From assembly GCF_007752345.1 (NCBI RefSeq), contig NZ_CP036299.1, forward strand, positions 4,622,001 through 4,686,000: a stretch of 64,000 bases of DNA. The letters run 5' to 3'. The DNA comes from Planctopirus ephydatiae. Lineage in GTDB: Bacteria; Planctomycetota; Planctomycetia; Planctomycetales; Planctomycetaceae. The notes under the pieces were generated by a model. That model searched no databases. It was not told the DNA's origin and was given only the letters and a program-made list of their open reading frames with translations. Position numbers and translations under genes: made by a program. Shown piece by piece: positions 1 to 64,000 of this stretch (position 1 is its first letter; every line of letters begins with the position of its first letter).

Positions 1-44
1 TAAGTGCAGCAGTTGTAACTAGTCTGATGACAAAAGGAGACAAA

Positions 45-557
45 ATGACAACCGTCGCGGCTGATGCAACTGGCTCGATCTACCGGCACAAACTCACAAC
101 TCTCAGCGGTGAACCCGTCGAACTCTCCAAGTACAAAGGCAAAGTGATTCTCGTCGTCAACGTCGCCAGTGCCTGCGGCTACACAGGCCAGTACAAGCCT
201 CTGCAAGCCATCTCGGAAAAATACAAAGAACAGGGTCTGGAAGTGGTGGGCGTTCCCTGCAATCAGTTCGGCGGACAGGAACCCGGATCGGCCGATGAAA
301 TTCAGACCTTCTGCTCGAACAAGTATGGTGTCACATTCGATCTCCTGGCCAAAACCGATGTGAATGGTCCCAAGGCATCTCCTCTATACGTCGATTTGAA
401 GGCACAAAGCCCCAATGGCAATGGCGACATCGGCTGGAACTTCGAAAAGTTTCTCATCTCCCGCGATGGCAAAGTCGTGGGTCGCTACAAGTCGGGCGTC
501 AAGCCAGATTCCAAGGAATTGGTCTCCGCTATCGAAGCCGAATTGGCCAAGAAATAA
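45..557 (+). CDS. Glutathione peroxidase family thiol peroxidase
   Basis: This 170-residue protein should reduce hydrogen peroxide or lipid hydroperoxides in the cytoplasm with thioredoxin or glutathione as donor. The family signature is plain: NVASACGYT carries the peroxidatic cysteine (Cys44), PCNQFGGQEPG carries the catalytic Gln78, and WNFEKFL carries Trp131 and Asn132. It is a Cys form, not a selenocysteine form, and has no signal peptide. It is short, as in the monomeric phospholipid-hydroperoxidase or thioredoxin-dependent type; which donor it uses cannot be told. I place the start at the ATG at 45 because AAGGAG at 34-39 lies five bases upstream; an in-frame ATG at 27 overlaps that site. 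It stands alone and is followed by a GC-rich hairpin at 647-670. Confidence 0.95.
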   Translation: MTTVAADATGSIYRHKLTTLSGEPVELSKYKGKVILVVNVASACGYTGQYKPLQAISEKYKEQGLEVVGVPCNQFGGQEPGSADEIQTFCSNKYGVTFDLLAKTDVNGPKASPLYVDLKAQSPNGNGDIGWNFEKFLISRDGKVVGRYKSGVKPDSKELVSAIEAELAKK

Positions 558-646
558 CGGTTGAATTTGAAGTAAGTCAGCCTCAAACGTGTGAGGAACT
601 CTTGTTCTGAGCGATTCGTTTGAAGCGAGAATCGATGGTTGATTGA

Positions 647-670
647 GGCCCACCCTCACAAGGGTGGGCC
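647..670 (+). terminator. Hairpin downstream of the glutathione peroxidase gene
   Basis: GGCCCACCCT (647-656) pairs perfectly with AGGGTGGGCC (661-670) around a 4-base loop. It is followed by ATTGCTTTCT, so the U-tract is poor. It lies about 90 bases after the stop and is the only clear structure in the 320-base gap before the phosphoesterase gene. Confidence 0.5.
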
Positions 671-879
671 ATTGCTTTCTCCCACACCTTCTCGGCTGAC
701 AGATCTGAATTGCCGACCACCTCTCAGGCTCTAACAAGGTTCACTATTAACTCATCTGACAAATTGGCCAAATTCCAGCTTGCAAGTCGTAGAGAATCGG
801 CAAATGCTGAAGTGAACATTGTTGATTCTCGGACATCACGAGCGAACGGATTCCCAGGCGATTCTTGATCGGGCGAAGT

Positions 880-2070
880 ATGCAGATTCTGTTGCTCGCT
901 GGCTGGATCATAGCCACATTCGGGTGGCTCAGACCCATCGTGGCAGCCATCAACTACCTGTCGGCCAAGCCTTATTCCAGGCAAACACTCCAGTGGATTC
1001 ATGGTGTTCTGTTTGTTTGTGCCGGAGTTGTGGGCATTGTTGGCACAGCGGTGTTCTCGATCCGCTTACTCAGTATTGAGCCACTCGCTCCGTCGATCCT
1101 GGAAACTGGATATCTGATCTGTGGCGTTGGTCTTGTGGGTTGGTGGGTCGCAGATGTGATCGAATGGCAGCGGGCTTGTCGGAGATCTGTCGACGAAGAA
1201 TGTCATCTCCAGCGCCTTTCCTGGAAGAATGCACTCCAGCACCATCCCGGTGCTTCACGACTTTTGGGCTTGCCTGGTAACGAAGTGCTGATGCTCGAGG
1301 TGGCCCAGCGAATCATTCGTTGCGAAGGACTGCCCGAGGTCGCGAGTGGACTATCGATTGCTCACCTCTCGGACGTTCATTTTCGAGAAGGCATGCCGCT
1401 GGAATACTTCCGTGCGGTGTTTGAAGAACTGGGGCGGCTTCGTCCGGATCTCTACATTTTCACTGGCGATCTGCACGATGACCCCGACTGTCTGCGCTGG
1501 GTTCCCGAACTCTTCGGCTCGTTGCACGCGCCGCTGGGGTGCTATTTCGTACTTGGCAATCATGACTGGCATGCCGATCATGTCAACGCCCGCATCGCTC
1601 TTGAAGATGCGGGCTGGATTGATCTGGCTGGCCGCGTGTTACCGCTGAGAGACCCCAGTGGTGAAATTGTCATCGCGGGAACAGAATTCCCCTGGATGGG
1701 CGACCTCCCGCCCTTCGCCTCGATGCCAGACAATCGCTTCCGGATTCTGGCCTCGCATACGCCCGACCTGTGGCGCTGGGCTGTCGATCAACATGTCCAC
1801 CTTATGCTTGCCGGGCATACGCATGGGGGGCAATGCCGCCTACCGATCCTGGGGCCGGTCTTTGCTCCCAGTGTCGATGGTGTCAGATATGCAGGTGGAC
1901 TCTACAAAAAGAACTCGATGTATCTGCACGTTTCCCGGGGGATTTCCGGAAAGGATCGATTGCGATTTGGCTGTCTGCCAGAAATCACCCGCTTTGTCCT
2001 CAAGTGCAGTCCCAGAACAGAACTGACTCGCCCTAAGGCAGCCGAAGCTTCGCATGAAAATGGTTCGTAA
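880..2070 (+). CDS. Membrane-anchored calcineurin-like metallophosphoesterase
   Basis: The protein (396 residues from the ATG at 880) has two or three hydrophobic segments in its first 95 residues and then a calcineurin-like phosphoesterase domain. All metal-binding blocks are present: SDVH (Asp165, His167), GDLHD (196-200), GNHD (226-229), SHTPD (His293) and GHTHGG (312-317). The architecture resembles YkuE/YaeI-type membrane phosphodiesterases, some of which act on lipid-linked substrates such as UDP-diacylglucosamine; the substrate here is inferred only loosely. A TTG at 865 is also in frame, and neither start has a good ribosome site. The last 17 bases overlap the lipid kinase gene, so the two are probably co-transcribed and both may act on membrane lipids. 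Confidence 0.85.
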   Translation: MQILLLAGWIIATFGWLRPIVAAINYLSAKPYSRQTLQWIHGVLFVCAGVVGIVGTAVFSIRLLSIEPLAPSILETGYLICGVGLVGWWVADVIEWQRACRRSVDEECHLQRLSWKNALQHHPGASRLLGLPGNEVLMLEVAQRIIRCEGLPEVASGLSIAHLSDVHFREGMPLEYFRAVFEELGRLRPDLYIFTGDLHDDPDCLRWVPELFGSLHAPLGCYFVLGNHDWHADHVNARIALEDAGWIDLAGRVLPLRDPSGEIVIAGTEFPWMGDLPPFASMPDNRFRILASHTPDLWRWAVDQHVHLMLAGHTHGGQCRLPILGPVFAPSVDGVRYAGGLYKKNSMYLHVSRGISGKDRLRFGCLPEITRFVLKCSPRTELTRPKAAEASHENGS

Positions 2071-2500
2071 TCTCGCTGGCCCGTCGTTGACTGCGAACCG
2101 CAAGGCTTCACATTCGAAAGGCATACTGTTGCGACAGCCCGCATTTCTGCAAGCACTTGGTCATGCCTGGAGAGGCCTCGTCGATGTGACAACCACACAG
2201 AAAAACATGCAGCGGCATCTGGCCATCGCAGCAGTTCCTCTCCTCCTGGGCCTGTGGCTGAGTTGCAGCCTGACGGAATGGTGCCTGCTGCTACTGACCA
2301 TGGGACTCGTCCTCTGCTGTGAAGTCATCAACACAGCCATCGAGTGTACTGTCGATCTGGCCTCACCCGAAATTCATCCCTTGGCCGGCCGATCCAAGGA
2401 TCTCGCGGCAGGTGCCGTCCTCCTGGCTTCCATTATTGCCGTTCTGATCGGATCGCTGATTTTTGTGCCGAAACTGCTGGCGTTCATCAAATCACCGTGA
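2054..2500 (+). CDS. dgkA: DgkA-family diacylglycerol/undecaprenol kinase
   Basis: This 148-residue integral membrane protein belongs to the small DgkA family, which phosphorylates diacylglycerol or, in the Gram-positive-like branch, undecaprenol, feeding lipid carriers back into envelope synthesis. It has three hydrophobic segments, a stretch around NMQRHLAIA (51-59) before the first helix, and the family motif EVINTAIE (Glu90, Asn93, Glu97) followed by a conserved loop with HPLAGRSKD. About 30 N-terminal residues precede the conserved region. It overlaps the upstream phosphoesterase gene by 17 bases. Its stop codon lies inside a long hairpin (2491-2539). The choice between diacylglycerol and undecaprenol as substrate is unresolved. 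Confidence 0.88.
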   Translation: MKMVRNLAGPSLTANRKASHSKGILLRQPAFLQALGHAWRGLVDVTTTQKNMQRHLAIAAVPLLLGLWLSCSLTEWCLLLLTMGLVLCCEVINTAIECTVDLASPEIHPLAGRSKDLAAGAVLLASIIAVLIGSLIFVPKLLAFIKSP

Positions 2501-2539
2501 AGTGAGCCGATCGATTGCGATCGGTCTCTTCACGGTGAT
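2491..2539. terminator. Bidirectional hairpin between convergent genes
   Basis: ATCACCGTGAAG (2491-2502) pairs perfectly with CTTCACGGTGAT (2528-2539). An inner perfect stem pairs CCGATCG (2507-2513) with CGATCGG (2518-2524). It includes the dgkA stop codon and sits 34 bases from the end of the convergent SGNH hydrolase gene, so it can serve both. There is no strong T-run on either side. Confidence 0.65.
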
Positions 2540-2572
2540 CAATAACTTGAATACTCAGTTTATGGCCCGGAA

Positions 2573-3376
2573 TTATGGCTTAGCAGCTTCTGGCAAGGGG
2601 CCGTACACCTTGGTGAGTTGTGGCTCAATAGCATCCGCCCAGATGCCATAGCTCTTTTCATTGAGGTGCAGCAGATCAGGCATGATCTCTTTGCTCAGCG
2701 TCCCATCGGCTTCCAGGAACTTCGGACCAATATCGAGAAACTCAACCCGTTCGCCATCGGCCAGCTTGGCAATGATCGCATTGGCCCCTTCATTCACCTT
2801 GCGACCTGGCGTATCCGGAGTGGCCCCACGGGGAAAGATCGCCAGAATCAGAATCTTTGTCTTCGGCAGGCTGGTCTTCAACTTCTCGACAATTGCCTTC
2901 ACGCCCTCGGCAATCGCTTCGCTCGAATCAGAACCGGAGTTGTTGGTTCCAATCATCAGCACAGCCAGCTTCGGCTCAATACCGGCAATGTTGCCATTCT
3001 CGAGACGCCAGAGAACATGTTGAGTGCGGTCGCCACCAATCCCAAGATTGACGGCATTTCTTGGGGCAAATCGCTGCTCCCAAACCTTCTTGCCAGCCCC
3101 TTCCCAGCCTTGCGTGATCGAATCGCCAATAAACAGCAGATCAACCTTGCCTTCAGCAACACGCTTGTTCATCGACGCATGGCGATTCTGCCACCACTGA
3201 TCGTTGCGGGGAGCAGGTGTGGTTGTCGGGTTGGATTTCGGAGTGGCCGCCGGAGCCGCCGGCGCTGCAGGAGCCTGGGCAAAACCTTGAGAGACTAAAG
3301 TCGAGAGCACGAATGCTGTCGCCAGTGATGCCGTCGCCAGTGATGCCCTTGAGAACTGTGGGAAAATTCGCTTCAT
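2573..3376 (-). CDS. Secreted SGNH/GDSL-family esterase
   Basis: The 267-residue product has an N-terminal signal peptide (about residues 1-34, ending near GFAQA), a Pro/Ala-rich linker, then an SGNH hydrolase domain. The four blocks are visible: GDSITQG with nucleophile Ser86, GIGGD with Gly114, GTNN with Asn145, and a C-terminal DLLHLN with the catalytic Asp and His. The closest family type is platelet-activating-factor-acetylhydrolase-like SGNH enzymes, which in planctomycetes often act on sugar or lipid esters outside the cytoplasm. The signal region contains a tandem LATASLATA repeat. Substrate unknown. It lies downstream of the NagA-like gene on the same strand, with a hairpin between them, so it is probably a separate unit. 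Confidence 0.88.
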   Translation of the reverse strand: MKRIFPQFSRASLATASLATAFVLSTLVSQGFAQAPAAPAAPAATPKSNPTTTPAPRNDQWWQNRHASMNKRVAEGKVDLLFIGDSITQGWEGAGKKVWEQRFAPRNAVNLGIGGDRTQHVLWRLENGNIAGIEPKLAVLMIGTNNSGSDSSEAIAEGVKAIVEKLKTSLPKTKILILAIFPRGATPDTPGRKVNEGANAIIAKLADGERVEFLDIGPKFLEADGTLSKEIMPDLLHLNEKSYGIWADAIEPQLTKVYGPLPEAAKP

Positions 3377-3468
3377 CGGTGGTGCCTGACAAGTTGAGTG
3401 AGATGAACGTCCTCAGCCGCTCGCCAACACCAGCTTTTGATACGGATTCCAGGAGATCATGGCCCCCG

Positions 3469-3500
3469 GTGTGCCATGCTTGCGGCTCAAAGCAAGCATG
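3469..3500. repeat. Dispersed hairpin element, copy 1
   Basis: GTGTGCC leads directly into CATGCTTGC (3475-3483), which pairs perfectly with GCAAGCATG (3492-3500) around an 8-base loop. The same head and the same stem occur at 8768-8799, and a relative with a different stem occurs at 44655-44682. It sits in the gap upstream of the SGNH esterase gene. Confidence 0.6.
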
Positions 3501-3615
3501 TTTGATTAACACGGCAGGCACATTTGATTTCTGGAATCGGTATGACAACGTGTGGAGCAAGCAGCGCTGGATATCTTCATACCAGTTTGGCAATTGATAA
3601 TGCCAGCACTCATTC

Positions 3616-3651
3616 CTGAAGAATTCTCCACTGATGAGAACAATTCTTCAG
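3616..3651 (-). terminator. Hairpin downstream of the NagA-like gene
   Basis: CTGAAGAATT (3616-3625) and AATTCTTCAG (3642-3651) form a perfect 10-bp stem, with a possible inner CTC/GAG pair. It lies 26 bases beyond the stop of the NagA-like gene on the minus strand. No U-run follows. Confidence 0.5.
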
Positions 3652-3676
3652 CCATGATCCTCATCCAGCACGGCTC

Positions 3677-4882
3677 TCAGGCACTGCCAAAATGGAAACC
3701 TTCAGCCTGATAAACCATCTGCCCCTGACTCATCGTGGCCAGAATCGGCAGCTCGGCATGAGATTTTTGCGAGAGCGTCCTCGGTTCCTGGAAAATCGTC
3801 AGATCGGCAAGGCCACCTGCTGAAAGTTCGGGAATCGTGAGATTCAACAGCTTTCGCGGCTGAAGCGTCGCCAGATCGACTGCACGGGCCAAAGGAATTT
3901 CCCCAAGAACTGTCGCTGTCGCAATACAATCCCCTAAACCCAGGTGGCTCCCCGCCAGAAATTCCGGCTGACCTGAGACCACCAGCTTGCCCGAATCGAG
4001 CACATCACAACCTCCCCAGTCAGAGACATATTCACCCGAAGGAAGGCCAGCCCAGCCACTGATGTCGCAGGTCAATAAGACCCGATCCAGAGTTTTCGCG
4101 CGGATCACCGTTTTGACAAACGCCGCCGGGAGATGTTGACCATCCACAATCAGACTGCACGACAACCGGTCATCTGCCAGTTGTGGCCACAGCGGGTTGT
4201 GATGTCTATGGATTCTCGATTCCAGGCCATTCCCTAAATGAGTCGCCAGTGTGACTCCCGCATCCACAGCCGCCTGAATCTCATCAGCATTGGCGGCCGT
4301 GTGGCCCATCGCCACCACAATTCCACGCGAGACAAGCTCACGGATAAAGCGGTTCATCCCGGGAAGTTCCGGGGCCACAGTCACCAGCTTGATCATGCCA
4401 TTCGAAGCGGCCTGCAAAGAATCAAACTCATCCAGATCGGGCGAACGAATCGCATGGAGTGGATGAGCACCGCGGGCCCCATCCCTCGATGAAATCCATG
4501 GCCCTTCCAGATGAATCCCTGCCACTTGCTGTCCCAGCCAGGGCATTTCCTGAATCGCTCGCGAGATTGTCCGCACACTGTGGTGCATGGCACAGGTCGT
4601 GTTCGTCACCACAGCGGGGAGGAACTGACCAATTCCAAACCGGGCCAGTTGGCTGGCAATCTGCCCGATATGCCCGGTTGTCAGACTCAGGTCACTGAAC
4701 CATTGCCCTCCGTAACCATTCACCTGCAGGTCAAAAAATGAGGGAGAAACGAATGGCAGAGCCATCGATTCGAGTTCGGACAGCTCTGTTCTCAACGAAT
4801 TCATAGAGCCGATTCGCCCGCCCTGAATCGTGATTTCCAGCGGCTCCCCTGTCGAATAATGACGCGCACGAAAACAAGGCAT
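3677..4882 (-). CDS. nagA: N-acetylglucosamine-6-phosphate deacetylase-like amidohydrolase
   Basis: The 401-residue protein matches NagA, which deacetylates GlcNAc-6-phosphate to glucosamine-6-phosphate in amino-sugar recycling. Residues line up with the E. coli enzyme: QVNG in the first strand (53-56), HLEGPW with metal ligand Glu126, MGHTAAN with His194, THLGNG with His215, DGQH with His250, and TCDISG with the catalytic Asp273. Two family blocks are altered: THLFNAM reads THLGNGL, and the TDA motif reads CDI, so it may be a divergent paralogue with a shifted substrate. It is cytoplasmic, with no signal peptide. No nagB or sugar transporter gene lies next to it. Confidence 0.8.
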   Translation of the reverse strand: MPCFRARHYSTGEPLEITIQGGRIGSMNSLRTELSELESMALPFVSPSFFDLQVNGYGGQWFSDLSLTTGHIGQIASQLARFGIGQFLPAVVTNTTCAMHHSVRTISRAIQEMPWLGQQVAGIHLEGPWISSRDGARGAHPLHAIRSPDLDEFDSLQAASNGMIKLVTVAPELPGMNRFIRELVSRGIVVAMGHTAANADEIQAAVDAGVTLATHLGNGLESRIHRHHNPLWPQLADDRLSCSLIVDGQHLPAAFVKTVIRAKTLDRVLLTCDISGWAGLPSGEYVSDWGGCDVLDSGKLVVSGQPEFLAGSHLGLGDCIATATVLGEIPLARAVDLATLQPRKLLNLTIPELSAGGLADLTIFQEPRTLSQKSHAELPILATMSQGQMVYQAEGFHFGSA

Positions 4883-5038
4883 AGTTCACAGGCTTTCACA
4901 CATCGCAAACGCGAACGGGCCAATAATCAGAACAGTTCCCAGCTGTTAAACAAGGAGGCAATTCCTGATATAAAAGTGCGTATTAACAGACAATTAAACC
5001 GAAGGGGATAGTCGCCGACTTTTCTTTCAACAAAGCAA

Positions 5039-5082
5039 GAAAGTGCCTGGCCCGTTTTCCTGGTCGGAAAATCGACACTTTC
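5039..5082 (-). terminator. Compound hairpin downstream of the PLP-enzyme gene
   Basis: GAAAGTG (5039-5045) pairs with CACTTTC (5076-5082), and inside it TTTTCC (5055-5060) pairs with GGAAAA (5066-5071). It lies about 40 bases past the stop of the minus-strand aldolase-like gene. Confidence 0.4.
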
Positions 5083-5122
5083 AAGGCTCTTCCTGTCAGG
5101 CGGATCTGTTTTATTTACCGAC

Positions 5123-6247
5123 CTAGATCGTCCATTGTCGATTTCGGGCTGAAATCTCCCATCGGTCGACGACTTCCCCACCCTGGGCAACAATTGCATA
5201 AGGATAGAGAGGTACCGTTGTGCAAACATGTCTGGGGATTCCCCAGATCACATCTCCCACGCTCATTCGATCACGATCGTGAGATTCAATCACCAGATGT
5301 TCTTCGCTTTGCAAAACCTGCTTCGAATCGATCAGTTCTGGTAACCACACACGCTGCCCCATCGCCTGGTCAGGTGACACCGCTTTATGACCCAGATCAA
5401 GCGTCAACCGATCAGCAGTTGGCCGGCTGATGATTCGACTGAGAACAAATGCTGCGGCTCGATAATTCATCTCGGGAAACTTGAGGGCATACCCCCAATC
5501 GTGCAGCACGCACGTCCCAGGGCTCAGTTCAATCGCGGGATCGTCAACCTTGCTCCACAGATCGAACGTCCCCGTTCCTCCGCAAACAATCTGACCGACT
5601 TCGATATCGGCAGCATGTAGCTGCTCGCGAAACTGCTGCACCATCTCCCAGACCTGCCTCACAGAAGCAGCACGTTCTTCAAGGTTCGTCTGATGCAAAT
5701 GACCATCGTAAACATGCAGGCCAGCCGCATTGAGGCCAGGTAAGGCCTTCAGTTTCTGATAAAGACCAACCGCTTCAGGTAAGCGGGGATCAATCCCCGT
5801 CCGGTTCATCCCGACATTCAAATCGAGCAGCACATCCAGTGTAATCCCGGCCGTGCTGGTCATCTCGGACATGGCATCGAGTGTTAGGGCGTCATCTGCC
5901 AGCACTGTCAGCTTTGTTCCCGGGAAGCGATGACGAAACTCCGCCGCCCGGCGCAAATTCGGCCCCACCAATGGATAAGCCAGCAGCACATCAGTAGCAC
6001 CAGCTCGCGCCAGCATTTCGGCTTCAGCAAACGTGGCCGCTTTGTGCCGACGAATTCCCCGCGCGACCTCCAGCTTCGAAAGCTCCAGCATCTTGTGAGT
6101 TTTGCAGTGCGGTCGGAGTCGTTCCGGCCCACCACTTACCGCCAGCATGTGGTCAAGATTTTCTCGAACCGCATCGAGATCAATAATCAGCGCAGGGGAA
6201 GGAATTGCTTCGGCAGCGGCAGGTGCCAGTGGAGGTGACCATCTCAT
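5123..6247 (-). CDS. D-threonine aldolase / D-serine dehydratase-like PLP enzyme
   Basis: The 374-residue protein has the alanine-racemase-fold TIM barrel of fold-type III PLP enzymes. The block RPHCKTHK (45-52) supplies the Schiff-base lysine (Lys49). Downstream are DGHLHQ, CGGTGTFD for phosphate binding, and a C-terminal RHVC motif, the His-x-Cys metal site shared by D-threonine aldolase and metal-dependent D-serine dehydratase. The likely reaction is cleavage or dehydration of a D-beta-hydroxy amino acid in the cytoplasm; which one cannot be told from sequence alone. I chose the ATG at 6247 over a TTG at 6271; neither has a clear Shine-Dalgarno. It stands alone, between a prenyl-synthase fusion upstream and the NagA-like gene downstream, all on the minus strand. 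Confidence 0.85.
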   Translation of the reverse strand: MRWSPPLAPAAAEAIPSPALIIDLDAVRENLDHMLAVSGGPERLRPHCKTHKMLELSKLEVARGIRRHKAATFAEAEMLARAGATDVLLAYPLVGPNLRRAAEFRHRFPGTKLTVLADDALTLDAMSEMTSTAGITLDVLLDLNVGMNRTGIDPRLPEAVGLYQKLKALPGLNAAGLHVYDGHLHQTNLEERAASVRQVWEMVQQFREQLHAADIEVGQIVCGGTGTFDLWSKVDDPAIELSPGTCVLHDWGYALKFPEMNYRAAAFVLSRIISRPTADRLTLDLGHKAVSPDQAMGQRVWLPELIDSKQVLQSEEHLVIESHDRDRMSVGDVIWGIPRHVCTTVPLYPYAIVAQGGEVVDRWEISARNRQWTI

Positions 6248-6420
6248 GCAGAACGCTCGGCTCTCGGGCAATGATCGGCAAAAAGGTCCCCGATCAAGGT
6301 TGTGACAAAATCAAAGCCACAGCATGGCCGATTGGCCGAAGTGTGGCAATCGATCAACAATCCTGATGAAGCTGGCGGATGTCTCGATCGCGGATGTCAT
6401 CAGCAATAAGACAACATCGC

Positions 6421-8310
6421 TCAGGCGTTGACCTGCAATTGATGGAGGACAGGTTTACGCGCGAGATCCATCGAAACGACCACAGGTGCCGGTGCGGCAG
6501 GCAAATGCTCTTCCGAGAGGACGGTATCGATCACAAAGTACAGCAGTTCCCGCAAGGGATCGGGATGGACACTGTCGGCAAGAGTTTCCACCCGGGCTCT
6601 CGACTTTTCGACCAAAGCCTGAGCTTTGGTAAAGATCCCCAGCTTTTCAAAAACCCGCTTGAAGGCTTCGAATTTCGCATGCGGGCTGTAAGTCGAACTG
6701 GCCACGCGCAGCAACTCTTCGCGATCAGCAGGCGCCGCCGCTTCCCAAGCCATGGCCCACAAGAGCGTCGGTCGCATTGACTGAGCATCCTGACCAGCGA
6801 CCAGCTTATTGTGGTCATCACCCAGCCAGTCACCCAGATCATTCAGAATCTGGAAGGCCACACCTAAGTGACGCGAAAACTGTGTAATCATTTCGGCGTA
6901 GTCATCCGCAGGGCCTGCCATACGAATGCCGGCATACAGTGCTGCTTCAAATGCCGGCGAGGTCTTCAGCGCATAGATCTTCATTGCTTCGGCAGGAGTC
7001 AGATCATGTCGGCCTGAACGCGACCATTGCAACTCGGCTCCCTGCCCTTCGCACAGCTTCATATGAGCTGCCGAAAACGCATCGAGAATATCAGCAGCGA
7101 CTTCAGCGCCCAGTTCTTTTCGCGAGGCAGAAACGAGTCGATAACCCGCTCCAATCAAATGATCACCCAGATTAATGGCCGGCCCGACACCATACTGCCT
7201 GTGCAAAGTTTCCTTGCCATAACGGAACTGGTCGTTGTCCTGAATATCATCGTGAATCAGCGAGGCCTTATGAAAAGCTTCGATGGCCATGGCCACACGA
7301 TTGACAGCCGGTGGGTATTCGAGGGCCTGATCCTGATGATCAGCCGTCAGCCCGGCAGCACCCGTGAGGGCATCGTAGGCAGCCAGCGTTATAAAAGGAC
7401 GTAGCCGCTTCCCCCCATGCTGCAACCAGTCGAGCACTACTGTCTCAGTAAACTTAAGTGGTGACAATTGATCGTGAGTGTCAGCTCCGCCAGCTGTTCT
7501 CACTCGATCACCTTTGAGTGCATCCGTGCGAATGGGTTGAGTCAGCGTTTCGAAATGCTCATCAAAGGCCCGGTTCGAGGCCCGCATCAAAGGCACAAAG
7601 CTGCGTGTCTTATGATCGGGCAGTGGCTCATACTTATCGAGACATTCCCAGACCCACGATTCATCGAGCGTGGTGTTTTTGCAGTCCCCCGAATGCAGCG
7701 GCACCGCATACGAAGGGACGCCGGCAATCAGCACCTTGTCGATGGCCTTCTCCAGCACATTCAGGCAGGCCACTCCCAGAATGCCATCGATATGCCCGGA
7801 GACGATAATCTTCAGCACAATCGGCGAGCCTTCAGCCACCAGCACTTTGTAGCCCAGCTGTTCGGCTTTGACCTTGTAATCTGCAATCGAACAGGCACCG
7901 CAGCGCTCGCAATCCAGGCCAAACTCGTCGTAATCGGCCGGACAACCTTCAGCATGCTTCAAACAGTGGGGCAACAGCAGCATCCGCCGCTCAAAAGGAA
8001 TGGCCAGAAACTGTTCGCGCCAGAAGACGTTCCCCAGCATCACCATGGCAAAGCCGAGAAACTTCTCGGGCTCACCATGCTTGGCCAGCATCTCCCGCGC
8101 CATCGCTTCCAGTTGATTGCGGGTGAATGGCTTCGAGCGATCCAGTGTCTTTCCAAAAGCCACCGCATCAGACCGAATCTTCTCCCGATGCGCGAGCGAC
8201 TCCGGAACGAATTTGAATTGGGCCGTGCTCCGGCGTTTGGGCTTATCGGCTTCAGGATGCTCCTCAACGGGAACAACAACTTGTGATGCCGGCGTAGAAG
8301 TCATCGACAT
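6421..8310 (-). CDS. DUF116 / polyprenyl synthetase fusion protein
   Basis: This protein (629 residues from the ATG at 8310; a GTG at 8361 is also in frame) joins two domains. Residues about 70-230 match DUF116, with a cysteine cluster (Cys116, 123, 134, 137, 140) that could bind an iron-sulfur cluster or zinc. Residues about 280-580 match trans-polyprenyl diphosphate synthases: GGKRLRP (299-305) and a first aspartate-rich motif DDIQD (354-358) within [10 protein letters not shown]. The second motif, usually DDxxD, reads NDLGD (490-494), so its first Asp is Asn. The C-terminal domain would elongate isoprenoid diphosphates for quinones or lipid carriers; the DUF116 role is unknown. No isoprenoid gene is adjacent. 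The start is uncertain because no ribosome site is evident. Confidence 0.85.
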
Positions 8311-8684
8311 AGGTATCTGTTTCACCACGTGAAGTCCGCTTGCAGAGCCCAAATGGAACACTTCAAAAGGTGTTCACACTGAGAGGATTCAGCACACGAG
8401 GAGTACCCGTGCTCCACAAAGATCTTACTCGGGATTGAATACCGAAACGAGGGGCTGCCCAGGAAGTTTGGCAAAATGGGTACGTTTGTTCTATTGATGA
8501 AGTCGAGAAGTGTGCCATCCACCAACCCGCACTTCCTCATGAGTGCTCACCTCTCCGGCAGAGACCGAACAATTGGTAAATTCCACAAGGGATACATTGT
8601 AACGGCTGCTCCAGCCGCACCTTCTGTACAGAAACCCAGGCGACTTCCAGCAGCGTCTTATCATGCTTTCCATAAAATGATATC
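8311..8684. other. Intergenic region upstream of the fusion gene
   Basis: This stretch contains no convincing gene. It carries the unresolved 5' end of the fusion gene, and GTGTGCCATCC at about 8510 recalls the head of the dispersed hairpin elements but has no matching stem. Confidence 0.4.
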
Positions 8685-8778
8685 GCTCTGTGTACCATAC
8701 GCTCTGTGTACCATACGCTCTGTGTACCATACGCTCTGCGTGCCATGCGTTCTGTGTGCTGTGTGCTGTGTGCCATGC
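8685..8778. repeat. 16-bp tandem repeat array
   Basis: GCTCTGTGTACCATAC occurs three times exactly at 8685-8700, 8701-8716 and 8717-8732. A fourth copy, GCTCTGCGTGCCATGC (8733-8748), differs at three positions. Further degenerate copies (GTTCTGTGTGCTGTGT and GCTGTGTGCCATGC) run into the dispersed hairpin element at 8768. The drift is mostly by transitions and moves toward the element's own head, GTGTGCCATGC. Confidence 0.85.
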
Positions 8779-8799
8779 TTGCAGCTCTGGGCAAGCATG
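8768..8799. repeat. Dispersed hairpin element, copy 2
   Basis: GTGTGCC leads into CATGCTTGC (8774-8782), which pairs perfectly with GCAAGCATG (8791-8799) around an 8-base loop. Head and stem are identical to copy 1 at 3469-3500 and only the loop differs. It directly follows the 16-bp tandem array and lies just past the 3' end of the exonuclease gene. Confidence 0.65.
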
Positions 8800-8841
8800 T
8801 TTGCGCAACCAACAACGCGCTGTTGCTTCCTGGGAGCCGAC

Positions 8842-9930
8842 TTAATCCGCCCCCTGTTCATCTGGCAGATCAATTTTTGACTCAGCGTCTTGGAGAGCCT
8901 CCTGCACAGCAGGGCCTTCTTCACCAGCAACAGGGTCTTCTTCACCAGCAAACTGTGTCTGCAGAGCATCTGCCTGAAGCCCGTGTTCTCGCAGCCAGCG
9001 GACAAGAATGGCCACCGATCCATGTGTCGCCAGAACCCGTTCACAGTTTGTTTCTTGAATGGCCCACAGCAATTCGGGCCAGTCGACATGATCCGACACG
9101 ACGAAACCACGATCCATCGCCTGCCGCCGGCGTGTCCCCCGAATCGTCATCCAGCCGGAAGCAAAAGCCATCGAGACATCGCCAAACTTTCTCAACCAGA
9201 CAGTTCCCTGCACAGAGGGTGGAGCAATCACAATCCCACGCGACCACTCGACACCTTTGGGATGACCCACCACCTGCTCTGTGGCCGGTAACTCAATTCC
9301 ACTTTGCCGATAATCGGCAGTGAGGTTCTCAACGGCTCCATGGGTATAAATGGGGCCGATGGATGGATCCAATAATGAAATCAGCCGCTGAGCTTTCCCG
9401 AGGGCATAGCCCAGGAGCACGCTGGTACGACCTGCCGCCTGATTCTCGCGCCACCAGGTATTGATCTCACTGGCGACAACAGCAGGATCGGGCCAGCGAT
9501 AGATGGGCATGCCAAAGGTCGATTCCGTGACGAATGTATGACAACGCACCGGTTCAAACGGCGTGCAGGTTCGATCCGGGAAAACCTTGTAATCACCCGA
9601 GACCACCCACACTTCTCCTTTGTACTCCACTCGAACCTGCGACGAACCCAGGATATGACCGGCAGGATGTAATGAAACCTTGACTGGCCCCATCGAGAAC
9701 TCGGTTCCATAGCCCACTGTTTCGATGAGAGCATCCTCTCCCATCCGTGTACGCAGGACACGCAGCCCTTCGTTCGCCGTCAGATAAGAGCCCATCCCCC
9801 GCCGCGCATGATCTCCATGAGCATGGGTAATGATCGCCTTGGGGACAGCTCGCCAGGGATCGATATAGAAATCACCCGCCTCGCAGTACAGACCTCGATC
9901 ATTCACAGTCAGCAGGGGTGTTGGGGCCAT
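8842..9930 (-). CDS. Ligase-associated-type DNA exonuclease (metallo-beta-lactamase fold)
   Basis: The 362-residue protein belongs to the beta-CASP branch of the metallo-beta-lactamase superfamily, related to CPSF/mRNA 3'-end processing factors and to the exonuclease usually paired with an ATP-dependent DNA ligase in bacteria. The start fits that family (a DRGLYCEAGDFYIDP-type opening). Zinc blocks are THAHGDHARRG, HPAGHILGS and SGDYK, with later conserved His-containing segments VSDHVDW and ATHG. The role inferred is DNA end processing in repair. No ligase or partner helicase gene lies next to it here. The last 35 residues are acidic, with a short AGEE duplication, and are probably disordered. 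Confidence 0.82.
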   Translation of the reverse strand: MAPTPLLTVNDRGLYCEAGDFYIDPWRAVPKAIITHAHGDHARRGMGSYLTANEGLRVLRTRMGEDALIETVGYGTEFSMGPVKVSLHPAGHILGSSQVRVEYKGEVWVVSGDYKVFPDRTCTPFEPVRCHTFVTESTFGMPIYRWPDPAVVASEINTWWRENQAAGRTSVLLGYALGKAQRLISLLDPSIGPIYTHGAVENLTADYRQSGIELPATEQVVGHPKGVEWSRGIVIAPPSVQGTVWLRKFGDVSMAFASGWMTIRGTRRRQAMDRGFVVSDHVDWPELLWAIQETNCERVLATHGSVAILVRWLREHGLQADALQTQFAGEEDPVAGEEGPAVQEALQDAESKIDLPDEQGAD

Positions 9931-10075
9931 TCTTTCAATCGATCAATCACAACTTGAAACGTGGGGTTCAACATTTTTTGGACAGGCTCGCCCGGGCACT
10001 GTTGCAATCAGGTCACATCTCTGAAGCATCAGGGGATTAACCTGTTTAGGCATTGTAACCTCAAAGCGACATGCG

Positions 10076-10537
10076 TCACCCGAGGATCTGTGTGCTCATC
10101 ACTGTCGATGATAAAGCTGGGATCACAGATGACTGGGCCTTCTTTGGTGGCTCGACCTGCTCAGACGAAGCCTCACCTTGCGAGAGGAGCAGATAAGCTG
10201 CCAGCAAAAGCGAAATGAGCGACAGCGCACCGGCCAGAACGAGACCGTAATTGAGGCCCCACGTTCTCGGCTTTTCCTGAGGTGATAAACTCTGCACGAA
10301 TCGAAAGTGCTGCCATCCCGCAATGGCAAACGTCCAGGCCCCTAAAGCCACCATTCCCAATCCTAACCACGAACCGGCCCCGGGCCTGACAACCTCCTGC
10401 CGGTGCAGCAACTGCAGAAAAACTCCAAACCTCGCCAGCACGAAACCCATCCCCACAATCGCCAGTCCCGTGCGAATCCACGCCAGGAGTGTACGCTCGG
10501 CTGCAAAGTAAACACGCGGATCTTCACCTTCGGACAT
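10076..10537 (-). CDS. DUF202 family inner-membrane protein
   Basis: The 153-residue protein has the DUF202 (YidH-like) opening FAAERTLLAWIRTGLAI followed by three hydrophobic segments at about residues 22-42, 57-77 and 97-118. Members are small inner-membrane proteins without an established function. The final 35 residues are polar and not conserved-looking. A GAGGCG sequence a few bases upstream of the ATG can serve as ribosome site. It lies upstream of the exonuclease gene on the same strand with about 145 bases between, so co-transcription is possible but unproven. Confidence 0.85.
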   Translation of the reverse strand: MSEGEDPRVYFAAERTLLAWIRTGLAIVGMGFVLARFGVFLQLLHRQEVVRPGAGSWLGLGMVALGAWTFAIAGWQHFRFVQSLSPQEKPRTWGLNYGLVLAGALSLISLLLAAYLLLSQGEASSEQVEPPKKAQSSVIPALSSTVMSTQILG

Positions 10538-10761
10538 TGCTCATCGCCTCTTGATTCCCGGCATGCTGTCTTAACTTCGAGCGATCGAACGACTTTCGCA
10601 AGAGAGATTTTCCCGTGAAATCGCATCAACCACTACAGTACAAACCCGGTACAGCATAACATCAGTTGAACAACCGGAATGTGTGGGCCCACAGCAGAGT
10701 TAACAAGAGACCCGGGTTGCTTCAAAACGCCGACAATCGTCCTTCGAGAAAGTCTTTGTCC

Positions 10762-11310
10762 ATGCAAGTTCTTCTCTCCAAAGCCGAGATTCAACAGCGA
10801 GTCCGCGAACTTGGTGCAGAGATTTCACACCGATATGCCGGCGAGCCACTCACTGTCGTCGCCATCCTGACAGGAAGTGTCATTCTTGTGGCGGATCTCA
10901 TGCGGGAACTTTCCATCCCTCACGAAGTGGCGTTTGTCCGCGCCAGCAGTTATCGCGGTGCGACCACTTCGGCTCATGCGCTGGTAACGGATCTCATGGG
11001 GCTCCCCGATCTCAGCCATCGACATGTGCTACTTGTGGATGACATTTTCGACACTGGCCGCACTCTGGAGCGAATCTCCAAAGAAGTCCAATTGCTTTCG
11101 CCCGCCTCGCTGCGCACCTTGGTCCTGCTTTGGAAAACAGCCCGCCGCGATGTCGATCTCAAGCCAGATTTCTTCGGGTTTCAGATCCCTGATGAGTTCG
11201 TGGTGGGCTATGGACTCGACTTTAATGGCCAATATCGCCACTTGCCCGAGATCTGCATCTTCGATGAGAAATCGGCTCCCACTCTCATCGCATCAGTCGG
11301 CAGTGAATGA
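10762..11310 (+). CDS. hpt: Hypoxanthine phosphoribosyltransferase
   Basis: The 182-residue cytoplasmic enzyme should convert hypoxanthine (or guanine) and PRPP to the nucleotide in purine salvage. The PRPP loop VLLVDDIFDTGRT is canonical. The flexible-loop region carries VRASSYRG, and the C-terminal block FVVGYGLDFNG is typical of bacterial Hpt. I start at the ATG at 10762, which gives the usual length; an in-frame ATG at 10666 would add 32 residues with no family counterpart. The gene converges on the cyanophycinase-like gene and their coding ends overlap by 18 bases, so no terminator can sit between them. Confidence 0.92.
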   Translation: MQVLLSKAEIQQRVRELGAEISHRYAGEPLTVVAILTGSVILVADLMRELSIPHEVAFVRASSYRGATTSAHALVTDLMGLPDLSHRHVLLVDDIFDTGRTLERISKEVQLLSPASLRTLVLLWKTARRDVDLKPDFFGFQIPDEFVVGYGLDFNGQYRHLPEICIFDEKSAPTLIASVGSE

Positions 11311-12762
11311 GGCTTCAGCCACCGGTGCCTGCTGGAAATTTTGATACAACGGGCCTGTCAGCCGGATCGGCTGGATATCGAGACGGATATTCTCGACCGT
11401 GTAGTCATCACCACCAAACGCTTCGGTATACCAGCCGCGACTGCGTTCATCCCGCGAAAAGCGGAACTCAAAGCCATCGACCGCTTCGAACCTCGCTCGA
11501 CCACCATCAAAGGCCAGGCCAATTGCTTCCTGCTGTGTACTGTCAATGAGTTCGCCCATCAGATCGGCGACCGCCATATTCGCGAGAATGTCGTTGAAGA
11601 AGAGTCGTCTGCGGTGAGCCGGTCGAAAATCCGGTGAGTTCGGATCGAGAAATTCATCGTCGAGCTTCTGCTGTGAAGGGGTCACTTCCATCGTCAGCAG
11701 GTCAAAGCGGTCACCTCGATCAAGATACGTCAGCCTCACATTGGAAAGATTGAAGCGTCCTAACGCCTTTTCCGTCGTGGCCTGGGATAGATCCATCACC
11801 AGGGCCCCCTTATAGCCCAGCACACGGACATCCTTCCCATTCCGCACGACAATGGCCGAGTTCTCATCCACGCCAATCCCGTAACGAATCCCTTCGGAGT
11901 GCATGGCAACCAGCGAGCGGGCAAAGCGTCCGCGAACCAGACAGTGCTGTTCCACAAACCACCGCTCATCCAACAGCCCCAGGCCATTTCCCAGTTCCCG
12001 GCCCATCGTGACTCCCGTGAGCAATGTATCCAGCACCGAATTGGCCGAGCGGTACATCACTTTGCTCATCACAGCCGCACCAGCGCTCGTTCCCGCGACC
12101 ACACCTCCCCGGCGGTACAGGTCGTGAATCGCACCCAGCAGAGGCAATGGTTCACCGTCTTCACCATGAAGCCCGCGGATAATTCGATCCTGCGAGCCAC
12201 CCAGAATGTAAATTCCACTACTTTCCCGCACGAGTGCCAAAACATCAGGATCAGCTGCTGCTTCGCGCGGCGAACGAGACATCTGCCGCCACGCCACCGG
12301 CAAGGTAACCGTCTCTCCACCAGCGGCCTCGATCGCCTCAGCCACCCATTTCGACTTTCGGATCGGGTCATAAGTCGCCAGAGGCAGGATCGCGATCCGA
12401 CTTCCCGGGCCACCGGAAAGCCTCACGATCTCTTCCCAATACTCCCGCTGATCGAACCGCTCCGATCCGCCAATGATCATCAGCGAACCCACAGTCTCCG
12501 GAATCTCGGCAGCACGCAAATCTCTCAGATTCGCATCGCACAGAGCCAATAGCAGTACGCAGAAAGCTGTCCAGCTTGCCCAAAATGCAGTGCCACTCGA
12601 ACTTTGCACTATCGATGACTCAGAGTCACCACGATTCGTAAAGCTCCAGCTAGAGCGGCACATCCAGGTTTCGCCCTGCGAATTCTGTCGAGATGAGCGG
12701 GAAATTTGTCCGAGCATCGCCAACCTCAAGTGAATGGTCTTCCTGACGAAATTCACCAGCAA
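11293..12762 (-). CDS. Cyanophycinase-like serine peptidase (family S51), exported
   Basis: The 489-residue protein has a peptidase S51 domain from about residue 90. MIIGGSE opens it, GGSQDRI (188-194) follows, and GTSAGA (224-229) carries the nucleophile Ser226; EQHCLVRGR matches a conserved block after it. Family members cleave beta-Asp-Arg in cyanophycin or act on Asp-X dipeptides. A hydrophobic segment at about residues 57-75 suggests export, though it lies far from the first Met, so the true start may be internal. The C-terminal 150 residues go beyond the core S51 domain and have no recognisable motif. No cyanophycin synthetase gene is in the window, so the substrate may be a peptide other than cyanophycin. 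Confidence 0.8.
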   Translation of the reverse strand: MLVNFVRKTIHLRLAMLGQISRSSRQNSQGETWMCRSSWSFTNRGDSESSIVQSSSGTAFWASWTAFCVLLLALCDANLRDLRAAEIPETVGSLMIIGGSERFDQREYWEEIVRLSGGPGSRIAILPLATYDPIRKSKWVAEAIEAAGGETVTLPVAWRQMSRSPREAAADPDVLALVRESSGIYILGGSQDRIIRGLHGEDGEPLPLLGAIHDLYRRGGVVAGTSAGAAVMSKVMYRSANSVLDTLLTGVTMGRELGNGLGLLDERWFVEQHCLVRGRFARSLVAMHSEGIRYGIGVDENSAIVVRNGKDVRVLGYKGALVMDLSQATTEKALGRFNLSNVRLTYLDRGDRFDLLTMEVTPSQQKLDDEFLDPNSPDFRPAHRRRLFFNDILANMAVADLMGELIDSTQQEAIGLAFDGGRARFEAVDGFEFRFSRDERSRGWYTEAFGGDDYTVENIRLDIQPIRLTGPLYQNFQQAPVAEASFTAD

Positions 12763-12965
12763 AACGGTCTCGCCTCTTTAACAATCATACTCCTGATCCC
12801 ACTCATCTGCCGAGGGGAGTTCCGCATGAATTCTTGCTTCAGGACACGACAACCGGCTCAAAAGATCACATGAGCAACTCTCGGGCCACAAACAGAATTA
12901 AATTCCTGCCCACTCTTTCGAAGGCACTTCTAAAGGGTGTTTTGCCAACCAGCCCAGACTCCCGA

Positions 12966-15302
12966 TCAATCTCGACCCGATTCACTGGAGGCGGGGGGAT
13001 TTGAGATAGCGGGTGGCGATGCCTCAGGAGTTTCCGATCGGGGCGCCTCTGTTTTCGGTGGATCGAGTTTTGCTGCCTCGGTCTTGGGTGTCTCGCTCTT
13101 TGGCAGGTCAACAGCCGCTGGTTCTAATGGAGTGGCTGGCGACACCGCTGGAGCCGGAGTGGTTTCGGGCTTGTTGACCTCTGGACGATCAGCCGCCGGA
13201 GCAGCGGCTTCGACCTTTTGAACAGCCGCTGGCGAAGATCGACGTTTCGATTCCCCACTCCCCTCCACGGGCACAATCACAGAACCCAGCACGCGTCTGT
13301 TCGAATCATCCTGCACCCACGCTACCACCGAAAGCCCCTCCAGCAGCAAAGGCTTGATTTCAAACTTCACACTGCGGTTCTGTTCGATTTCGGCGACTCC
13401 GTCTTCCAGTCCCTGCTTCAGATCAGCCATCGTCATCGAGGTTGAATACTTGAGCTCATCTCCCTTAACACCTGTCCCTTTGGCACCACCCAGCAGTCTG
13501 CGGACGACAAAATGATGTTCAACGAGACCGTTCGGAGCTCGGAGAGTGACAGTGTTTTCGACCAGTGCCACCCGCAATCGCAGTGGATCAAGCTCCTCCG
13601 GGAGTGTCTGGGAATCCGCACTGGCAGAAACCGTCAATTCCCCATTCTCGACTTTGGCCTGAGCGGCAACCACAACCTGGGGTTTTTCCTGAAGAGCGGC
13701 ATCGACTTCTCCACGAAGCCGGGCGTAGGACATCGATGCATGCTGGAGAATGCCACCCACCCCCGGGACAAATCGACCATCCACAAACAGTGATGGAGCC
13801 GCCTCGCCTTTGTAGTAGGCAAATCGATCCTCTCCATCCTGAGTCGTTAATGGATCGGGCGTGGGGATATTAAGATGGTAATGCAGCACGGCAATCGCCG
13901 GGATGGGATAGGTTTCTACCAATGATTCCAGCGCCAACGACGCCCCTAAGCAGGGTGGGCAACCCACGCCTGTAAACGATTCAATCAGCGGCACATGATG
14001 CCCGGCATTGAGCGTCACCGGTGGGATCAGCTTCATCGAATCTTTGCGGAGAGACTCCAACGTCGAGTCATAAAGCTTTTGCAGCATTTCATCGAGGCCA
14101 TCGATCGCATCGTTATGGCTGCTCTTCCACAGCTTGATCAAACTCTCACGCGGGCCCGGCTGGCCAGCCGGGATACCCTGACGTGATCGAGCACTGAGAA
14201 TCATCGCTTCCAACTGCGGCAACGCCACAATGCTCGATAGATACTTGATCGCCTCTTCGTTCTGGTTGGTCTTAAGGCTGTACTCAGCCAGTGCATCGAG
14301 CAGTTCCGGGTTGTAAGGCTCAATCGCCAGGAAGGTCTGCAGATCCTGAGCCGCCTTTTCCGCTTCCGGACCTTCTTTGTTAATCGCCTCGAGGGCAATC
14401 ACCATATCCAGTGCCCGGCGGCCAATCTTCAATTGCTCGGCCATCAGCTGATTCGGGTTCAGTTTCTCAGCGGCAGCAAACTGTTCGATAGCCCGGTCTG
14501 GGTAGAGTCTCTGAATCGTGAGCTGCATGGCAAGATTCACGCGGGCTGTCAATTCCATCCGCGGCCCCCAGATGGCGGCCATGGCCAGATAATCCTTCTC
14601 AAAATCGGCGAACTTTTCAGCGGTCCACTTCATATCGCTCATCTGCGACATCTGAGCCAGAATCGCCGTCATCGCCTCAAAACTGACGGGAAGTTGCGGG
14701 GCCTGAGTCGCCAATGACCACATATTGGTCACGGGAGCTTTGCTTTCGGAAGCCTGCTTAAACTGCTCAGTTCCAATCGTGGGGAGGGAATTCCGCAACT
14801 CCTTAGCAGTTTCCATCTCCGCACCGACGGGGAACATGCGCACAAAGGCGATCCCCGCAGGTTCTGTGGTCAATGTGCCAAAGAACACACCCTGCTGCAG
14901 CTTGCCTTCAAGTGACGCTTTTTGATCACCAGCCAATTGAAGCTGGACCGTCATCTGATCACCGTCGATTTTCGACGACAGAATCGATGCGTTCTGCAGA
15001 ATCTTGAGATCTTCAAACACCTTCACCTGAGGATCAGAATTGGGATCGAGATCCCACAAACCCACAACGAAGTCTTTGCGCTGCTCGGTAAAGATGACCA
15101 TCCAGCGACCATCCAGCACCGTCACTTTTTCCCGCATCTGCACGGCTGGTTTGGGAGCTTCCTCTGTCTTGGCAGCCTCTTTATCAGCTTCCTTCACTTC
15201 GGCTTTCTTGCCACAGCCAATGAAACCGGACACCACCAGCCCGAGCAGCAGCAGACATGCCCACTGGAAGCTCGACGATGATCGATCAATCGGAAACGAC
15301 AT
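12966..15302 (-). CDS. Large lipoprotein with thioredoxin-like CPPC domain
   Basis: The 778-residue protein has a lipoprotein signal with the lipidation cysteine in VSGFIGC (Cys30), then a charged Lys/Glu/Ala linker. Residues about 230-380 are alpha-helical and TPR-like. A thioredoxin-like module follows, with SFTGVGCPPC (redox Cys448 and Cys451) and the later APSLFVDG segment in the position of the cis-Pro loop. The last 120 residues are Pro/Ala/Glu/Thr repeats, likely disordered. It resembles periplasmic Omp28/redoxin-type proteins of planctomycetes; a thiol-redox role at the membrane is inferred. Its promoter region is shared with the divergent gene at 15630. Confidence 0.7.
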   Translation of the reverse strand: MSFPIDRSSSSFQWACLLLLGLVVSGFIGCGKKAEVKEADKEAAKTEEAPKPAVQMREKVTVLDGRWMVIFTEQRKDFVVGLWDLDPNSDPQVKVFEDLKILQNASILSSKIDGDQMTVQLQLAGDQKASLEGKLQQGVFFGTLTTEPAGIAFVRMFPVGAEMETAKELRNSLPTIGTEQFKQASESKAPVTNMWSLATQAPQLPVSFEAMTAILAQMSQMSDMKWTAEKFADFEKDYLAMAAIWGPRMELTARVNLAMQLTIQRLYPDRAIEQFAAAEKLNPNQLMAEQLKIGRRALDMVIALEAINKEGPEAEKAAQDLQTFLAIEPYNPELLDALAEYSLKTNQNEEAIKYLSSIVALPQLEAMILSARSRQGIPAGQPGPRESLIKLWKSSHNDAIDGLDEMLQKLYDSTLESLRKDSMKLIPPVTLNAGHHVPLIESFTGVGCPPCLGASLALESLVETYPIPAIAVLHYHLNIPTPDPLTTQDGEDRFAYYKGEAAPSLFVDGRFVPGVGGILQHASMSYARLRGEVDAALQEKPQVVVAAQAKVENGELTVSASADSQTLPEELDPLRLRVALVENTVTLRAPNGLVEHHFVVRRLLGGAKGTGVKGDELKYSTSMTMADLKQGLEDGVAEIEQNRSVKFEIKPLLLEGLSVVAWVQDDSNRRVLGSVIVPVEGSGESKRRSSPAAVQKVEAAAPAADRPEVNKPETTPAPAVSPATPLEPAAVDLPKSETPKTEAAKLDPPKTEAPRSETPEASPPAISNPPASSESGRD

Positions 15303-15629
15303 GCTGAAAGTCCTGCAAAAATTTCCATACAGATCGCTCGCAGCTCACGGGCTTTCTGTCATGGTTGTTTGTCATTGAGAACCACTGAATGATAACCGCA
15401 ACCCCGCCTGTTCGCACATGATCGGCTTGCCATAAGTGCTGGCCAATCATGAATTATGGATGAAATCTTCCTGGCAAACGTTCGCCTCAAAAGGTTCTCA
15501 CACACATCCGGAAAATTTCTGGCATCATGCGCAAGTGGTTTTCGCACTATACGAAGTGAGACTCCCGCCAGAGTTGATTCACTCCATGTGATACGCCCAG
15601 TTTGGCCATTTGAAGGGTGAAAATCTGAA
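15303..15629. promoter_or_regulatory. Divergent intergenic region
   Basis: This 327-base gap lies between two divergently transcribed genes for large exported proteins and must hold both promoters. I found no clear -35/-10 pair or operator. An AAGGGTGA at about 15613 is a weak ribosome site for the plus-strand gene. Confidence 0.3.
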
Positions 15630-18122
15630 ATGACTGATCGACAGCCAATGATCATATCCCCATCTTCGCCACAAATGGCCGTATCCCGGCACCAGCCGCT
15701 CTATTCCCGGCGGACGGGGTTTGTCCATGTTTTCCGACTCTACAGTTTCATCGCCTGTCTGTTATGGAACCTGTCTCTGGCGGGAATCTGGTCTCCCTGC
15801 CCCCATGCCTGGGCACAGTCCAAACCTCCCGGAAATGTTATCCCCACGGACTTCACGCCGAGTGATCAACAGCTGATCTTCAATGTCGCCATCGCGATGC
15901 ACAACCACCCCGAACTTTACTATTACCTCTGCAAAGACCAGAAAGGTCGCGAGATTGTCCGCCCGCTCAAAAACGCATCCCAGAATCCCGGCGGCAAATT
16001 CTCGGAGAAACCACCGATTGCGGTGCTGGATATCGAATTGAACCGGTTTGGAGCATTACCCCAGGCCAAGGCCCGCAAATACCTCGAAGACCTCTGTAAC
16101 GAACACAACAAACGGCGCGCTGCGGGTATCGTCGTCGCTCAGGGGCCAGCCCCATACATGGTGGGAGGCGATGGAGTCCCCCCGGGTGCTTATGTACCGC
16201 CCGATCCCAAACTGATGCCCAAACCTCCTCAGCCCGACCCGGCCACCAAAAACAAAGGACAATCCGCCTATGCCGAACTGGCCAAAGTTCTCTCGAACGA
16301 TTACGCCCTCTCCGGCAATGATGTCGTCGCCAAAGTTCTCCCCGAAATGATGAGCACCATTGAAAAGAACAGCAGCGAGCCTGCCCTCCAGAAAGCGGCT
16401 CACCATCTCGTCACCTACGATCAGAAAACGAACAGCCTCTTCGATAAAGCCGTTCAGGGCCGCGACCAGTCGTTAGCCAGTGCCAAAGCTCAACTCGCAA
16501 GGGCTGAGCGTGGCGATTACACCCACACTGAAACCTACGAGTATTACGACGAAGGGGCTGGCCGGTGGGTGCAGAAGAACGTTCAAGTCGACGACAACCC
16601 GACTGTCGCCTACCTGTCGATGGGCCAGATGCTCATGGCTCAGGGAACGTCGAATGACATGATCCGCAATCGCATTGAACGCCAGAAGTTTATCATGCTC
16701 CAGAAGGCCAAAGCCGCCAGCTGGAAAGAACTCCTCCCCGCGATGGCAGACCGCTTCAGTGGCCAGGTTTCATCGCGTCCCTTAGTCAACGTGCGGTTCG
16801 TCCCTCAGGAAAAACCGTTTGATCGGCTGCTCCTTGATAACTACTGGCCCACGGGCTTCTCCGAGTTTTTTCAGGGCAAGTATCTCGCTCGCAATGTCTC
16901 TGGCAAAGAGCTGCAGCATGTGACATTCGCTGTCGATTTTCATCACTTCTCGACACTCCCCCAGCCCACCACCCGGCACGTCTACTACATTCCCCGCTGG
17001 AAGCAGGGCGAAGAAGTCGAACTCTCAACCATCCTCTTCCCCGATCTGGTGGGGACTGGCAAACGCTATTACGTCCCCAAGTTTCCTGATGGCCGGGGAA
17101 TGAACGCGGCCCCCAATCTCGAACTTCCCGATATGTGCGGCGTCGTGAAACTCACGCTCACTGTCTGGGCCAACGAAGGGAAACAGAACGCGACCTCGAT
17201 CAGCATTCCCGAGCGGCTCCAGAAAATCGTGCCCGCTCTCATTGAAGGTGCTGAGATCACGCTGGCCAGTTCGATGTATCCCTTTGAATCCACGAGCGCA
17301 ACATCCAAAAGCTCGACCACCAAGCCACAATCTTCCACCAATGGTAAGGATTCCGACAAAAAGGGAACTCCCAAGCCCCCCGTTTCCATGGAAGAGCGGG
17401 CTCGCGAAATGCTGTCGCTTTACCTGGAACCTCTGCTGACCGAACTTCCCGAGGGTTCGCCATCGGCCCAGAGAATTCGCAAGATTCTCGCCAGTCCTCG
17501 CGATGTGCGCGAAGAGATCATCAAGAAACGCAAGACCGATCTGCTGGCAGCTTGCAGTGCTGGCAAACGATATCTGGGCAACTACAGTGACCGTGACTAC
17601 GAAATCGAAATGGGCCTCCTCTTCATCGAATGTGATGCCGCTGGTCAGGCCATTCGCGTCGAACTCTTCGACCCAGAGAAGCCCTCTCAAACACGTCCCT
17701 GGGGCGGATTTATTTCGCATGACCCGCAAAACAACAGCGAGTTTCTGTACCTGGTGCCGCTTGATCACGCGACCGAACCCACAGCCGCAGCACGCAACGG
17801 CCTGCAGGCCGACCCCTTTTCCCCCGATGCCACCAGCTTCATGCTCTCGTTAACGAAAACGGGAGGTTTCGACGGCAAGTTCGAATACCGCGAGAGCTTC
17901 GATACTCCGCGATTGAGCGTGCGCGAACCTTCGCGCCCGGTGCGAGTAAAACCCGCCGCTGGGGACAAGACTCAACTAACAGCGGCGACCCAACGGGTGA
18001 AAGAAAACCCCAAGTGGAAACTCCCCAAACCCCGTCCCATCATCACCACCCGCGGGCCAGCTAACAATCCCACCAATCCAGGCCGCAGCAATCCCACAAC
18101 CCCCAAAGGCCGCTCCCGATAG
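15630..18122 (+). CDS. Secreted protein of unknown function
   Basis: I do not recognise this 830-residue protein. A hydrophobic stretch at about residues 36-53 followed by HAWAQ looks like a signal peptide preceded by an unusually long N-terminal region; internal Mets at residues 7 and 16 are possible starts. The body is mostly polar. It has Pro-rich linkers (about 180-205), an alpha-helical middle part, a long stretch resembling a beta-rich domain (about 400-560), a Ser/Thr/Lys linker (565-595) and a helical region (600-640). The final 60 residues are basic and Pro-rich. It is divergent from the thioredoxin-like lipoprotein gene; a shared envelope role is only a guess. Confidence 0.6.
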   Translation: MTDRQPMIISPSSPQMAVSRHQPLYSRRTGFVHVFRLYSFIACLLWNLSLAGIWSPCPHAWAQSKPPGNVIPTDFTPSDQQLIFNVAIAMHNHPELYYYLCKDQKGREIVRPLKNASQNPGGKFSEKPPIAVLDIELNRFGALPQAKARKYLEDLCNEHNKRRAAGIVVAQGPAPYMVGGDGVPPGAYVPPDPKLMPKPPQPDPATKNKGQSAYAELAKVLSNDYALSGNDVVAKVLPEMMSTIEKNSSEPALQKAAHHLVTYDQKTNSLFDKAVQGRDQSLASAKAQLARAERGDYTHTETYEYYDEGAGRWVQKNVQVDDNPTVAYLSMGQMLMAQGTSNDMIRNRIERQKFIMLQKAKAASWKELLPAMADRFSGQVSSRPLVNVRFVPQEKPFDRLLLDNYWPTGFSEFFQGKYLARNVSGKELQHVTFAVDFHHFSTLPQPTTRHVYYIPRWKQGEEVELSTILFPDLVGTGKRYYVPKFPDGRGMNAAPNLELPDMCGVVKLTLTVWANEGKQNATSISIPERLQKIVPALIEGAEITLASSMYPFESTSATSKSSTTKPQSSTNGKDSDKKGTPKPPVSMEERAREMLSLYLEPLLTELPEGSPSAQRIRKILASPRDVREEIIKKRKTDLLAACSAGKRYLGNYSDRDYEIEMGLLFIECDAAGQAIRVELFDPEKPSQTRPWGGFISHDPQNNSEFLYLVPLDHATEPTAAARNGLQADPFSPDATSFMLSLTKTGGFDGKFEYRESFDTPRLSVREPSRPVRVKPAAGDKTQLTAATQRVKENPKWKLPKPRPIITTRGPANNPTNPGRSNPTTPKGRSR

Positions 18123-18178
18123 GAGATTGTGAATTCTCACGAACATAGAATCAGCCGCGACCGTTACAAAATCATCGA

Positions 18179-19117
18179 TCACGATCTTGGATCAGCGTCA
18201 TCAACATAGTCCTTGACACTCATCTTGATCATATAATGATCGGAAAGAAACTGATCGTGTAAAGTCAAGTCGGATGAACGAAGCACATACTGCCGGCTGT
18301 ACTTGAACTCTGGCCTTCCTTCAGCAATAAAAATTCGATCAAAGGGAGATTCGCCGTAGTCTTTACTCCAGTAGGTCGTCGAGTCATTGTTATTCAGATC
18401 AATAAAACCATTGGATACAAATGTTTCAATAGCGGGCTCATCGTTTCGCAGAATGTTCGTGTCTCCCAGTAAAATCAGGCTTGGGTCGATTTCATTCTCA
18501 ATGCTCTTGAGAGTTTCAAAAAGAGTTTCTGCCTCTTTGGCGCGAACGATCCGATTCTTCGTAACGCCACCATAATTCGACTTCATATGCAGTGGCACCA
18601 GAGAGAGCGTGCGAGTCTCCGGCAGTTGCTCCCATTCTCCCGTGGCTGATCGCCTCCAGACGTGAATGTTACTGGTGAACGAGAGAAGATGAGGCTTCCG
18701 ATCCCAAAGATTCAGATCATCGACCTTGTGCTTTACATCCAGTGCCCTGACATTACTTAAAGACAATCGTTTCGTATTCCACATCACCGCACAGAGCTGA
18801 GACTTGTCTCCTGCCGTTCGATTGGGAATGATCAGATACTTCCACGATGTATCGAGGTGTTCTTCCAGAAGATAACAAACAACATCCAGATCTGAATTTC
18901 GCCTCTCTGAGTGAGCCCGACTTGCGATGACAGGTTGGTTGTCAAATAGACGCACTTCTTCATCCGGATCAGTGACATAGACCTCTTGAAGTGCAATCAG
19001 ATCGATACCTGCCATTTCAATGTGGTCAGCCAGAGCGTAGGCACTTTGCCGCTTTTGAGCGCGAGGATGTCCAGACAAATGCTCGATATTCCAACTGGCA
19101 ATCTGCAGAAAGCTCAT
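18179..19117 (-). CDS. Endonuclease/exonuclease/phosphatase family protein
   Basis: The 312-residue protein has the EEP fold shared by DNase I, exonuclease III and inositol phosphatases. Visible motifs are ASWNIEHLS with the first Asn, DLIALQEV with the metal-binding Glu, VPLHMKSN with a catalytic His, LLGDTN with Asp and Asn, and SDHYMI with the final Asp-His pair. It lacks a signal peptide, so a cytoplasmic nuclease or phosphodiesterase is likely. I start at the ATG at 19117 because a perfect AGGAGG (19124-19129) lies six bases upstream. The gene looks AT-richer than its neighbours and adjoins an AT-rich gap, which hints at transfer. Substrate unknown. Confidence 0.82.
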   Translation of the reverse strand: MSFLQIASWNIEHLSGHPRAQKRQSAYALADHIEMAGIDLIALQEVYVTDPDEEVRLFDNQPVIASRAHSERRNSDLDVVCYLLEEHLDTSWKYLIIPNRTAGDKSQLCAVMWNTKRLSLSNVRALDVKHKVDDLNLWDRKPHLLSFTSNIHVWRRSATGEWEQLPETRTLSLVPLHMKSNYGGVTKNRIVRAKEAETLFETLKSIENEIDPSLILLGDTNILRNDEPAIETFVSNGFIDLNNNDSTTYWSKDYGESPFDRIFIAEGRPEFKYSRQYVLRSSDLTLHDQFLSDHYMIKMSVKDYVDDADPRS

Positions 19118-19645
19118 TTCGCCCCTCCTGAACAACTCCATGCGCACGATTTGGTTCGCCTTGCACAGCGACACTCAGCAATCAAAAGCACGCAATTACA
19201 TCAAAAACAGATCTAAATATTCGCTAGTGCATCTTGAACACGCTATTAAACATCTTATAAAAAGTACACTGTGATGTTTAGACGGGATGAACGTTATTGC
19301 CACAGCAGAGTACCCTAACAAATTGTTCCGTCAATCCCCTTGTGATTATTGAATTTAGATGAAGATCAACTTGTGGTAAACACACTATTGTTCTTCAGTA
19401 TTTTCATGTTCCATGCTGATTGGGCGATCTATTAAGATAAACGTGAGTATTTCCTATGAACGTTTATTCCTTTAAGCAAACCAATCCCTGTTTGGCCTAT
19501 TCAACGACTGAAATCATCTCGAACAAATGTTTTGGAAAACTATACTTACCAGAAGTCACCTGCATCTTGAGCAATTGCTTGGACTGCTTACCCAAATCGA
19601 CATGACGTACTCTTGCGGCTATCTTGGATGAAAGTCCATAAAACA
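19118..19645. other. AT-rich intergenic region
   Basis: This gap of over 500 bases is visibly AT-richer than its surroundings. It holds the promoter side of the EEP gene and one short cysteine-rich frame at 19456-19605. I saw no repeats, attachment site or recombinase remnant in it. Confidence 0.5.
19456..19605 (+). CDS. Possible 49-residue cysteine-rich peptide
   Basis: An ATG at 19456 opens 49 codons to TGA, giving a small protein with five cysteines (12, 25, 36, 41, 44) and a C-terminal CILSNCLDC cluster. There is no signal peptide and no good ribosome-binding site; only GTGAGT lies upstream. The region is AT-rich and otherwise empty. It could be a chance open frame, a small metal-binding protein or a remnant of a longer gene. 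Confidence 0.22.
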   Translation: MNVYSFKQTNPCLAYSTTEIISNKCFGKLYLPEVTCILSNCLDCLPKST

Positions 19646-19681
19646 AAAACGCACAGCAGGAGCAACCTGGCTGTGCGTTTT
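19646..19681 (-). terminator. Rho-independent terminator of the chaperone cluster
   Basis: AAAACGCACAGC (19646-19657) and GCTGTGCGTTTT (19670-19681) form a perfect 12-bp stem. Read on the minus strand it lies 21 bases past the fmdB-like stop and runs into a T-rich tract (GTTTTTGTTTT). It therefore ends transcription from the chaperone genes. Confidence 0.88.
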
Positions 19682-19702
19682 ATTTCGTAAGCAGCTGTGT
19701 GC

Positions 19703-20035
19703 TTAGCTCGGTTTTGATCCGCTGCCGGAAGAGCCACCACTGGAACCGCTCCCGCCGGAAGAACCACCACTAGAAGAACTGCCAGAACCCGAACTCCCCT
19801 TATCGCCCGATGAGGCGGGTTTGTCGGCTGAGGCGGCTTTTTTATAGCCTTCGCTGCGGTAGTCCGTCAGGTAAAAACCTGAGCCCTTAAACAGCAGGCC
19901 GCCACCCGCACTGATCAGCCGGCGGGCTTTCTTTTTATTGCACGATGGGCACTTCTTCGTCGGTTCAGCCTTGATCGACTGGAACTCTTCCCAGCGATGA
20001 TCGCAAGCATCACAAGCGTATTCGTAAGTGGGCAT
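19703..20035 (-). CDS. FmdB-type zinc ribbon protein
   Basis: The 110-residue protein begins MPTYEYACDACDH and contains two CxxC pairs (CDAC and CPSC) of the FmdB/CxxC regulatory zinc ribbon, followed by the family's GSGFYLTDYR segment. The last 45 residues are a Gly/Ser-only low-complexity tail. Family members were first linked to regulation of formamidase and amidase genes; their general role is unclear. I start at the ATG at 20035; an in-frame ATG at 20089 would add 18 residues outside the family and overlap grpE. It is the last gene of the chaperone run, 55 bases after grpE. Confidence 0.88.
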   Translation of the reverse strand: MPTYEYACDACDHRWEEFQSIKAEPTKKCPSCNKKKARRLISAGGGLLFKGSGFYLTDYRSEGYKKAASADKPASSGDKGSSGSGSSSSGGSSGGSGSSGGSSGSGSKPS

Positions 20036-20089
20036 GATCGTTCTCAGGAATGGACTCAAGTCCGGGACTAATTGGAAAGAATGACTCAA

Positions 20090-20611
20090 CTATTGAGCAG
20101 CCGGAGCCGCAGAGACAATGACCTTGGCGGGTCGAATGACACGGTCGTGGAGCGTAAAGCCGCGCTCAACTTCCTGAATGACAGTCATCGGTGGATAGTC
20201 GGCACTGGGAACCTGGGTAATCGCTTCATGCCGATTCGGGTCGAAGGGTGTACCCACCGTCGGAATGACCACAGCGCCCATGCCCGCAAAGAGCGTTTCA
20301 AACTGCTGGCTGACCATCTCGACCCCTTTGACGAGATCTTCCAGCTTTGCCGCAGGAGATTTGGCTGCCTGAATCGCCCGCTGCAGATTATCAAATCCCG
20401 GCAGCACGGTTCGCAGGAAGGTGGCAGCGCCATACTTCCGCTCTTCTTCCGCTTCCTTCTGCACACGCCGGCGGTAGTTCTCGAGATCAGCGACCGAACG
20501 CGCCCACTTCTCCTTGAACTGATCGCGCTCTTCTGCCAGAGCCTGCACCATGTTCACAGAAGTCGAACCTTCAGTCGTGTTTTCGGTGTTTTCTGGGTTC
20601 TCGGTATTCAC
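20090..20611 (-). CDS. grpE: Nucleotide exchange factor GrpE
   Basis: The 173-residue cytoplasmic protein is the ADP/ATP exchange factor for DnaK. A polar N-terminus leads to a long coiled coil (about residues 22-90) with the conserved WARSVADLENYRRR region, then the LPGFDNLQRAI segment and a C-terminal beta domain with NRHEAITQVP, the GrpE signature block. It lies 140 bases downstream of dnaJ on the same strand. No dnaK gene is in the window. Confidence 0.94.
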   Translation of the reverse strand: MNTENPENTENTTEGSTSVNMVQALAEERDQFKEKWARSVADLENYRRRVQKEAEEERKYGAATFLRTVLPGFDNLQRAIQAAKSPAAKLEDLVKGVEMVSQQFETLFAGMGAVVIPTVGTPFDPNRHEAITQVPSADYPPMTVIQEVERGFTLHDRVIRPAKVIVSAAPAAQ

Positions 20612-20751
20612 GGTTCCCGCACCTTATTCTCTGGCAAACCCGATGTTCTGACGAACACAGACGGTTCGCTCGATGTTCAATTCTTCAAGTCAAACTCAAT
20701 CTCCAGGTGAGCCACATGGCGACCTGAAGGAACGTCATTAACACTAAGCCA

Positions 20752-21885
20752 TTACGAATTGCTGTCGCCACCTGCAAAGAGATCTTTGATGGTTTCAAAG
20801 AATGTTTTGCGATGAGGCGAGACCTGCTTGCTGTCGAGTTCGGCCATCTGCCGCAGCAACTCTTCATGTTTCTTGGAGAGCTTTTTGGGGACCTCCACCT
20901 GCACTTCGACCAGCAGATCGCCTCGCTGACCTGAGTGAGGATCGGGCATGCCGTGGCCACGAATTCGAATCACGTCGCCAGGCTGTGTCCCTGCCGGAAC
21001 CACCAGATTGTGCTTCCCGGTAAGGATCGGGATTTCCAGTTCTGTCCCCAGGCAGGCTTGTGCGTATGTGACCGGCAGGCGGAACCCCAGATCCCGCCCC
21101 ATGCGTTCAAAGAGCTTGTGCTTACGCACGACGATATCGACGTAAAGATCGCCAGGAGGCCCGCCACCTTCGCCCGGCTCCCCTTCGCCACGAATGCAGA
21201 GCTGCATGTCGTTATCAACACCAGCGGGAACCTTGACTTCCAGCCTCACCTTGGTGGGTGTGAATCGCGAACCCCGGCAAGTCTCGCACTTCTGCCGGAC
21301 GACAGTCCCTTCCCCACGGCATACAGGACAAGTGATCTGAACGCGGAAGAACCCCTGCGACTGCACAACCTGTCCACGCCCGCCGCAATACTCACATTTT
21401 TCGGGTGAACTGCCAGGTGCTGCACCAGAACCACTGCATGTTTTGCAGCGTTCGTGCTTTTCAATCTCAAGTTCGCGAGCGCAGCCGACAGCCGCTTCGA
21501 CAAGATCGATGACCAGTTTCGACCGCAGGTCAGAACCTCGGCGGCCACGGCTTCCACCGGGCCTGCGCCGGCCACCGCCGCCGAACATATCACCAAACAA
21601 GTCGCCAAAGGCCCCGAAGATATCATCGACATCCTGGAAGCCACCACTACCGCCTTGAACACCGGCATGACCATAGCGGTCGTAGCGGGCGCGCTTATCC
21701 GAATCGTACAGTACTTCGAAAGCTTCGGAGCATTCCTTAAAGGCGTAGATCGCCTCTTCACTCCCCGGATTGCGATCCGGGTGATGCTTCGCCGCCAGCT
21801 TGCGATAAGCTTTTTTCAACTCTTCGGCTGTCGCTGTTTTTTCGACACCAAGAATTTCGTAATAGTCACGTTTCGAAGTCATCAT
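20752..21885 (-). CDS. dnaJ: Chaperone DnaJ
   Basis: The 377-residue protein is a full-length type I J-protein that stimulates DnaK ATPase and delivers substrates. It has a J domain with HPD (35-37), a Gly/Phe and Gly/Arg-rich linker (about 78-118), four zinc-finger repeats (Cys147-150, 164-167, 186-189, 200-203), and the two C-terminal substrate-binding domains. The last zinc repeat reads CETCRGSR, so its final glycine is replaced. A second Met lies directly after the first, and either could be the start. It lies 210 bases after groEL and before grpE. Confidence 0.95.
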
Positions 21886-21999
21886 GTCTTATCGGTCAGA
21901 TGAATCGAGGCTTCGGTCCGCTACAAAAGCTTTGGAGCATGACCGAAGATTTGAACAACTCGGATCCTGGCAAGCCTCAGGTCATTCGCCATTTGATAC

Positions 22000-22033
22000 G
22001 GTAAGCCCGACCTCTATTGAAGTCGGGCTTACC
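22000..22033 (-). terminator. Hairpin between groEL and dnaJ
   Basis: GGTAAGCCCGAC (22000-22011) pairs perfectly with GTCGGGCTTACC (22022-22033), a 12-bp stem with a 10-base loop. It lies about 63 bases past the groEL stop. There is no U-run after it, so partial termination or a processing site is more likely than full termination. Confidence 0.55.
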
Positions 22034-22095
22034 TCAGTATCATTGATCAATCCATCTTAGGAATGGTTCATTCGCAGTCGAGCCTTGAGCCTCGA

Positions 22096-23709
22096 TTAGC
22101 GAACAGCCCCTTCGATGGCTTTCTTCTTTTCACCAGGCTCGTTCCCCTTGGTCACAAGGACCTGAGTGGTGAGCATCAGACCGGCAATCGAAGAAGCGAA
22201 TCGTAAAGCGCTCTTCACCACCTTGGCAGGATCGACAATCCCGGCCTTATACATATCGACATATTCGCCAGTCTGGGCATTGAAGCCATGATTCTTGCCG
22301 AGGCTGCGAACTTCATCAGCCACGACGGCTCCATCGAGACCGCAATTGGCGACAATCTGGCGGATCGGAGCTTCGAGTGCCTTGGTGACAATCTCGACAC
22401 CAATCTTTTCGTCGCCTTTGGCCTTCACTTCGCTGACAGCTTCAATCGCTCGCAGCAAAGCCACTCCACCGCCGGGGAGAATCCCTTCTTCAACAGCAGC
22501 GCGAGTCGCATGCAGGGCGTCTTCCAGACGAGCCTTGGTCTGCTTCATTTCGGCTTCGGTGGTCGCACCGACCGAGATGATCGCTACACCACCGGTGAGC
22601 TTCGCCAGTCGCTCCTGGAACTTCTCGCGATCATATTCGCTATCCGTCTGTTCGATCTGCTTGCGGATCTGATCGACACGAGTCTTGATCGCTTCAGCAT
22701 CGCCAGCACCGTCGATCAATGTGGTCTTGTCCTTATCGACTTCAACCCGCTTGACCTGACCCAGATGACCCAGTTCAACGGTTTCGAGCTTGATCCCGAG
22801 GTCTTCGGAAATGAGTGTGCCACCCGTGAGGACAGCCATATCACCCAGCATCGCCTTGCGACGATCACCAAAGCCAGGAGCCTTGACAGCGGCAATCTGC
22901 AGAATCCCGCGGAGCTTATTGACCACCAAGGCAGTCAAGGCTTCGCCATCCACATCTTCAGCAACCACCAGCAGTGGCCGTCCGGTCTGAGCGACCTTCT
23001 CCAGCAGAGGCACGAATTCCCGCAGGCTGGAAATCTTCTTTTCGTAGAAGAGAACATAAGCGTTCTCAAGAATCACCTTCATCTCTTCGGCACTGGTGAC
23101 GAAGTAAGGCGAAATGTATCCCTTGTCGAACTGCATCCCCTCGGCAAGATCGAGAGTGATGTTGTTCCCTTTACCTTCTTCGACAGTGATCACACCATCG
23201 CGACCCACCTTCTCCATGGCGTCGGCAATGAGATCACCGATGGCCTTGTCGTTATTGGCAGAAATCGCTCCCACCTGGGAAATTTCCTGCTTGGTGGCCA
23301 CTGGCTTGGCCATCTCTTCAATGGCCTTAATGGCAGCATCGACAGCCTTTTCGATCCCCTTACGCACGACCGTTGGGTTTGCACCCAGCGAGAGGCTGCG
23401 CAGACCTTGCGAATAAATCGCACGAGCCAGCACGGTGGCCGTGGTCGTTCCATCGCCAGCGATATCACTGGTCTTGGAAGCCACTTCGTTGACCAGCTTG
23501 GCACCCATGTTCTCGAAGGGGTCTTCCAGCTCGACTTCCTTACTGACAGTCACACCGTCCTTGGTCACCACAGGGTTACCAAAGCTCTTGTCGATGATGA
23601 CATTGCGACCTGTCGGCCCCATGGTAACCGCAACAGCCTGGGCAAGGGTGTCCACGCCGCGCTGCAGCTTAACCCGGGCGAGATCTTCAAACAGCAGTTG
23701 TTTAGCCAC
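22096..23709 (-). CDS. groEL: Chaperonin GroEL, second copy without GGM tail
   Basis: The 537-residue protein is a full-length group I chaperonin. [23 protein letters not shown] and [11 protein letters not shown] form the ATP site, and GGGVALLRA lies in the C-terminal equatorial part. Unlike the copy at 24308-25990 it starts [18 protein letters not shown] and ends in a charged [10 protein letters not shown] instead of the Gly-Gly-Met tail that lines the folding cavity. The sequence differs from the first copy throughout, so this is an old paralogue and not a recent duplication. It follows groES by 161 bases, a gap that contains a hairpin (23816-23848). It probably shares the one GroES or has specialised clients. 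Confidence 0.94.
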
Positions 23710-23815
23710 AGAAGAAATTCCTTATTGAGAAGCCGCAGCAGTGATTCAGGCGGCGAACTATCAATTCAATACAAAGAGAAAACACAGAAAAAAGTCAGCT
23801 GATCCAGTCGAAGGG

Positions 23816-23848
23816 CTGGCAGGTCAATCGATCCGAAAAACCTGCCAG
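23816..23848 (-). terminator. Hairpin between groES and the second groEL
   Basis: CTGGCAGGT (23816-23824) pairs with ACCTGCCAG (23840-23848) around a 15-base loop. It lies about 22 bases past the groES stop. A T6 run occurs about 25 bases further along the minus strand, too far for a classical terminator, so attenuation is possible. Confidence 0.4.
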
Positions 23849-23870
23849 GCTCCTGAATGCTGAAATCGAA

Positions 23871-24161
23871 CTAGGCAGAGATCTTGGCTAGGATGTCGGC
23901 TTCGCGGAGGATCTTGACATCTTCACCATCGACTTCGATTTCAGTTCCACCGTACTTGGCGAACAGAACTTCGTCGCCGACCACCAGCGAAATCGGATGA
24001 CGCTCACCGTTGTCGAGCAGGCGGCCTGGGCCCACTGCGACAACCTTGCCACGCTGTGGCTTTTCCTTGGCAGCATCAGGCAGAACAATCCCGCCAGCGG
24101 TCTTCTCTTCAGCACTCAGAGGCTGTACCACAACACGATCATCCAGAGGCTTCAGGGCCAT
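23871..24161 (-). CDS. groES: Co-chaperonin GroES
   Basis: The 96-residue protein forms the heptameric lid of GroEL. It has the [12 protein letters not shown] start, the mobile-loop region around [22 protein letters not shown], and the roof and base strands through [13 protein letters not shown] start at the ATG at 24161, which gives the standard length and has AGGAG seven bases upstream; a longer in-frame start at 24230 is unlikely. It lies between the two groEL genes, 146 bases after the first. Confidence 0.96.
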
Positions 24162-24307
24162 CGATATTCTCCTCTTATTGAAAAGCTTTGAATCCAACTT
24201 GTTCGTTTGAAAATTGTCTCGGCTCACCAATAGTCAGCGGATCTCCGAGAATCGAAAAGACATTCAGCAGCAGGCAGTGATAACACCGCGGGGAAACCAA
24301 ACCTCGT

Positions 24308-26375
<2,068 letters not shown>

Positions 26376-27359
26376 ATGATTCACCGACGCCAATGCCTGA
26401 AATCTCTGCTGACGGGAGGAGTCGCCTGCCTGCTGAATCTGAACACGCCGCCCACCCCGAACTTCGGCCACCTCTTCTCAAAGCCTGCCGCAGGGAGCGA
26501 ACTGGCATTACCCGCGAAGCTGCAAACCGGCTTCAGTCTGTATGGAGTCACCGACCAGCCTCTGACCGCCGCTCTCGAGCAGATTGCCGAAACTGGTTAC
26601 GGGGGCATTGAACTTCCGCTCTTGCCGGGTGGCTTGTTCGATCCCCTCAAGCTGTCGGCCGTCGACTGCCAGGTGATCCGCTCACAGATTGAAGCCGAAT
26701 CTCTCGACCTGCAGGCTGTCATGGAGAACCTGCCCCTCTTGAACCAGAACCTCTCACCCGCAGATGACGAGCAGCGTCTGAAACGAGCCTTCCATGTCTC
26801 GCGCAAAGTCTCTCCCGAGACACAGCCTCTGCTGGAAACCATTCTCGGTGGCAAGCCGGGAGATTGGCCGCAACTCAAAAATTTCGCCATTGATCAGTTA
26901 GGCCGCTGGGCGGAACTTGCGAAATCGGAAGACGCGGTGATCGCTATCAAACCTCATATCTCGAACGCACTCCAGCGACCCGACGAGATTGCTGGCGTCT
27001 TTGACGAAATTCGCAGCCCCCATTTACGGCTGGCCTTTGACTATAGCCACCTCGAACGACAGCGCATTCCCATCGATGTCGCTGTCAGAACCTTGGCCCG
27101 TTATTCGGTCTTTGTCCATGTGAAAGATAATGTCCCGGTTGGAACCGGCTGGCAATTCGCCCTCCCCGGCAACGGAGCGACCGATTACTCGACGTTATTC
27201 ACCTCACTCAAGGAGGCCGGCTATCGCGGACCAATCTGCGTCGAAGTCTCCAGCCAGGTCTTCTCAAAACCAGGCTTCAGCAGCAAAGAAGCCATCACCA
27301 CCACCTGGGCCGCCTTAAGACCCGCCTTCGAAAAGGCGGGAATCATTGCTGTCGCTTAA
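26376..27359 (+). CDS. Exported sugar phosphate isomerase/epimerase-like TIM barrel
   Basis: The 327-residue protein belongs to the xylose-isomerase-like/AP endonuclease 2 superfamily, members of which isomerise sugars or related polyols. The N-terminus MIHRRQCLKSLLTGG resembles a Tat signal, with a twin-arginine and a hydrophobic region, so it is probably exported. In the barrel, GYGGIELP closes an early strand, IKPHISNA and LAFDYSHLE carry likely metal ligands, VHVKDN follows, and CVEVSSQ supplies a final Glu. Planctomycetes have many such proteins, and the substrate cannot be assigned. It is divergent from groEL and converges on the esterase gene. Confidence 0.8.
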   Translation: MIHRRQCLKSLLTGGVACLLNLNTPPTPNFGHLFSKPAAGSELALPAKLQTGFSLYGVTDQPLTAALEQIAETGYGGIELPLLPGGLFDPLKLSAVDCQVIRSQIEAESLDLQAVMENLPLLNQNLSPADDEQRLKRAFHVSRKVSPETQPLLETILGGKPGDWPQLKNFAIDQLGRWAELAKSEDAVIAIKPHISNALQRPDEIAGVFDEIRSPHLRLAFDYSHLERQRIPIDVAVRTLARYSVFVHVKDNVPVGTGWQFALPGNGATDYSTLFTSLKEAGYRGPICVEVSSQVFSKPGFSSKEAITTTWAALRPAFEKAGIIAVA

Positions 27360-27401
27360 GCATCGGGAATCATTAGGCTTCCACAAATTTTCAATGACTG
27401 C

Positions 27402-27417
27402 CAAAGGTATACCTTTG
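27402..27417. other. 16-bp perfect palindrome between convergent genes
   Basis: CAAAGGTATACCTTTG is a perfect palindrome with no loop, 43 bases after one stop codon and 21 before the other. It could be a protein-binding site or a weak bidirectional terminator. Confidence 0.35.
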
Positions 27418-27437
27418 TCTCACTGCTCCAATTGCTA

Positions 27438-28640
27438 TCAACGATTCAGATTTGAGAGATGTTGATCCACAAATCCCCAGGCGCTGGCATCGTGAAACTC
27501 GTGCCCCTCTTCAAACACGAGATGCTCGAAGTTTGTCTTCTTCCCCAGTTTTTCGTAGTAACTCGCTGAGCGTGGCGCCATCTCGATTCCAGCTTCCCGA
27601 TGATGAACTCCATCCTTTTTCCCAGCCTGAATATGCAACGGGCGAGGTGCAATCAGAGCCACGAGATCATCATCGCGAAAAAGCGAAAAGCGATCCATGA
27701 AGCAGAAATCACTCGGAACAGACAGCTCGTTTTCTCGATAGCGGCTTTCCTGCACGCCGTAGTAGCAACTCGAAGCTGCGACATGAATCCGAGGCTCAAG
27801 TGCCGTTGTGACGAGTGTATAAAAACCTCCGTACGAAAGCCCGACCATAGCCACTCGCGTGGGATCAACTTCAGGACGCTGGAGCAGAACATCGAGGCTG
27901 CGTGTAATTTTCGCGATCTCGACAGCCGTAATGCTCGTCCCCTGATGCCTGAGTCGATTGTCGATCTGGCGGCGGATATCGGCAGGATACGCATCCGCCT
28001 TAAAGAGATGCTGCGGTGCAAAAACCACATAGCCGCGTTTAACACCACCACGCACCATATCGTGATAGTTGGCTCCTCCCTTAAAAAGTGCCACTTCTGG
28101 CGAGCCGCCTCCACCGTGCATAGCGATCACCAGTGGTGCCGGCTTTGTCACATGTTTAGGTGTGATATAAAGACCTTCCGCATGAACCTCGGGCAGGACT
28201 GGGATGATAGCGCGGAAGTAGATGCCGATCGCATCTTCGCCGATCTTCTCAAATTGAGCCCGTTCGGCAGGAACTGCACCCGGAGGGGGATATCCGATCG
28301 ATTGCGCAAAGGCGAGACGATAAGGCTTGACTGAAGCCCGATACTTCTCGATCGAGGTATAGTCGGGCGTGAGAATCTGCTGTAGCCGCGATGTGTCAGA
28401 TTTCAAGTGAGCGATATAGCGCTCGAGCTCGGCTGCCTGGGCATTTCTCAGTGGATTCGAAGCTGCGACATCCTGCTCGAAGTAGACCGGCTTCTGCTCA
28501 CTTGAGGGAGCCGCTGCGGCTGGTGCATTCGAAGTCGCCTCGGAGTTCGCTTGCCCGCTGGCGGCAGTTGCAAACAATCCACTGCAGCACAACGTCAGTA
28601 ATCCAATAGAGCTATAGCGAAACGAATTGATGCGGTTCAT
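27438..28640 (-). CDS. Secreted alpha/beta-hydrolase (acetyl xylan esterase-like)
   Basis: The 400-residue protein has a signal peptide (about residues 1-30, ending near ASGQA), a helical N-terminal part, and an alpha/beta-hydrolase domain. MHGGGGSPE is the oxyanion region, GLSYGG holds the nucleophile Ser, IQAGKKDGVHH carries a candidate acid, and EGHEFHD the catalytic His. The closest type is acetyl-xylan-esterase or dienelactone-hydrolase-like enzymes that deacylate plant or algal sugars. Its ATG overlaps the stop of the upstream transporter gene (ATGA), so the two are translationally coupled, though a molybdate transporter and an esterase have no obvious link. Confidence 0.82.
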   Translation of the reverse strand: MNRINSFRYSSIGLLTLCCSGLFATAASGQANSEATSNAPAAAAPSSEQKPVYFEQDVAASNPLRNAQAAELERYIAHLKSDTSRLQQILTPDYTSIEKYRASVKPYRLAFAQSIGYPPPGAVPAERAQFEKIGEDAIGIYFRAIIPVLPEVHAEGLYITPKHVTKPAPLVIAMHGGGGSPEVALFKGGANYHDMVRGGVKRGYVVFAPQHLFKADAYPADIRRQIDNRLRHQGTSITAVEIAKITRSLDVLLQRPEVDPTRVAMVGLSYGGFYTLVTTALEPRIHVAASSCYYGVQESRYRENELSVPSDFCFMDRFSLFRDDDLVALIAPRPLHIQAGKKDGVHHREAGIEMAPRSASYYEKLGKKTNFEHLVFEEGHEFHDASAWGFVDQHLSNLNR

Positions 28641-29959
28641 CGTGGAATCCCTGCAGAATGGTTCACAGTGGCAGAATCAGAGGAGTCTGGTGTCGATCCG
28701 CTGGCATCGGTCGTCGGAAGAGGTGTTGCCGTCGAGTGAACATCTTCACCACGATCTTCCAGCCGAAACCAGCCGAGCTTCAGGCAATAGGCCATCGCCA
28801 GGCCCAGCACAAATCCAATGGCAATGTTGTTGAGGCCCAGGCAGACTCCCGTCGTCAGCAGCATGGTAAAGGCATCGCTGCGGCTGGTTTGATCACGACA
28901 GACAAGCGCCAGTTCCATGCCACTGAAGGCCAGCATCACTCCCAGGACACTCTGGGGAAAGGACTGGCAAATCGCCATGAGTGAGGCCCCCAGGGTGATC
29001 GCCAGCACCATTTTGACAGCCCCCAGAAACAGGATGGAACCATTCGTCCTGGCACCAAAGCGATACTGGCCTGCCAACCCTCCGGCTCCATGACACATCG
29101 GCATGCCACCAAACCAGCAGGCCACCAGGTTCATCATGCCGACACTGATGGAAACCTTGCGAGGATCGGCAGCTCGACTGGGAAAAAGATCGACCGAAAG
29201 AGCACAGACCGCAATGACTGAATTCAGCGTCGTCAGTGGAATCTGTGGGAGAGCCGCTTTCGGGAATGCCGTGACAAAATCATTGAACGCAATGGGCGAC
29301 CAGGCAGGAAATGTCAGGCCCCATCCAAGACTCTGCCAGATCGTCGGCTGATGGATCACCGTGATCAGCATCCCGATTCCAAACAGTAATAATGCAGCAG
29401 GAATTCGACGCGAGAAGAACAGCAGCAGCACAATCACTGCACACACGAGGCCCATGAGATAGCTATCCAGTCCCCACCATTGCCGGGTGGCCGAAACCAT
29501 CTGCATCCCCTTCATGAGGAGTGTCAGGCCCAGTGCCAGTTGCAAACCGCGCACCACAGAGCGGGGCACAATCCGATTGAGCCAGTTGATCCCGCCGGAT
29601 AATCCCAAGATGAGAATGATGAGACTGACCGTCGCTCCCGCAGCAAGAATCTGGGGGGTGGTGAGCCCCTCAGTGAGTGCGACAGCCGCAATGGCCTTCA
29701 TGGGCTGAACAGCCATGGGTATCGAGAACGTCAGCCCGGTCACAATGTTGAACAAGCCGGCAAAGAAGAGTGCCGAGGCGAAGTTCAAACCATTCTGTGC
29801 TGACATCCCGACCAGCAGTGGCAGAAATGTCCCCAGATCCCCCAGCGAACCCGCAATCTCATGCCGATTGAAACGGGCATAACGCAGAGTTTGTGGAACG
29901 AGTTGCCACAACGTTCTTCGTGAAGGAGTTGTCTTTGCGAGAGGTTCCATCGTCCACAT
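28637..29959 (-). CDS. MOT1-type molybdate/sulfate transporter
   Basis: The 440-residue protein has about ten to twelve membrane segments and the two signature blocks of MOT1-like molybdate transporters: GSLGDLGTFLPL near the start and PMAVQPMKAIAA in the next helices. A late GVMLAFSGMELAL segment also fits. It should import molybdate or sulfate across the inner membrane. No molybdenum cofactor gene lies nearby. The start at 29959 has GGAAG about eight bases upstream; an ATG at 29950 is an alternative. The stop overlaps the start of the downstream esterase gene by four bases. Confidence 0.85.
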   Translation of the reverse strand: MWTMEPLAKTTPSRRTLWQLVPQTLRYARFNRHEIAGSLGDLGTFLPLLVGMSAQNGLNFASALFFAGLFNIVTGLTFSIPMAVQPMKAIAAVALTEGLTTPQILAAGATVSLIILILGLSGGINWLNRIVPRSVVRGLQLALGLTLLMKGMQMVSATRQWWGLDSYLMGLVCAVIVLLLFFSRRIPAALLLFGIGMLITVIHQPTIWQSLGWGLTFPAWSPIAFNDFVTAFPKAALPQIPLTTLNSVIAVCALSVDLFPSRAADPRKVSISVGMMNLVACWFGGMPMCHGAGGLAGQYRFGARTNGSILFLGAVKMVLAITLGASLMAICQSFPQSVLGVMLAFSGMELALVCRDQTSRSDAFTMLLTTGVCLGLNNIAIGFVLGLAMAYCLKLGWFRLEDRGEDVHSTATPLPTTDASGSTPDSSDSATVNHSAGIPR

Positions 29960-30215
29960 CAGATTGCTTCCGCCAGCTGGAACCTGGCCATGCGGATCGA
30001 CGAATTGATTTCATGACCTGCCAGATCGTGTCCACCGCGACTTCGCCTATTAGGCTAATCCCGATGGCAGCAATTCTCCAGACCTTCCAGACTGACAATA
30101 ATTTGACACACCGTTCCGAGACAGCCAGCGACGAACTTTCTATGATCGCCTGACGATCAGTGCCGAGGCGACTTCCATCGCCTCCGGCAGACTGGAAATC
30201 ACGGAAGGAGAACTT

Positions 30216-30617
30216 GTGGGCATGCTTCAGGAACACACCATTGAGATTCGCGTGCGGTATTCAGAGACCGATGCGATGGGCTTTCTGCACCATGCCAACT
30301 TTTTCAAATACTTTGAAATGGGCCGTATCGAACTGCTCCGGGCGCAGGGCGGGTCTTACAAGGAGATGGAGGCCGCCGGGATTTTTCTGGTCGTCGCCCG
30401 CATCGGGTGCCAATACCATTCGCCCGCCTTTTACGATGATGTACTCACCTTAAGGACGATCGTGACCCAGGTTTCCATGTGCAAGATCGAGCACGAGTAT
30501 CAGCTTCTGCGAGGCGACATCAAAATCGCCACCGGCACCAGCACGCTGGCTTGCCTCGATCGCGAAGGACGCATTCAACGATTGCCCGAAGAAGTGACTG
30601 GCAAAGCAGCTTCCTGA
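30216..30617 (+). CDS. Acyl-CoA thioesterase, YbgC/4HBT hot-dog family
   Basis: The 133-residue single hot-dog protein has the 4-hydroxybenzoyl-CoA thioesterase motif in RYSETDAMGFLHHANF, with the catalytic Asp, and the following helix YFEMGRIELLR. It should hydrolyse acyl-CoA esters in the cytoplasm; YbgC relatives accompany Tol-Pal genes, which are absent here. I choose the GTG at 30216 because GGAAGGAG (30203-30210) lies five bases upstream; the ATG at 30222 is eleven bases away. It converges on the sigma-54 regulator gene with only 27 bases between. Confidence 0.9.
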   Translation: MGMLQEHTIEIRVRYSETDAMGFLHHANFFKYFEMGRIELLRAQGGSYKEMEAAGIFLVVARIGCQYHSPAFYDDVLTLRTIVTQVSMCKIEHEYQLLRGDIKIATGTSTLACLDREGRIQRLPEEVTGKAAS

Positions 30618-30644
30618 GCATCTCCCGCAAGATTCAGTGACATT

Positions 30645-32219
30645 TCAATCATCAGCCATCAGCCCAAACTCTTCGAGTTTTCGCTTGAGCGTCGTGCGGT
30701 GAATTCCCAAAAGTCTTGCCGCTTCGGACATATTCTGCCGACATTGATGCAGAATTGTTTGAAACAGTTCCGCTTCTGCTTGAGCCAGAAAGCGGGCATG
30801 CAATCCAGCATCTTCGAGTTGAGGTGCAGCTTCAATCGCGAGATTGGCCTGCAGTTTCGCTTCCTGCAGCCTCGTCTTCGCCCATTGCCGAACAGCGACT
30901 GTGAGCGGATCCTGTTCTCCTTTTGTTTCGGCTGTGGGATTGGCCTGGTGAAATGGCGAGGTTGCCGAATTCACTTGCGACGCAGCACCGACCGGCACTT
31001 CAAGTGGTGCCATAGCTGCCGGTAGATGCCAGAGCGCGGGTGAGGCCACTGGCGACATGATCAAGGCATGTTCAATCGCATTGCGAAGTTCCCGCACATT
31101 CCCATGCCATGGCTGCTCTTGCAAAGCCGCCAGAAACTCCGTGGTGAATTCCAGATGGGATCTTTTGGGCGCGACCTGCCTTAGGAAATGCCTGGCGAGA
31201 TCAGGAATGTCGCCCACGCGATCACGCAATGGAGGAAGCTCCAGCTGGAACGTCACCAGCCGGTAATACAGATCGTGACGGAACTGACCACTCCGCACAG
31301 CATCCAGCAGATTCTGATTGGTAGCCGAGATCAAGCGAAAATCGACGCGGTGAGGCTGATCCGCCCCCACAGGCCAGATCTCACGCTCTTCAAGTGCTCG
31401 CAAAAGTTTCACCTGCAAGGCTGGCGGAATATCGGCCACTTCATCAAGGAAAACCGTACCGCCAGCCGCCTGATCGAAGACTCCCCGGCGCGAGAGATCG
31501 GCTCCGGTGTAGGCACCTTTTACATGGCCAAACAGCTCGCTTTCAGCCAATGCGGGATTCAGTGCCGCCAGATTGACCGGCACAAAAGGCCCTTTCTCTC
31601 GCCCGCTGTAATGATGAATCGCCCGGGCAGCGAGTTCCTTTCCTGTCCCACTTTCCCCATGAATATGGACGCAGGCTTCAGAAGCCGAGACCAAGGCAAT
31701 CTGCCGAAAAACCTCCTGCATGACCGGCGAAGAACCCACCAGCTGATTCACTTTGGCTTCATGAGGCTTCAGCTCAAATCGGTTCTCGTCGAGCTTTTGT
31801 GCGTTGTTCAACGAGGGCGTAGAATCAGCCGCCTGATCGGTTCCTGCCGATGCAGCATGGGTGGCAGGAATGATCCGTTCAAGCAGTCGTTCGACATGGC
31901 TGAGAGAAAATGGCTTCACCAGATACTCAAAGGCTCCTTTGCGGACAGCATCGACAGCTGTCGAAAGCTGGCCGTATGCGGTCATCACAATAATTCGTGG
32001 GAAAGCACTTTGTTGCCGGAGTGTTTCCAGAATCTCCAGCCCCGATTTCCCCGGCAGGCGGACATCCAGAAAGACCACGTCAAAACTCTCACGCTGGCTG
32101 AGTTCCAGAGCCTCTTCGGCCGTCGCAGCAATCGTCGAGGTACAACCCAGTTGACGGCAAAGCCGCGCTAGCCCCCAGCAGATTGCCGGTTCATCGTCGA
32201 CAATCAGAACATGACTCAT
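30645..32219 (-). CDS. Sigma-54-dependent NtrC-type response regulator
   Basis: The 524-residue protein has three domains. A receiver carries the phosphoacceptor Asp52 in FLDVRLPG. The AAA+ domain has Walker A GESGTGKE (188-195), the sigma-54-contacting loop GAYTGA (235-240), in which Tyr replaces the more common Phe, and Walker B VFLDE (256-260). A C-terminal Fis-type helix-turn-helix (MSEAARLLGIHRTTLKRKL) ends it. It should activate RpoN promoters when phosphorylated. No histidine kinase gene is adjacent, so it is an orphan in this window. Between the AAA+ and HTH parts lies a long linker (about residues 400-480) rich in Ala and Gln. Targets unknown. Confidence 0.93.
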   Translation of the reverse strand: MSHVLIVDDEPAICWGLARLCRQLGCTSTIAATAEEALELSQRESFDVVFLDVRLPGKSGLEILETLRQQSAFPRIIVMTAYGQLSTAVDAVRKGAFEYLVKPFSLSHVERLLERIIPATHAASAGTDQAADSTPSLNNAQKLDENRFELKPHEAKVNQLVGSSPVMQEVFRQIALVSASEACVHIHGESGTGKELAARAIHHYSGREKGPFVPVNLAALNPALAESELFGHVKGAYTGADLSRRGVFDQAAGGTVFLDEVADIPPALQVKLLRALEEREIWPVGADQPHRVDFRLISATNQNLLDAVRSGQFRHDLYYRLVTFQLELPPLRDRVGDIPDLARHFLRQVAPKRSHLEFTTEFLAALQEQPWHGNVRELRNAIEHALIMSPVASPALWHLPAAMAPLEVPVGAASQVNSATSPFHQANPTAETKGEQDPLTVAVRQWAKTRLQEAKLQANLAIEAAPQLEDAGLHARFLAQAEAELFQTILHQCRQNMSEAARLLGIHRTTLKRKLEEFGLMADD

Positions 32220-32650
32220 ATGGCAGCTCTCCTTGAGGATCGGCAGAACGACGTTCGAATACGGTCGTCGAGGCAGTTCTTCGCTGATCCTTTTCCAGCA
32301 ACTTTCGATAATAGCCGAAGCGTAGCCTCGCTGTCTTTTCGATCACGCTTCGCCTGACCGATCTCGCCGAGTCGATCTTGTCAGGCTGGTGCGAACGAAC
32401 ACCAGACACGGCCATCATCTGCCGTTGCAATTCCTACGACCCTGAGAATTGTGGCTGCCGGACTCACCAGGATCAGGTGACGTGCATTTTCGCGTGGTTC
32501 GTACTCACAACAGACCATCATACTAATCCATACGAGCGGGATGTGTCGCGCATTGGCGACGGGAAGTCTTTATCGAGCCTTTGTCGAAAAGCTCGCTCGA
32601 AAAGAACACTGACTGATTTTTCATACATCGGAAGCAAAAGGCCTCGCAAC
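32220..32650. promoter_or_regulatory. Divergent intergenic region
   Basis: This gap of about 430 bases separates the sigma-54 regulator and the mannose-1-phosphate guanylyltransferase gene. The plus-strand reading frame of the latter stays open back to 32378, but the extension lacks family features. I could not identify a promoter with confidence. Confidence 0.3.
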
Positions 32651-33742
32651 ATGCTCCATGCTGTCATTCTGGCGGGAGGTAGCGGTGTCAGATTCTGGCC
32701 CGTCAGCCAGAGAAATCACCCCAAGCAGTTTCTGGCTCTGGCTGGTGAACAGACACTTCTCCAGCAAACGATGGAACGGCTGGCTGGACTGGTTCCTCCT
32801 GAACGAGTCCTGATCTCCACCCGCGAGGCATTTCAACCGCTGGTTCTGTCGCAACTTCCCGAACTTTCCTCAGGCCAGTTATTGCTGGAGCCTGCTCCAC
32901 GCGATACAGCACCGTGCCTGGCCGTCGCTGCGGCATTAATCGCCCAGCGCGATCCAGAGGCCACGCTGGTCATCCTCCCCAGCGATCACATGATTGAAGA
33001 TGTGCCAGCCTTTCAACAGGCGTTGCAACTGGCCTCGCACACAGTCCATGAGCACCCCGACTGCATGGTGCTGATTGGAGCTGTTCCTGCCTCGCCAGCC
33101 ACAGGTTACGGCTATGTCGAAATGGGCCTTCACCTGAACTCTGAAGCAGCCGATGATTCCACGGCTTCTCCCAGTGTTCATCAGGTTCGTTCTTTCCGTG
33201 AAAAGCCCGATCTCGCGACAGCCAAGGAATACTTGAGCACCGGTTCGTTCCTCTGGAGTTGCGGGATCTTTGTCTGGAAGGCGAAAACCTTTCTCGATGT
33301 GCTTTCAAAAAGTGCACCGGATCTCTCCGCAGTACTCGATGAATTGATGGCGATTGACAGACTCCAGGCACCCGCCGCATGGAACGAAGTCTTCCTGAAG
33401 TTCCGTGCGATCTCTGTCGATTACGCCGTACTGGAGCATGCCCCAAGGCTGGGTGTTGTCCGCGCCAGTTTTGGCTGGGACGATCTCGGCTCGTGGGAAG
33501 CGACCGCCCGGCATCTCCCTCACGATACGCACGCCAACGTCATCCGTGGTCAGCATGTCGGTCGAGAGACTGCCAACTGCATCATCCACTCGACTGATCA
33601 ACACCTGATTGCCACTTGCGGCGTAGAAGACCTGGTGATTGTCCATACGCCAGAGGCCACTCTGATTGCCCGCCGAGGTGACGAAGCAGGGCTTAAAGCT
33701 CTTGTTGCAGAAGTCGAGAAACGGCAGGCTGTGTTGCCATAG
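32651..33742 (+). CDS. manC: Mannose-1-phosphate guanylyltransferase
   Basis: The 363-residue cytoplasmic enzyme should make GDP-mannose from mannose-1-phosphate and GTP for polysaccharide or glycan synthesis. The N-terminal nucleotide-binding block AGGSGVRFWPVSQRNHPKQF is diagnostic. VILPSDHMI, FREKPD and SFLWSCGIFVWKA follow, and SVDYAVLE plus FGWDDLGSW complete the family pattern. It lacks the C-terminal isomerase domain of bifunctional ManC/AlgA enzymes. I start at the ATG at 32651, which directly precedes the conserved LHAVILAGG. No other sugar nucleotide gene is adjacent. A long hairpin lies just after the stop. Confidence 0.92.
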   Translation: MLHAVILAGGSGVRFWPVSQRNHPKQFLALAGEQTLLQQTMERLAGLVPPERVLISTREAFQPLVLSQLPELSSGQLLLEPAPRDTAPCLAVAAALIAQRDPEATLVILPSDHMIEDVPAFQQALQLASHTVHEHPDCMVLIGAVPASPATGYGYVEMGLHLNSEAADDSTASPSVHQVRSFREKPDLATAKEYLSTGSFLWSCGIFVWKAKTFLDVLSKSAPDLSAVLDELMAIDRLQAPAAWNEVFLKFRAISVDYAVLEHAPRLGVVRASFGWDDLGSWEATARHLPHDTHANVIRGQHVGRETANCIIHSTDQHLIATCGVEDLVIVHTPEATLIARRGDEAGLKALVAEVEKRQAVLP

Positions 33743-33750
33743 AGCCAAAG

Positions 33751-33794
33751 GCAGCGAGCAGACGTTTCCCTAAGGAAAACCGTCTGCTCGCTGC
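33751..33794. terminator. Bidirectional terminator-like hairpin
   Basis: GCAGCGAGCAGACG (33751-33764) pairs perfectly with CGTCTGCTCGCTGC (33781-33794), and TTTCC/GGAAA extends the stem inside. It lies 8 bases after the manC stop and 29 before the stop of the convergent DUF1080 gene. Neither side has a long T-run. Confidence 0.7.
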
Positions 33795-33822
33795 ATGAAA
33801 TGCTTCGAAGGCGATTCGGCGA

Positions 33823-34473
33823 TCAATCAAGTCGCTTCACGCGAATGTTCCTGAAGCGCACAATGCTTCCAGGATCATGTGCCTGGAGTGCAAATGTGCC
33901 TTCATCGACCACGCGTGTGAAATCCTTGCCCGGCTTGGCATCGGCGGGTTCGGTGTAGTCCACCACAACCTTGCCGTTCACTTTGATCACGACATGCTTG
34001 TCTTTGACGGTGACATGCTCAGTAAACCACTCGCCATCTTTCGCGGGGGCTTCGAGCACATCCTTTACTGCATAAAGACTGCCCGTCTTGCGCGGGTCTT
34101 TGTTGTAGCTGTTGTTGACCTGGCATTCAAAGCCATGCTTGGGCCAACCGGTATCCTGATACTTGGTATGGAAGTAGATCCCGCCATTGCTGTTCGGTTC
34201 TGTCCAGACATCAACCTTCAGTTCAAAGTTCTTGTAGGGCTTCTCATCACCCACATAAAACAGGTGGCTGCGATTGCCTTTGCAGACAAACGCACCATCT
34301 TCGATCTTCCAGCTATCGGGATTCTCATTGATCTTCCAGCCTTCAAAAGACTTGCCATCAAAGAGCTGCTTAAAGCCTTCTTCGGTCTCGGCTGCGACAG
34401 AAAACGCTGTGCCGACGAATGACATCACAGCGAGTATGGCCAGAGTGCCCAGAGCCTTGGTCATGCGAATCAT
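33823..34473 (-). CDS. Secreted DUF1080 (3-keto-disaccharide hydrolase-like) protein
   Basis: The 216-residue protein has a signal peptide (about residues 1-28) and one DUF1080 domain, a concanavalin-like beta-sandwich. [10 protein letters not shown] opens it, [11 protein letters not shown] and [10 protein letters not shown] lie in the middle, and [12 protein letters not shown] ends it, all typical of the family. Some members hydrolyse 3-keto-glycosides; in planctomycetes the family is greatly expanded and mostly uncharacterised. I choose the ATG at 34473, with AGGAGC eleven bases upstream. It is the last of a run of minus-strand exported proteins. Confidence 0.88.
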
Positions 34474-34626
34474 GGTGTGAAACTGCTCCTTGATCAGAGA
34501 ATGGCGGCTATTCTGTCTGCTTAGCAGATCAGAACTCATTGATGCATTGCAGTCTAATCCCTAACTCACTCTCTCACCAGCAGCGAATTGAGGGATCATT
34601 TCTTTTGGTCGGTTTCGATGGAAGAA

Positions 34627-35817
34627 CTACTTCTTCCCAAAGCAGCAGAGTCGCCCATCCGACGATGTCGAGCCCACCACGAGGTATCCCTCACCAACCA
34701 CGGGGCCGGCATGAATCGACTTGCCGAGATTAAACTTCCACTGCACTTCACCACTCTCGATGGCCAGTTGATAAAGATTGCCATCATCGGAACCAACAAA
34801 AACTCGCTGGTCCACAATCGCCGGACTGCTGTCAACCCGAGCCCGCGTCGGAGTCGTCCATAAACCTTTGCCTGTTGCAATTTCTATTCCATGAATCTGC
34901 TTATCCCGGCTGCCAATCACCAGCACTTTTTCACCCAGCGCTGCCGACGAATGGAAAGGAAACTCTTTGTCACTGGGGCGATAACGCCAGGCAATCTTCA
35001 TCTCCTTCCAGTTGACTGCAACCACTTCATTCGCATAAGTACCCACATAAAGCAGATCACCACGAATGGCGGGCGAGGCAATCAGATAGGTCGAAAGCGG
35101 CAGGACAGACAGTTCCTTACCGGTTTGCAGATCAATCCGGCGAAGGTGTTCGTCGCAACCGGCAATGAAGGCTGAGTTTTCAACAATACCCGGCGTGCAA
35201 TGGACATAACCATCAGTGGCAAACTTCCAGAAAGCCGTCCCATCCTCCACTTTGACACAATGCAGGGCGTTATCATAAGAACCGAACAGCAGGCGATCTT
35301 CGACGACAACAGCCCCGCTGTAGATTTCACCTTCCGTCTTGTAGATCCATTTTCTTTTGCCAGTCGCGGCATCAATCGCATGCATCACCCCGTCTTCATC
35401 ACCGGCATAGACCACGCCCTTGGAAATCGTGACGGGGGCTTTGAAACCGGGGGCAAAGCTGTTCGCGGGAATCTCATCAATCGACTGATACGACCAGTCT
35501 TTCTGACCGGACTTCAGGTCGAGACAGACAATATGACCCGATAAACAGGGTGCATAGACCTTGCCGCCTGAAATCGCACAACTGGCCTCAATCTGATCAC
35601 CCAGTTGAGCTTCCCAGACTAATTCGAGTTTTTCAGGCAATGTGCTCGTGGCAACTCCTGTCTGAAGGAGATTCTGCCGAAAGCTGGGCCACTCGGCGGC
35701 AGGGCTGGTGACTGAGGAGATCGGTGCAACCTCGCTGGCAGACGAGGTTGACAAGCCTGTCATCGCCAGGCCGGCAATACTTAATACCAACGTCGTCATC
35801 AGGCGGAAAATGCACAT
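34627..35817 (-). CDS. Exported PQQ-type beta-propeller protein
   Basis: The 396-residue protein has a signal peptide (about residues 1-28) followed by repeated blades of the PQQ-binding/YncE-like propeller, seen as recurring motifs of the kind GKVYAPCLSGHIVCLD, ATGKRKWIYKTEGE and VFVGSDDGNLYQL. It covers one whole propeller of about seven blades and nothing more. Without a catalytic Asp/Glu set or a PQQ-ligand cysteine pair it is more likely a binding or scaffold protein than a dehydrogenase. Its first 19 bases overlap the end of the alcohol dehydrogenase gene, so the two are coupled. Confidence 0.85.
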   Translation of the reverse strand: MCIFRLMTTLVLSIAGLAMTGLSTSSASEVAPISSVTSPAAEWPSFRQNLLQTGVATSTLPEKLELVWEAQLGDQIEASCAISGGKVYAPCLSGHIVCLDLKSGQKDWSYQSIDEIPANSFAPGFKAPVTISKGVVYAGDEDGVMHAIDAATGKRKWIYKTEGEIYSGAVVVEDRLLFGSYDNALHCVKVEDGTAFWKFATDGYVHCTPGIVENSAFIAGCDEHLRRIDLQTGKELSVLPLSTYLIASPAIRGDLLYVGTYANEVVAVNWKEMKIAWRYRPSDKEFPFHSSAALGEKVLVIGSRDKQIHGIEIATGKGLWTTPTRARVDSSPAIVDQRVFVGSDDGNLYQLAIESGEVQWKFNLGKSIHAGPVVGEGYLVVGSTSSDGRLCCFGKK

Positions 35818-37001
35818 CGGTAAAGCTCCTCAAGACTGGTTGCATCGACAGGCCGCGGGTTGAATGTTCCTGTCCATTGGACTGATGCTGCCTGAGCCAG
35901 TTCATGCAGACGACTGGCTTCAACTCCCAATTCCAGCAGGTTCGTCGGTTGGCCAGCCTGCCGGACAACCTGTTCGACATAGCATGCCAGAACTTCGCCA
36001 GCAGTCAAATCTTCACTACCCTGTGCTCGGTTAAACTTCGCATCAGACGGCAATGCTGCTGCGAGTTCCGCATACAGGCTGGCGACTGCTGGCTCGTTGT
36101 ATCGAATCACATGGGGCAACATGATCCCGATGGCCACTCCATGCGTAATGCCATAAGTCGCTGTCAAAGGATTGGCGAGTGCATGGGTCGCACCCAGCAT
36201 TGAATTCTCAATCGCAGCTCCCGCCCAGTGAGCCCCCAGGAGGGCTGCTCCACGTGCCGGGAGGTTGGCTGGTTCATCCAGCACAACTGGTAACGCCTGT
36301 GACAATAGCCGAAATGCCCGACGACTGAAGGATTGCGAGACACTGTTGCGGCGTGTCGTCACATGCGATTCAATCGCATGACTGAGAGCGTCAATCCCGG
36401 TGGCAGCCGTCACACTGCGTGGCATGCTGACAGTCAACTCAGGATCAAGAATGGCCACTTTGCATGAGGCCCGCTGATCGCCGCACGCCATTTTTACATG
36501 CGTTTTTGCATCTGAGATCAGCGCGTAAGACTGGGCTTCACTCCCTGTCCCGGCGGTTGTGGGAGCCACAATCAAAGGGAGCATAGGCCCTCTGGCTTTG
36601 CCCACACCCCAGTAATCATGAATTGTGCCACCACCAGTCAGTACAAAGTTGACCCCTTTGGCACAGTCGATACTGCTGCCACCACCCACAGCGATCAGAA
36701 AATCGGCTTGAGCTTCACGAGCAACCTGCACCCCCTGTTCGACATCGTCCGAGGAGGGATTTGGCTGCACACCGCTGAAAAGTGTCGTAGCGACACCTGC
36801 TGCCTGCAGGCTTTGCAGACAGCGGTCGATGTGACCCGTGGCGAGAATGCCCGAATCTGTAAAAAGAACCAGACGCGAAGCACCATAATCCCTGGCAAGC
36901 TTCCCGAGCTGCAGGATTGACCCCGGCCCATAAACCACACGCGTCAGTGGGTTATAGTCAAAGGGTTCAAGAAGTTCGCTGCCGAGAGCGCGCGTTGTCA
37001 T
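35799..37001 (-). CDS. Iron-containing alcohol dehydrogenase
   Basis: The 400-residue cytoplasmic enzyme is a group III (Fe-type) alcohol dehydrogenase using NAD(P). AVGGGSSIDCAKG is the nucleotide-binding block. The metal ligands lie in DALSHAIESH and GATHALANPL...GITHG, the usual His-x3-His pattern of the family. Substrates in this family include short-chain alcohols, lactaldehyde and glycerol, and cannot be told here. The gene overlaps by 19 bases the downstream gene for an exported propeller, an unusual pairing of a cytoplasmic and an exported protein. Confidence 0.9.
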   Translation of the reverse strand: MTTRALGSELLEPFDYNPLTRVVYGPGSILQLGKLARDYGASRLVLFTDSGILATGHIDRCLQSLQAAGVATTLFSGVQPNPSSDDVEQGVQVAREAQADFLIAVGGGSSIDCAKGVNFVLTGGGTIHDYWGVGKARGPMLPLIVAPTTAGTGSEAQSYALISDAKTHVKMACGDQRASCKVAILDPELTVSMPRSVTAATGIDALSHAIESHVTTRRNSVSQSFSRRAFRLLSQALPVVLDEPANLPARGAALLGAHWAGAAIENSMLGATHALANPLTATYGITHGVAIGIMLPHVIRYNEPAVASLYAELAAALPSDAKFNRAQGSEDLTAGEVLACYVEQVVRQAGQPTNLLELGVEASRLHELAQAASVQWTGTFNPRPVDATSLEELYRCAFSA

Positions 37002-37246
37002 ACAGGAACAGTTCCATCATCTGGCTGTAAGAGCAATGTTGGCACTCGCAGGTGACATCGGGAGTTCAAGCGCAGAACAACTTTGTTGCCCCGGAGTTTC
37101 ATGCAGGCTCTTCATGTGGTAAGGAGAGCCTTTTTCAACACCAAAACGTCTTGTTCAACACCTAGACTACCCGAAAGAATCGCTGGTTGAAGCAGTGAAA
37201 TCGCAAATCGGGCATGATTTGCTCCAGCCAGCGATGAATCCAGAAG

Positions 37247-39073
37247 TTAATCAGCCACTTCATCGTTACGAGGGGTGTCTTTGAAGCCACCCTCGAGCTT
37301 GGCACCTTCCTTAATGGCAAACAATGTCGATTTGTTGGCAATGTACAGCACATCACCTGCCACAACTGGCGTCGAGTAGACCGCGTTCGACATATTGATT
37401 TCCCCAATGAGATTCATCTCTTTGGACAGTTCAAAAATCGAAATGTCACCATCTTCGTCGCCAATATAGACGCGGCCTTCCACAATTAGTGGCGAACCCC
37501 ACGAAGCGGCAAACATGTCGTGAACCCAGTAGACCACGGGCTTCCCTTTGGCATCGACCTTCTTGGCATCGAGGCAATGGAACAGACCGCTGAAGTCGGC
37601 CACAAAGAGCAGATCATCCTTGATAGCGACAGTGCCGCAAGTACGGTGCATCGTCTCTTCGAAGTCGAATTTTTTGTTTCCATTCTTGTCGATCTGGTCA
37701 TAGTGCCAGACCACTGCCGAGTTGGGATTCGGCTTTTCAACTTCGCCTTTCTTCGGTTCGAGATTCTGGAGCCGACGTGCTTCGAGTGGCTTGCCGTCTT
37801 TATCGAATGCCAGAGTCGGGCTGACATCCCCCCGTTTCTTCGGGTCAATACAGTAGAGGTGCCCCTGCCCTTCCCCATGTTCAGGGTCTTCGCCAACACC
37901 CACATACACGTAGCCGTCGTAGTAGACGGGTGTCGCAATAATGTGGTTGCGTGTGGCCCGGCCACCCAGCAGATAGAGCGAGTCTTTCGGGTTGCCGTCA
38001 AACTTCCAGAGCAGTTTGGCTTTGCCAGCTCCATCACCTTTAGGATCAAAGCTATAGACCCAGCCATCACCACCGCCAAAGACCACCTGGGCCTGACCAT
38101 CCAGCACAAAGTGGCAGGGGCTTGACCACTGGCCATGCAGAATATTGGCCCCTGGACTGTCATCCGTCCACAGGACTTTGCCAGTCGCCTGATCCAAAGC
38201 AATAAAGCTGGGTGCATTGGGAGCCGGCAGATTGATGTGCGATTCATCTACACCATTGGAAGTGTTCACGAAGATCACACCATCGACGGCTGTGATGGAG
38301 CAGTTGCACATGTTGTGCTGAGACACACCCAGCTGACCCATCATGTCGACGCGCCAGATGATGTCGGCTTCGTCTTTGCTCGAGTTGGGCTCGGAGACAT
38401 ACGGCCCATCGTTTTCACCATCGTGGAAGCCTTCGGCATCGAGGCAGACAACCTCTCCACGATTAGAGACATACCACAGCTTATCGCCTTCGGCGTAAAC
38501 AGCAGCACACACCCCTTGAAGAGGCCAGTCGTGCACACGACCAGTGGGCAATTTGGGATTACTATGCTGCCACAGGAACTTCCCGGTTTTCTCATCAAAA
38601 CAGACGAGTGCTCCCAGATCGACATTCTTGGGATATCGCTTGATGTAGCCATATCCGTTGTTTGTGCCGACGTAGACTTTCCCATTGGCAATCACCGGGT
38701 TGCCGTAAGTCTGTGAACCCAGCGCAGCTGCCCAGAGAATGTTTTCGCCCGACTCAAGATCCCACTGAGTGGGAATATTCTTCCCCTCGGGTGTGTTATT
38801 ACGATAGGTGCTGCCACCCCACTGAGGCCAATCCTTGGGCTGCACTTTCAGTGTGGCAATTTCCTTGAGTGCGGCCGCCGTCGGATTGAACTTGGTTCCC
38901 GAAGGTTCCGAGGCAATCGCAGCAGAAATCATCAATGATCCAGCCAGCGCCACCCGGCCCAGATTCTTCAGGCCAGACCTCGAGAAATCACAATTGGAAA
39001 AGCTCGATGACTTCAGATCTGCCGTTGGCAGCCTTTGACCCAGAAAATGATTCAGCCACGCAAATTGAGACAT
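37247..39073 (-). CDS. Exported PQQ-like propeller with an EF-hand-like loop
   Basis: The 608-residue protein has a hydrophobic segment near residues 40-54 serving as signal, then PQQ-like propeller blades (WPQWGGSTYRNNTPEG, GKVYVGTNNGYG, ALDQATGKVLWTDD, VVYDGYVYVGVGED-type repeats). At about residue 485 the segment DKNGNKKFDFEE matches an EF-hand calcium loop, except that the Gly at position 6 is Lys. Similar outer-membrane-protein-assembly-like propellers are abundant in planctomycetes and of unknown function. It lies 117 bases downstream of another propeller gene on the same strand and may be transcribed with it. Confidence 0.85.
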   Translation of the reverse strand: MSQFAWLNHFLGQRLPTADLKSSSFSNCDFSRSGLKNLGRVALAGSLMISAAIASEPSGTKFNPTAAALKEIATLKVQPKDWPQWGGSTYRNNTPEGKNIPTQWDLESGENILWAAALGSQTYGNPVIANGKVYVGTNNGYGYIKRYPKNVDLGALVCFDEKTGKFLWQHSNPKLPTGRVHDWPLQGVCAAVYAEGDKLWYVSNRGEVVCLDAEGFHDGENDGPYVSEPNSSKDEADIIWRVDMMGQLGVSQHNMCNCSITAVDGVIFVNTSNGVDESHINLPAPNAPSFIALDQATGKVLWTDDSPGANILHGQWSSPCHFVLDGQAQVVFGGGDGWVYSFDPKGDGAGKAKLLWKFDGNPKDSLYLLGGRATRNHIIATPVYYDGYVYVGVGEDPEHGEGQGHLYCIDPKKRGDVSPTLAFDKDGKPLEARRLQNLEPKKGEVEKPNPNSAVVWHYDQIDKNGNKKFDFEETMHRTCGTVAIKDDLLFVADFSGLFHCLDAKKVDAKGKPVVYWVHDMFAASWGSPLIVEGRVYIGDEDGDISIFELSKEMNLIGEINMSNAVYSTPVVAGDVLYIANKSTLFAIKEGAKLEGGFKDTPRNDEVAD

Positions 39074-39190
39074 GAGACATTCCTATCTACGAGCCCGCAG
39101 GCATCACAATTTCATTTCAACAAAATTATCGATCGATCACCCAGTATTAGACTGCCAGACCTGCCAGTCCTGCCGGGCTGTCAACGCGAC

Positions 39191-42010
39191 TTAACTTCGC
39201 GGCGTGACCTTCACATTATCAAAGAAGATTTCCGTATCTTTGGCATTCCCGAACAACCCAGGGCTGCCATGGAAATTGGCGGGTTGATCAATCCATTCAA
39301 TTGTCCACGCTTCAGGCTCGGGCTGATCTTTCAACCAGACCTTTCCGCGCACTTTCGATGCAGGCTGACCATTGTGCTCAATGGCATCGACCGCCATTTT
39401 CATCGTGTACCAGGTATCCGGTTTCCATGCATAGGGAACCGTGTGCACCTTCTGATCGTGGGGATACCACGAGTACACCTTCACCTGTTGGCTGGCTCCC
39501 ATCAGTTCGATGCGATAACGCTGATTCATCACCCCGATGTCCGGCATGCGGGCATTCGGGTCAGCATTCGCCGAAACTTCGAGCGGAGCCGAAGCAACAT
39601 CGGCCTGAATCGTGTAGTTGGCCATATCGGGCCGACCAATCCACCCCTGGCTGCGTGTCCCCTTAGGAATTGTCGTGATCTTGCACAGCACGCCATTCCC
39701 TTCGACTTTCCTCGGGCCCTTGGCAACCACCAGTGTGGCCCCGGTCTCGGGAATCCCCACCCACTTGAAGCTGGCGAGAACCCCTTCCTTCTGCAGCAAT
39801 TCCAGAGCGGGATTCAGCTTGGCCTGAGCCAACTCCTGCGTCGTCAACTCTTCCAGCAGACCCAGATAACGAAAGAAAGTCGTCCGCGGCTGAACGGGAG
39901 TGCTGTCATCGATCTTGAGTTGATCTCGCCCCAGATTGCTGAACTGCGTTGTGAGATACACGTAGCATTTAGCAGCCAGGAGATTCTCGCTGTAGAGTTT
40001 TTTCCAGAGATCGTAATCCAGACCAATGTGCCGATAACGCATCCCAATCCCGGTGATGGGCACTACACCATCGGAGAAAGCAAATTCCAGCGGCAGATCG
40101 GGAATCACCCGGATCCGGGCGGTGGTCGAGATCTCCCCGATTTTAGCTGTCACTATGGATGCAGTATTGGCGGTATCAGTTGCGAGGCTGAATTCACCAT
40201 CAGGATCAATCTTGCCAGTCCCGGTGATCGTGTAGGCAATCTCTTTCTCAGTTGCTGGCCGCAGGTACTGACCTTTGCTGTTGTAAAGCAAGACTTGAAA
40301 CGCGAGCTTCTGCCCGGGCTTCATCACGGCTTCGGCTGGGACTATTGTCGCCGCAGCGGGTTGATCCTCGGCACCCACAGGTGCTTCCTGAGCAACGGGT
40401 GGAATGGCCTCGTAAGTCACTTCAGGGTTGGCACTGCCAATGCAATACATCGTGGTATCGGTCGTGACGTACAACCGGCCATCGGCAATGATTGGTGAAG
40501 CATTCACTTCGGCATCCAGCCGCATCGAATGAACTTTCTTCAGCCCCTTGGCTTCATCAGGTTCAAAAGTGAACCAGCGGCCGGTGGCATCAACTGCGTA
40601 AATCTTGCCATCACCATAAACAGCACTGGCCCGGGCCATCGTGCCGATTTTCTGTTTGCCAATCAGTTTGCCAGTCTTCAGATCGACCACGAAGAAGATC
40701 CCGCCATCGTCAATCGCATAGATACGATCACCGACAACGACCGGAGCACACTTGCCAATGTACTGCTCCTTATTCCTCCAGAGCTCTCCGGCTTTGGTCA
40801 GATTGCCACGCTTGGTCGCATCGATGGCAAACAAGGCACCCATTTTTGTGTCGTCGAGATTTTCGTCACTATGCCCGCAGATCACAGTGCTGCCAATCAC
40901 TATGGGCGACGTGTTAATACCTCGTGGCGAGACATCATAGTTCCAGAGTTGCTTCCCCGTGCGTGGCTGGAAGCCGTACATGCTTCCATCACCAGCCCCC
41001 AGCACAAGTTGCACTTCACCATCAATCACAGCAAATGTGGGAGTGCTGTAAGTCGTGTCTTCCGGACGGAGCTTGGTCGAAACCAGCCAGACGAGTTCAC
41101 CATTACGTTGATCAAAGGCCATCAGGCGATGGGCAGGCTGGGCATTTTCGCCCCAGTTGATCAGCACACCTCCAATAATCACGAGATGCTCGAACACAAT
41201 CGGAAAGTTGGTACGGCCACCGTAAGTGGTAAGCATGCCGTACTCTTCACTCATCGATCGCTGCCAGAGAGTCTTTCCGGTCTCTGCATCGATGGCCTGT
41301 AGCAGCCCGCAAACACCCAGGGCAAACACTTTTCCGGTGTGAGGGTCGCCCACCACACTCGACCAGCCCACGCGTGTATCGGGAACATCGGATTCAAACA
41401 CGTTGAAGACGTTTTCCCAGACTTTCTTACCTGTGGCTGCATCGACACAAATGACTTTTTCCGCTTCCTCAGGAGTGGCAGGTTTGTGCCTTACGAGCGT
41501 GTAGAGCTTGCCATTCATCACAATCGGAGTCGATCGCCCGGCCAGTTCGTCGTTCTTCCAGAGCACATTTTCCCCATCAGGAGACCATGTGACTGGCAGA
41601 TTCTTCGCCCGGGAAATGCCGTTCATCTCCGGCCCGCGCCAATGAGGCCAGTCACCGGCATGAATCACTCCCAATGGGCTGATTGCAACCTGCCGATTCG
41701 GGTTGACCTTAGCATCATTAACTGGGGCCGCTTCCTTTTCGGATGCAGCTGGTGTTTCCGCTTGTCCAAAAGAGATTGCCGGGGCCATCCCCAGAACTGG
41801 CGCCACCGTAAACAGCAAGGCCCATGTCGAGCGGGTCAACCATGCGAATCGCGGTCGATGAACCGCTGTGTTGAGCTTGTGGGTGTGTCGTGCGATCAAT
41901 CCGGTTGCCCCTTCTGACGGTGATTCATTGAGTTGATTTCGCAACTGGTCGTGCATGACATACTCCACCAGTCGCCTCAACCTTTCACGATACATATCAA
42001 TGCTGCTCAT
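39191..42010 (-). CDS. Large PQQ-like propeller protein with C-terminal beta-sandwich
   Basis: This 939-residue protein begins with about 55 polar residues, then a hydrophobic segment (about 58-78, ending near SFGQA), so the signal is unusually far in. Residues about 105-540 are a PQQ-like propeller (GDWPHWRGPEMNG, GKLYTLV, ATGKKVWENV, AIDAETGKTLWQ). A region with Ig-like character follows (about 560-640). The final 200 residues resemble a concanavalin-like domain of the DUF1080 type (MANYTIQADV, GSPGLFGNAKDTEIFFDNV). It is presumably periplasmic and binds or processes glycans; that is inference. An ATG at 42064 would extend it by 18 residues. It is first of the propeller run. Confidence 0.78.
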   Translation of the reverse strand: MSSIDMYRERLRRLVEYVMHDQLRNQLNESPSEGATGLIARHTHKLNTAVHRPRFAWLTRSTWALLFTVAPVLGMAPAISFGQAETPAASEKEAAPVNDAKVNPNRQVAISPLGVIHAGDWPHWRGPEMNGISRAKNLPVTWSPDGENVLWKNDELAGRSTPIVMNGKLYTLVRHKPATPEEAEKVICVDAATGKKVWENVFNVFESDVPDTRVGWSSVVGDPHTGKVFALGVCGLLQAIDAETGKTLWQRSMSEEYGMLTTYGGRTNFPIVFEHLVIIGGVLINWGENAQPAHRLMAFDQRNGELVWLVSTKLRPEDTTYSTPTFAVIDGEVQLVLGAGDGSMYGFQPRTGKQLWNYDVSPRGINTSPIVIGSTVICGHSDENLDDTKMGALFAIDATKRGNLTKAGELWRNKEQYIGKCAPVVVGDRIYAIDDGGIFFVVDLKTGKLIGKQKIGTMARASAVYGDGKIYAVDATGRWFTFEPDEAKGLKKVHSMRLDAEVNASPIIADGRLYVTTDTTMYCIGSANPEVTYEAIPPVAQEAPVGAEDQPAAATIVPAEAVMKPGQKLAFQVLLYNSKGQYLRPATEKEIAYTITGTGKIDPDGEFSLATDTANTASIVTAKIGEISTTARIRVIPDLPLEFAFSDGVVPITGIGMRYRHIGLDYDLWKKLYSENLLAAKCYVYLTTQFSNLGRDQLKIDDSTPVQPRTTFFRYLGLLEELTTQELAQAKLNPALELLQKEGVLASFKWVGIPETGATLVVAKGPRKVEGNGVLCKITTIPKGTRSQGWIGRPDMANYTIQADVASAPLEVSANADPNARMPDIGVMNQRYRIELMGASQQVKVYSWYPHDQKVHTVPYAWKPDTWYTMKMAVDAIEHNGQPASKVRGKVWLKDQPEPEAWTIEWIDQPANFHGSPGLFGNAKDTEIFFDNVKVTPRS

Positions 42011-42504
42011 CAGGTTAACACCTGTCTGTCTATCATGATGTGGCCAGAACAGTCCCACAACCATGAGAGTCTTCAGTGTCTTTTGTCACTGCAATTCTCA
42101 ACGAACGGTTTCTGGATTTCCACCTGGCAAACGTGTTGAGCATCCGCATGCCGCTCTGTTTCCTGAAAGATCTAAAGCCAAATCTCAGCGTCGCAAGGTC
42201 GAATCCCAGCCAAGCCCAAGACTTGACTTCCCTGTCTACGAAGAAATCTTCCAAACAATTGGGAAAACATGTCGAAACAATCGATATGCAGCATCATTGC
42301 CGACGGCCGGGTCTCACCGGTTCACGGCAATTCGTCGTACAAATGCGACATCCTGACACTGCAGCAAATCATAAACACTTGTTTTCACAACTGATCGACC
42401 ATACTGCAAAGCCCGCGCTCAGGCAAGCGCCGAATCGAGACAGGCACCGAGGCTCTGTGTGTCCGGCGAGCACTCGACAGCCAACGCCCGCTCGAAACGA
42501 AAAC
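42011..42504. other. Intergenic region upstream of the propeller genes
   Basis: This gap of nearly 500 bases should hold the promoter of the propeller gene run. A long plus-strand open frame crosses it but runs through the terminator below and looks random in composition. I saw no repeat or clear promoter. Confidence 0.35.
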
Positions 42505-42531
42505 AGCCGAGACTTAACCCAAGTCTCGGCT
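42505..42531 (-). terminator. Rho-independent terminator of the FHA gene
   Basis: AGCCGAGACTT (42505-42515) and AAGTCTCGGCT (42521-42531) form a perfect 11-bp stem with loop AACCC. On the minus strand it lies 30 bases after the FHA stop and is followed by GTTTTCGTTT. Confidence 0.82.
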
Positions 42532-42560
42532 GCAAATTTTGTTCAATCACCGGCAAATTC

Positions 42561-43304
42561 TTACGCTGAAGCCCTGAGTGCTGCAGCACTTTCCCCCAGA
42601 TGATTGAGCAAGCTTTCAATCCTGGCTTCCAGTTCTCGCTGGGCAGCGCGTGTTCGCTCATCGAGATCAACTCGAAGATCGTGCAGATCAGATTCTGAAT
42701 GTCTGACTTCATCGATCCCCGCTGCCAGATGAGTCTCAATTGGCAGTTCGCCTGAATCTGCCTCTTGCCCACGCTGGGAAGAGAGTGCCGCACGCAAGAG
42801 GGCCTGTACACCTTGCGGGGGCAAGGAACGTGGGGAATCTTCCAGACGCTGTGTTGATGAAGTCTCGCCGATGGTTTTCCAGTTCATCAGTTCAAACAGC
42901 TCGCGGATTTCCTGTTCAAGCAACTCTCGAGAAACAGCCGCGTTTTCAACTTGCGTCGCTGGTTCACGATTGGTCTGCAACGTGACTGAACAGACCTGGC
43001 CACCGAACTGCAACCGATCGCCGTCTCTCAAGGCTCGTCGACGATAAGGGCGACCATCAATCATCACGACGGAAGAGAACTCCGTCGCTTCAATCCAAGC
43101 AGCCCCACCATCCAGACGAATCCTGGCAGCAAAATCAGCCACTGCTAGATCGGGTATCACCAGATCGCAGAACTCGGCTCTGCCAATCACAAACTCATCC
43201 TCTTCAATGGCAACTTCACGAGTGCCAAAATTCAGGATAATGCGAGAAACCCGGATCGGTTCAACCTGGGGCTGAGCCAGCAGGCTGGTGAGCATGGAAT
43301 TCAT
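42561..43304 (-). CDS. FHA-domain protein with C-terminal coiled coil
   Basis: The 247-residue protein has an N-terminal forkhead-associated domain (about residues 20-110). FVIGRAEFCDLVIPD matches the FHA phosphopeptide-binding loop, although the usual Ser/His after the loop is replaced by Val-Ala-Asp, and RDGDRLQFGG ends it. The C-terminal part (about 120-245) is rich in Glu, Arg and Leu and predicted as coiled coil. FHA domains bind phosphothreonine, usually from Ser/Thr kinases, which planctomycetes have in number; none is near here. I start at the ATG at 43304, with GGAG eight bases upstream. It is transcribed alone and ends at a strong terminator. Confidence 0.75.
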   Translation of the reverse strand: MNSMLTSLLAQPQVEPIRVSRIILNFGTREVAIEEDEFVIGRAEFCDLVIPDLAVADFAARIRLDGGAAWIEATEFSSVVMIDGRPYRRRALRDGDRLQFGGQVCSVTLQTNREPATQVENAAVSRELLEQEIRELFELMNWKTIGETSSTQRLEDSPRSLPPQGVQALLRAALSSQRGQEADSGELPIETHLAAGIDEVRHSESDLHDLRVDLDERTRAAQRELEARIESLLNHLGESAAALRASA

Positions 43305-43835
43305 CGAGATAACTCCAACGTCCTGTTGGCGGGAATGGCTGATGGCACTGGCGATCAATCGGCCAGTGTAAAGTGACAACTCCTCAGCCATTCAGAAAAT
43401 CGGTTCGCCATCGCACCAGACTCCATGCCCGTCTCAGACAAATCGCGGAGACCACCTGCAGAATTTGCCGCTCGATCCTTGCTGTTGGTAAGGTTATCCG
43501 GCTGCACAGACTCGGCAGGCATAAACCACGGCCTTTTTTACACCTTCAGGCAAACTGCAGAGAATTTCCGGGATAGGTGGTGCGATCCTGCAGTCTTACT
43601 CTCAAATCTTTTTGTAGCTCATGAAACCCTTCCGAACGCTTCAGACGACCACCGTCCAGACGACTTCTGTGCAGTACGCAGGAGCCTCTTTGAAAATCGT
43701 TCAGAAATGTGCAAATTTTTTGAGGGGAATCAAAACTTCATCCTTCACTCACTTCGACTTGGTGAGCAGCCTGCCTAGAATCTGACAGATGCTCTGCAAG
43801 TGAACGGGCTTTCCGATTCTGAAGACAGGTGTGGC
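43305..43835. promoter_or_regulatory. Divergent intergenic region
   Basis: This gap of about 530 bases lies between the FHA gene and the MBL hydrolase gene. It must contain promoters for both; I recognised no gene, repeat or convincing promoter in it. Confidence 0.3.
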
Positions 43836-44627
43836 ATGCTGGCTCGAAGAGAACTTTTCCCGAATATCCTCGAAATGAACTACCAGTTCCGACAGCGTAT
43901 GGGCTGCTCGGTCTATGTCGTTCACGATGCCGGCGAATGGGCTTTGATTGATATTGGTTTTGAAGACAGCACTGACGAAATCATTGATGCCATCCGGCAG
44001 ATGGATTTTGCCCTGTCTCAATGCCGCTATTTGATCTGCACCCATGCGGATGTCGATCACATCCAGGGAATGAAGCGGGCGAAAGAACTTATGCCTCACG
44101 CCCGGCTGGTGGCTCATCCCCATGCCAGACTGCTGATGGAAAAAGCTGATCGAATCGAAACATATGCCGAAATCAGCGCCCAGGGAATTTCCATCGATTT
44201 GAGCCCCATCCCTGTGGATGAATCGATCGATGAAGGGGATCTCCTCACGGTGGGGAACTTGAAGCTAAAGGTCTGGAGTACCCCAGGCCACGCCAATGGC
44301 CAGCTCGCTTTTGAAATGGGCCCTTATCTCTTTTCAGGCGACAACATTTACCGCGACGGTGGTGTCGGCAATATCGATGCCCACCATGGTTCCGACCTTG
44401 TGGAATTCATCAAATCGCTCGAACGCATTCGCGATTCGAAGATCGAATGGCTCCTCCCCAGCCACGGCCCGGTCTTCAGAAAGCAGCCAGCCCACATTCA
44501 GAAGACGATTGACCGCCTGAAATCTTACCTCAACCTCGCCGACTTCGGCACCTGCGCCACAGGCTGGCCACTCCTCCAGGAGTGGGAAGAAGAACTCATC
44601 CACGGCTTCGACCCGACAAAAGCATAG
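43836..44627 (+). CDS. MBL-fold metallo-hydrolase
   Basis: The 263-residue cytoplasmic protein has the metallo-beta-lactamase fold. The zinc motif reads [10 protein letters not shown] (His-x-Asp-x-Asp-His), a variant in which the second His of HxHxDH is Asp. Later ligands are STPGHANG and LFSGDNIY, and LLPSHGP ends the metal site. It resembles glyoxalase-II-type hydrolases with an altered metal motif. I start at the ATG at 43836; a GTG at 43800 is also in frame. It is alone, followed by a dispersed hairpin element. Confidence 0.82.
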
Positions 44628-44654
44628 CCATTTTCAAACTGGAAATGCCAAATC

Positions 44655-44682
44655 GTGTGCCACTGCTGGCTTGCCAGCAGTG
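44655..44682. repeat. Dispersed hairpin element, copy 3 (different stem)
   Basis: GTGTGC leads into CACTGCTGGC (44661-44670), which pairs perfectly with GCCAGCAGTG (44673-44682) around a two-base loop. The GTGTGCC head is shared with copies at 3469 and 8768, but stem and loop differ. It lies 28 bases after the MBL gene. Confidence 0.55.
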
Positions 44683-44764
44683 CTCCTACCGATCGGCCAA
44701 CTGAGCCAACGAAGTCGCCGCCACTTCCTCTAGGATATCTTCGCTACTTCGCGAGAGAAACTTA

Positions 44765-44878
44765 CTACTCAAAAGCCGCCTGACGAGATGTGCCATCCCG
44801 GGAGAGCAGGAAATCGCTTTCCAGTTCCTCAAACTCACTCAATCGCGAAATCTCGTCCAAACTTTTCTCCACCACCAT
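44765..44878 (-). CDS. Possible 37-residue peptide coupled to the DUF1501 gene
   Basis: An ATG at 44878 shares its A with the DUF1501 stop (TGATG) and opens about 37 codons to TAG. The product would be charged and helical ([13 protein letters not shown] opening). The tight overlap is typical of translational coupling but can arise by chance. I do not recognise it. Confidence 0.25.
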   Translation of the reverse strand: MVVEKSLDEISRLSEFEELESDFLLSRDGTSRQAAFE

Positions 44879-46404
44879 CACGCCAGAATCTCGCGGATCA
44901 CATTTCCTTCCACGTCTGTCAGCCGGAAGTCGCGGCCTTGTGAGCGATAGGTGAGCCGCTCGTGGTTGATGCCCAACAAGTGCAGAATCGTGGCGTTGAG
45001 ATCATGGATATGCATCTTCTGATTCTCACTCACGATGTTATAGCTGAAGTCGTCGGTCTCGCCGTAGACGGTGCCGGGCTTCATGCCGCCACCGGCGAAC
45101 CACATCGTAAAGCAGCGCGGATGATGATCGCGACCATAGTTTTCTTTCGTCAACGTCCCCTGGCTGTAGATCGTGCGGCCAAATTCGCCACCCCACACCA
45201 CCAGCGTATCATCCAGCATTCCCCGCTGTTTCAGATCTTTAATCAAGGCCGCACAGGGTTGATCCGCCGATTTCACCAGCTGACGGATCTGCCCCGGCAA
45301 TCCCCCATGATGATCCCAGCCCCGCAGGAAGATCTGCGTAAATCGCACACCACGCTCAGCCAGCCGACGTGCCAGCAGGCAGTTATAGGCAAAGGTGCCG
45401 GGTTCATTCACCTCGGGCCCATACATCTCGAGCGTTTCTTTCGATTCATCCTTTAAATCGACAAGATCCGGCACAGAGGTCTGCATGCGGAAGGCCATCT
45501 CGTACTGGGCAATGCGGGCTGCAATTTCGGGATCACCCATTTCCTGCAGATGCTGCTGATTGAGTTCCGCCAATCCATCGAGCATCGTGCGTCGAGATTG
45601 CGAACTGACCCCTTTTGGATTGGATAGATAGAGCACCGGGTCACCACTCGAACGCAAGGCGACTCCCTGATGTTTCGTGGGCAAAAACCCGGAACCCCAT
45701 AACCGTGAGAAGAGGGCCTGTGTCTGTGCACCGGCAGCAATCTTCGAGTGCAGCACGACGAATGCCGGTAAATCCTGATTGGGACTTCCAATTCCATAAG
45801 AGAGCCATGCCCCCAGACTCGGTCGCCCGGGAAGTTCGCTTCCAGTCTGAATAAATGTAATCGCGGGATCATGATTGATCGCTTCGGTGTACATCGTTTT
45901 GACAATCGTTAAATCGTCAACAACACCAGCAATATGAGGGAGCAACTCGCTGATATAGGTTCCGTTCTGCCCATACTGATTGAACTTAAATACCGAAGGC
46001 GCAATTGGAAACCGCGATTGTCCCGAGGTCATCGTCGTAATGCGCTGACCGTTACGAATAGACTCGGGAAGATCTTTATCAAACCAGTCGACCATCTTGG
46101 GCTTGTAGTCGAACAAGTCGAGTTGAGAAGGGCCATCGGCCATAAAGAGCCAGATCACCCGCTTGGCCTTTGGCGCATGATGCAGCCCTGGCAATGCCCC
46201 CAGCGATGAAAGATCAGGCGGCACTGCACCGCTTGTGTCCGGATTCGCAGCCAGTGCCGGCATCCCGGAAAACAACTGCGGATTCAGCAGCGAAGCCAAA
46301 GCCGCTCCACCGAGCCCGGCAGCCGATCGCTGGAAAAAGTACCGACGAACCATCTGCTGCCGAAGCTGTTCATAAACCATGTTCTGAAGCGACATATTGG
46401 CCAT
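44878..46404 (-). CDS. Tat-exported DUF1501 protein
   Basis: The 508-residue protein belongs to the DUF1501 family, alkaline-phosphatase/sulfatase-fold proteins that are massively expanded in planctomycetes. The N-terminus has a twin-arginine motif [11 protein letters not shown] (20-30) and an alanine-rich hydrophobic stretch, so it is Tat-exported. [14 protein letters not shown] is the family's first metal block. GGEFGRT and [14 protein letters not shown] lie near the end, followed by [16 protein letters not shown]1501 genes usually sit directly downstream of a PSD1 gene and probably act with it on sulfated polysaccharides; here a nucleotidyltransferase gene comes between them. Confidence 0.92.
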
Positions 46405-46464
46405 CCAAAGGAAGTTTTTCTCAGGTATCTGGTTTTACACAGATGAATGAGTAATGTTTGCAAA

Positions 46465-47025
46465 TCAGGGGCGTAACTCGGGTTCCATTTCATCGAAGAT
46501 CTGCGCGAGTCGAGATTTCAATTCAGGGGCAACTCGCTCGATCCACGAAGTATCAATCAATCCAATTTGAATCATATCTTCGATATGAACCTGGTCCCGC
46601 TTACGAAACGAAGTCAACTTCATCTGAATCAAACCGTCCAGGTCCAGCACCTTGTAAGCTCCCGTTGAGACACTGAGCGTCACATCAGGAGCAGGTAACA
46701 AGTATTCTTTTCGCACCTTCTCGTTGGCCCGAACCACATGGACAGCTTCTTCAAAACTGGAGTCTGATCCATCAAGAAAAAAATCAATGGTCGCGGCATG
46801 TGGATAAATAAATCCGGCTGTTTTCACTGCCTCACCAGCCGCTATCAGATCTTCTTTTCTTAACAGGATATCGACATCTTTCGTAAACCGGACGGCGGCC
46901 GGCTGAATTCGCGAAACCCAATGGGCGACTGCGTTTCCCCCAACGATTGCATAGGGCACACCCGCATTTTCCAATGCCGATGTAAACCGCTCCAGCCGAC
47001 GCTGAATCCCATCAATCGCATCCAT
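46465..47025 (-). CDS. Nucleotidyltransferase-fold protein
   Basis: The 186-residue protein looks like a minimal nucleotidyltransferase: YAIVGGNAVAHW gives the GG-containing helix, and FTKDVDILL supplies the two Asp residues of the DxD metal site. It resembles the nucleotidyltransferase parts of AbiEii-like toxins and of unassigned genes common in planctomycetes; no AbiEi-like antitoxin is adjacent. I choose the ATG at 47025 because TGGAGG lies four bases upstream. The gene looks AT-richer than its neighbours and has an AT-rich upstream gap, which suggests separate acquisition. It lies between the PSD1 and DUF1501 genes, which normally adjoin. Confidence 0.75.
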   Translation of the reverse strand: MDAIDGIQRRLERFTSALENAGVPYAIVGGNAVAHWVSRIQPAAVRFTKDVDILLRKEDLIAAGEAVKTAGFIYPHAATIDFFLDGSDSSFEEAVHVVRANEKVRKEYLLPAPDVTLSVSTGAYKVLDLDGLIQMKLTSFRKRDQVHIEDMIQIGLIDTSWIERVAPELKSRLAQIFDEMEPELRP

Positions 47026-47273
47026 GACACCTCCAAAATTAAACGGCTTAAGTGCTAAATTCATGGAGATGGCCTTGATTGCATTGATCATTCTATGTTG
47101 CCCGCCGCTTGTGGCTGAGAAACATCAAACACAAAACATTAAGGGAAATGACTTCATCCAGCTTATGTCATACTCTTTGGATTAAGTAAAATTTTATAGA
47201 ACTATGACCTTATCAACACGACTTATGATTCATAAGGCACCGGCAAAGCCTCAATTTAGTACAAGGAGATGTA

Positions 47274-50414
<3,141 letters not shown>

Positions 50415-50688
50415 AGAGGATTCTCTTTCAGGGATGAGGCACTCAGGGAAAACAGACTTCAAGTCATGAAATCCCGTAGATGCACCTGTCAGCTTGACGT
50501 TTCAGCAGGCGGGAGATGATCGATCAGTGAGATCATCCGAACAGCGGACCAATCCACATTTCAGCATACGATGGTGGAATTGTCCACAAAATTCGCGGGA
50601 TTGCCTCGACCAGCGATCAATCTTTCCTTGGAAATTTTCAGCAGTGAATCACCTCGGCAATATCTCTCAGCATACCTGTCAAAAAGAG
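50415..50688. promoter_or_regulatory. Upstream region of the PSD1 gene
   Basis: This stretch lies between the MFS terminator and the PSD1 start and should contain the PSD1 promoter. I saw no certain -35/-10 pair, repeat or gene. Confidence 0.3.
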
Positions 50689-50726
50689 AATGGATGGCTT
50701 GAAGCACGCACTTCAAGCCATCCATT
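50689..50726 (-). terminator. Rho-independent terminator of the MFS transporter gene
   Basis: AATGGATGGCTTGAAG (50689-50704) pairs perfectly over 16 bp with CTTCAAGCCATCCATT (50711-50726). On the minus strand it is 87 bases past the transporter stop and is followed by CTCTTTTT. Confidence 0.88.
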
Positions 50727-50813
50727 GACTGATGATTCACTCAGAATTTGATTGGATATGGATGCGAATTCATACCCAGGCTTCAAAAACCAGGCATCAT
50801 CGACCGGCCCTGA

Positions 50814-52193
50814 TCAGTGACTGACTTTGATCGAACCACTCGACTTCGGTGGATGGAAGAAGAGCAATAGCAGAATGGCAGCAAAGAATGCCGCCCCAGC
50901 CGGAACGAGCAGTAACTGGCTCCAGTTCACAACTTTATTTTCGATCGTATCTCCCGTGGTGAACAGGGCCTGAAGCCGACCCCAGACCAGCCGCGAAGTG
51001 AGTGGGCCCATTCCCAGAATCAGGAAGTTAAACAGACCCTGCGCACTCGTTCGCGCATCCTTCGGGAAGTACTCATCGACAAGGATATATAAAGTCGCAA
51101 AATAAAACGCGTAACAGATCCCGTGAGCCAGATTCATACTCACTGCGACATAAGGATTCGGAGCCAGAGCCCATAAGCCAAATCGCAGTGTATGGCCCAG
51201 AATTCCGATAATCATGGTGTATCGCCAGCCGAGCTTACTGAGGACATATCCCAGCGAATACATCGTCAGGATCTCAGCGATCTGGCCCACACTCATGGCC
51301 ACCTGTGTCCAGTTGCTGGGAACGCCGACATGCTGCAGATAACTGTTCGCATAATAGAAAAATCCATCATGGACAGTTGCATCAATCCAGGTCGTAAAGA
51401 ACAGCACCAGAAGGAATGGCTTCTTCAGATAGCTGAATGCCTCCACCCAGGCCAGGCTCTTACCCGGCTCATGGATTTTCTTAGGTGGTGTATGTGGCAG
51501 AGAAAAGCTGAAAACACCTAGCAGCAGAGCACCAAGACCACCTGTCATAAATGCCCAACTGGTTCCCTGCGAAAGTGCGCGCCCTTCCAGCGGCGTTCCC
51601 AGTGCTTTGCCCAGCCAGCCGATCACTCCACCAGCGGCGGCCATGTCTGGCACCTTGGCCCAGTCAACCAGAATGAACACAAAGGGCCAACTCGCAAGAA
51701 TCCAGCCGATGGTTCCAAACAGTCGCAACGTTCCAAAATCCCGTTGGGGGTCATTCACGTTCGCAAATGCCAAAGTATTTGTGACCGAGATCGTTGGAAC
51801 ATAAAAGAGGCAATGCACCGCCATCAAAGTCAGGAAAACATAGAAGTTTGCAGGTGCTGCTTCCGGCTGGAATGATTGCCAGGCCAGCGCTCCAAACGCG
51901 AGCAGTGCCCCCCCACCTAATAAATGACTTAAGGCCAGAAACTTCTCTGCAGCGAAGTTCCGGTCGACAAATTGATTGCCAAAGAACATGGCAAGAATCG
52001 CCGAGATCGGGAAACAGATGTGCAAGAGCGACTGCTGTGTCTCATCAAAACCCATCGCTGGAAACAATCCGAAACTGACTGGCAACCACGCTCCCCAAAT
52101 AAAAAATTGGAGGAACATCATCAGTGATAACCGAAATCTCAAGTTACCACTTAAGGGCGGAGCAGTCGAAATCACAGAAGCATCACTGGCCAT
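50814..52193 (-). CDS. MFS transporter, nucleoside:H+ symporter (NupG-like)
   Basis: The 459-residue protein has about twelve membrane segments and resembles the nucleoside:proton symporter (NHS) branch of the major facilitator superfamily. The block FGTLRLFGTIGWI and an early FLQFFIWGAWLP are characteristic, and HGICYAFYF lies late. It should import nucleosides or a similar ligand. I choose the ATG at 52193, which has GGAG nine bases upstream; a TTG at 52208 is in frame. It is a single-gene unit ending at a strong terminator. No nucleoside catabolic gene lies nearby. Confidence 0.85.
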   Translation of the reverse strand: MASDASVISTAPPLSGNLRFRLSLMMFLQFFIWGAWLPVSFGLFPAMGFDETQQSLLHICFPISAILAMFFGNQFVDRNFAAEKFLALSHLLGGGALLAFGALAWQSFQPEAAPANFYVFLTLMAVHCLFYVPTISVTNTLAFANVNDPQRDFGTLRLFGTIGWILASWPFVFILVDWAKVPDMAAAGGVIGWLGKALGTPLEGRALSQGTSWAFMTGGLGALLLGVFSFSLPHTPPKKIHEPGKSLAWVEAFSYLKKPFLLVLFFTTWIDATVHDGFFYYANSYLQHVGVPSNWTQVAMSVGQIAEILTMYSLGYVLSKLGWRYTMIIGILGHTLRFGLWALAPNPYVAVSMNLAHGICYAFYFATLYILVDEYFPKDARTSAQGLFNFLILGMGPLTSRLVWGRLQALFTTGDTIENKVVNWSQLLLVPAGAAFFAAILLLLFFHPPKSSGSIKVSH

Positions 52194-52457
52194 GCCAGGC
52201 GACTCCAAACAGGGTTTGTATTTGAATCGTTAAAAACTCTCGATGCGCATCGTCAACGATCCCGAGATCATCCGCGCGAGCTCTGCTGTTCGCAAGTGGG
52301 CAACTCCGATTCCTGATGGTTTTCCCCGACTCAACTCTTCGCAGAAGATCAATGGGCATAACACATCACCCCTGCCTCGCCACGGTTACAACTCTTCAGG
52401 CCGACTCATCCCTGAAACAAACTGTCAATTTTTCTAAACACCCCAGATTACGCAGTC

Positions 52458-52485
52458 TTTACAAAGCGTCTATATTCGCTACAAT
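52458..52485 (+). promoter_or_regulatory. Putative sigma-70-type promoter
   Basis: TTTACA (52458-52463) and TACAAT (52480-52485) are spaced by 16 bases. They would start transcription about 80 bases before the pilin-like gene. The 5' leader contains short hairpins (GCGGcgtaaaCCGC and GGGTggcaACCC) but no riboswitch I recognise. Confidence 0.45.
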
Positions 52486-52574
52486 CCGTACAAGCGGCGT
52501 AAACCGCATTATCGCACCGGCTCGTCGCCGATGTGGTCGGATCAACCGGGTGGCAACCCATCGAGGAGACGCAA

Positions 52575-53012
52575 ATGCAGATTTTCAAAGCACTTTGGGA
52601 TGATTGTCAGGGGGCAGTTCTCTCTGCCGAACTCGTGCTTCTGGGCACAGTCGGAGTTTTGGGCACAGTCGTTGGCTTGAACGCCGCCACAAATGCCATT
52701 AACGCCGAGATGGTCGAATTGGCCGAGGCTTTCCGCAGTCTTGACCAAAGCTACGTGGTGAGGGGTCATCAGTCCTGTGGAGCCTGGACCGCTGGCTCTT
52801 ACTACCGCCAAAAGCATGTGGAAGAATCGGTGGCCTCGATTTGTGCCAACGGTGAGATTGATCGCGATGTCCTGGAAGAGCAGATTCGCAGCCAGCGTGG
52901 AGAACCTGTCCCTGCCGAAGAACCTGCTCCTCACGAAGAAATGACACCGGAAATGGGTCAGGGGACAGCCTTACCACAAAACGAGATTCGTATCAGCCCC
53001 CGCGATGCCTGA
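52575..53012 (+). CDS. Secreted pilin-like protein of planctomycete type
   Basis: The 145-residue protein opens with a short charged region, then CQGAVLSAELVLLGTVGVLG (from residue 11), a glycine followed by a long hydrophobic segment containing a Glu. This resembles a type III (pilin-like) signal, though the Glu lies at +6 after the glycine, not at the usual +5. A region with SLDQSYVVRG and CGAWTAGSYY follows, then a Glu/Pro-rich tail (105-145). It looks like a widespread planctomycete secreted family of unknown role. The ATG has GAGGAG six bases upstream, a promoter and a strong terminator, so it is a well-expressed single gene. Confidence 0.72.
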   Translation: MQIFKALWDDCQGAVLSAELVLLGTVGVLGTVVGLNAATNAINAEMVELAEAFRSLDQSYVVRGHQSCGAWTAGSYYRQKHVEESVASICANGEIDRDVLEEQIRSQRGEPVPAEEPAPHEEMTPEMGQGTALPQNEIRISPRDA

Positions 53013-53096
53013 TTTCTCTTGAACCATCGACATTCTCAACGAGTCAACCTGGCGATTTGCCACACGCTCTGTCGCACTCGAAGAGAATCAATCAAT

Positions 53097-53154
53097 ATTC
53101 CTCGATCGGCTGAAAGTCCTCTTTCAGAGTTCACCCGATCGAGGAATGTTTTTT
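53097..53154 (+). terminator. Strong rho-independent terminator of the pilin-like gene
   Basis: ATTCCTCGATCGG (53097-53109) pairs perfectly with CCGATCGAGGAAT (53135-53147). A nested hairpin pairs CTGAAAG (53110-53116) with CTTTCAG (53121-53127). A T6 tract (53149-53154) follows. Confidence 0.92.
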
Positions 53155-53255
53155 ATGGTCTTCGGACTCTTTCGGGTCACCAATCATGTTGTCAAAAACA
53201 ACGACTGACCAGAACTTACTTACTGATACACCACCAGCCTTCCCGCCACTCTCAT

Positions 53256-53293
53256 AAGTGATCCCGGAAGAAACGGGAAGCAGGGAATCACTT
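53256..53293 (-). terminator. Hairpin at the end of the cytochrome oxidase operon
   Basis: AAGTGAT (53256-53262) pairs with ATCACTT (53287-53293), and CCCG (53263-53266) with CGGG (53274-53277). It lies 23 bases past the last cox gene stop on the minus strand; there is no U-run. Confidence 0.4.
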
Positions 53294-53315
53294 TCTTACC
53301 CCCATGCCCGCCCGC

Positions 53316-53696
53316 TCAATGTGCGTTCGTAGGCTCGCTGGAATGGTGGCCCGAATCATGATCTGCCTGCAGACGGGCAAACTCCCGGCTTTGTCGCGTA
53401 TCCTGCGGGTAATAGTGCATCCCCACATCCGGCAATAACGACAGCGGCAAAGCGAGGGCCAGCACAATCGTCGGCGCAAGCAATACATACTTCCAGCCGC
53501 TCTCAAACTTCAGATGCATAAAGTAGAGCATCACACAGAGCGCCTTGGCCGTCGCGACAGCCAGCACAATCGCAACAATGATGCGGCGGTCTGCCAGTGA
53601 TAGCAGATCAGCGACGACTGAGAGTACTGTCAGCCCGCAAAGAGCGAGAAAAACACGAAAGTAAGTATTTCCGTGCAGATGTGCCATATCAGCCAT
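53316..53696 (-). CDS. Cytochrome c oxidase subunit IV-like protein
   Basis: The 126-residue protein has three hydrophobic segments (about residues 13-33, 36-60 and 67-90) and the YFMHLKFE segment typical of bacterial cytochrome oxidase subunit IV (CyoD/CtaF family), which helps assemble or stabilise the CuB site. The last 35 residues are His/Asp/Ser-rich. It is the final gene of the cox operon, 57 bases after subunit III. Confidence 0.88.
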   Translation of the reverse strand: MADMAHLHGNTYFRVFLALCGLTVLSVVADLLSLADRRIIVAIVLAVATAKALCVMLYFMHLKFESGWKYVLLAPTIVLALALPLSLLPDVGMHYYPQDTRQSREFARLQADHDSGHHSSEPTNAH

Positions 53697-53753
53697 GTTT
53701 CACCAGTTGGAATGACCCTGCTCTAAACAGACATCAAGATCAAATATCAATCA

Positions 53754-54809
53754 TTAGATAATGTAGATTAATGGAAACAGGAAGATCCACACCAGATCCA
53801 CAAAGTGCCAGTACAACCCGACATTTTCAACGACCACGGCATGCCGGAATGCCAGCTTACTACCCATCGCCAGAAGGACCAGGAACATGATCAGTCCGAT
53901 GATCACATGCAGTGCGTGAAAACCTGTCATCAGGAAGTAGTTCGAAGCAAACAGGTTTCCATAAAGTATCGGCACCGCGGGATGAAAGTTCCCCAGTATG
54001 GGCGATAACTCGACATCCTTCTTCAGCAACTCCACAAACGAATTCACGTCGGCAAGTGTGATCGCAGGAAATTTGCCGGGATTCGGTGAACTCCGATACT
54101 CAATCAGCTGCTCGGGAGTCACTGACATGGCCAAACCAAATCGCACATGATTTTCCAGGCTACTCGCTGCTTCATTCAGGCGCGAAAGTGCCTTGAGCTG
54201 TGCCACGGTCGCAGCTTTTCCTGCTGGTGCAGCATCCTTGGGATCGGTTGTCGCGGTTTCGTTTCCGGCACTGGCAATGCGATTGCCCAGTTCGGTTCGG
54301 CGGTCAGCAGCAGGTGAACCAGGAAAGATCGCTGCCAGTTCACGATCCACGACACGTTGCAGCCGGCTGGCTGTGGCAAACATGGCTTCCGTTGGCGTCT
54401 CCGGAATTTTCCCCGGGATGATTTCGTGCTCGAACTTACCTGCGTACTCGACTGACTTAATCCCTAGAAAAACCAGTCCCAGCAGCAGAGTGAAAGCAAT
54501 GAATTTGCGGGCCTCCTTGAAGTTCGACACCAGCATCTTCTCATGCGCGACGACGACAAAGTAGCTGGAGACAATCAGTACGAAGGTATTCAGCCCGCCC
54601 AGCCAGACATTGATGTGTGTAACGTGCGGATCGGTCGGCCAGCCGGGAGAACCATTTCGACTGATAATATAGCTACCGATAAAGGCCGAGAAAAACATAA
54701 TCTCGGTACCCAGAAACAGCCACATTCCCAGTTTGGAATTCGGAATGGGGAGACCCATACGCGGAAGAGTTCCGGCCTGGGAAGCAGTCGCTGGTGCTGA
54801 GGAGTGCAT
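53754..54809 (-). CDS. ctaE: Cytochrome c oxidase subunit III with large insertion
   Basis: The 351-residue protein has the subunit III helices: [16 protein letters not shown] (28-43, with the conserved Glu36), an [12 protein letters not shown] helix, and near the end FHALHVIIG and a terminal [20 protein letters not shown]. Between the third and fourth of these helical parts lies a polar, Ala/Glu/Pro-rich insertion of roughly 150 residues (about 134-284) that five-helix bacterial subunits III lack. It would lie on one side of the membrane. Subunit III stabilises the oxidase and its proton uptake. It follows ctaB by 55 bases in the operon. Confidence 0.92.
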
Positions 54810-54864
54810 AGAGTGCAGTTTTCTTCAGTGGCCGGGAAACAAGAGAACTCAAATCAGTTCGGCA

Positions 54865-55845
54865 TTAATTGATGGCAGAAGACGACATTGAAAGCAGGCC
54901 CAGGTGATCTCCCACCAAGGCCAATAACACCAGAGGTAAATAGACAATCGATACCAGGATCAGGCGACGGGCAGTCGCTGGTCGTTCATGCCAGGCAAAC
55001 GCTATCGAGGCGGCGAGATAGCCCAGCCCCAGCACAATCGCCAGGACAAAGTAGGTCATGCCACCCACTCCTGCCACAACGGGTAGCAGGCTGATCGGAA
55101 TCAGAATTGTGGCATACGCGGTCGCAATCAACCCTGTCACATGGGGTTTTGGCAATCCCATCGGAAGCATCTTCAGTCCAGCCAGCAGATACTCATCGCG
55201 GTACTTCCACGCAATGGCCATAAAGTGCGGGAACTGCCATAAAAAGAGAATAGCAAAGAGCGAGAACGAAGCCAGGTCCAGATTCGCACCAGCCGCTGCC
55301 CAGCCAATCACCGGGGGTAACGCTCCAGGAATCGCACCCACGGCTGTGCAGATCGGCGACACTCTCTTAAGTGGCGTATAAACACCGACATAAAGTGCCC
55401 AGGTGGCGGCTGTCAAAATTGCCGTCTGGATGTTGACCATCGCCACGAGCATTGTACAACCGGCTGATCCCATGAGCAGACCGACACCCAGAGCTTCCCA
55501 CGGAGACATTCGCCCTGCCGGCAACGGACGATTTCGCGTCCGCCGCATCCGACTATCAGTCTCCTGTTCCAACCACTGGTTCAAAGCCGAGGAGGCCGTA
55601 GAAACCAAGGCCACACCAGCCCAGGTCCAAAGCAAGACGGCCCAGTCCCAGTTCTCGCGAGGCGCAAGAGTGTAGCCGACAGTGACCGTAATCAGCACCA
55701 TCACTGCAATTCGCGGCTTGGAAATTGCCAGCCAGTCAGCCAGCCGGCTTCCCAAAGCATCGATGCGTGTTTCATCGAGCACAATACTCTGTGATGAATG
55801 CTGTGGAATCGAAGAGTTCGGTAACAACGGGGAGTTCTGCGACAT
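54865..55845 (-). CDS. ctaB: Heme o synthase (protoheme IX farnesyltransferase)
   Basis: The 326-residue integral membrane UbiA-family prenyltransferase transfers farnesyl to heme b, giving heme o, the precursor of heme a. SKPRIAVMVLIT starts the membrane part, the Asp-rich region reads NQWLEQETDSRMRRTRN (89-105), and the family TPLKRVSP segment follows. About nine membrane helices are predicted. The gene starts two bases after the ctaA stop, so the two heme-modifying enzymes are made together. Confidence 0.95.
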   Translation of the reverse strand: MSQNSPLLPNSSIPQHSSQSIVLDETRIDALGSRLADWLAISKPRIAVMVLITVTVGYTLAPRENWDWAVLLWTWAGVALVSTASSALNQWLEQETDSRMRRTRNRPLPAGRMSPWEALGVGLLMGSAGCTMLVAMVNIQTAILTAATWALYVGVYTPLKRVSPICTAVGAIPGALPPVIGWAAAGANLDLASFSLFAILFLWQFPHFMAIAWKYRDEYLLAGLKMLPMGLPKPHVTGLIATAYATILIPISLLPVVAGVGGMTYFVLAIVLGLGYLAASIAFAWHERPATARRLILVSIVYLPLVLLALVGDHLGLLSMSSSAIN

Positions 55846-55847
55846 CG

Positions 55848-56834
55848 TTAAACGGCACCTCCAGCAAGTCGGCTGGAACCATCGAGTGGGGTTGTCAGCG
55901 AGCTATTACGAGTTTTTGATTCCACGGTAGCTTCTGTCACTGGAGCGTGGACTGGGGCTGTCCGAATCAAGCGTGCGATCATCACGCCCAGTCCCATAAA
56001 ACCCAGTACAGCACCCAGCGTGTGGAGCGATCTCAGAGCACTTAAAGCCGATGTTTGTTGAATGGCAACAATCCCGGCATCTGGCCAGCCATATCGAAAC
56101 AGCCAGGTCCCCAATCCAATCAGAAATTGACCATTCACCAGGAGCAGCATCAGATTGGCCCAACTGCTGAGCCATGGATGATGAAGTCGGCGGATGAGTA
56201 CCCAGGTGATCGCAGCGACACCCAGAACCACAAATGCAAAGTAGGGATGATCTCGCCAGGCATGAGCCGCTCCGAGATGTCGGAGCATCCCCCCCAGAAC
56301 CGACTGCAGAAAGAAAACCAGACATAGGACGATTGTAGCCGAAAACGCTGCCCGGGTTCGCGTGCCTGTCGGCAATCGTTCAACATTCGCCCAGCGAGGA
56401 CTCATGACCGCCACAGCAATCGCCATGACCGTAAAGACCCAGCAGGCAAAATTGCCATGGATCATGGCCAGAACTTTACTCACCTGACTGACACGCATCC
56501 CGCCCAGCAATCCCTGGGCAATCACCAGCATTAAAACCAGTGTTGCCAGGATGCGAACAGCCGGTCGTTGTGGTGTCAGAAAAGCTGAACCACATAATAG
56601 AAGTGCAAAAAAACCTGTCAGCATTCCCGCCAGACGATGCCCGTGCTCCAGAAACTTGTCTGGCTCGCCAATCGATTGCAGCCAAGGGTAAGCCAACATG
56701 CTGTAGCCATCCGAAGTCGGCCAGTCTGGAAAGGCCATACCGGCATCGACAGTCGTGACAACAGCCCCCATCGAAATGAGAGGTAACGCCGAAATCAGCG
56801 TCAACCACGCAAATATGGAGGGTAGATTTTTCAT
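55848..56834 (-). CDS. ctaA: Heme A synthase (COX15/CtaA)
   Basis: The 328-residue membrane protein oxidises heme o to heme a. FLEHGHRLAG (62-70) contains the Glu-x-x-His block (Glu63, His66), MIHGNFACW supplies His126, and later HLGAAHAWRDH and SLHTLGA give candidates for the remaining heme ligands. Seven to eight hydrophobic helices are visible. It lies 105 bases after coxA and before ctaB. Confidence 0.93.
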   Translation of the reverse strand: MKNLPSIFAWLTLISALPLISMGAVVTTVDAGMAFPDWPTSDGYSMLAYPWLQSIGEPDKFLEHGHRLAGMLTGFFALLLCGSAFLTPQRPAVRILATLVLMLVIAQGLLGGMRVSQVSKVLAMIHGNFACWVFTVMAIAVAVMSPRWANVERLPTGTRTRAAFSATIVLCLVFFLQSVLGGMLRHLGAAHAWRDHPYFAFVVLGVAAITWVLIRRLHHPWLSSWANLMLLLVNGQFLIGLGTWLFRYGWPDAGIVAIQQTSALSALRSLHTLGAVLGFMGLGVMIARLIRTAPVHAPVTEATVESKTRNSSLTTPLDGSSRLAGGAV

Positions 56835-56939
56835 AATGGCACTCGACTAGAATTGTAAGTTAAAAACCGGCTAATGACTTTCTCTCGATGTCTCTATTAA
56901 CAAGTCTCTTAAATCTCTCACATAATAAAATCGGCCGAA

Positions 56940-58748
56940 TCAATGCCCCTGAGACTGATCGGGCCGACGTGGCATGTATTCCGTCTGCGGTAAAAAATCA
57001 TTCTCGCCAGATACGGGCGAGCTGTATTCGTAAGGCCCATGATAGACCACAGGCTGCACATCAAAATTCCCATGTGGCGGTGGCGAAGGTGCCTGCCACT
57101 CCAACCCATTCGAATTCCATGGGTTTCTTCCACACTTCTTGCCGAAGAAAATGCTCCAGCCAAAATTAAACAGCAGAATGAACTGGGCAAACCCCATCAC
57201 GATCGCCGCATAAGTCATGAACTGATTCAGCGGCAGCAGATGTTCCAGATAAGGGAAGTGATAAGGATCGGCATACCTTCTGGGCATACCACCAATCCCT
57301 AACAGATGCATGGGGAAGAACGTGCAGTTGAAAGCGGCAAAAGTAATAAAGAAGTGAATCTGCCCCAGGCGATCACTCATCATGCGACCGAACATTTTCG
57401 GAAACCAGAAATGGATCGCCGCAAAAATCCCGAACAAAGTCGATCCAAAGAGGATGTAATGAAAGTGAGCGACAATAAAGTAAGTATCATGGATATAGAC
57501 ATCGACAGGGACAGCGGCCATAAAAATGCCCGAAAGTCCGCCAGTAATGAACATCGACACAAAAGCCGCACAGTTTAACAGCACTGTATTGAACTGGAGC
57601 TTTCCACCCCACATCGTGCCAATCCAGTTAAACGTTTTGATAGCCGATGGGAGCGCAATCAGGATCGTCGAAACCATGAAGGTCATGCCGACAACCGGGT
57701 TCATCCCGCTGGTAAACATGTGATGGCCCCAGACAATGAATCCCAGGCCCGCAATTGTCGCCATGGAAAAAATCATCGGCTTATAGCCAAAGAGAGGCTT
57801 GCGGCTCATGCAGGCCAGCATATCACTCACCATCCCCATTGCTGGTAGTAACATGATGTAAACAGCCGGGTGCGAATAGAACCAGAACAAATGCTGCCAC
57901 ATCAGCGGTTGCCCGCCACCCACTGTTGCAGGAGCATTATTGACAACCAGCCCGCCCGGGATAAAGAACGTAGTCCCGAGCATGCGGTCAGCCAGCATCA
58001 TAAAACCGGCTGCAGTTAGAACAGGCAAAGCAAATGCCTGAAGAATTGCGGTAATAAACATCCCCCAGATTGTCATCGGCATGCGGAACAGCGTCATGCC
58101 CGGGGCACGCATATTGATAATGGTCGTCATATAGTTGATCGACCCGAACATTGAGCTGAAACCGACAAATGTCAGCCCGAACAGCCAGAGTGTTTGCGCA
58201 AAGCCGGACCCAGGAGCAGCTTGGGGAAGGACTGCTAAGACTGGATAAATCGTCCAGCCTGCCGCCGGGCCGCCATCGTAAGCAAACGACAGCATGAAGC
58301 AGCCAATGGCCGGCCACATGAACCAGTAGCTCAACATGTTGAGTGTCGGAAAGGCCATGTCTTCGGCACCAATCTGCAGTGGAATCAGAAAGTTGCCAAA
58401 AGCCCCAGCCAGAATGGGGATAACCACGAGGAAGATCATGACGGTCGCGTGCATGGTAAACAGCATGGTGTAGGCTTCGGGAGTAATCTGCCCGCCATCT
58501 GTACGAAAGAGCATATCCCCCAGTATTGGCATCCGCGCCCAAGGCCAAGCCAGTTGCCAGCGCACACCCAGAGCCAACGCTCCGCCAACCATCATCATCA
58601 ACAGCGTCGTAAACAGGAACTGGATACCGATCACCTTATGATCAGTCGAGAATATATAGCGACGAATCCAGCCTGGCTGATGATGCACAGCGTGCATTTC
58701 ATCTCCAGGAGGAATAGAGACAGCAGGTGGTGTAATGGTCGCACTCAA
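56940..58748 (-). CDS. ctaD: Cytochrome c oxidase subunit I, A2 type
   Basis: The 602-residue catalytic subunit holds the low-spin heme and heme-a3/CuB centre. His100 (TMHATVMIF) and His430 bind the low-spin heme, the CuB ligands lie in YSHPAVY (291-297, His293 with cross-linked Tyr297) and HH (342-343), and His428 in DTYFIVAHFHYIL binds heme a3. The motif YSHP instead of GHPEVY places it in the A2 family, where Tyr-Ser replaces the D-channel Glu. SAIKTFNW supplies the K-channel Lys371. It follows coxB by 111 bases. Confidence 0.97.
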   Translation of the reverse strand: MSATITPPAVSIPPGDEMHAVHHQPGWIRRYIFSTDHKVIGIQFLFTTLLMMMVGGALALGVRWQLAWPWARMPILGDMLFRTDGGQITPEAYTMLFTMHATVMIFLVVIPILAGAFGNFLIPLQIGAEDMAFPTLNMLSYWFMWPAIGCFMLSFAYDGGPAAGWTIYPVLAVLPQAAPGSGFAQTLWLFGLTFVGFSSMFGSINYMTTIINMRAPGMTLFRMPMTIWGMFITAILQAFALPVLTAAGFMMLADRMLGTTFFIPGGLVVNNAPATVGGGQPLMWQHLFWFYSHPAVYIMLLPAMGMVSDMLACMSRKPLFGYKPMIFSMATIAGLGFIVWGHHMFTSGMNPVVGMTFMVSTILIALPSAIKTFNWIGTMWGGKLQFNTVLLNCAAFVSMFITGGLSGIFMAAVPVDVYIHDTYFIVAHFHYILFGSTLFGIFAAIHFWFPKMFGRMMSDRLGQIHFFITFAAFNCTFFPMHLLGIGGMPRRYADPYHFPYLEHLLPLNQFMTYAAIVMGFAQFILLFNFGWSIFFGKKCGRNPWNSNGLEWQAPSPPPHGNFDVQPVVYHGPYEYSSPVSGENDFLPQTEYMPRRPDQSQGH

Positions 58749-58859
58749 TGGTACGTCCTTTTTCTATGTCAACTGACAAAGGGACATTTGCCAGCATTTA
58801 CGGGGATGTCGAGAACAATATCAATAAGTAAATATCAGGAACAATTCGTAGAGCAGATT

Positions 58860-59696
58860 CTAAGGATTCGAAGTTTGGGCTTGATCACCGGCTGAATTTT
58901 CTTGAGGGTTAGTCGATACGATCCCATCGTCCGCCTGGAGCAGCACCGCTTCCCGCTTCCACTTTTGAAACAACTCTTCTGAAGTCGCCAAAACTCGGGC
59001 CTTCATTTTGTAGTGGCCCCAACCGCATAATTCAGCACAGACCAGGTCATAGCTTCCCGGCTGAAGTGCATCGAACCAGACGGGAATCACAGTTCCCGGC
59101 AAGGCATCCTGCTTGATACGCAATACAGGCACAAAAAAGGAATGCTGAACATCGCCTGACCTCAAACTGATGGAGACCGGCCTGCCCACCGGGATCCGCA
59201 GGTCGTTCACGGTATAAACATCATCGGACTGAGGCATGGGCATCAGCGGCTTGCCAGGAGCGGGGTAACGAATGCGCCACTCGAATTGACGAGCGGTCAC
59301 TTCGGCAATCGCTTCAATTTCCCCCGGGGCATAGTTACGCATGCGGAAAGCCGCCCAGACATCCATCTGATAGATCGCGATAAACAACAGCACGATCCCG
59401 GGAATCACCGTCCAGATCACTTCCAGGGTGTGATTACCATGGGAGTATGTCGCTTTCTCGTGGGCAGGCTTAACAGCCCCCTTCCAGAGTACATAACCCA
59501 GTGCAATCTGAGTCCCTACGAAGACAATACTGGTAATCCACAGAATGATGTAAAACAGCCCATCAATCCGGCGGCCAATGCTCGACATCGCCTCGCCAGT
59601 ATCCGGAAACCACCAGCCCAGTGACGGCGCAGCAAGGCATAACGCCACTGCCAGTGCTGCCCAGCTCATAAAGTATATTGACCAGAATCTTGCCAC
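58860..59696 (-). CDS. ctaC: Cytochrome c oxidase subunit II
   Basis: The 278-residue protein has two N-terminal membrane helices (about residues 8-28 and 45-70) and a periplasmic CuA domain. The CuA ligands are His185 (QHSFFVP) and the motif CAELCGWGHYKM with Cys220, Cys224, His228 and Met231. FEWRIRYP is the usual aromatic region between them. It receives electrons from cytochrome c, here probably from the diheme cytochrome gene directly upstream. It is followed by subunit I. Confidence 0.96.
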   Translation of the reverse strand: MARFWSIYFMSWAALAVALCLAAPSLGWWFPDTGEAMSSIGRRIDGLFYIILWITSIVFVGTQIALGYVLWKGAVKPAHEKATYSHGNHTLEVIWTVIPGIVLLFIAIYQMDVWAAFRMRNYAPGEIEAIAEVTARQFEWRIRYPAPGKPLMPMPQSDDVYTVNDLRIPVGRPVSISLRSGDVQHSFFVPVLRIKQDALPGTVIPVWFDALQPGSYDLVCAELCGWGHYKMKARVLATSEELFQKWKREAVLLQADDGIVSTNPQENSAGDQAQTSNP

Positions 59697-59800
59697 AGAA
59701 CATCAGCCTTTAATTGGCAAAAAATCGAATTATTACTTCACAACTCAAATGAAACTTAACGTTATCTAATCACATCGACTGACTTCCACTCTCAATTCAA

Positions 59801-61504
59801 CTAGCTGGCAGGACTTGCCGGGTCGGCACTGGTCGTTTTCTCAGACTTCGTTTCCTGCACTTGCGCTTCGTCCGTTGCCGGTAGTTTCTTTATTGAAGAT
59901 TCGGCATCAGACAGACTCGTTCCATTCGCAGTGAACTCGACACTCAGGACATAATTCACCAGATCCCAGATTTCATCGTCTGTTAAAGTCACGCCACCAA
60001 AGGCTGGCATGGGTGTGCCCTTAATCCCTGCATACAGCCTGCGATACAAATCGACAGGACGCCGTCCTCCTCGATAAATTCCTCGTGTCAGATCACGGGC
60101 CGGCAGGAGATTCCCCCAGAGATCATGCAGGCCTGGACGTGGATAATTTCCATCGCCGGAAGGCATTTTCCAATACTCAAAATTAGCCGGACCATCCCCT
60201 CGACCCTGTGCACCATGGCAGGTGTAACACTTGGTCTTATCAGAGAGATACAGCAAACGCCCTCGCTCACGAGATGTGGCATCATCCGACACACGTGCTT
60301 TGGCAGGGGTGATCACACTCTCTGGAGTTTCAGCCCGTTCCCAGGCGGAAACCAGAAAATCTGCGGTATCTTCGACAACACCCTGGTAATCGGTTTCGAA
60401 AAACTCAGCAAAGTCCTTCTGCAGGGCATCTACTGCAGGCGTGATTGGTGCTGGAGGTTCAGCCTTTTCGCCCTTGTTGAGTGCTGCCTGATAGGCTGCT
60501 TCGCTTTGTGTGTATTCGGCTTTTAAATCTTTCGTGGAAAAATCACCCAGATCATCTGTGATTCGCTTTTCCATCTCACCTCGAATCGAGAGCCAACGGA
60601 CATATTCAATGACCGCCTTCTTCTCGGTGGGATCCATCAACAGAAACGAAGGCATGTATGTCCCGGGGATGCCATCGTCGAGGATACGCATCAGATCATC
60701 ACGCGTGATGCGTTCCGCAGCCTGTGTCGAAGTGAACTTGAAAATCCCGTCGCGATAATCGCGCGGCGGTGGTTGCATATATTTAGCCGTCGGCCCTTTT
60801 CCATCGCCTGTCGATCCATGACAGTGCATACAGTTTCTCTGATAAACAACCCGGCCTTGAGCCAGCAGGCCACCATCATCAATGACCACCGCATCACCGG
60901 CAGCAATCTCACCGACAGGCTTGCTGGAAGAGGACGTTTCTTCCTGTGATTCTTCAGCAGTTGCTGATGCTGCTTTTCCTTCCAGAGCAATTGAAACTTG
61001 CCGGGTGGCTGCATCGAAGGCCGCGACTCGGTCCCCCTGAATTCCCTCACGAGCACCGCTGACCCAGCGAACAGGGGCTCCCACTCGCAGATTCTTTGCC
61101 AGATCAGACTGATTACCGAAAGTCACCACCATGACCGCCTTGGCAGACGAACTGGCTTTCGCATCCAGCGATTCGACAGTGGCTTTTGCCCCGCCGAAAT
61201 CAATGACACTCAGGCGATCCCACACGACGAGATTGTCAGGAGTTCCAAAGTGAGTCAGCAGAGTGTGCTCGACGGCTTGCCGGGCATTCGGCGCTAAGAG
61301 AGTTGTCGAGGTCCGAGGGGTAAACTCGACAGCAGGATTCGGGGTACACCCTGCCGTTCCCAGCAGCAACATCACGCCCCAAACCAGGGGACGCAACAAA
61401 CCTGCCAGATGCCATGAATCCTGCAATTGGCCACAGCCAACTGGCTGGTCAGCAGTTTTCGCAAAGGAGGCGAAAGGCATCGATGTCAACAGGCTGTCAG
61501 GCAT
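59801..61504 (-). CDS. Diheme cytochrome c lipoprotein
   Basis: The 567-residue protein has a lipoprotein signal with GTAGC (Cys53), preceded by an unusually long N-terminal region, so an internal start is possible. Two class I cytochrome c domains follow. The first has CMHCH (Cys225, Cys228, His229) with axial Met284 in TYMPSF, the second CYTCH (Cys426, Cys429, His430) with Met499 in TPMPAFGG. Between signal and first heme lies a domain of about 140 residues with no heme. It is the likely electron donor to the CuA site of the oxidase. It lies 104 bases upstream of subunit II and follows a small lipoprotein gene. Confidence 0.9.
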   Translation of the reverse strand: MPDSLLTSMPFASFAKTADQPVGCGQLQDSWHLAGLLRPLVWGVMLLLGTAGCTPNPAVEFTPRTSTTLLAPNARQAVEHTLLTHFGTPDNLVVWDRLSVIDFGGAKATVESLDAKASSSAKAVMVVTFGNQSDLAKNLRVGAPVRWVSGAREGIQGDRVAAFDAATRQVSIALEGKAASATAEESQEETSSSSKPVGEIAAGDAVVIDDGGLLAQGRVVYQRNCMHCHGSTGDGKGPTAKYMQPPPRDYRDGIFKFTSTQAAERITRDDLMRILDDGIPGTYMPSFLLMDPTEKKAVIEYVRWLSIRGEMEKRITDDLGDFSTKDLKAEYTQSEAAYQAALNKGEKAEPPAPITPAVDALQKDFAEFFETDYQGVVEDTADFLVSAWERAETPESVITPAKARVSDDATSRERGRLLYLSDKTKCYTCHGAQGRGDGPANFEYWKMPSGDGNYPRPGLHDLWGNLLPARDLTRGIYRGGRRPVDLYRRLYAGIKGTPMPAFGGVTLTDDEIWDLVNYVLSVEFTANGTSLSDAESSIKKLPATDEAQVQETKSEKTTSADPASPAS

Positions 61505-61625
61505 GGCGGAGTCTGTAAAACTTAAGGGGTGAGCAGGTGGGCGTTGTCAGCAATCAATCTCAGGCGAATGAATGGTGAATACTCTTGATCAATCGATTGA
61601 GTTCAATATGCTCAAGTAATGTCAG

Positions 61626-61907
61626 TTATTCTGAGGAGTCAGCAGCTTTCGTCGAAGTCGATTGCTCATTGACAGACGCCGCATTGGCAGGCTGGGATGA
61701 GGTAGCGATCACTGGTGCAGCCACCTCGGCGGGTGGCGGAATGACGTCTTCCGCAATTCTTTTCACTGTGGGGATTTGAGTAGCACCACCTCCACAACCG
61801 GAGATGCAGCAGATCATCATGCCCAGAAGTACGAGGAAGTTCACCTGAGATCGAAACCAGCGAGAATGACTGGCAGCCCAATGGTCATCATGCAGCATGC
61901 AGAACAC
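61626..61907 (-). CDS. Small lipoprotein, first gene of the oxidase operon
   Basis: The 93-residue protein has a hydrophobic segment and lipobox CISGC (lipidated Cys38), followed by a short Ala/Pro/Ser-rich region. I do not recognise the mature part. An internal Met at residue 4 is a possible start. Because it heads the oxidase operon, a role in oxidase assembly or in anchoring is possible but unsupported by sequence. Confidence 0.6.
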   Translation of the reverse strand: MFCMLHDDHWAASHSRWFRSQVNFLVLLGMMICCISGCGGGATQIPTVKRIAEDVIPPPAEVAAPVIATSSQPANAASVNEQSTSTKAADSSE

Positions 61908-62338
61908 TCCCCTGTTGATAGATCAACGTCAGTCGAATTGTTGGATTGTGGCCTGTCGAAAAATCAGTGACAACTGATTGTGGCTGCCAATTGCCATGTT
62001 TCCCAAAGCCAAGAAGTTTTATATCGTCAATTCGGGCGAATCTGGCGACTATGAACTCGACTGAAGACATAATCTCATCTGACGTTGCGCAAAATCTCAA
62101 ACCAGGATTTCCCTGAATCAAAAAAGGGTGCGTGTCGGCCTGGGCAGTCTTTTTCGCTTTCAGGAGCCATCCCCTCCGTTGAACTGTCAACCAGACCCTC
62201 ATGAGAAACACCGTAACTCATTACTGTCAAATACCTTACTCTACACAAATTTGATCTAACAGATGTTCAGCCTGTGCATCATGAAGATGCAACGAACTCA
62301 AACGGCTGCCATCCACGGGAAACAGGATCATCTCTGCC
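61908..62338. promoter_or_regulatory. Divergent region upstream of the oxidase operon
   Basis: This gap of about 430 bases should hold the promoter of the cytochrome oxidase operon and that of the plus-strand secreted protein. A minus-strand frame (62211-61888) crosses it and overlaps the lipoprotein start but shows no family features. I could not assign a promoter. Confidence 0.35.
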
Positions 62339-63565
62339 ATGAATTTCCACCCACTCTCCAGACCGCAAAGAGATTCTGTGATTCCACTTACGTTGTTCCG
62401 AAGCTGGTTGACTGGTATCGCTTCCTGGGTCGCATTTTTGATCCTCGGCATGACTTCTCATGGTGCATGGACTGCCCATTGCCCATTCTGCCCGCCATCG
62501 CAACCGACTTATGCCGAACATCTGGCCAACAGTGATGTCGCCATTCTGGTGCAATGGAAAGGCCAGAAGGTGCATTCTGAACAGGAAGCCACGACAACTT
62601 TTGAAATTGTCGATCTCCTCAAGGGGGACCCGAAGGATTGGAAAAAGGGGGGAGAAGTCTCCGTCCCTTATGCCCGAGATGGACAGCCAGGCGACCTCCT
62701 CCTCCTCATGGGGCAGGCCGATGCCAGTCAGAAAGAAAAAAACACGAATTGGGTTCTCGTGCAAGAAGTCAATGAAGTGCTTTATGGATACATTCGTAAA
62801 GCCCCCCCACTTGAGGAGAAGAATACCAGGCGTCTGGAGTTTTATTGGCAGGGGCTTGAATCTCTCGATCCGGAAATCGGCAACGATGCTTTTGCCGAAT
62901 TCAGTCGGGCCACCTACGCCGATGTCGCCTCCATCAAAGCCGTCTATCAACCCGAGAAATTACGGCAGTGGCTGCGATCCGAACAGGTTCTCCCTATTCG
63001 GAAAGGTATTTATGCCATGATGTTAGGGCTTGTTGGCAACGGTGAAGATGCCACCTGGATGCTTGAAGAAATCCTGCGTCCTGTCGAACCCCAGGAAACA
63101 CGCCTCGGAATTGACGGCATGATGGCAGGCTTTGTCCTGCTCGAAGGTCAGACGGGCCTCGAGAAGATCTGCCACGCCAAACTCGACAACCCCCAGACTT
63201 CACCTGCCGAACTCTACGCCACCGTGAATCTGCTGCGTTTCCTCTGGGAAGAGAATCCCCTCCATCTGACGCCTGAGATCCTCCGCAACCAGCTACGCAA
63301 ACTATTATCCAAAAAAGAATTAGGTGAAGTTGCTCTGGTCGATCTGGCCCGTTGGAAAGACTGGGGAGCCTGGCCGATGATTCAAGCTCAATGGGGACAG
63401 GGCGCTTTCTCGAACACGACGGGAAAACAGAAAATCGTCCAGTTCGCACAGACCATGCTCAAAGACCAGAACTGGGGTGATCCCCAGTCCCGCCAGGCCG
63501 TTCAAGACTTTATCGACCGGAATCCATTGCCCAAATCTCCATTTCTGCCTCTACCAACCCCCTGA
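62339..63565 (+). CDS. Secreted protein of unknown function with CPFC motif
   Basis: The 408-residue protein has a signal-like hydrophobic segment (about residues 22-38) and, right after it, HCPFCPPSQPTYAEHL, a CxxC pair close to the presumed mature start. The first third contains SDVAILVQWKG, FEIVDLLKGDP and GDLLLLMGQ, recalling secreted domains that bind or coat surfaces. The rest is helical with repeat-like character (about 160-400). I do not recognise a family with certainty. No operon partner is evident; a small hairpin lies after the stop. Confidence 0.65.
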   Translation: MNFHPLSRPQRDSVIPLTLFRSWLTGIASWVAFLILGMTSHGAWTAHCPFCPPSQPTYAEHLANSDVAILVQWKGQKVHSEQEATTTFEIVDLLKGDPKDWKKGGEVSVPYARDGQPGDLLLLMGQADASQKEKNTNWVLVQEVNEVLYGYIRKAPPLEEKNTRRLEFYWQGLESLDPEIGNDAFAEFSRATYADVASIKAVYQPEKLRQWLRSEQVLPIRKGIYAMMLGLVGNGEDATWMLEEILRPVEPQETRLGIDGMMAGFVLLEGQTGLEKICHAKLDNPQTSPAELYATVNLLRFLWEENPLHLTPEILRNQLRKLLSKKELGEVALVDLARWKDWGAWPMIQAQWGQGAFSNTTGKQKIVQFAQTMLKDQNWGDPQSRQAVQDFIDRNPLPKSPFLPLPTP

Positions 63566-63595
63566 GTATTTGACACTGCACCCAATGAGTAATTC

Positions 63596-63612
63596 TCCCC
63601 GATAGACGGGGA
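63596..63612 (+). terminator. Short hairpin after the CPFC protein gene
   Basis: TCCCCG (63596-63601) pairs with CGGGGA (63607-63612), loop ATAGA, 30 bases past the stop. The flanks allow a little further pairing. It is a weak terminator candidate; nothing else stands out in the 330-base gap up to 63898. Confidence 0.35.
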
Positions 63613-63897
63613 AAGAAAGTCAACCCTCTTGATACTTGCAAAAGTGCAGGATCAGGAAGTCTGGTCAGCCCCCTTTCGTGTGGATATGATCAATTTTGGA
63701 AAGTGGTGACGGAGAGTCTCTGTCCACAGACTGTTTTGTCGAGAGAACTCGATTTTCCGAGAAATCAGTGGTTGCTGCGAAATCATCGATTTCTATCTAC
63801 GCCTGAAACTGAGTTTGGGAGATACTGCCGGTTAAGACAGGGCTGACCATTCAGGTAGCCGCTCAATTTGTGCTCTTCCGTTTCGGATTGGATATTC

Positions 63898-64000
63898 ATG
63901 GCATCGCGACCACCACAGCTTTCTCCAGGCGAATTCGTCGTGGGCGATACCTCGATCACGGTGAAGCAACCGTCATTGCAATACCGCGGTTACCGTGTCG
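63898..64000 (+). CDS. Start of a gene cut by the window end
   Basis: An ATG at 63898 opens 34 codons that remain open to the end of the window, beginning MASRPPQLSPGEFVVGDT. There is no clear ribosome-binding site. The visible part has no signal peptide and no recognisable motif, so no function is proposed. Confidence 0.45.
   Translation, partial: MASRPPQLSPGEFVVGDTSITVKQPSLQYRGYRV

Follow-up and report, generated by a model that had tools for sequence, protein, structure and literature searches.

Three short hairpins with the head GTGTGCC lie far apart in the window analysed here, a stretch of 64,000 nucleotides of Planctopirus ephydatiae, and they raise the question of whether they belong to one repeat family and what carried them to their present places. 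Direct reading finds them, as the sequence-only reading had placed them, at 3469-3500, 8768-8799 and 44655-44682, all on the forward strand and each between larger open reading frames. The first two share, after the head, an identical 9-bp stem (CATGCTTGC/GCAAGCATG) and differ in their 8-nt loops; the third carries a 10-bp stem (CACTGCTGGC/GCCAGCAGTG) and the loop TT. Copy 1 sits between a GDSL lipase gene and an amidohydrolase gene, copy 2 between a polyprenyl synthetase/DUF116 gene and one that has no Pfam match, and copy 3 between a gene of the metallo-beta-lactamase superfamily and a DUF1501 gene. A search of the window with Rfam at gathering scores gave no matches. The three had been taken for one family, perhaps moved by a RAYT-type transposase or used as RNA processing sites; they fall into two different repeat families, and the RAYT part of the proposal fits only copy 3. 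In the reading that we consider probable, copies 1 and 2 belong to a 102-bp non-autonomous MITE that has IS630-type ends and carries a captured REP-type hairpin, and copy 3 is a separate, bare REP of a RAYT family. The find is genuine, and is a new variation on known repeat families. Below, G000 is the genome of the window (a 5.21-Mb chromosome), G001, G002 and G003 are genomes of the same genus, and other G numbers are other genomes.

The observation that the head stays constant while stems are swapped with pairing kept is upheld, with ATGCTTGC, ATGCTCAC, ATGCTCAT and ACTGCTGG all found after GTGCC. The ATGCTCAC/GTGAGCAT stem occurs there in two cases, both with pairing kept. The part of the head that is common is GTGCC, and GTGTGCC precedes 3 of the 12 ACTGCTGG places in G000. 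In an 800-kb sample of G000, one of 20 GTGTGCC hairpins has a stem other than the ATGCTTGC type, and it is the copy at 44655.

The head alone shows no excess, with 8 occurrences of GTGTGCC in the window and a mean of 8.47 in 100 shuffles; an excess over chance does appear when the head is joined to a stem. The genome search that had been suggested (GTGTGCC, at most 3 nt, then a stem of at least 8 bp) finds 20 cases in 800 kb of G000, which contain 125 GTGTGCC in total, and 15 in 800 kb of G001. As controls on the G000 sample, 60 permuted heads yielded on average 0.32 cases (at most 2), and none was found in any of five order-1 Markov sequences. The shorter head GTGCC with a stem occurs 42 times in G000 and 37 times in G001, compared with 5, 3, 2, 1 and 3 in the Markov sequences; the stem is of another kind in seven of the 42, and two of these seven are probably due to chance. 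The 14-mer of head plus stem, GTGTGCCATGCTTG, is present with at most one mismatch at 141 places in the 5.21-Mb chromosome, whereas the reversed control has 1; a few of the 141 places are adjacent members of a single tandem array. With 51 of 57 matches in G000 intergenic, this bears out the proposed REP-like, genome-wide and mostly intergenic family.

The family is concentrated in the genus. A 15-mer has 133, 137, 88 and 45 places in G000, G001, G002 and G003, and 0-2 places in 29 of 33 other genomes of the taxonomic family; the remaining four are G005 (10, known from this count alone), G008 (7), G009 (12) and G018 (6). The 12 places in G009 were dropped as hairpin copies, the nine loci read (L300-L308) holding a different, longer dispersed repeat that contains GTGTGCCTTGCTTGC and lacks the hairpin. 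Ten loci were read in G008 and G018, which represent two other genera, and eight of them contain hairpins, 11 in total, whose loop differs and whose head is mostly GGGTGCC; no TIR match of at least 9 was found around these 11, and in G008 armless hairpins also occur as inverted pairs. A wider contig scan returned 38 stretches, all in two MAGs labelled Planctomyces sp., from a collection in which near relatives of G000 may be missing.

Some features of the distribution and of individual copies stand apart. A third of the G000 chromosome (2228683-4012290) has only 2 of the 58 exact GTGTGCCATGCTTG copies strictly inside it, a pattern seen after the fact, and the region from 2.21 to 2.99 Mb in G001 has no exact copy among the matches listed; this copy-poor stretch is possibly the terminus region. 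At L019, L022 and G001 4663042 the hairpin has a longer loop with a GTCTTGAGTYAATAC-like sequence that is nearly self-complementary.

Copies 1 and 2 in the window are each enclosed by a longer element. Hairpin 1 is part of a 102-bp MITE at 3441-3542 (forward strand) with the ends TACGGATTCCAGGAGATC and GATTTCTGGAATCGGTA, and direct reading gives a TGA target duplication at 3438-3440 and 3543-3545. The block 3439-3544 is missing as one piece from G001 and G002, in alignments with flanks 90-93% identical, and where G000 has TGA, 102 bp and TGA, both empty sites hold a single TCA. As a single strand, 3439-3544 is predicted to form one long end-to-end hairpin (-47.3 kcal/mol, z -4.87), a fold that none of 200 shuffles equalled. 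Hairpin 2 is part of a 181-bp MITE at 8661-8841 (forward strand) with degenerate arms, which was found as a TIR pair and has an orthologue in G001 and G002. The TTA at 8658-8660 and the TTA at 8842-8844 are its likely target duplication, by direct reading and, for the left one, the TNA pattern, with no empty site seen. The element owes its length to an internal array at 8684-8757, between the left arm and the hairpin, of the 16-bp unit CGCTCTGTGTACCATA (4.6 copies and 91% matches by TRF), which is shorter in G001 and G002. At 102 and 181 bp, both elements are too short for transposase coding.

Terminal repeats resembling TACGGnTTCCAGGAAAnAACAGCGC and a 3-bp TNA target duplication characterize these elements in the genus. 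A G001 copy (3837482) is absent from G000, where one TGA stands against a TAA on both sides of the copy, and a 148-bp relative (G001 4579114) is also absent from G000, where one TGA remains. In a test of 59 arm-bounded elements for empty sites, adjacent flanks were found elsewhere for three and, in the sequence searched, for none of the others; one of the three (D 45634, of the 148-bp type) lies between flanks that have diverged, and its site departs from TNA. An arm matrix, derived from elements of these same genomes and run over 1.6 Mb, gave 29 inverted versus 1 everted arm pairs at a threshold of 11, 40 versus 14 at 9, and 26 versus 1 at 13. We collected 53 TIR pairs from the samples and fetched loci, which are not a random sample because the core served to fetch many of the loci and some pairs are orthologous; 33 contain the ATGCTTGC hairpin, 16 the GGGTGGCTGGGG type described below, and 4 something else. 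These pairs have T at -2 in 45 and A at +2 in 46, and their exact flank repeats are 3 bp long in 19 and 1, 2 and 4-8 bp long in 5, 2 and 0. Exactly 104 bp (ATAC..GTAT) is the length of 22 of the 33 elements with the ATGCTTGC hairpin, and 13 of the 16 of the GGGTGGCTGGGG type measure 148-151 bp. A TA duplication was rejected as a misfit with the empty sites, and a 1-bp duplication was rejected as the 1-bp repeat is accounted for by the TNA pattern.

Many hairpins have no such arms. Around 107 ATGCTTGC-type matches in 1.6 Mb, arm matches of at least 6 were found on neither side in 57, on one side in 37 and on both sides in 13, compared with 6 of 1070 shuffled flanks; the 57 without a match indicate that many copies are bare or decayed. 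When the left and right flanks of each copy were compared, 22 of 108 copies were at or above the 95% level set by shuffled flanks. Directly 5' of the hairpin head, tandem arrays whose units measure about 16-20 bp occur at 8684-8757 in the window and at L008, L017 and L023, and tandem duplications lie beside the hairpin in 4 of 107 cases versus 4 of 2140 random positions, which are few cases.

What could move the MITE? IS5-type elements duplicate TNA, and PF01609 matched in all four genus genomes, at 15 places, several of them short or with stops; PF13359 matched in none of the four. An IS5-type transposase was nevertheless rejected as the mover: an arm match lies near only two of the 15 PF01609 loci, both at G002 C233 (score 33.1), and this sole arm match led to an adjoining IS630-type ORF. 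At this locus (L236) the arm match lies about 66 bp before the ORF, with an arm at one end, and the ORF is cut by the contig end; the available part scores 84.1 bits to NF033545, below the cut-off of 100. The ORF has matches in 14 of 40 genomes, several of them weak, and among 22 loci read, two (L240 and L238) have inverted arm matches on both sides of the gene and two others (L252 and L255) have one arm match each. L240, in the same genus, is 1152 bp long, is 44% identical to the G002 ORF, is flanked by TCA on both sides and has arm scores of 14.5-15.6; its ORF is split over two frames, the longer of which is above the NF033545 cut-off. L238, in another genus, is 1156 bp long and 46% identical to the G002 ORF, has arm scores of 10.5-14.0, and encodes a 351-aa ORF with a DDE_3 domain that scores 213.7 bits to NF033545 (cut-off 100); TCA flanks it on one side and TGA on the other. 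IS630-type elements thus have ends similar to those of the MITE, at both ends in L238 and L240 and at one end in L236.

We infer that an IS630-type enzyme moves the MITE, and that the MITE may be mobile at present. An IS630-family DDE transposase would act in trans on the imperfect TIRs, cutting and joining them, and would leave the TNA duplication. The only relative of the IS630-type gene found in G000 (4836293-4836766), at 84% identity, is interrupted by an in-frame stop and has no arm match of at least 4 around it, so movement in that genome may need an enzyme not found. IS630 elements usually duplicate TA, as do Correia and RUP elements, and TNA is seen here instead of the TA duplication expected of IS630-derived MITEs; we therefore call the element a MITE with IS630-type ends and do not class it with the canonical IS630 MITEs.

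The same ends also enclose different contents. A second MITE of 148 bp carries an inverted pair of GGGTGGCTGGGG, which is REP-like and also present without an adjoining arm, and in one case a GGGTGGC-headed, longer stem with a bulge lies within the same arms. The GGGTGGCTGGGG sequence occurs at 25 places in 800 kb of G001, 10 of which adjoin an arm, versus 1 in 800 kb of G000, perhaps the result of a recent burst in one lineage. Within arm-found elements of the ATGCTTGC kind, similarity is 0.91 for the head, 0.92 for the 3' stem, and 0.58 and 0.60 for the arms (12 of 15 elements compared, omitting one whose stem differs and two that are 118 bp long; the 5' stem, at 1.00, is the alignment anchor). 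Orthologues differ by 6.4% in head and stem versus 14.5% in the arms, and by 3.5% versus 13.2% in the reciprocal direction (14 pairs each), a difference that the choice of copies could produce.

The simplest order of events is that the hairpins came first and that the MITE then took them up. The IS630-type MITE would have captured a REP-type hairpin with a GTGCC head and a ATGCTTGC/GCAAGCAT stem, which also occurs armless in this and other genera, and the 148-bp MITE would have captured a different REP-like pair. In this way, the MITE may have helped to raise the hairpin to 45-137 places per genome in the genus, mostly between genes. Only tentatively do we extend this to a vehicle with exchangeable cargo, in which IS630-type arms could take up at least two unrelated REP structures (the single GTGCC hairpin, the GGGTGGCTGGGG pair and perhaps the GGGTGGC-headed stem). 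Hairpins that evolved with a single-strand RAYT enzyme would then be spread by a double-strand DDE enzyme, and the cargo might be kept more intact than the vehicle as it functions in RNA or DNA after insertion.

Copy 3 belongs to another system. Its repeat GTGCCACTGCTGG has 12 exact places in G000, three of them as GTGTGCCACTGCTGG, and 19 in G001, where the window copy has an orthologue. In the wider family, 38 of 61 genomes have a match, with a maximum of 41 places in one, although in many genomes a count of 1-3 does not exceed that of the reversed control. No MITE arms were seen around the window copy. Inverted GTGCC-CACTGCTGG hairpins flank a RAYT gene in G003, of the same genus, and in G075 and G082 (loci L289, L285 and L284, in this order); G003 was found by scanning 58 Y1 loci, the other two by comparing the match lists of GTGCCACTGCTGG and Y1. 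The three genes score 100.4, 91.7 and 92.1 bits to NF047646 (cut-off 80), and the G003 RAYT shares 56% identity with that of G075 and 54% with that of G082. As inverted copies flank a RAYT in three other genomes, copy 3 is a real REP; it stands bare and belongs to a RAYT family that has its RAYT in a congener. The RAYT gene that had been predicted was thus found beside relatives of copy 3 in other genomes, and the RAYT of this family was not found in G000. Identity to the G003 RAYT is 33, 27 and 18% for the three Y1 genes in G000, each of which is accompanied by its own repeat.

Could a RAYT have moved all three hairpins, leaving the arms around copies 1 and 2 as passive neighbouring sequence? 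The GTGCC head is common to these copies and the copy-3 family, whose RAYTs do have flanking copies, armless ATGCTTGC hairpins occur in the genus and in G008 and G018 (as inverted pairs in G008), and one armless copy of about 36 bp (C163482) is absent in G001. ATGCTTGC-type hairpins also lie on one side of a RAYT in G069 C109 and at G001 3286936. We nevertheless regard this account as improbable, as the empty sites lose arms and hairpin together and keep one TNA, and as the length from ATAC to GTAT is exactly 104 bp in 22 of 33 armed elements. The scan for a flanking pair of ATGCTTGC hairpins covered 58 Y1 loci, among them 12 of the genus's 13 Y1 matches and part of those listed for other genera, and such a pair was found at none of these loci, nor at the 13th genus match. 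A RAYT was accordingly rejected as the mover of copies 1 and 2, each Y1 gene of G000 having another repeat and no flanking ATGCTTGC pair. At L287 (1097-1197, near 3286600 in G001) an inverted pair of GTGCC hairpins with the stems ATGCTCAT and ATGCTTGC lies on one side of a RAYT gene, about 0.24 kb from it, and the gene is broken by an in-frame stop; because of this pair, the ATGCTTGC core itself may have had a RAYT origin. The reverse of capture, in which the hairpin arose within the MITE and later escaped as bare copies, would also account for the armless copies in the genus. We find it hard to reconcile with the 11 hairpins of G008 and G018, which differ in their loop, mostly carry a GGGTGCC head and lack a TIR match of at least 9, and with the second, unrelated REP-like pair in the same arms, and consider it quite unlikely.

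A rival of a different kind leaves the mobile origin as history and predicts that the hairpin is retained by selection as an RNA element, either a weak intrinsic terminator or a 3'-end stabilizer. With genes called by our own codon-score model, the matches are intergenic in the 51 of 57 cases in G000 and in 47 of 50 in G001, whereas random placement gives 19% and 22%. Convergent junctions are enriched (20 of 51 versus 62 of 355 in G000, 20 of 47 versus 66 of 359 in G001) and divergent junctions are depleted (4 of 51 versus 86 of 355, p 0.007, and 6 of 47 versus 90 of 359, p 0.07); the counts of the two genomes are not independent because many copies are orthologous. A T-rich stretch follows the stem, and the core is more alike than the arms. 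Orientation speaks less clearly for an RNA element, since the co-directional bias is weak (17 of 27 in G000, p 0.25; 16 of 21 in G001, p 0.03). A crude gene model had given 31 versus 8 for the two genomes pooled, and the better model gives 17 versus 10 and 16 versus 5. Moreover, copies 1 and 2 are oriented against both neighbouring genes, terminator-like calls around these copies number 4, that at 3475-3500 included, where shuffles give 6.4, and a position after genes is also expected of insertions that survive. An RNA role of the hairpin is possible, and we consider retention by selection for that role somewhat doubtful as the explanation.

MITEs derived from IS630 elements are known as the Correia elements of Neisseria and RUP of pneumococcus (PMC2817692). 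Like these, as described there, the Planctopirus MITE is short, has imperfect TIRs and many intergenic copies, and its ends resemble those of an IS630-family element (PMC2817692); it differs in that it holds a separate, conserved REP-type hairpin and has a sister MITE with the same ends and another REP-like pair. REP/RAYT systems, or REPtrons, are known in gammaproteobacteria (PMC2817692), and the copy-3 family resembles them in its short head, its palindrome, the inverted copies around a RAYT and the scattered bare copies (PMC2817692). Its head is GTGCC and not the GTAG or GTGG that marks REPs, and its RAYT is in a congener instead of in G000. REPs tagged GTAG and CGTC have been reported for Planctomycetes as well, the CGTC type without a dedicated transposase (PMC3733652). 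They share with our repeats the form of head-tagged palindromes downstream of genes (PMC3733652), whereas the tag here is GTGCC and about half of the copies show an IS630-type MITE arm. The relevant passages of that paper report RAYT genes with TIRs and not REPs inside DDE-type MITEs (PMC3733652). In the open-access literature, with most subscription papers outside our scope, we found no description of these Planctopirus repeats or of a MITE with IS630-type ends and REP cargo in two versions.

As a rule, REPs and MITEs are handled as distinct classes, each with enzymes of its own. If our reading is true, a REP-carrying MITE would explain how a REP can be abundant without its RAYT and how one head can be found with several stems. 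Planctopirus limnophila is a genetically tractable planctomycete, in which an RNA role of the hairpins could be tested.

Palindromic repeats of other types accompany Y1 genes more widely. The genus Y1/RAYT genes at L004, L005, L006, L092 and L095 are each flanked by a palindromic repeat other than ATGCTTGC, with L092 and L095 sharing one type, and in other genera short TGCC-headed palindromes lie near Y1 genes at L081 1329-1355 in G048 (TGCCAGGGAGTTCACTCCCTGG) and at L086 in G051 (beginning TGCCCAGGG). A segment of about 0.84 kb that stands between two direct copies of the element at G001 3751012-3752044 is absent in G000, where the corresponding sequences overlap by 112 bp, as if the segment had been lost or gained by recombination between the copies.
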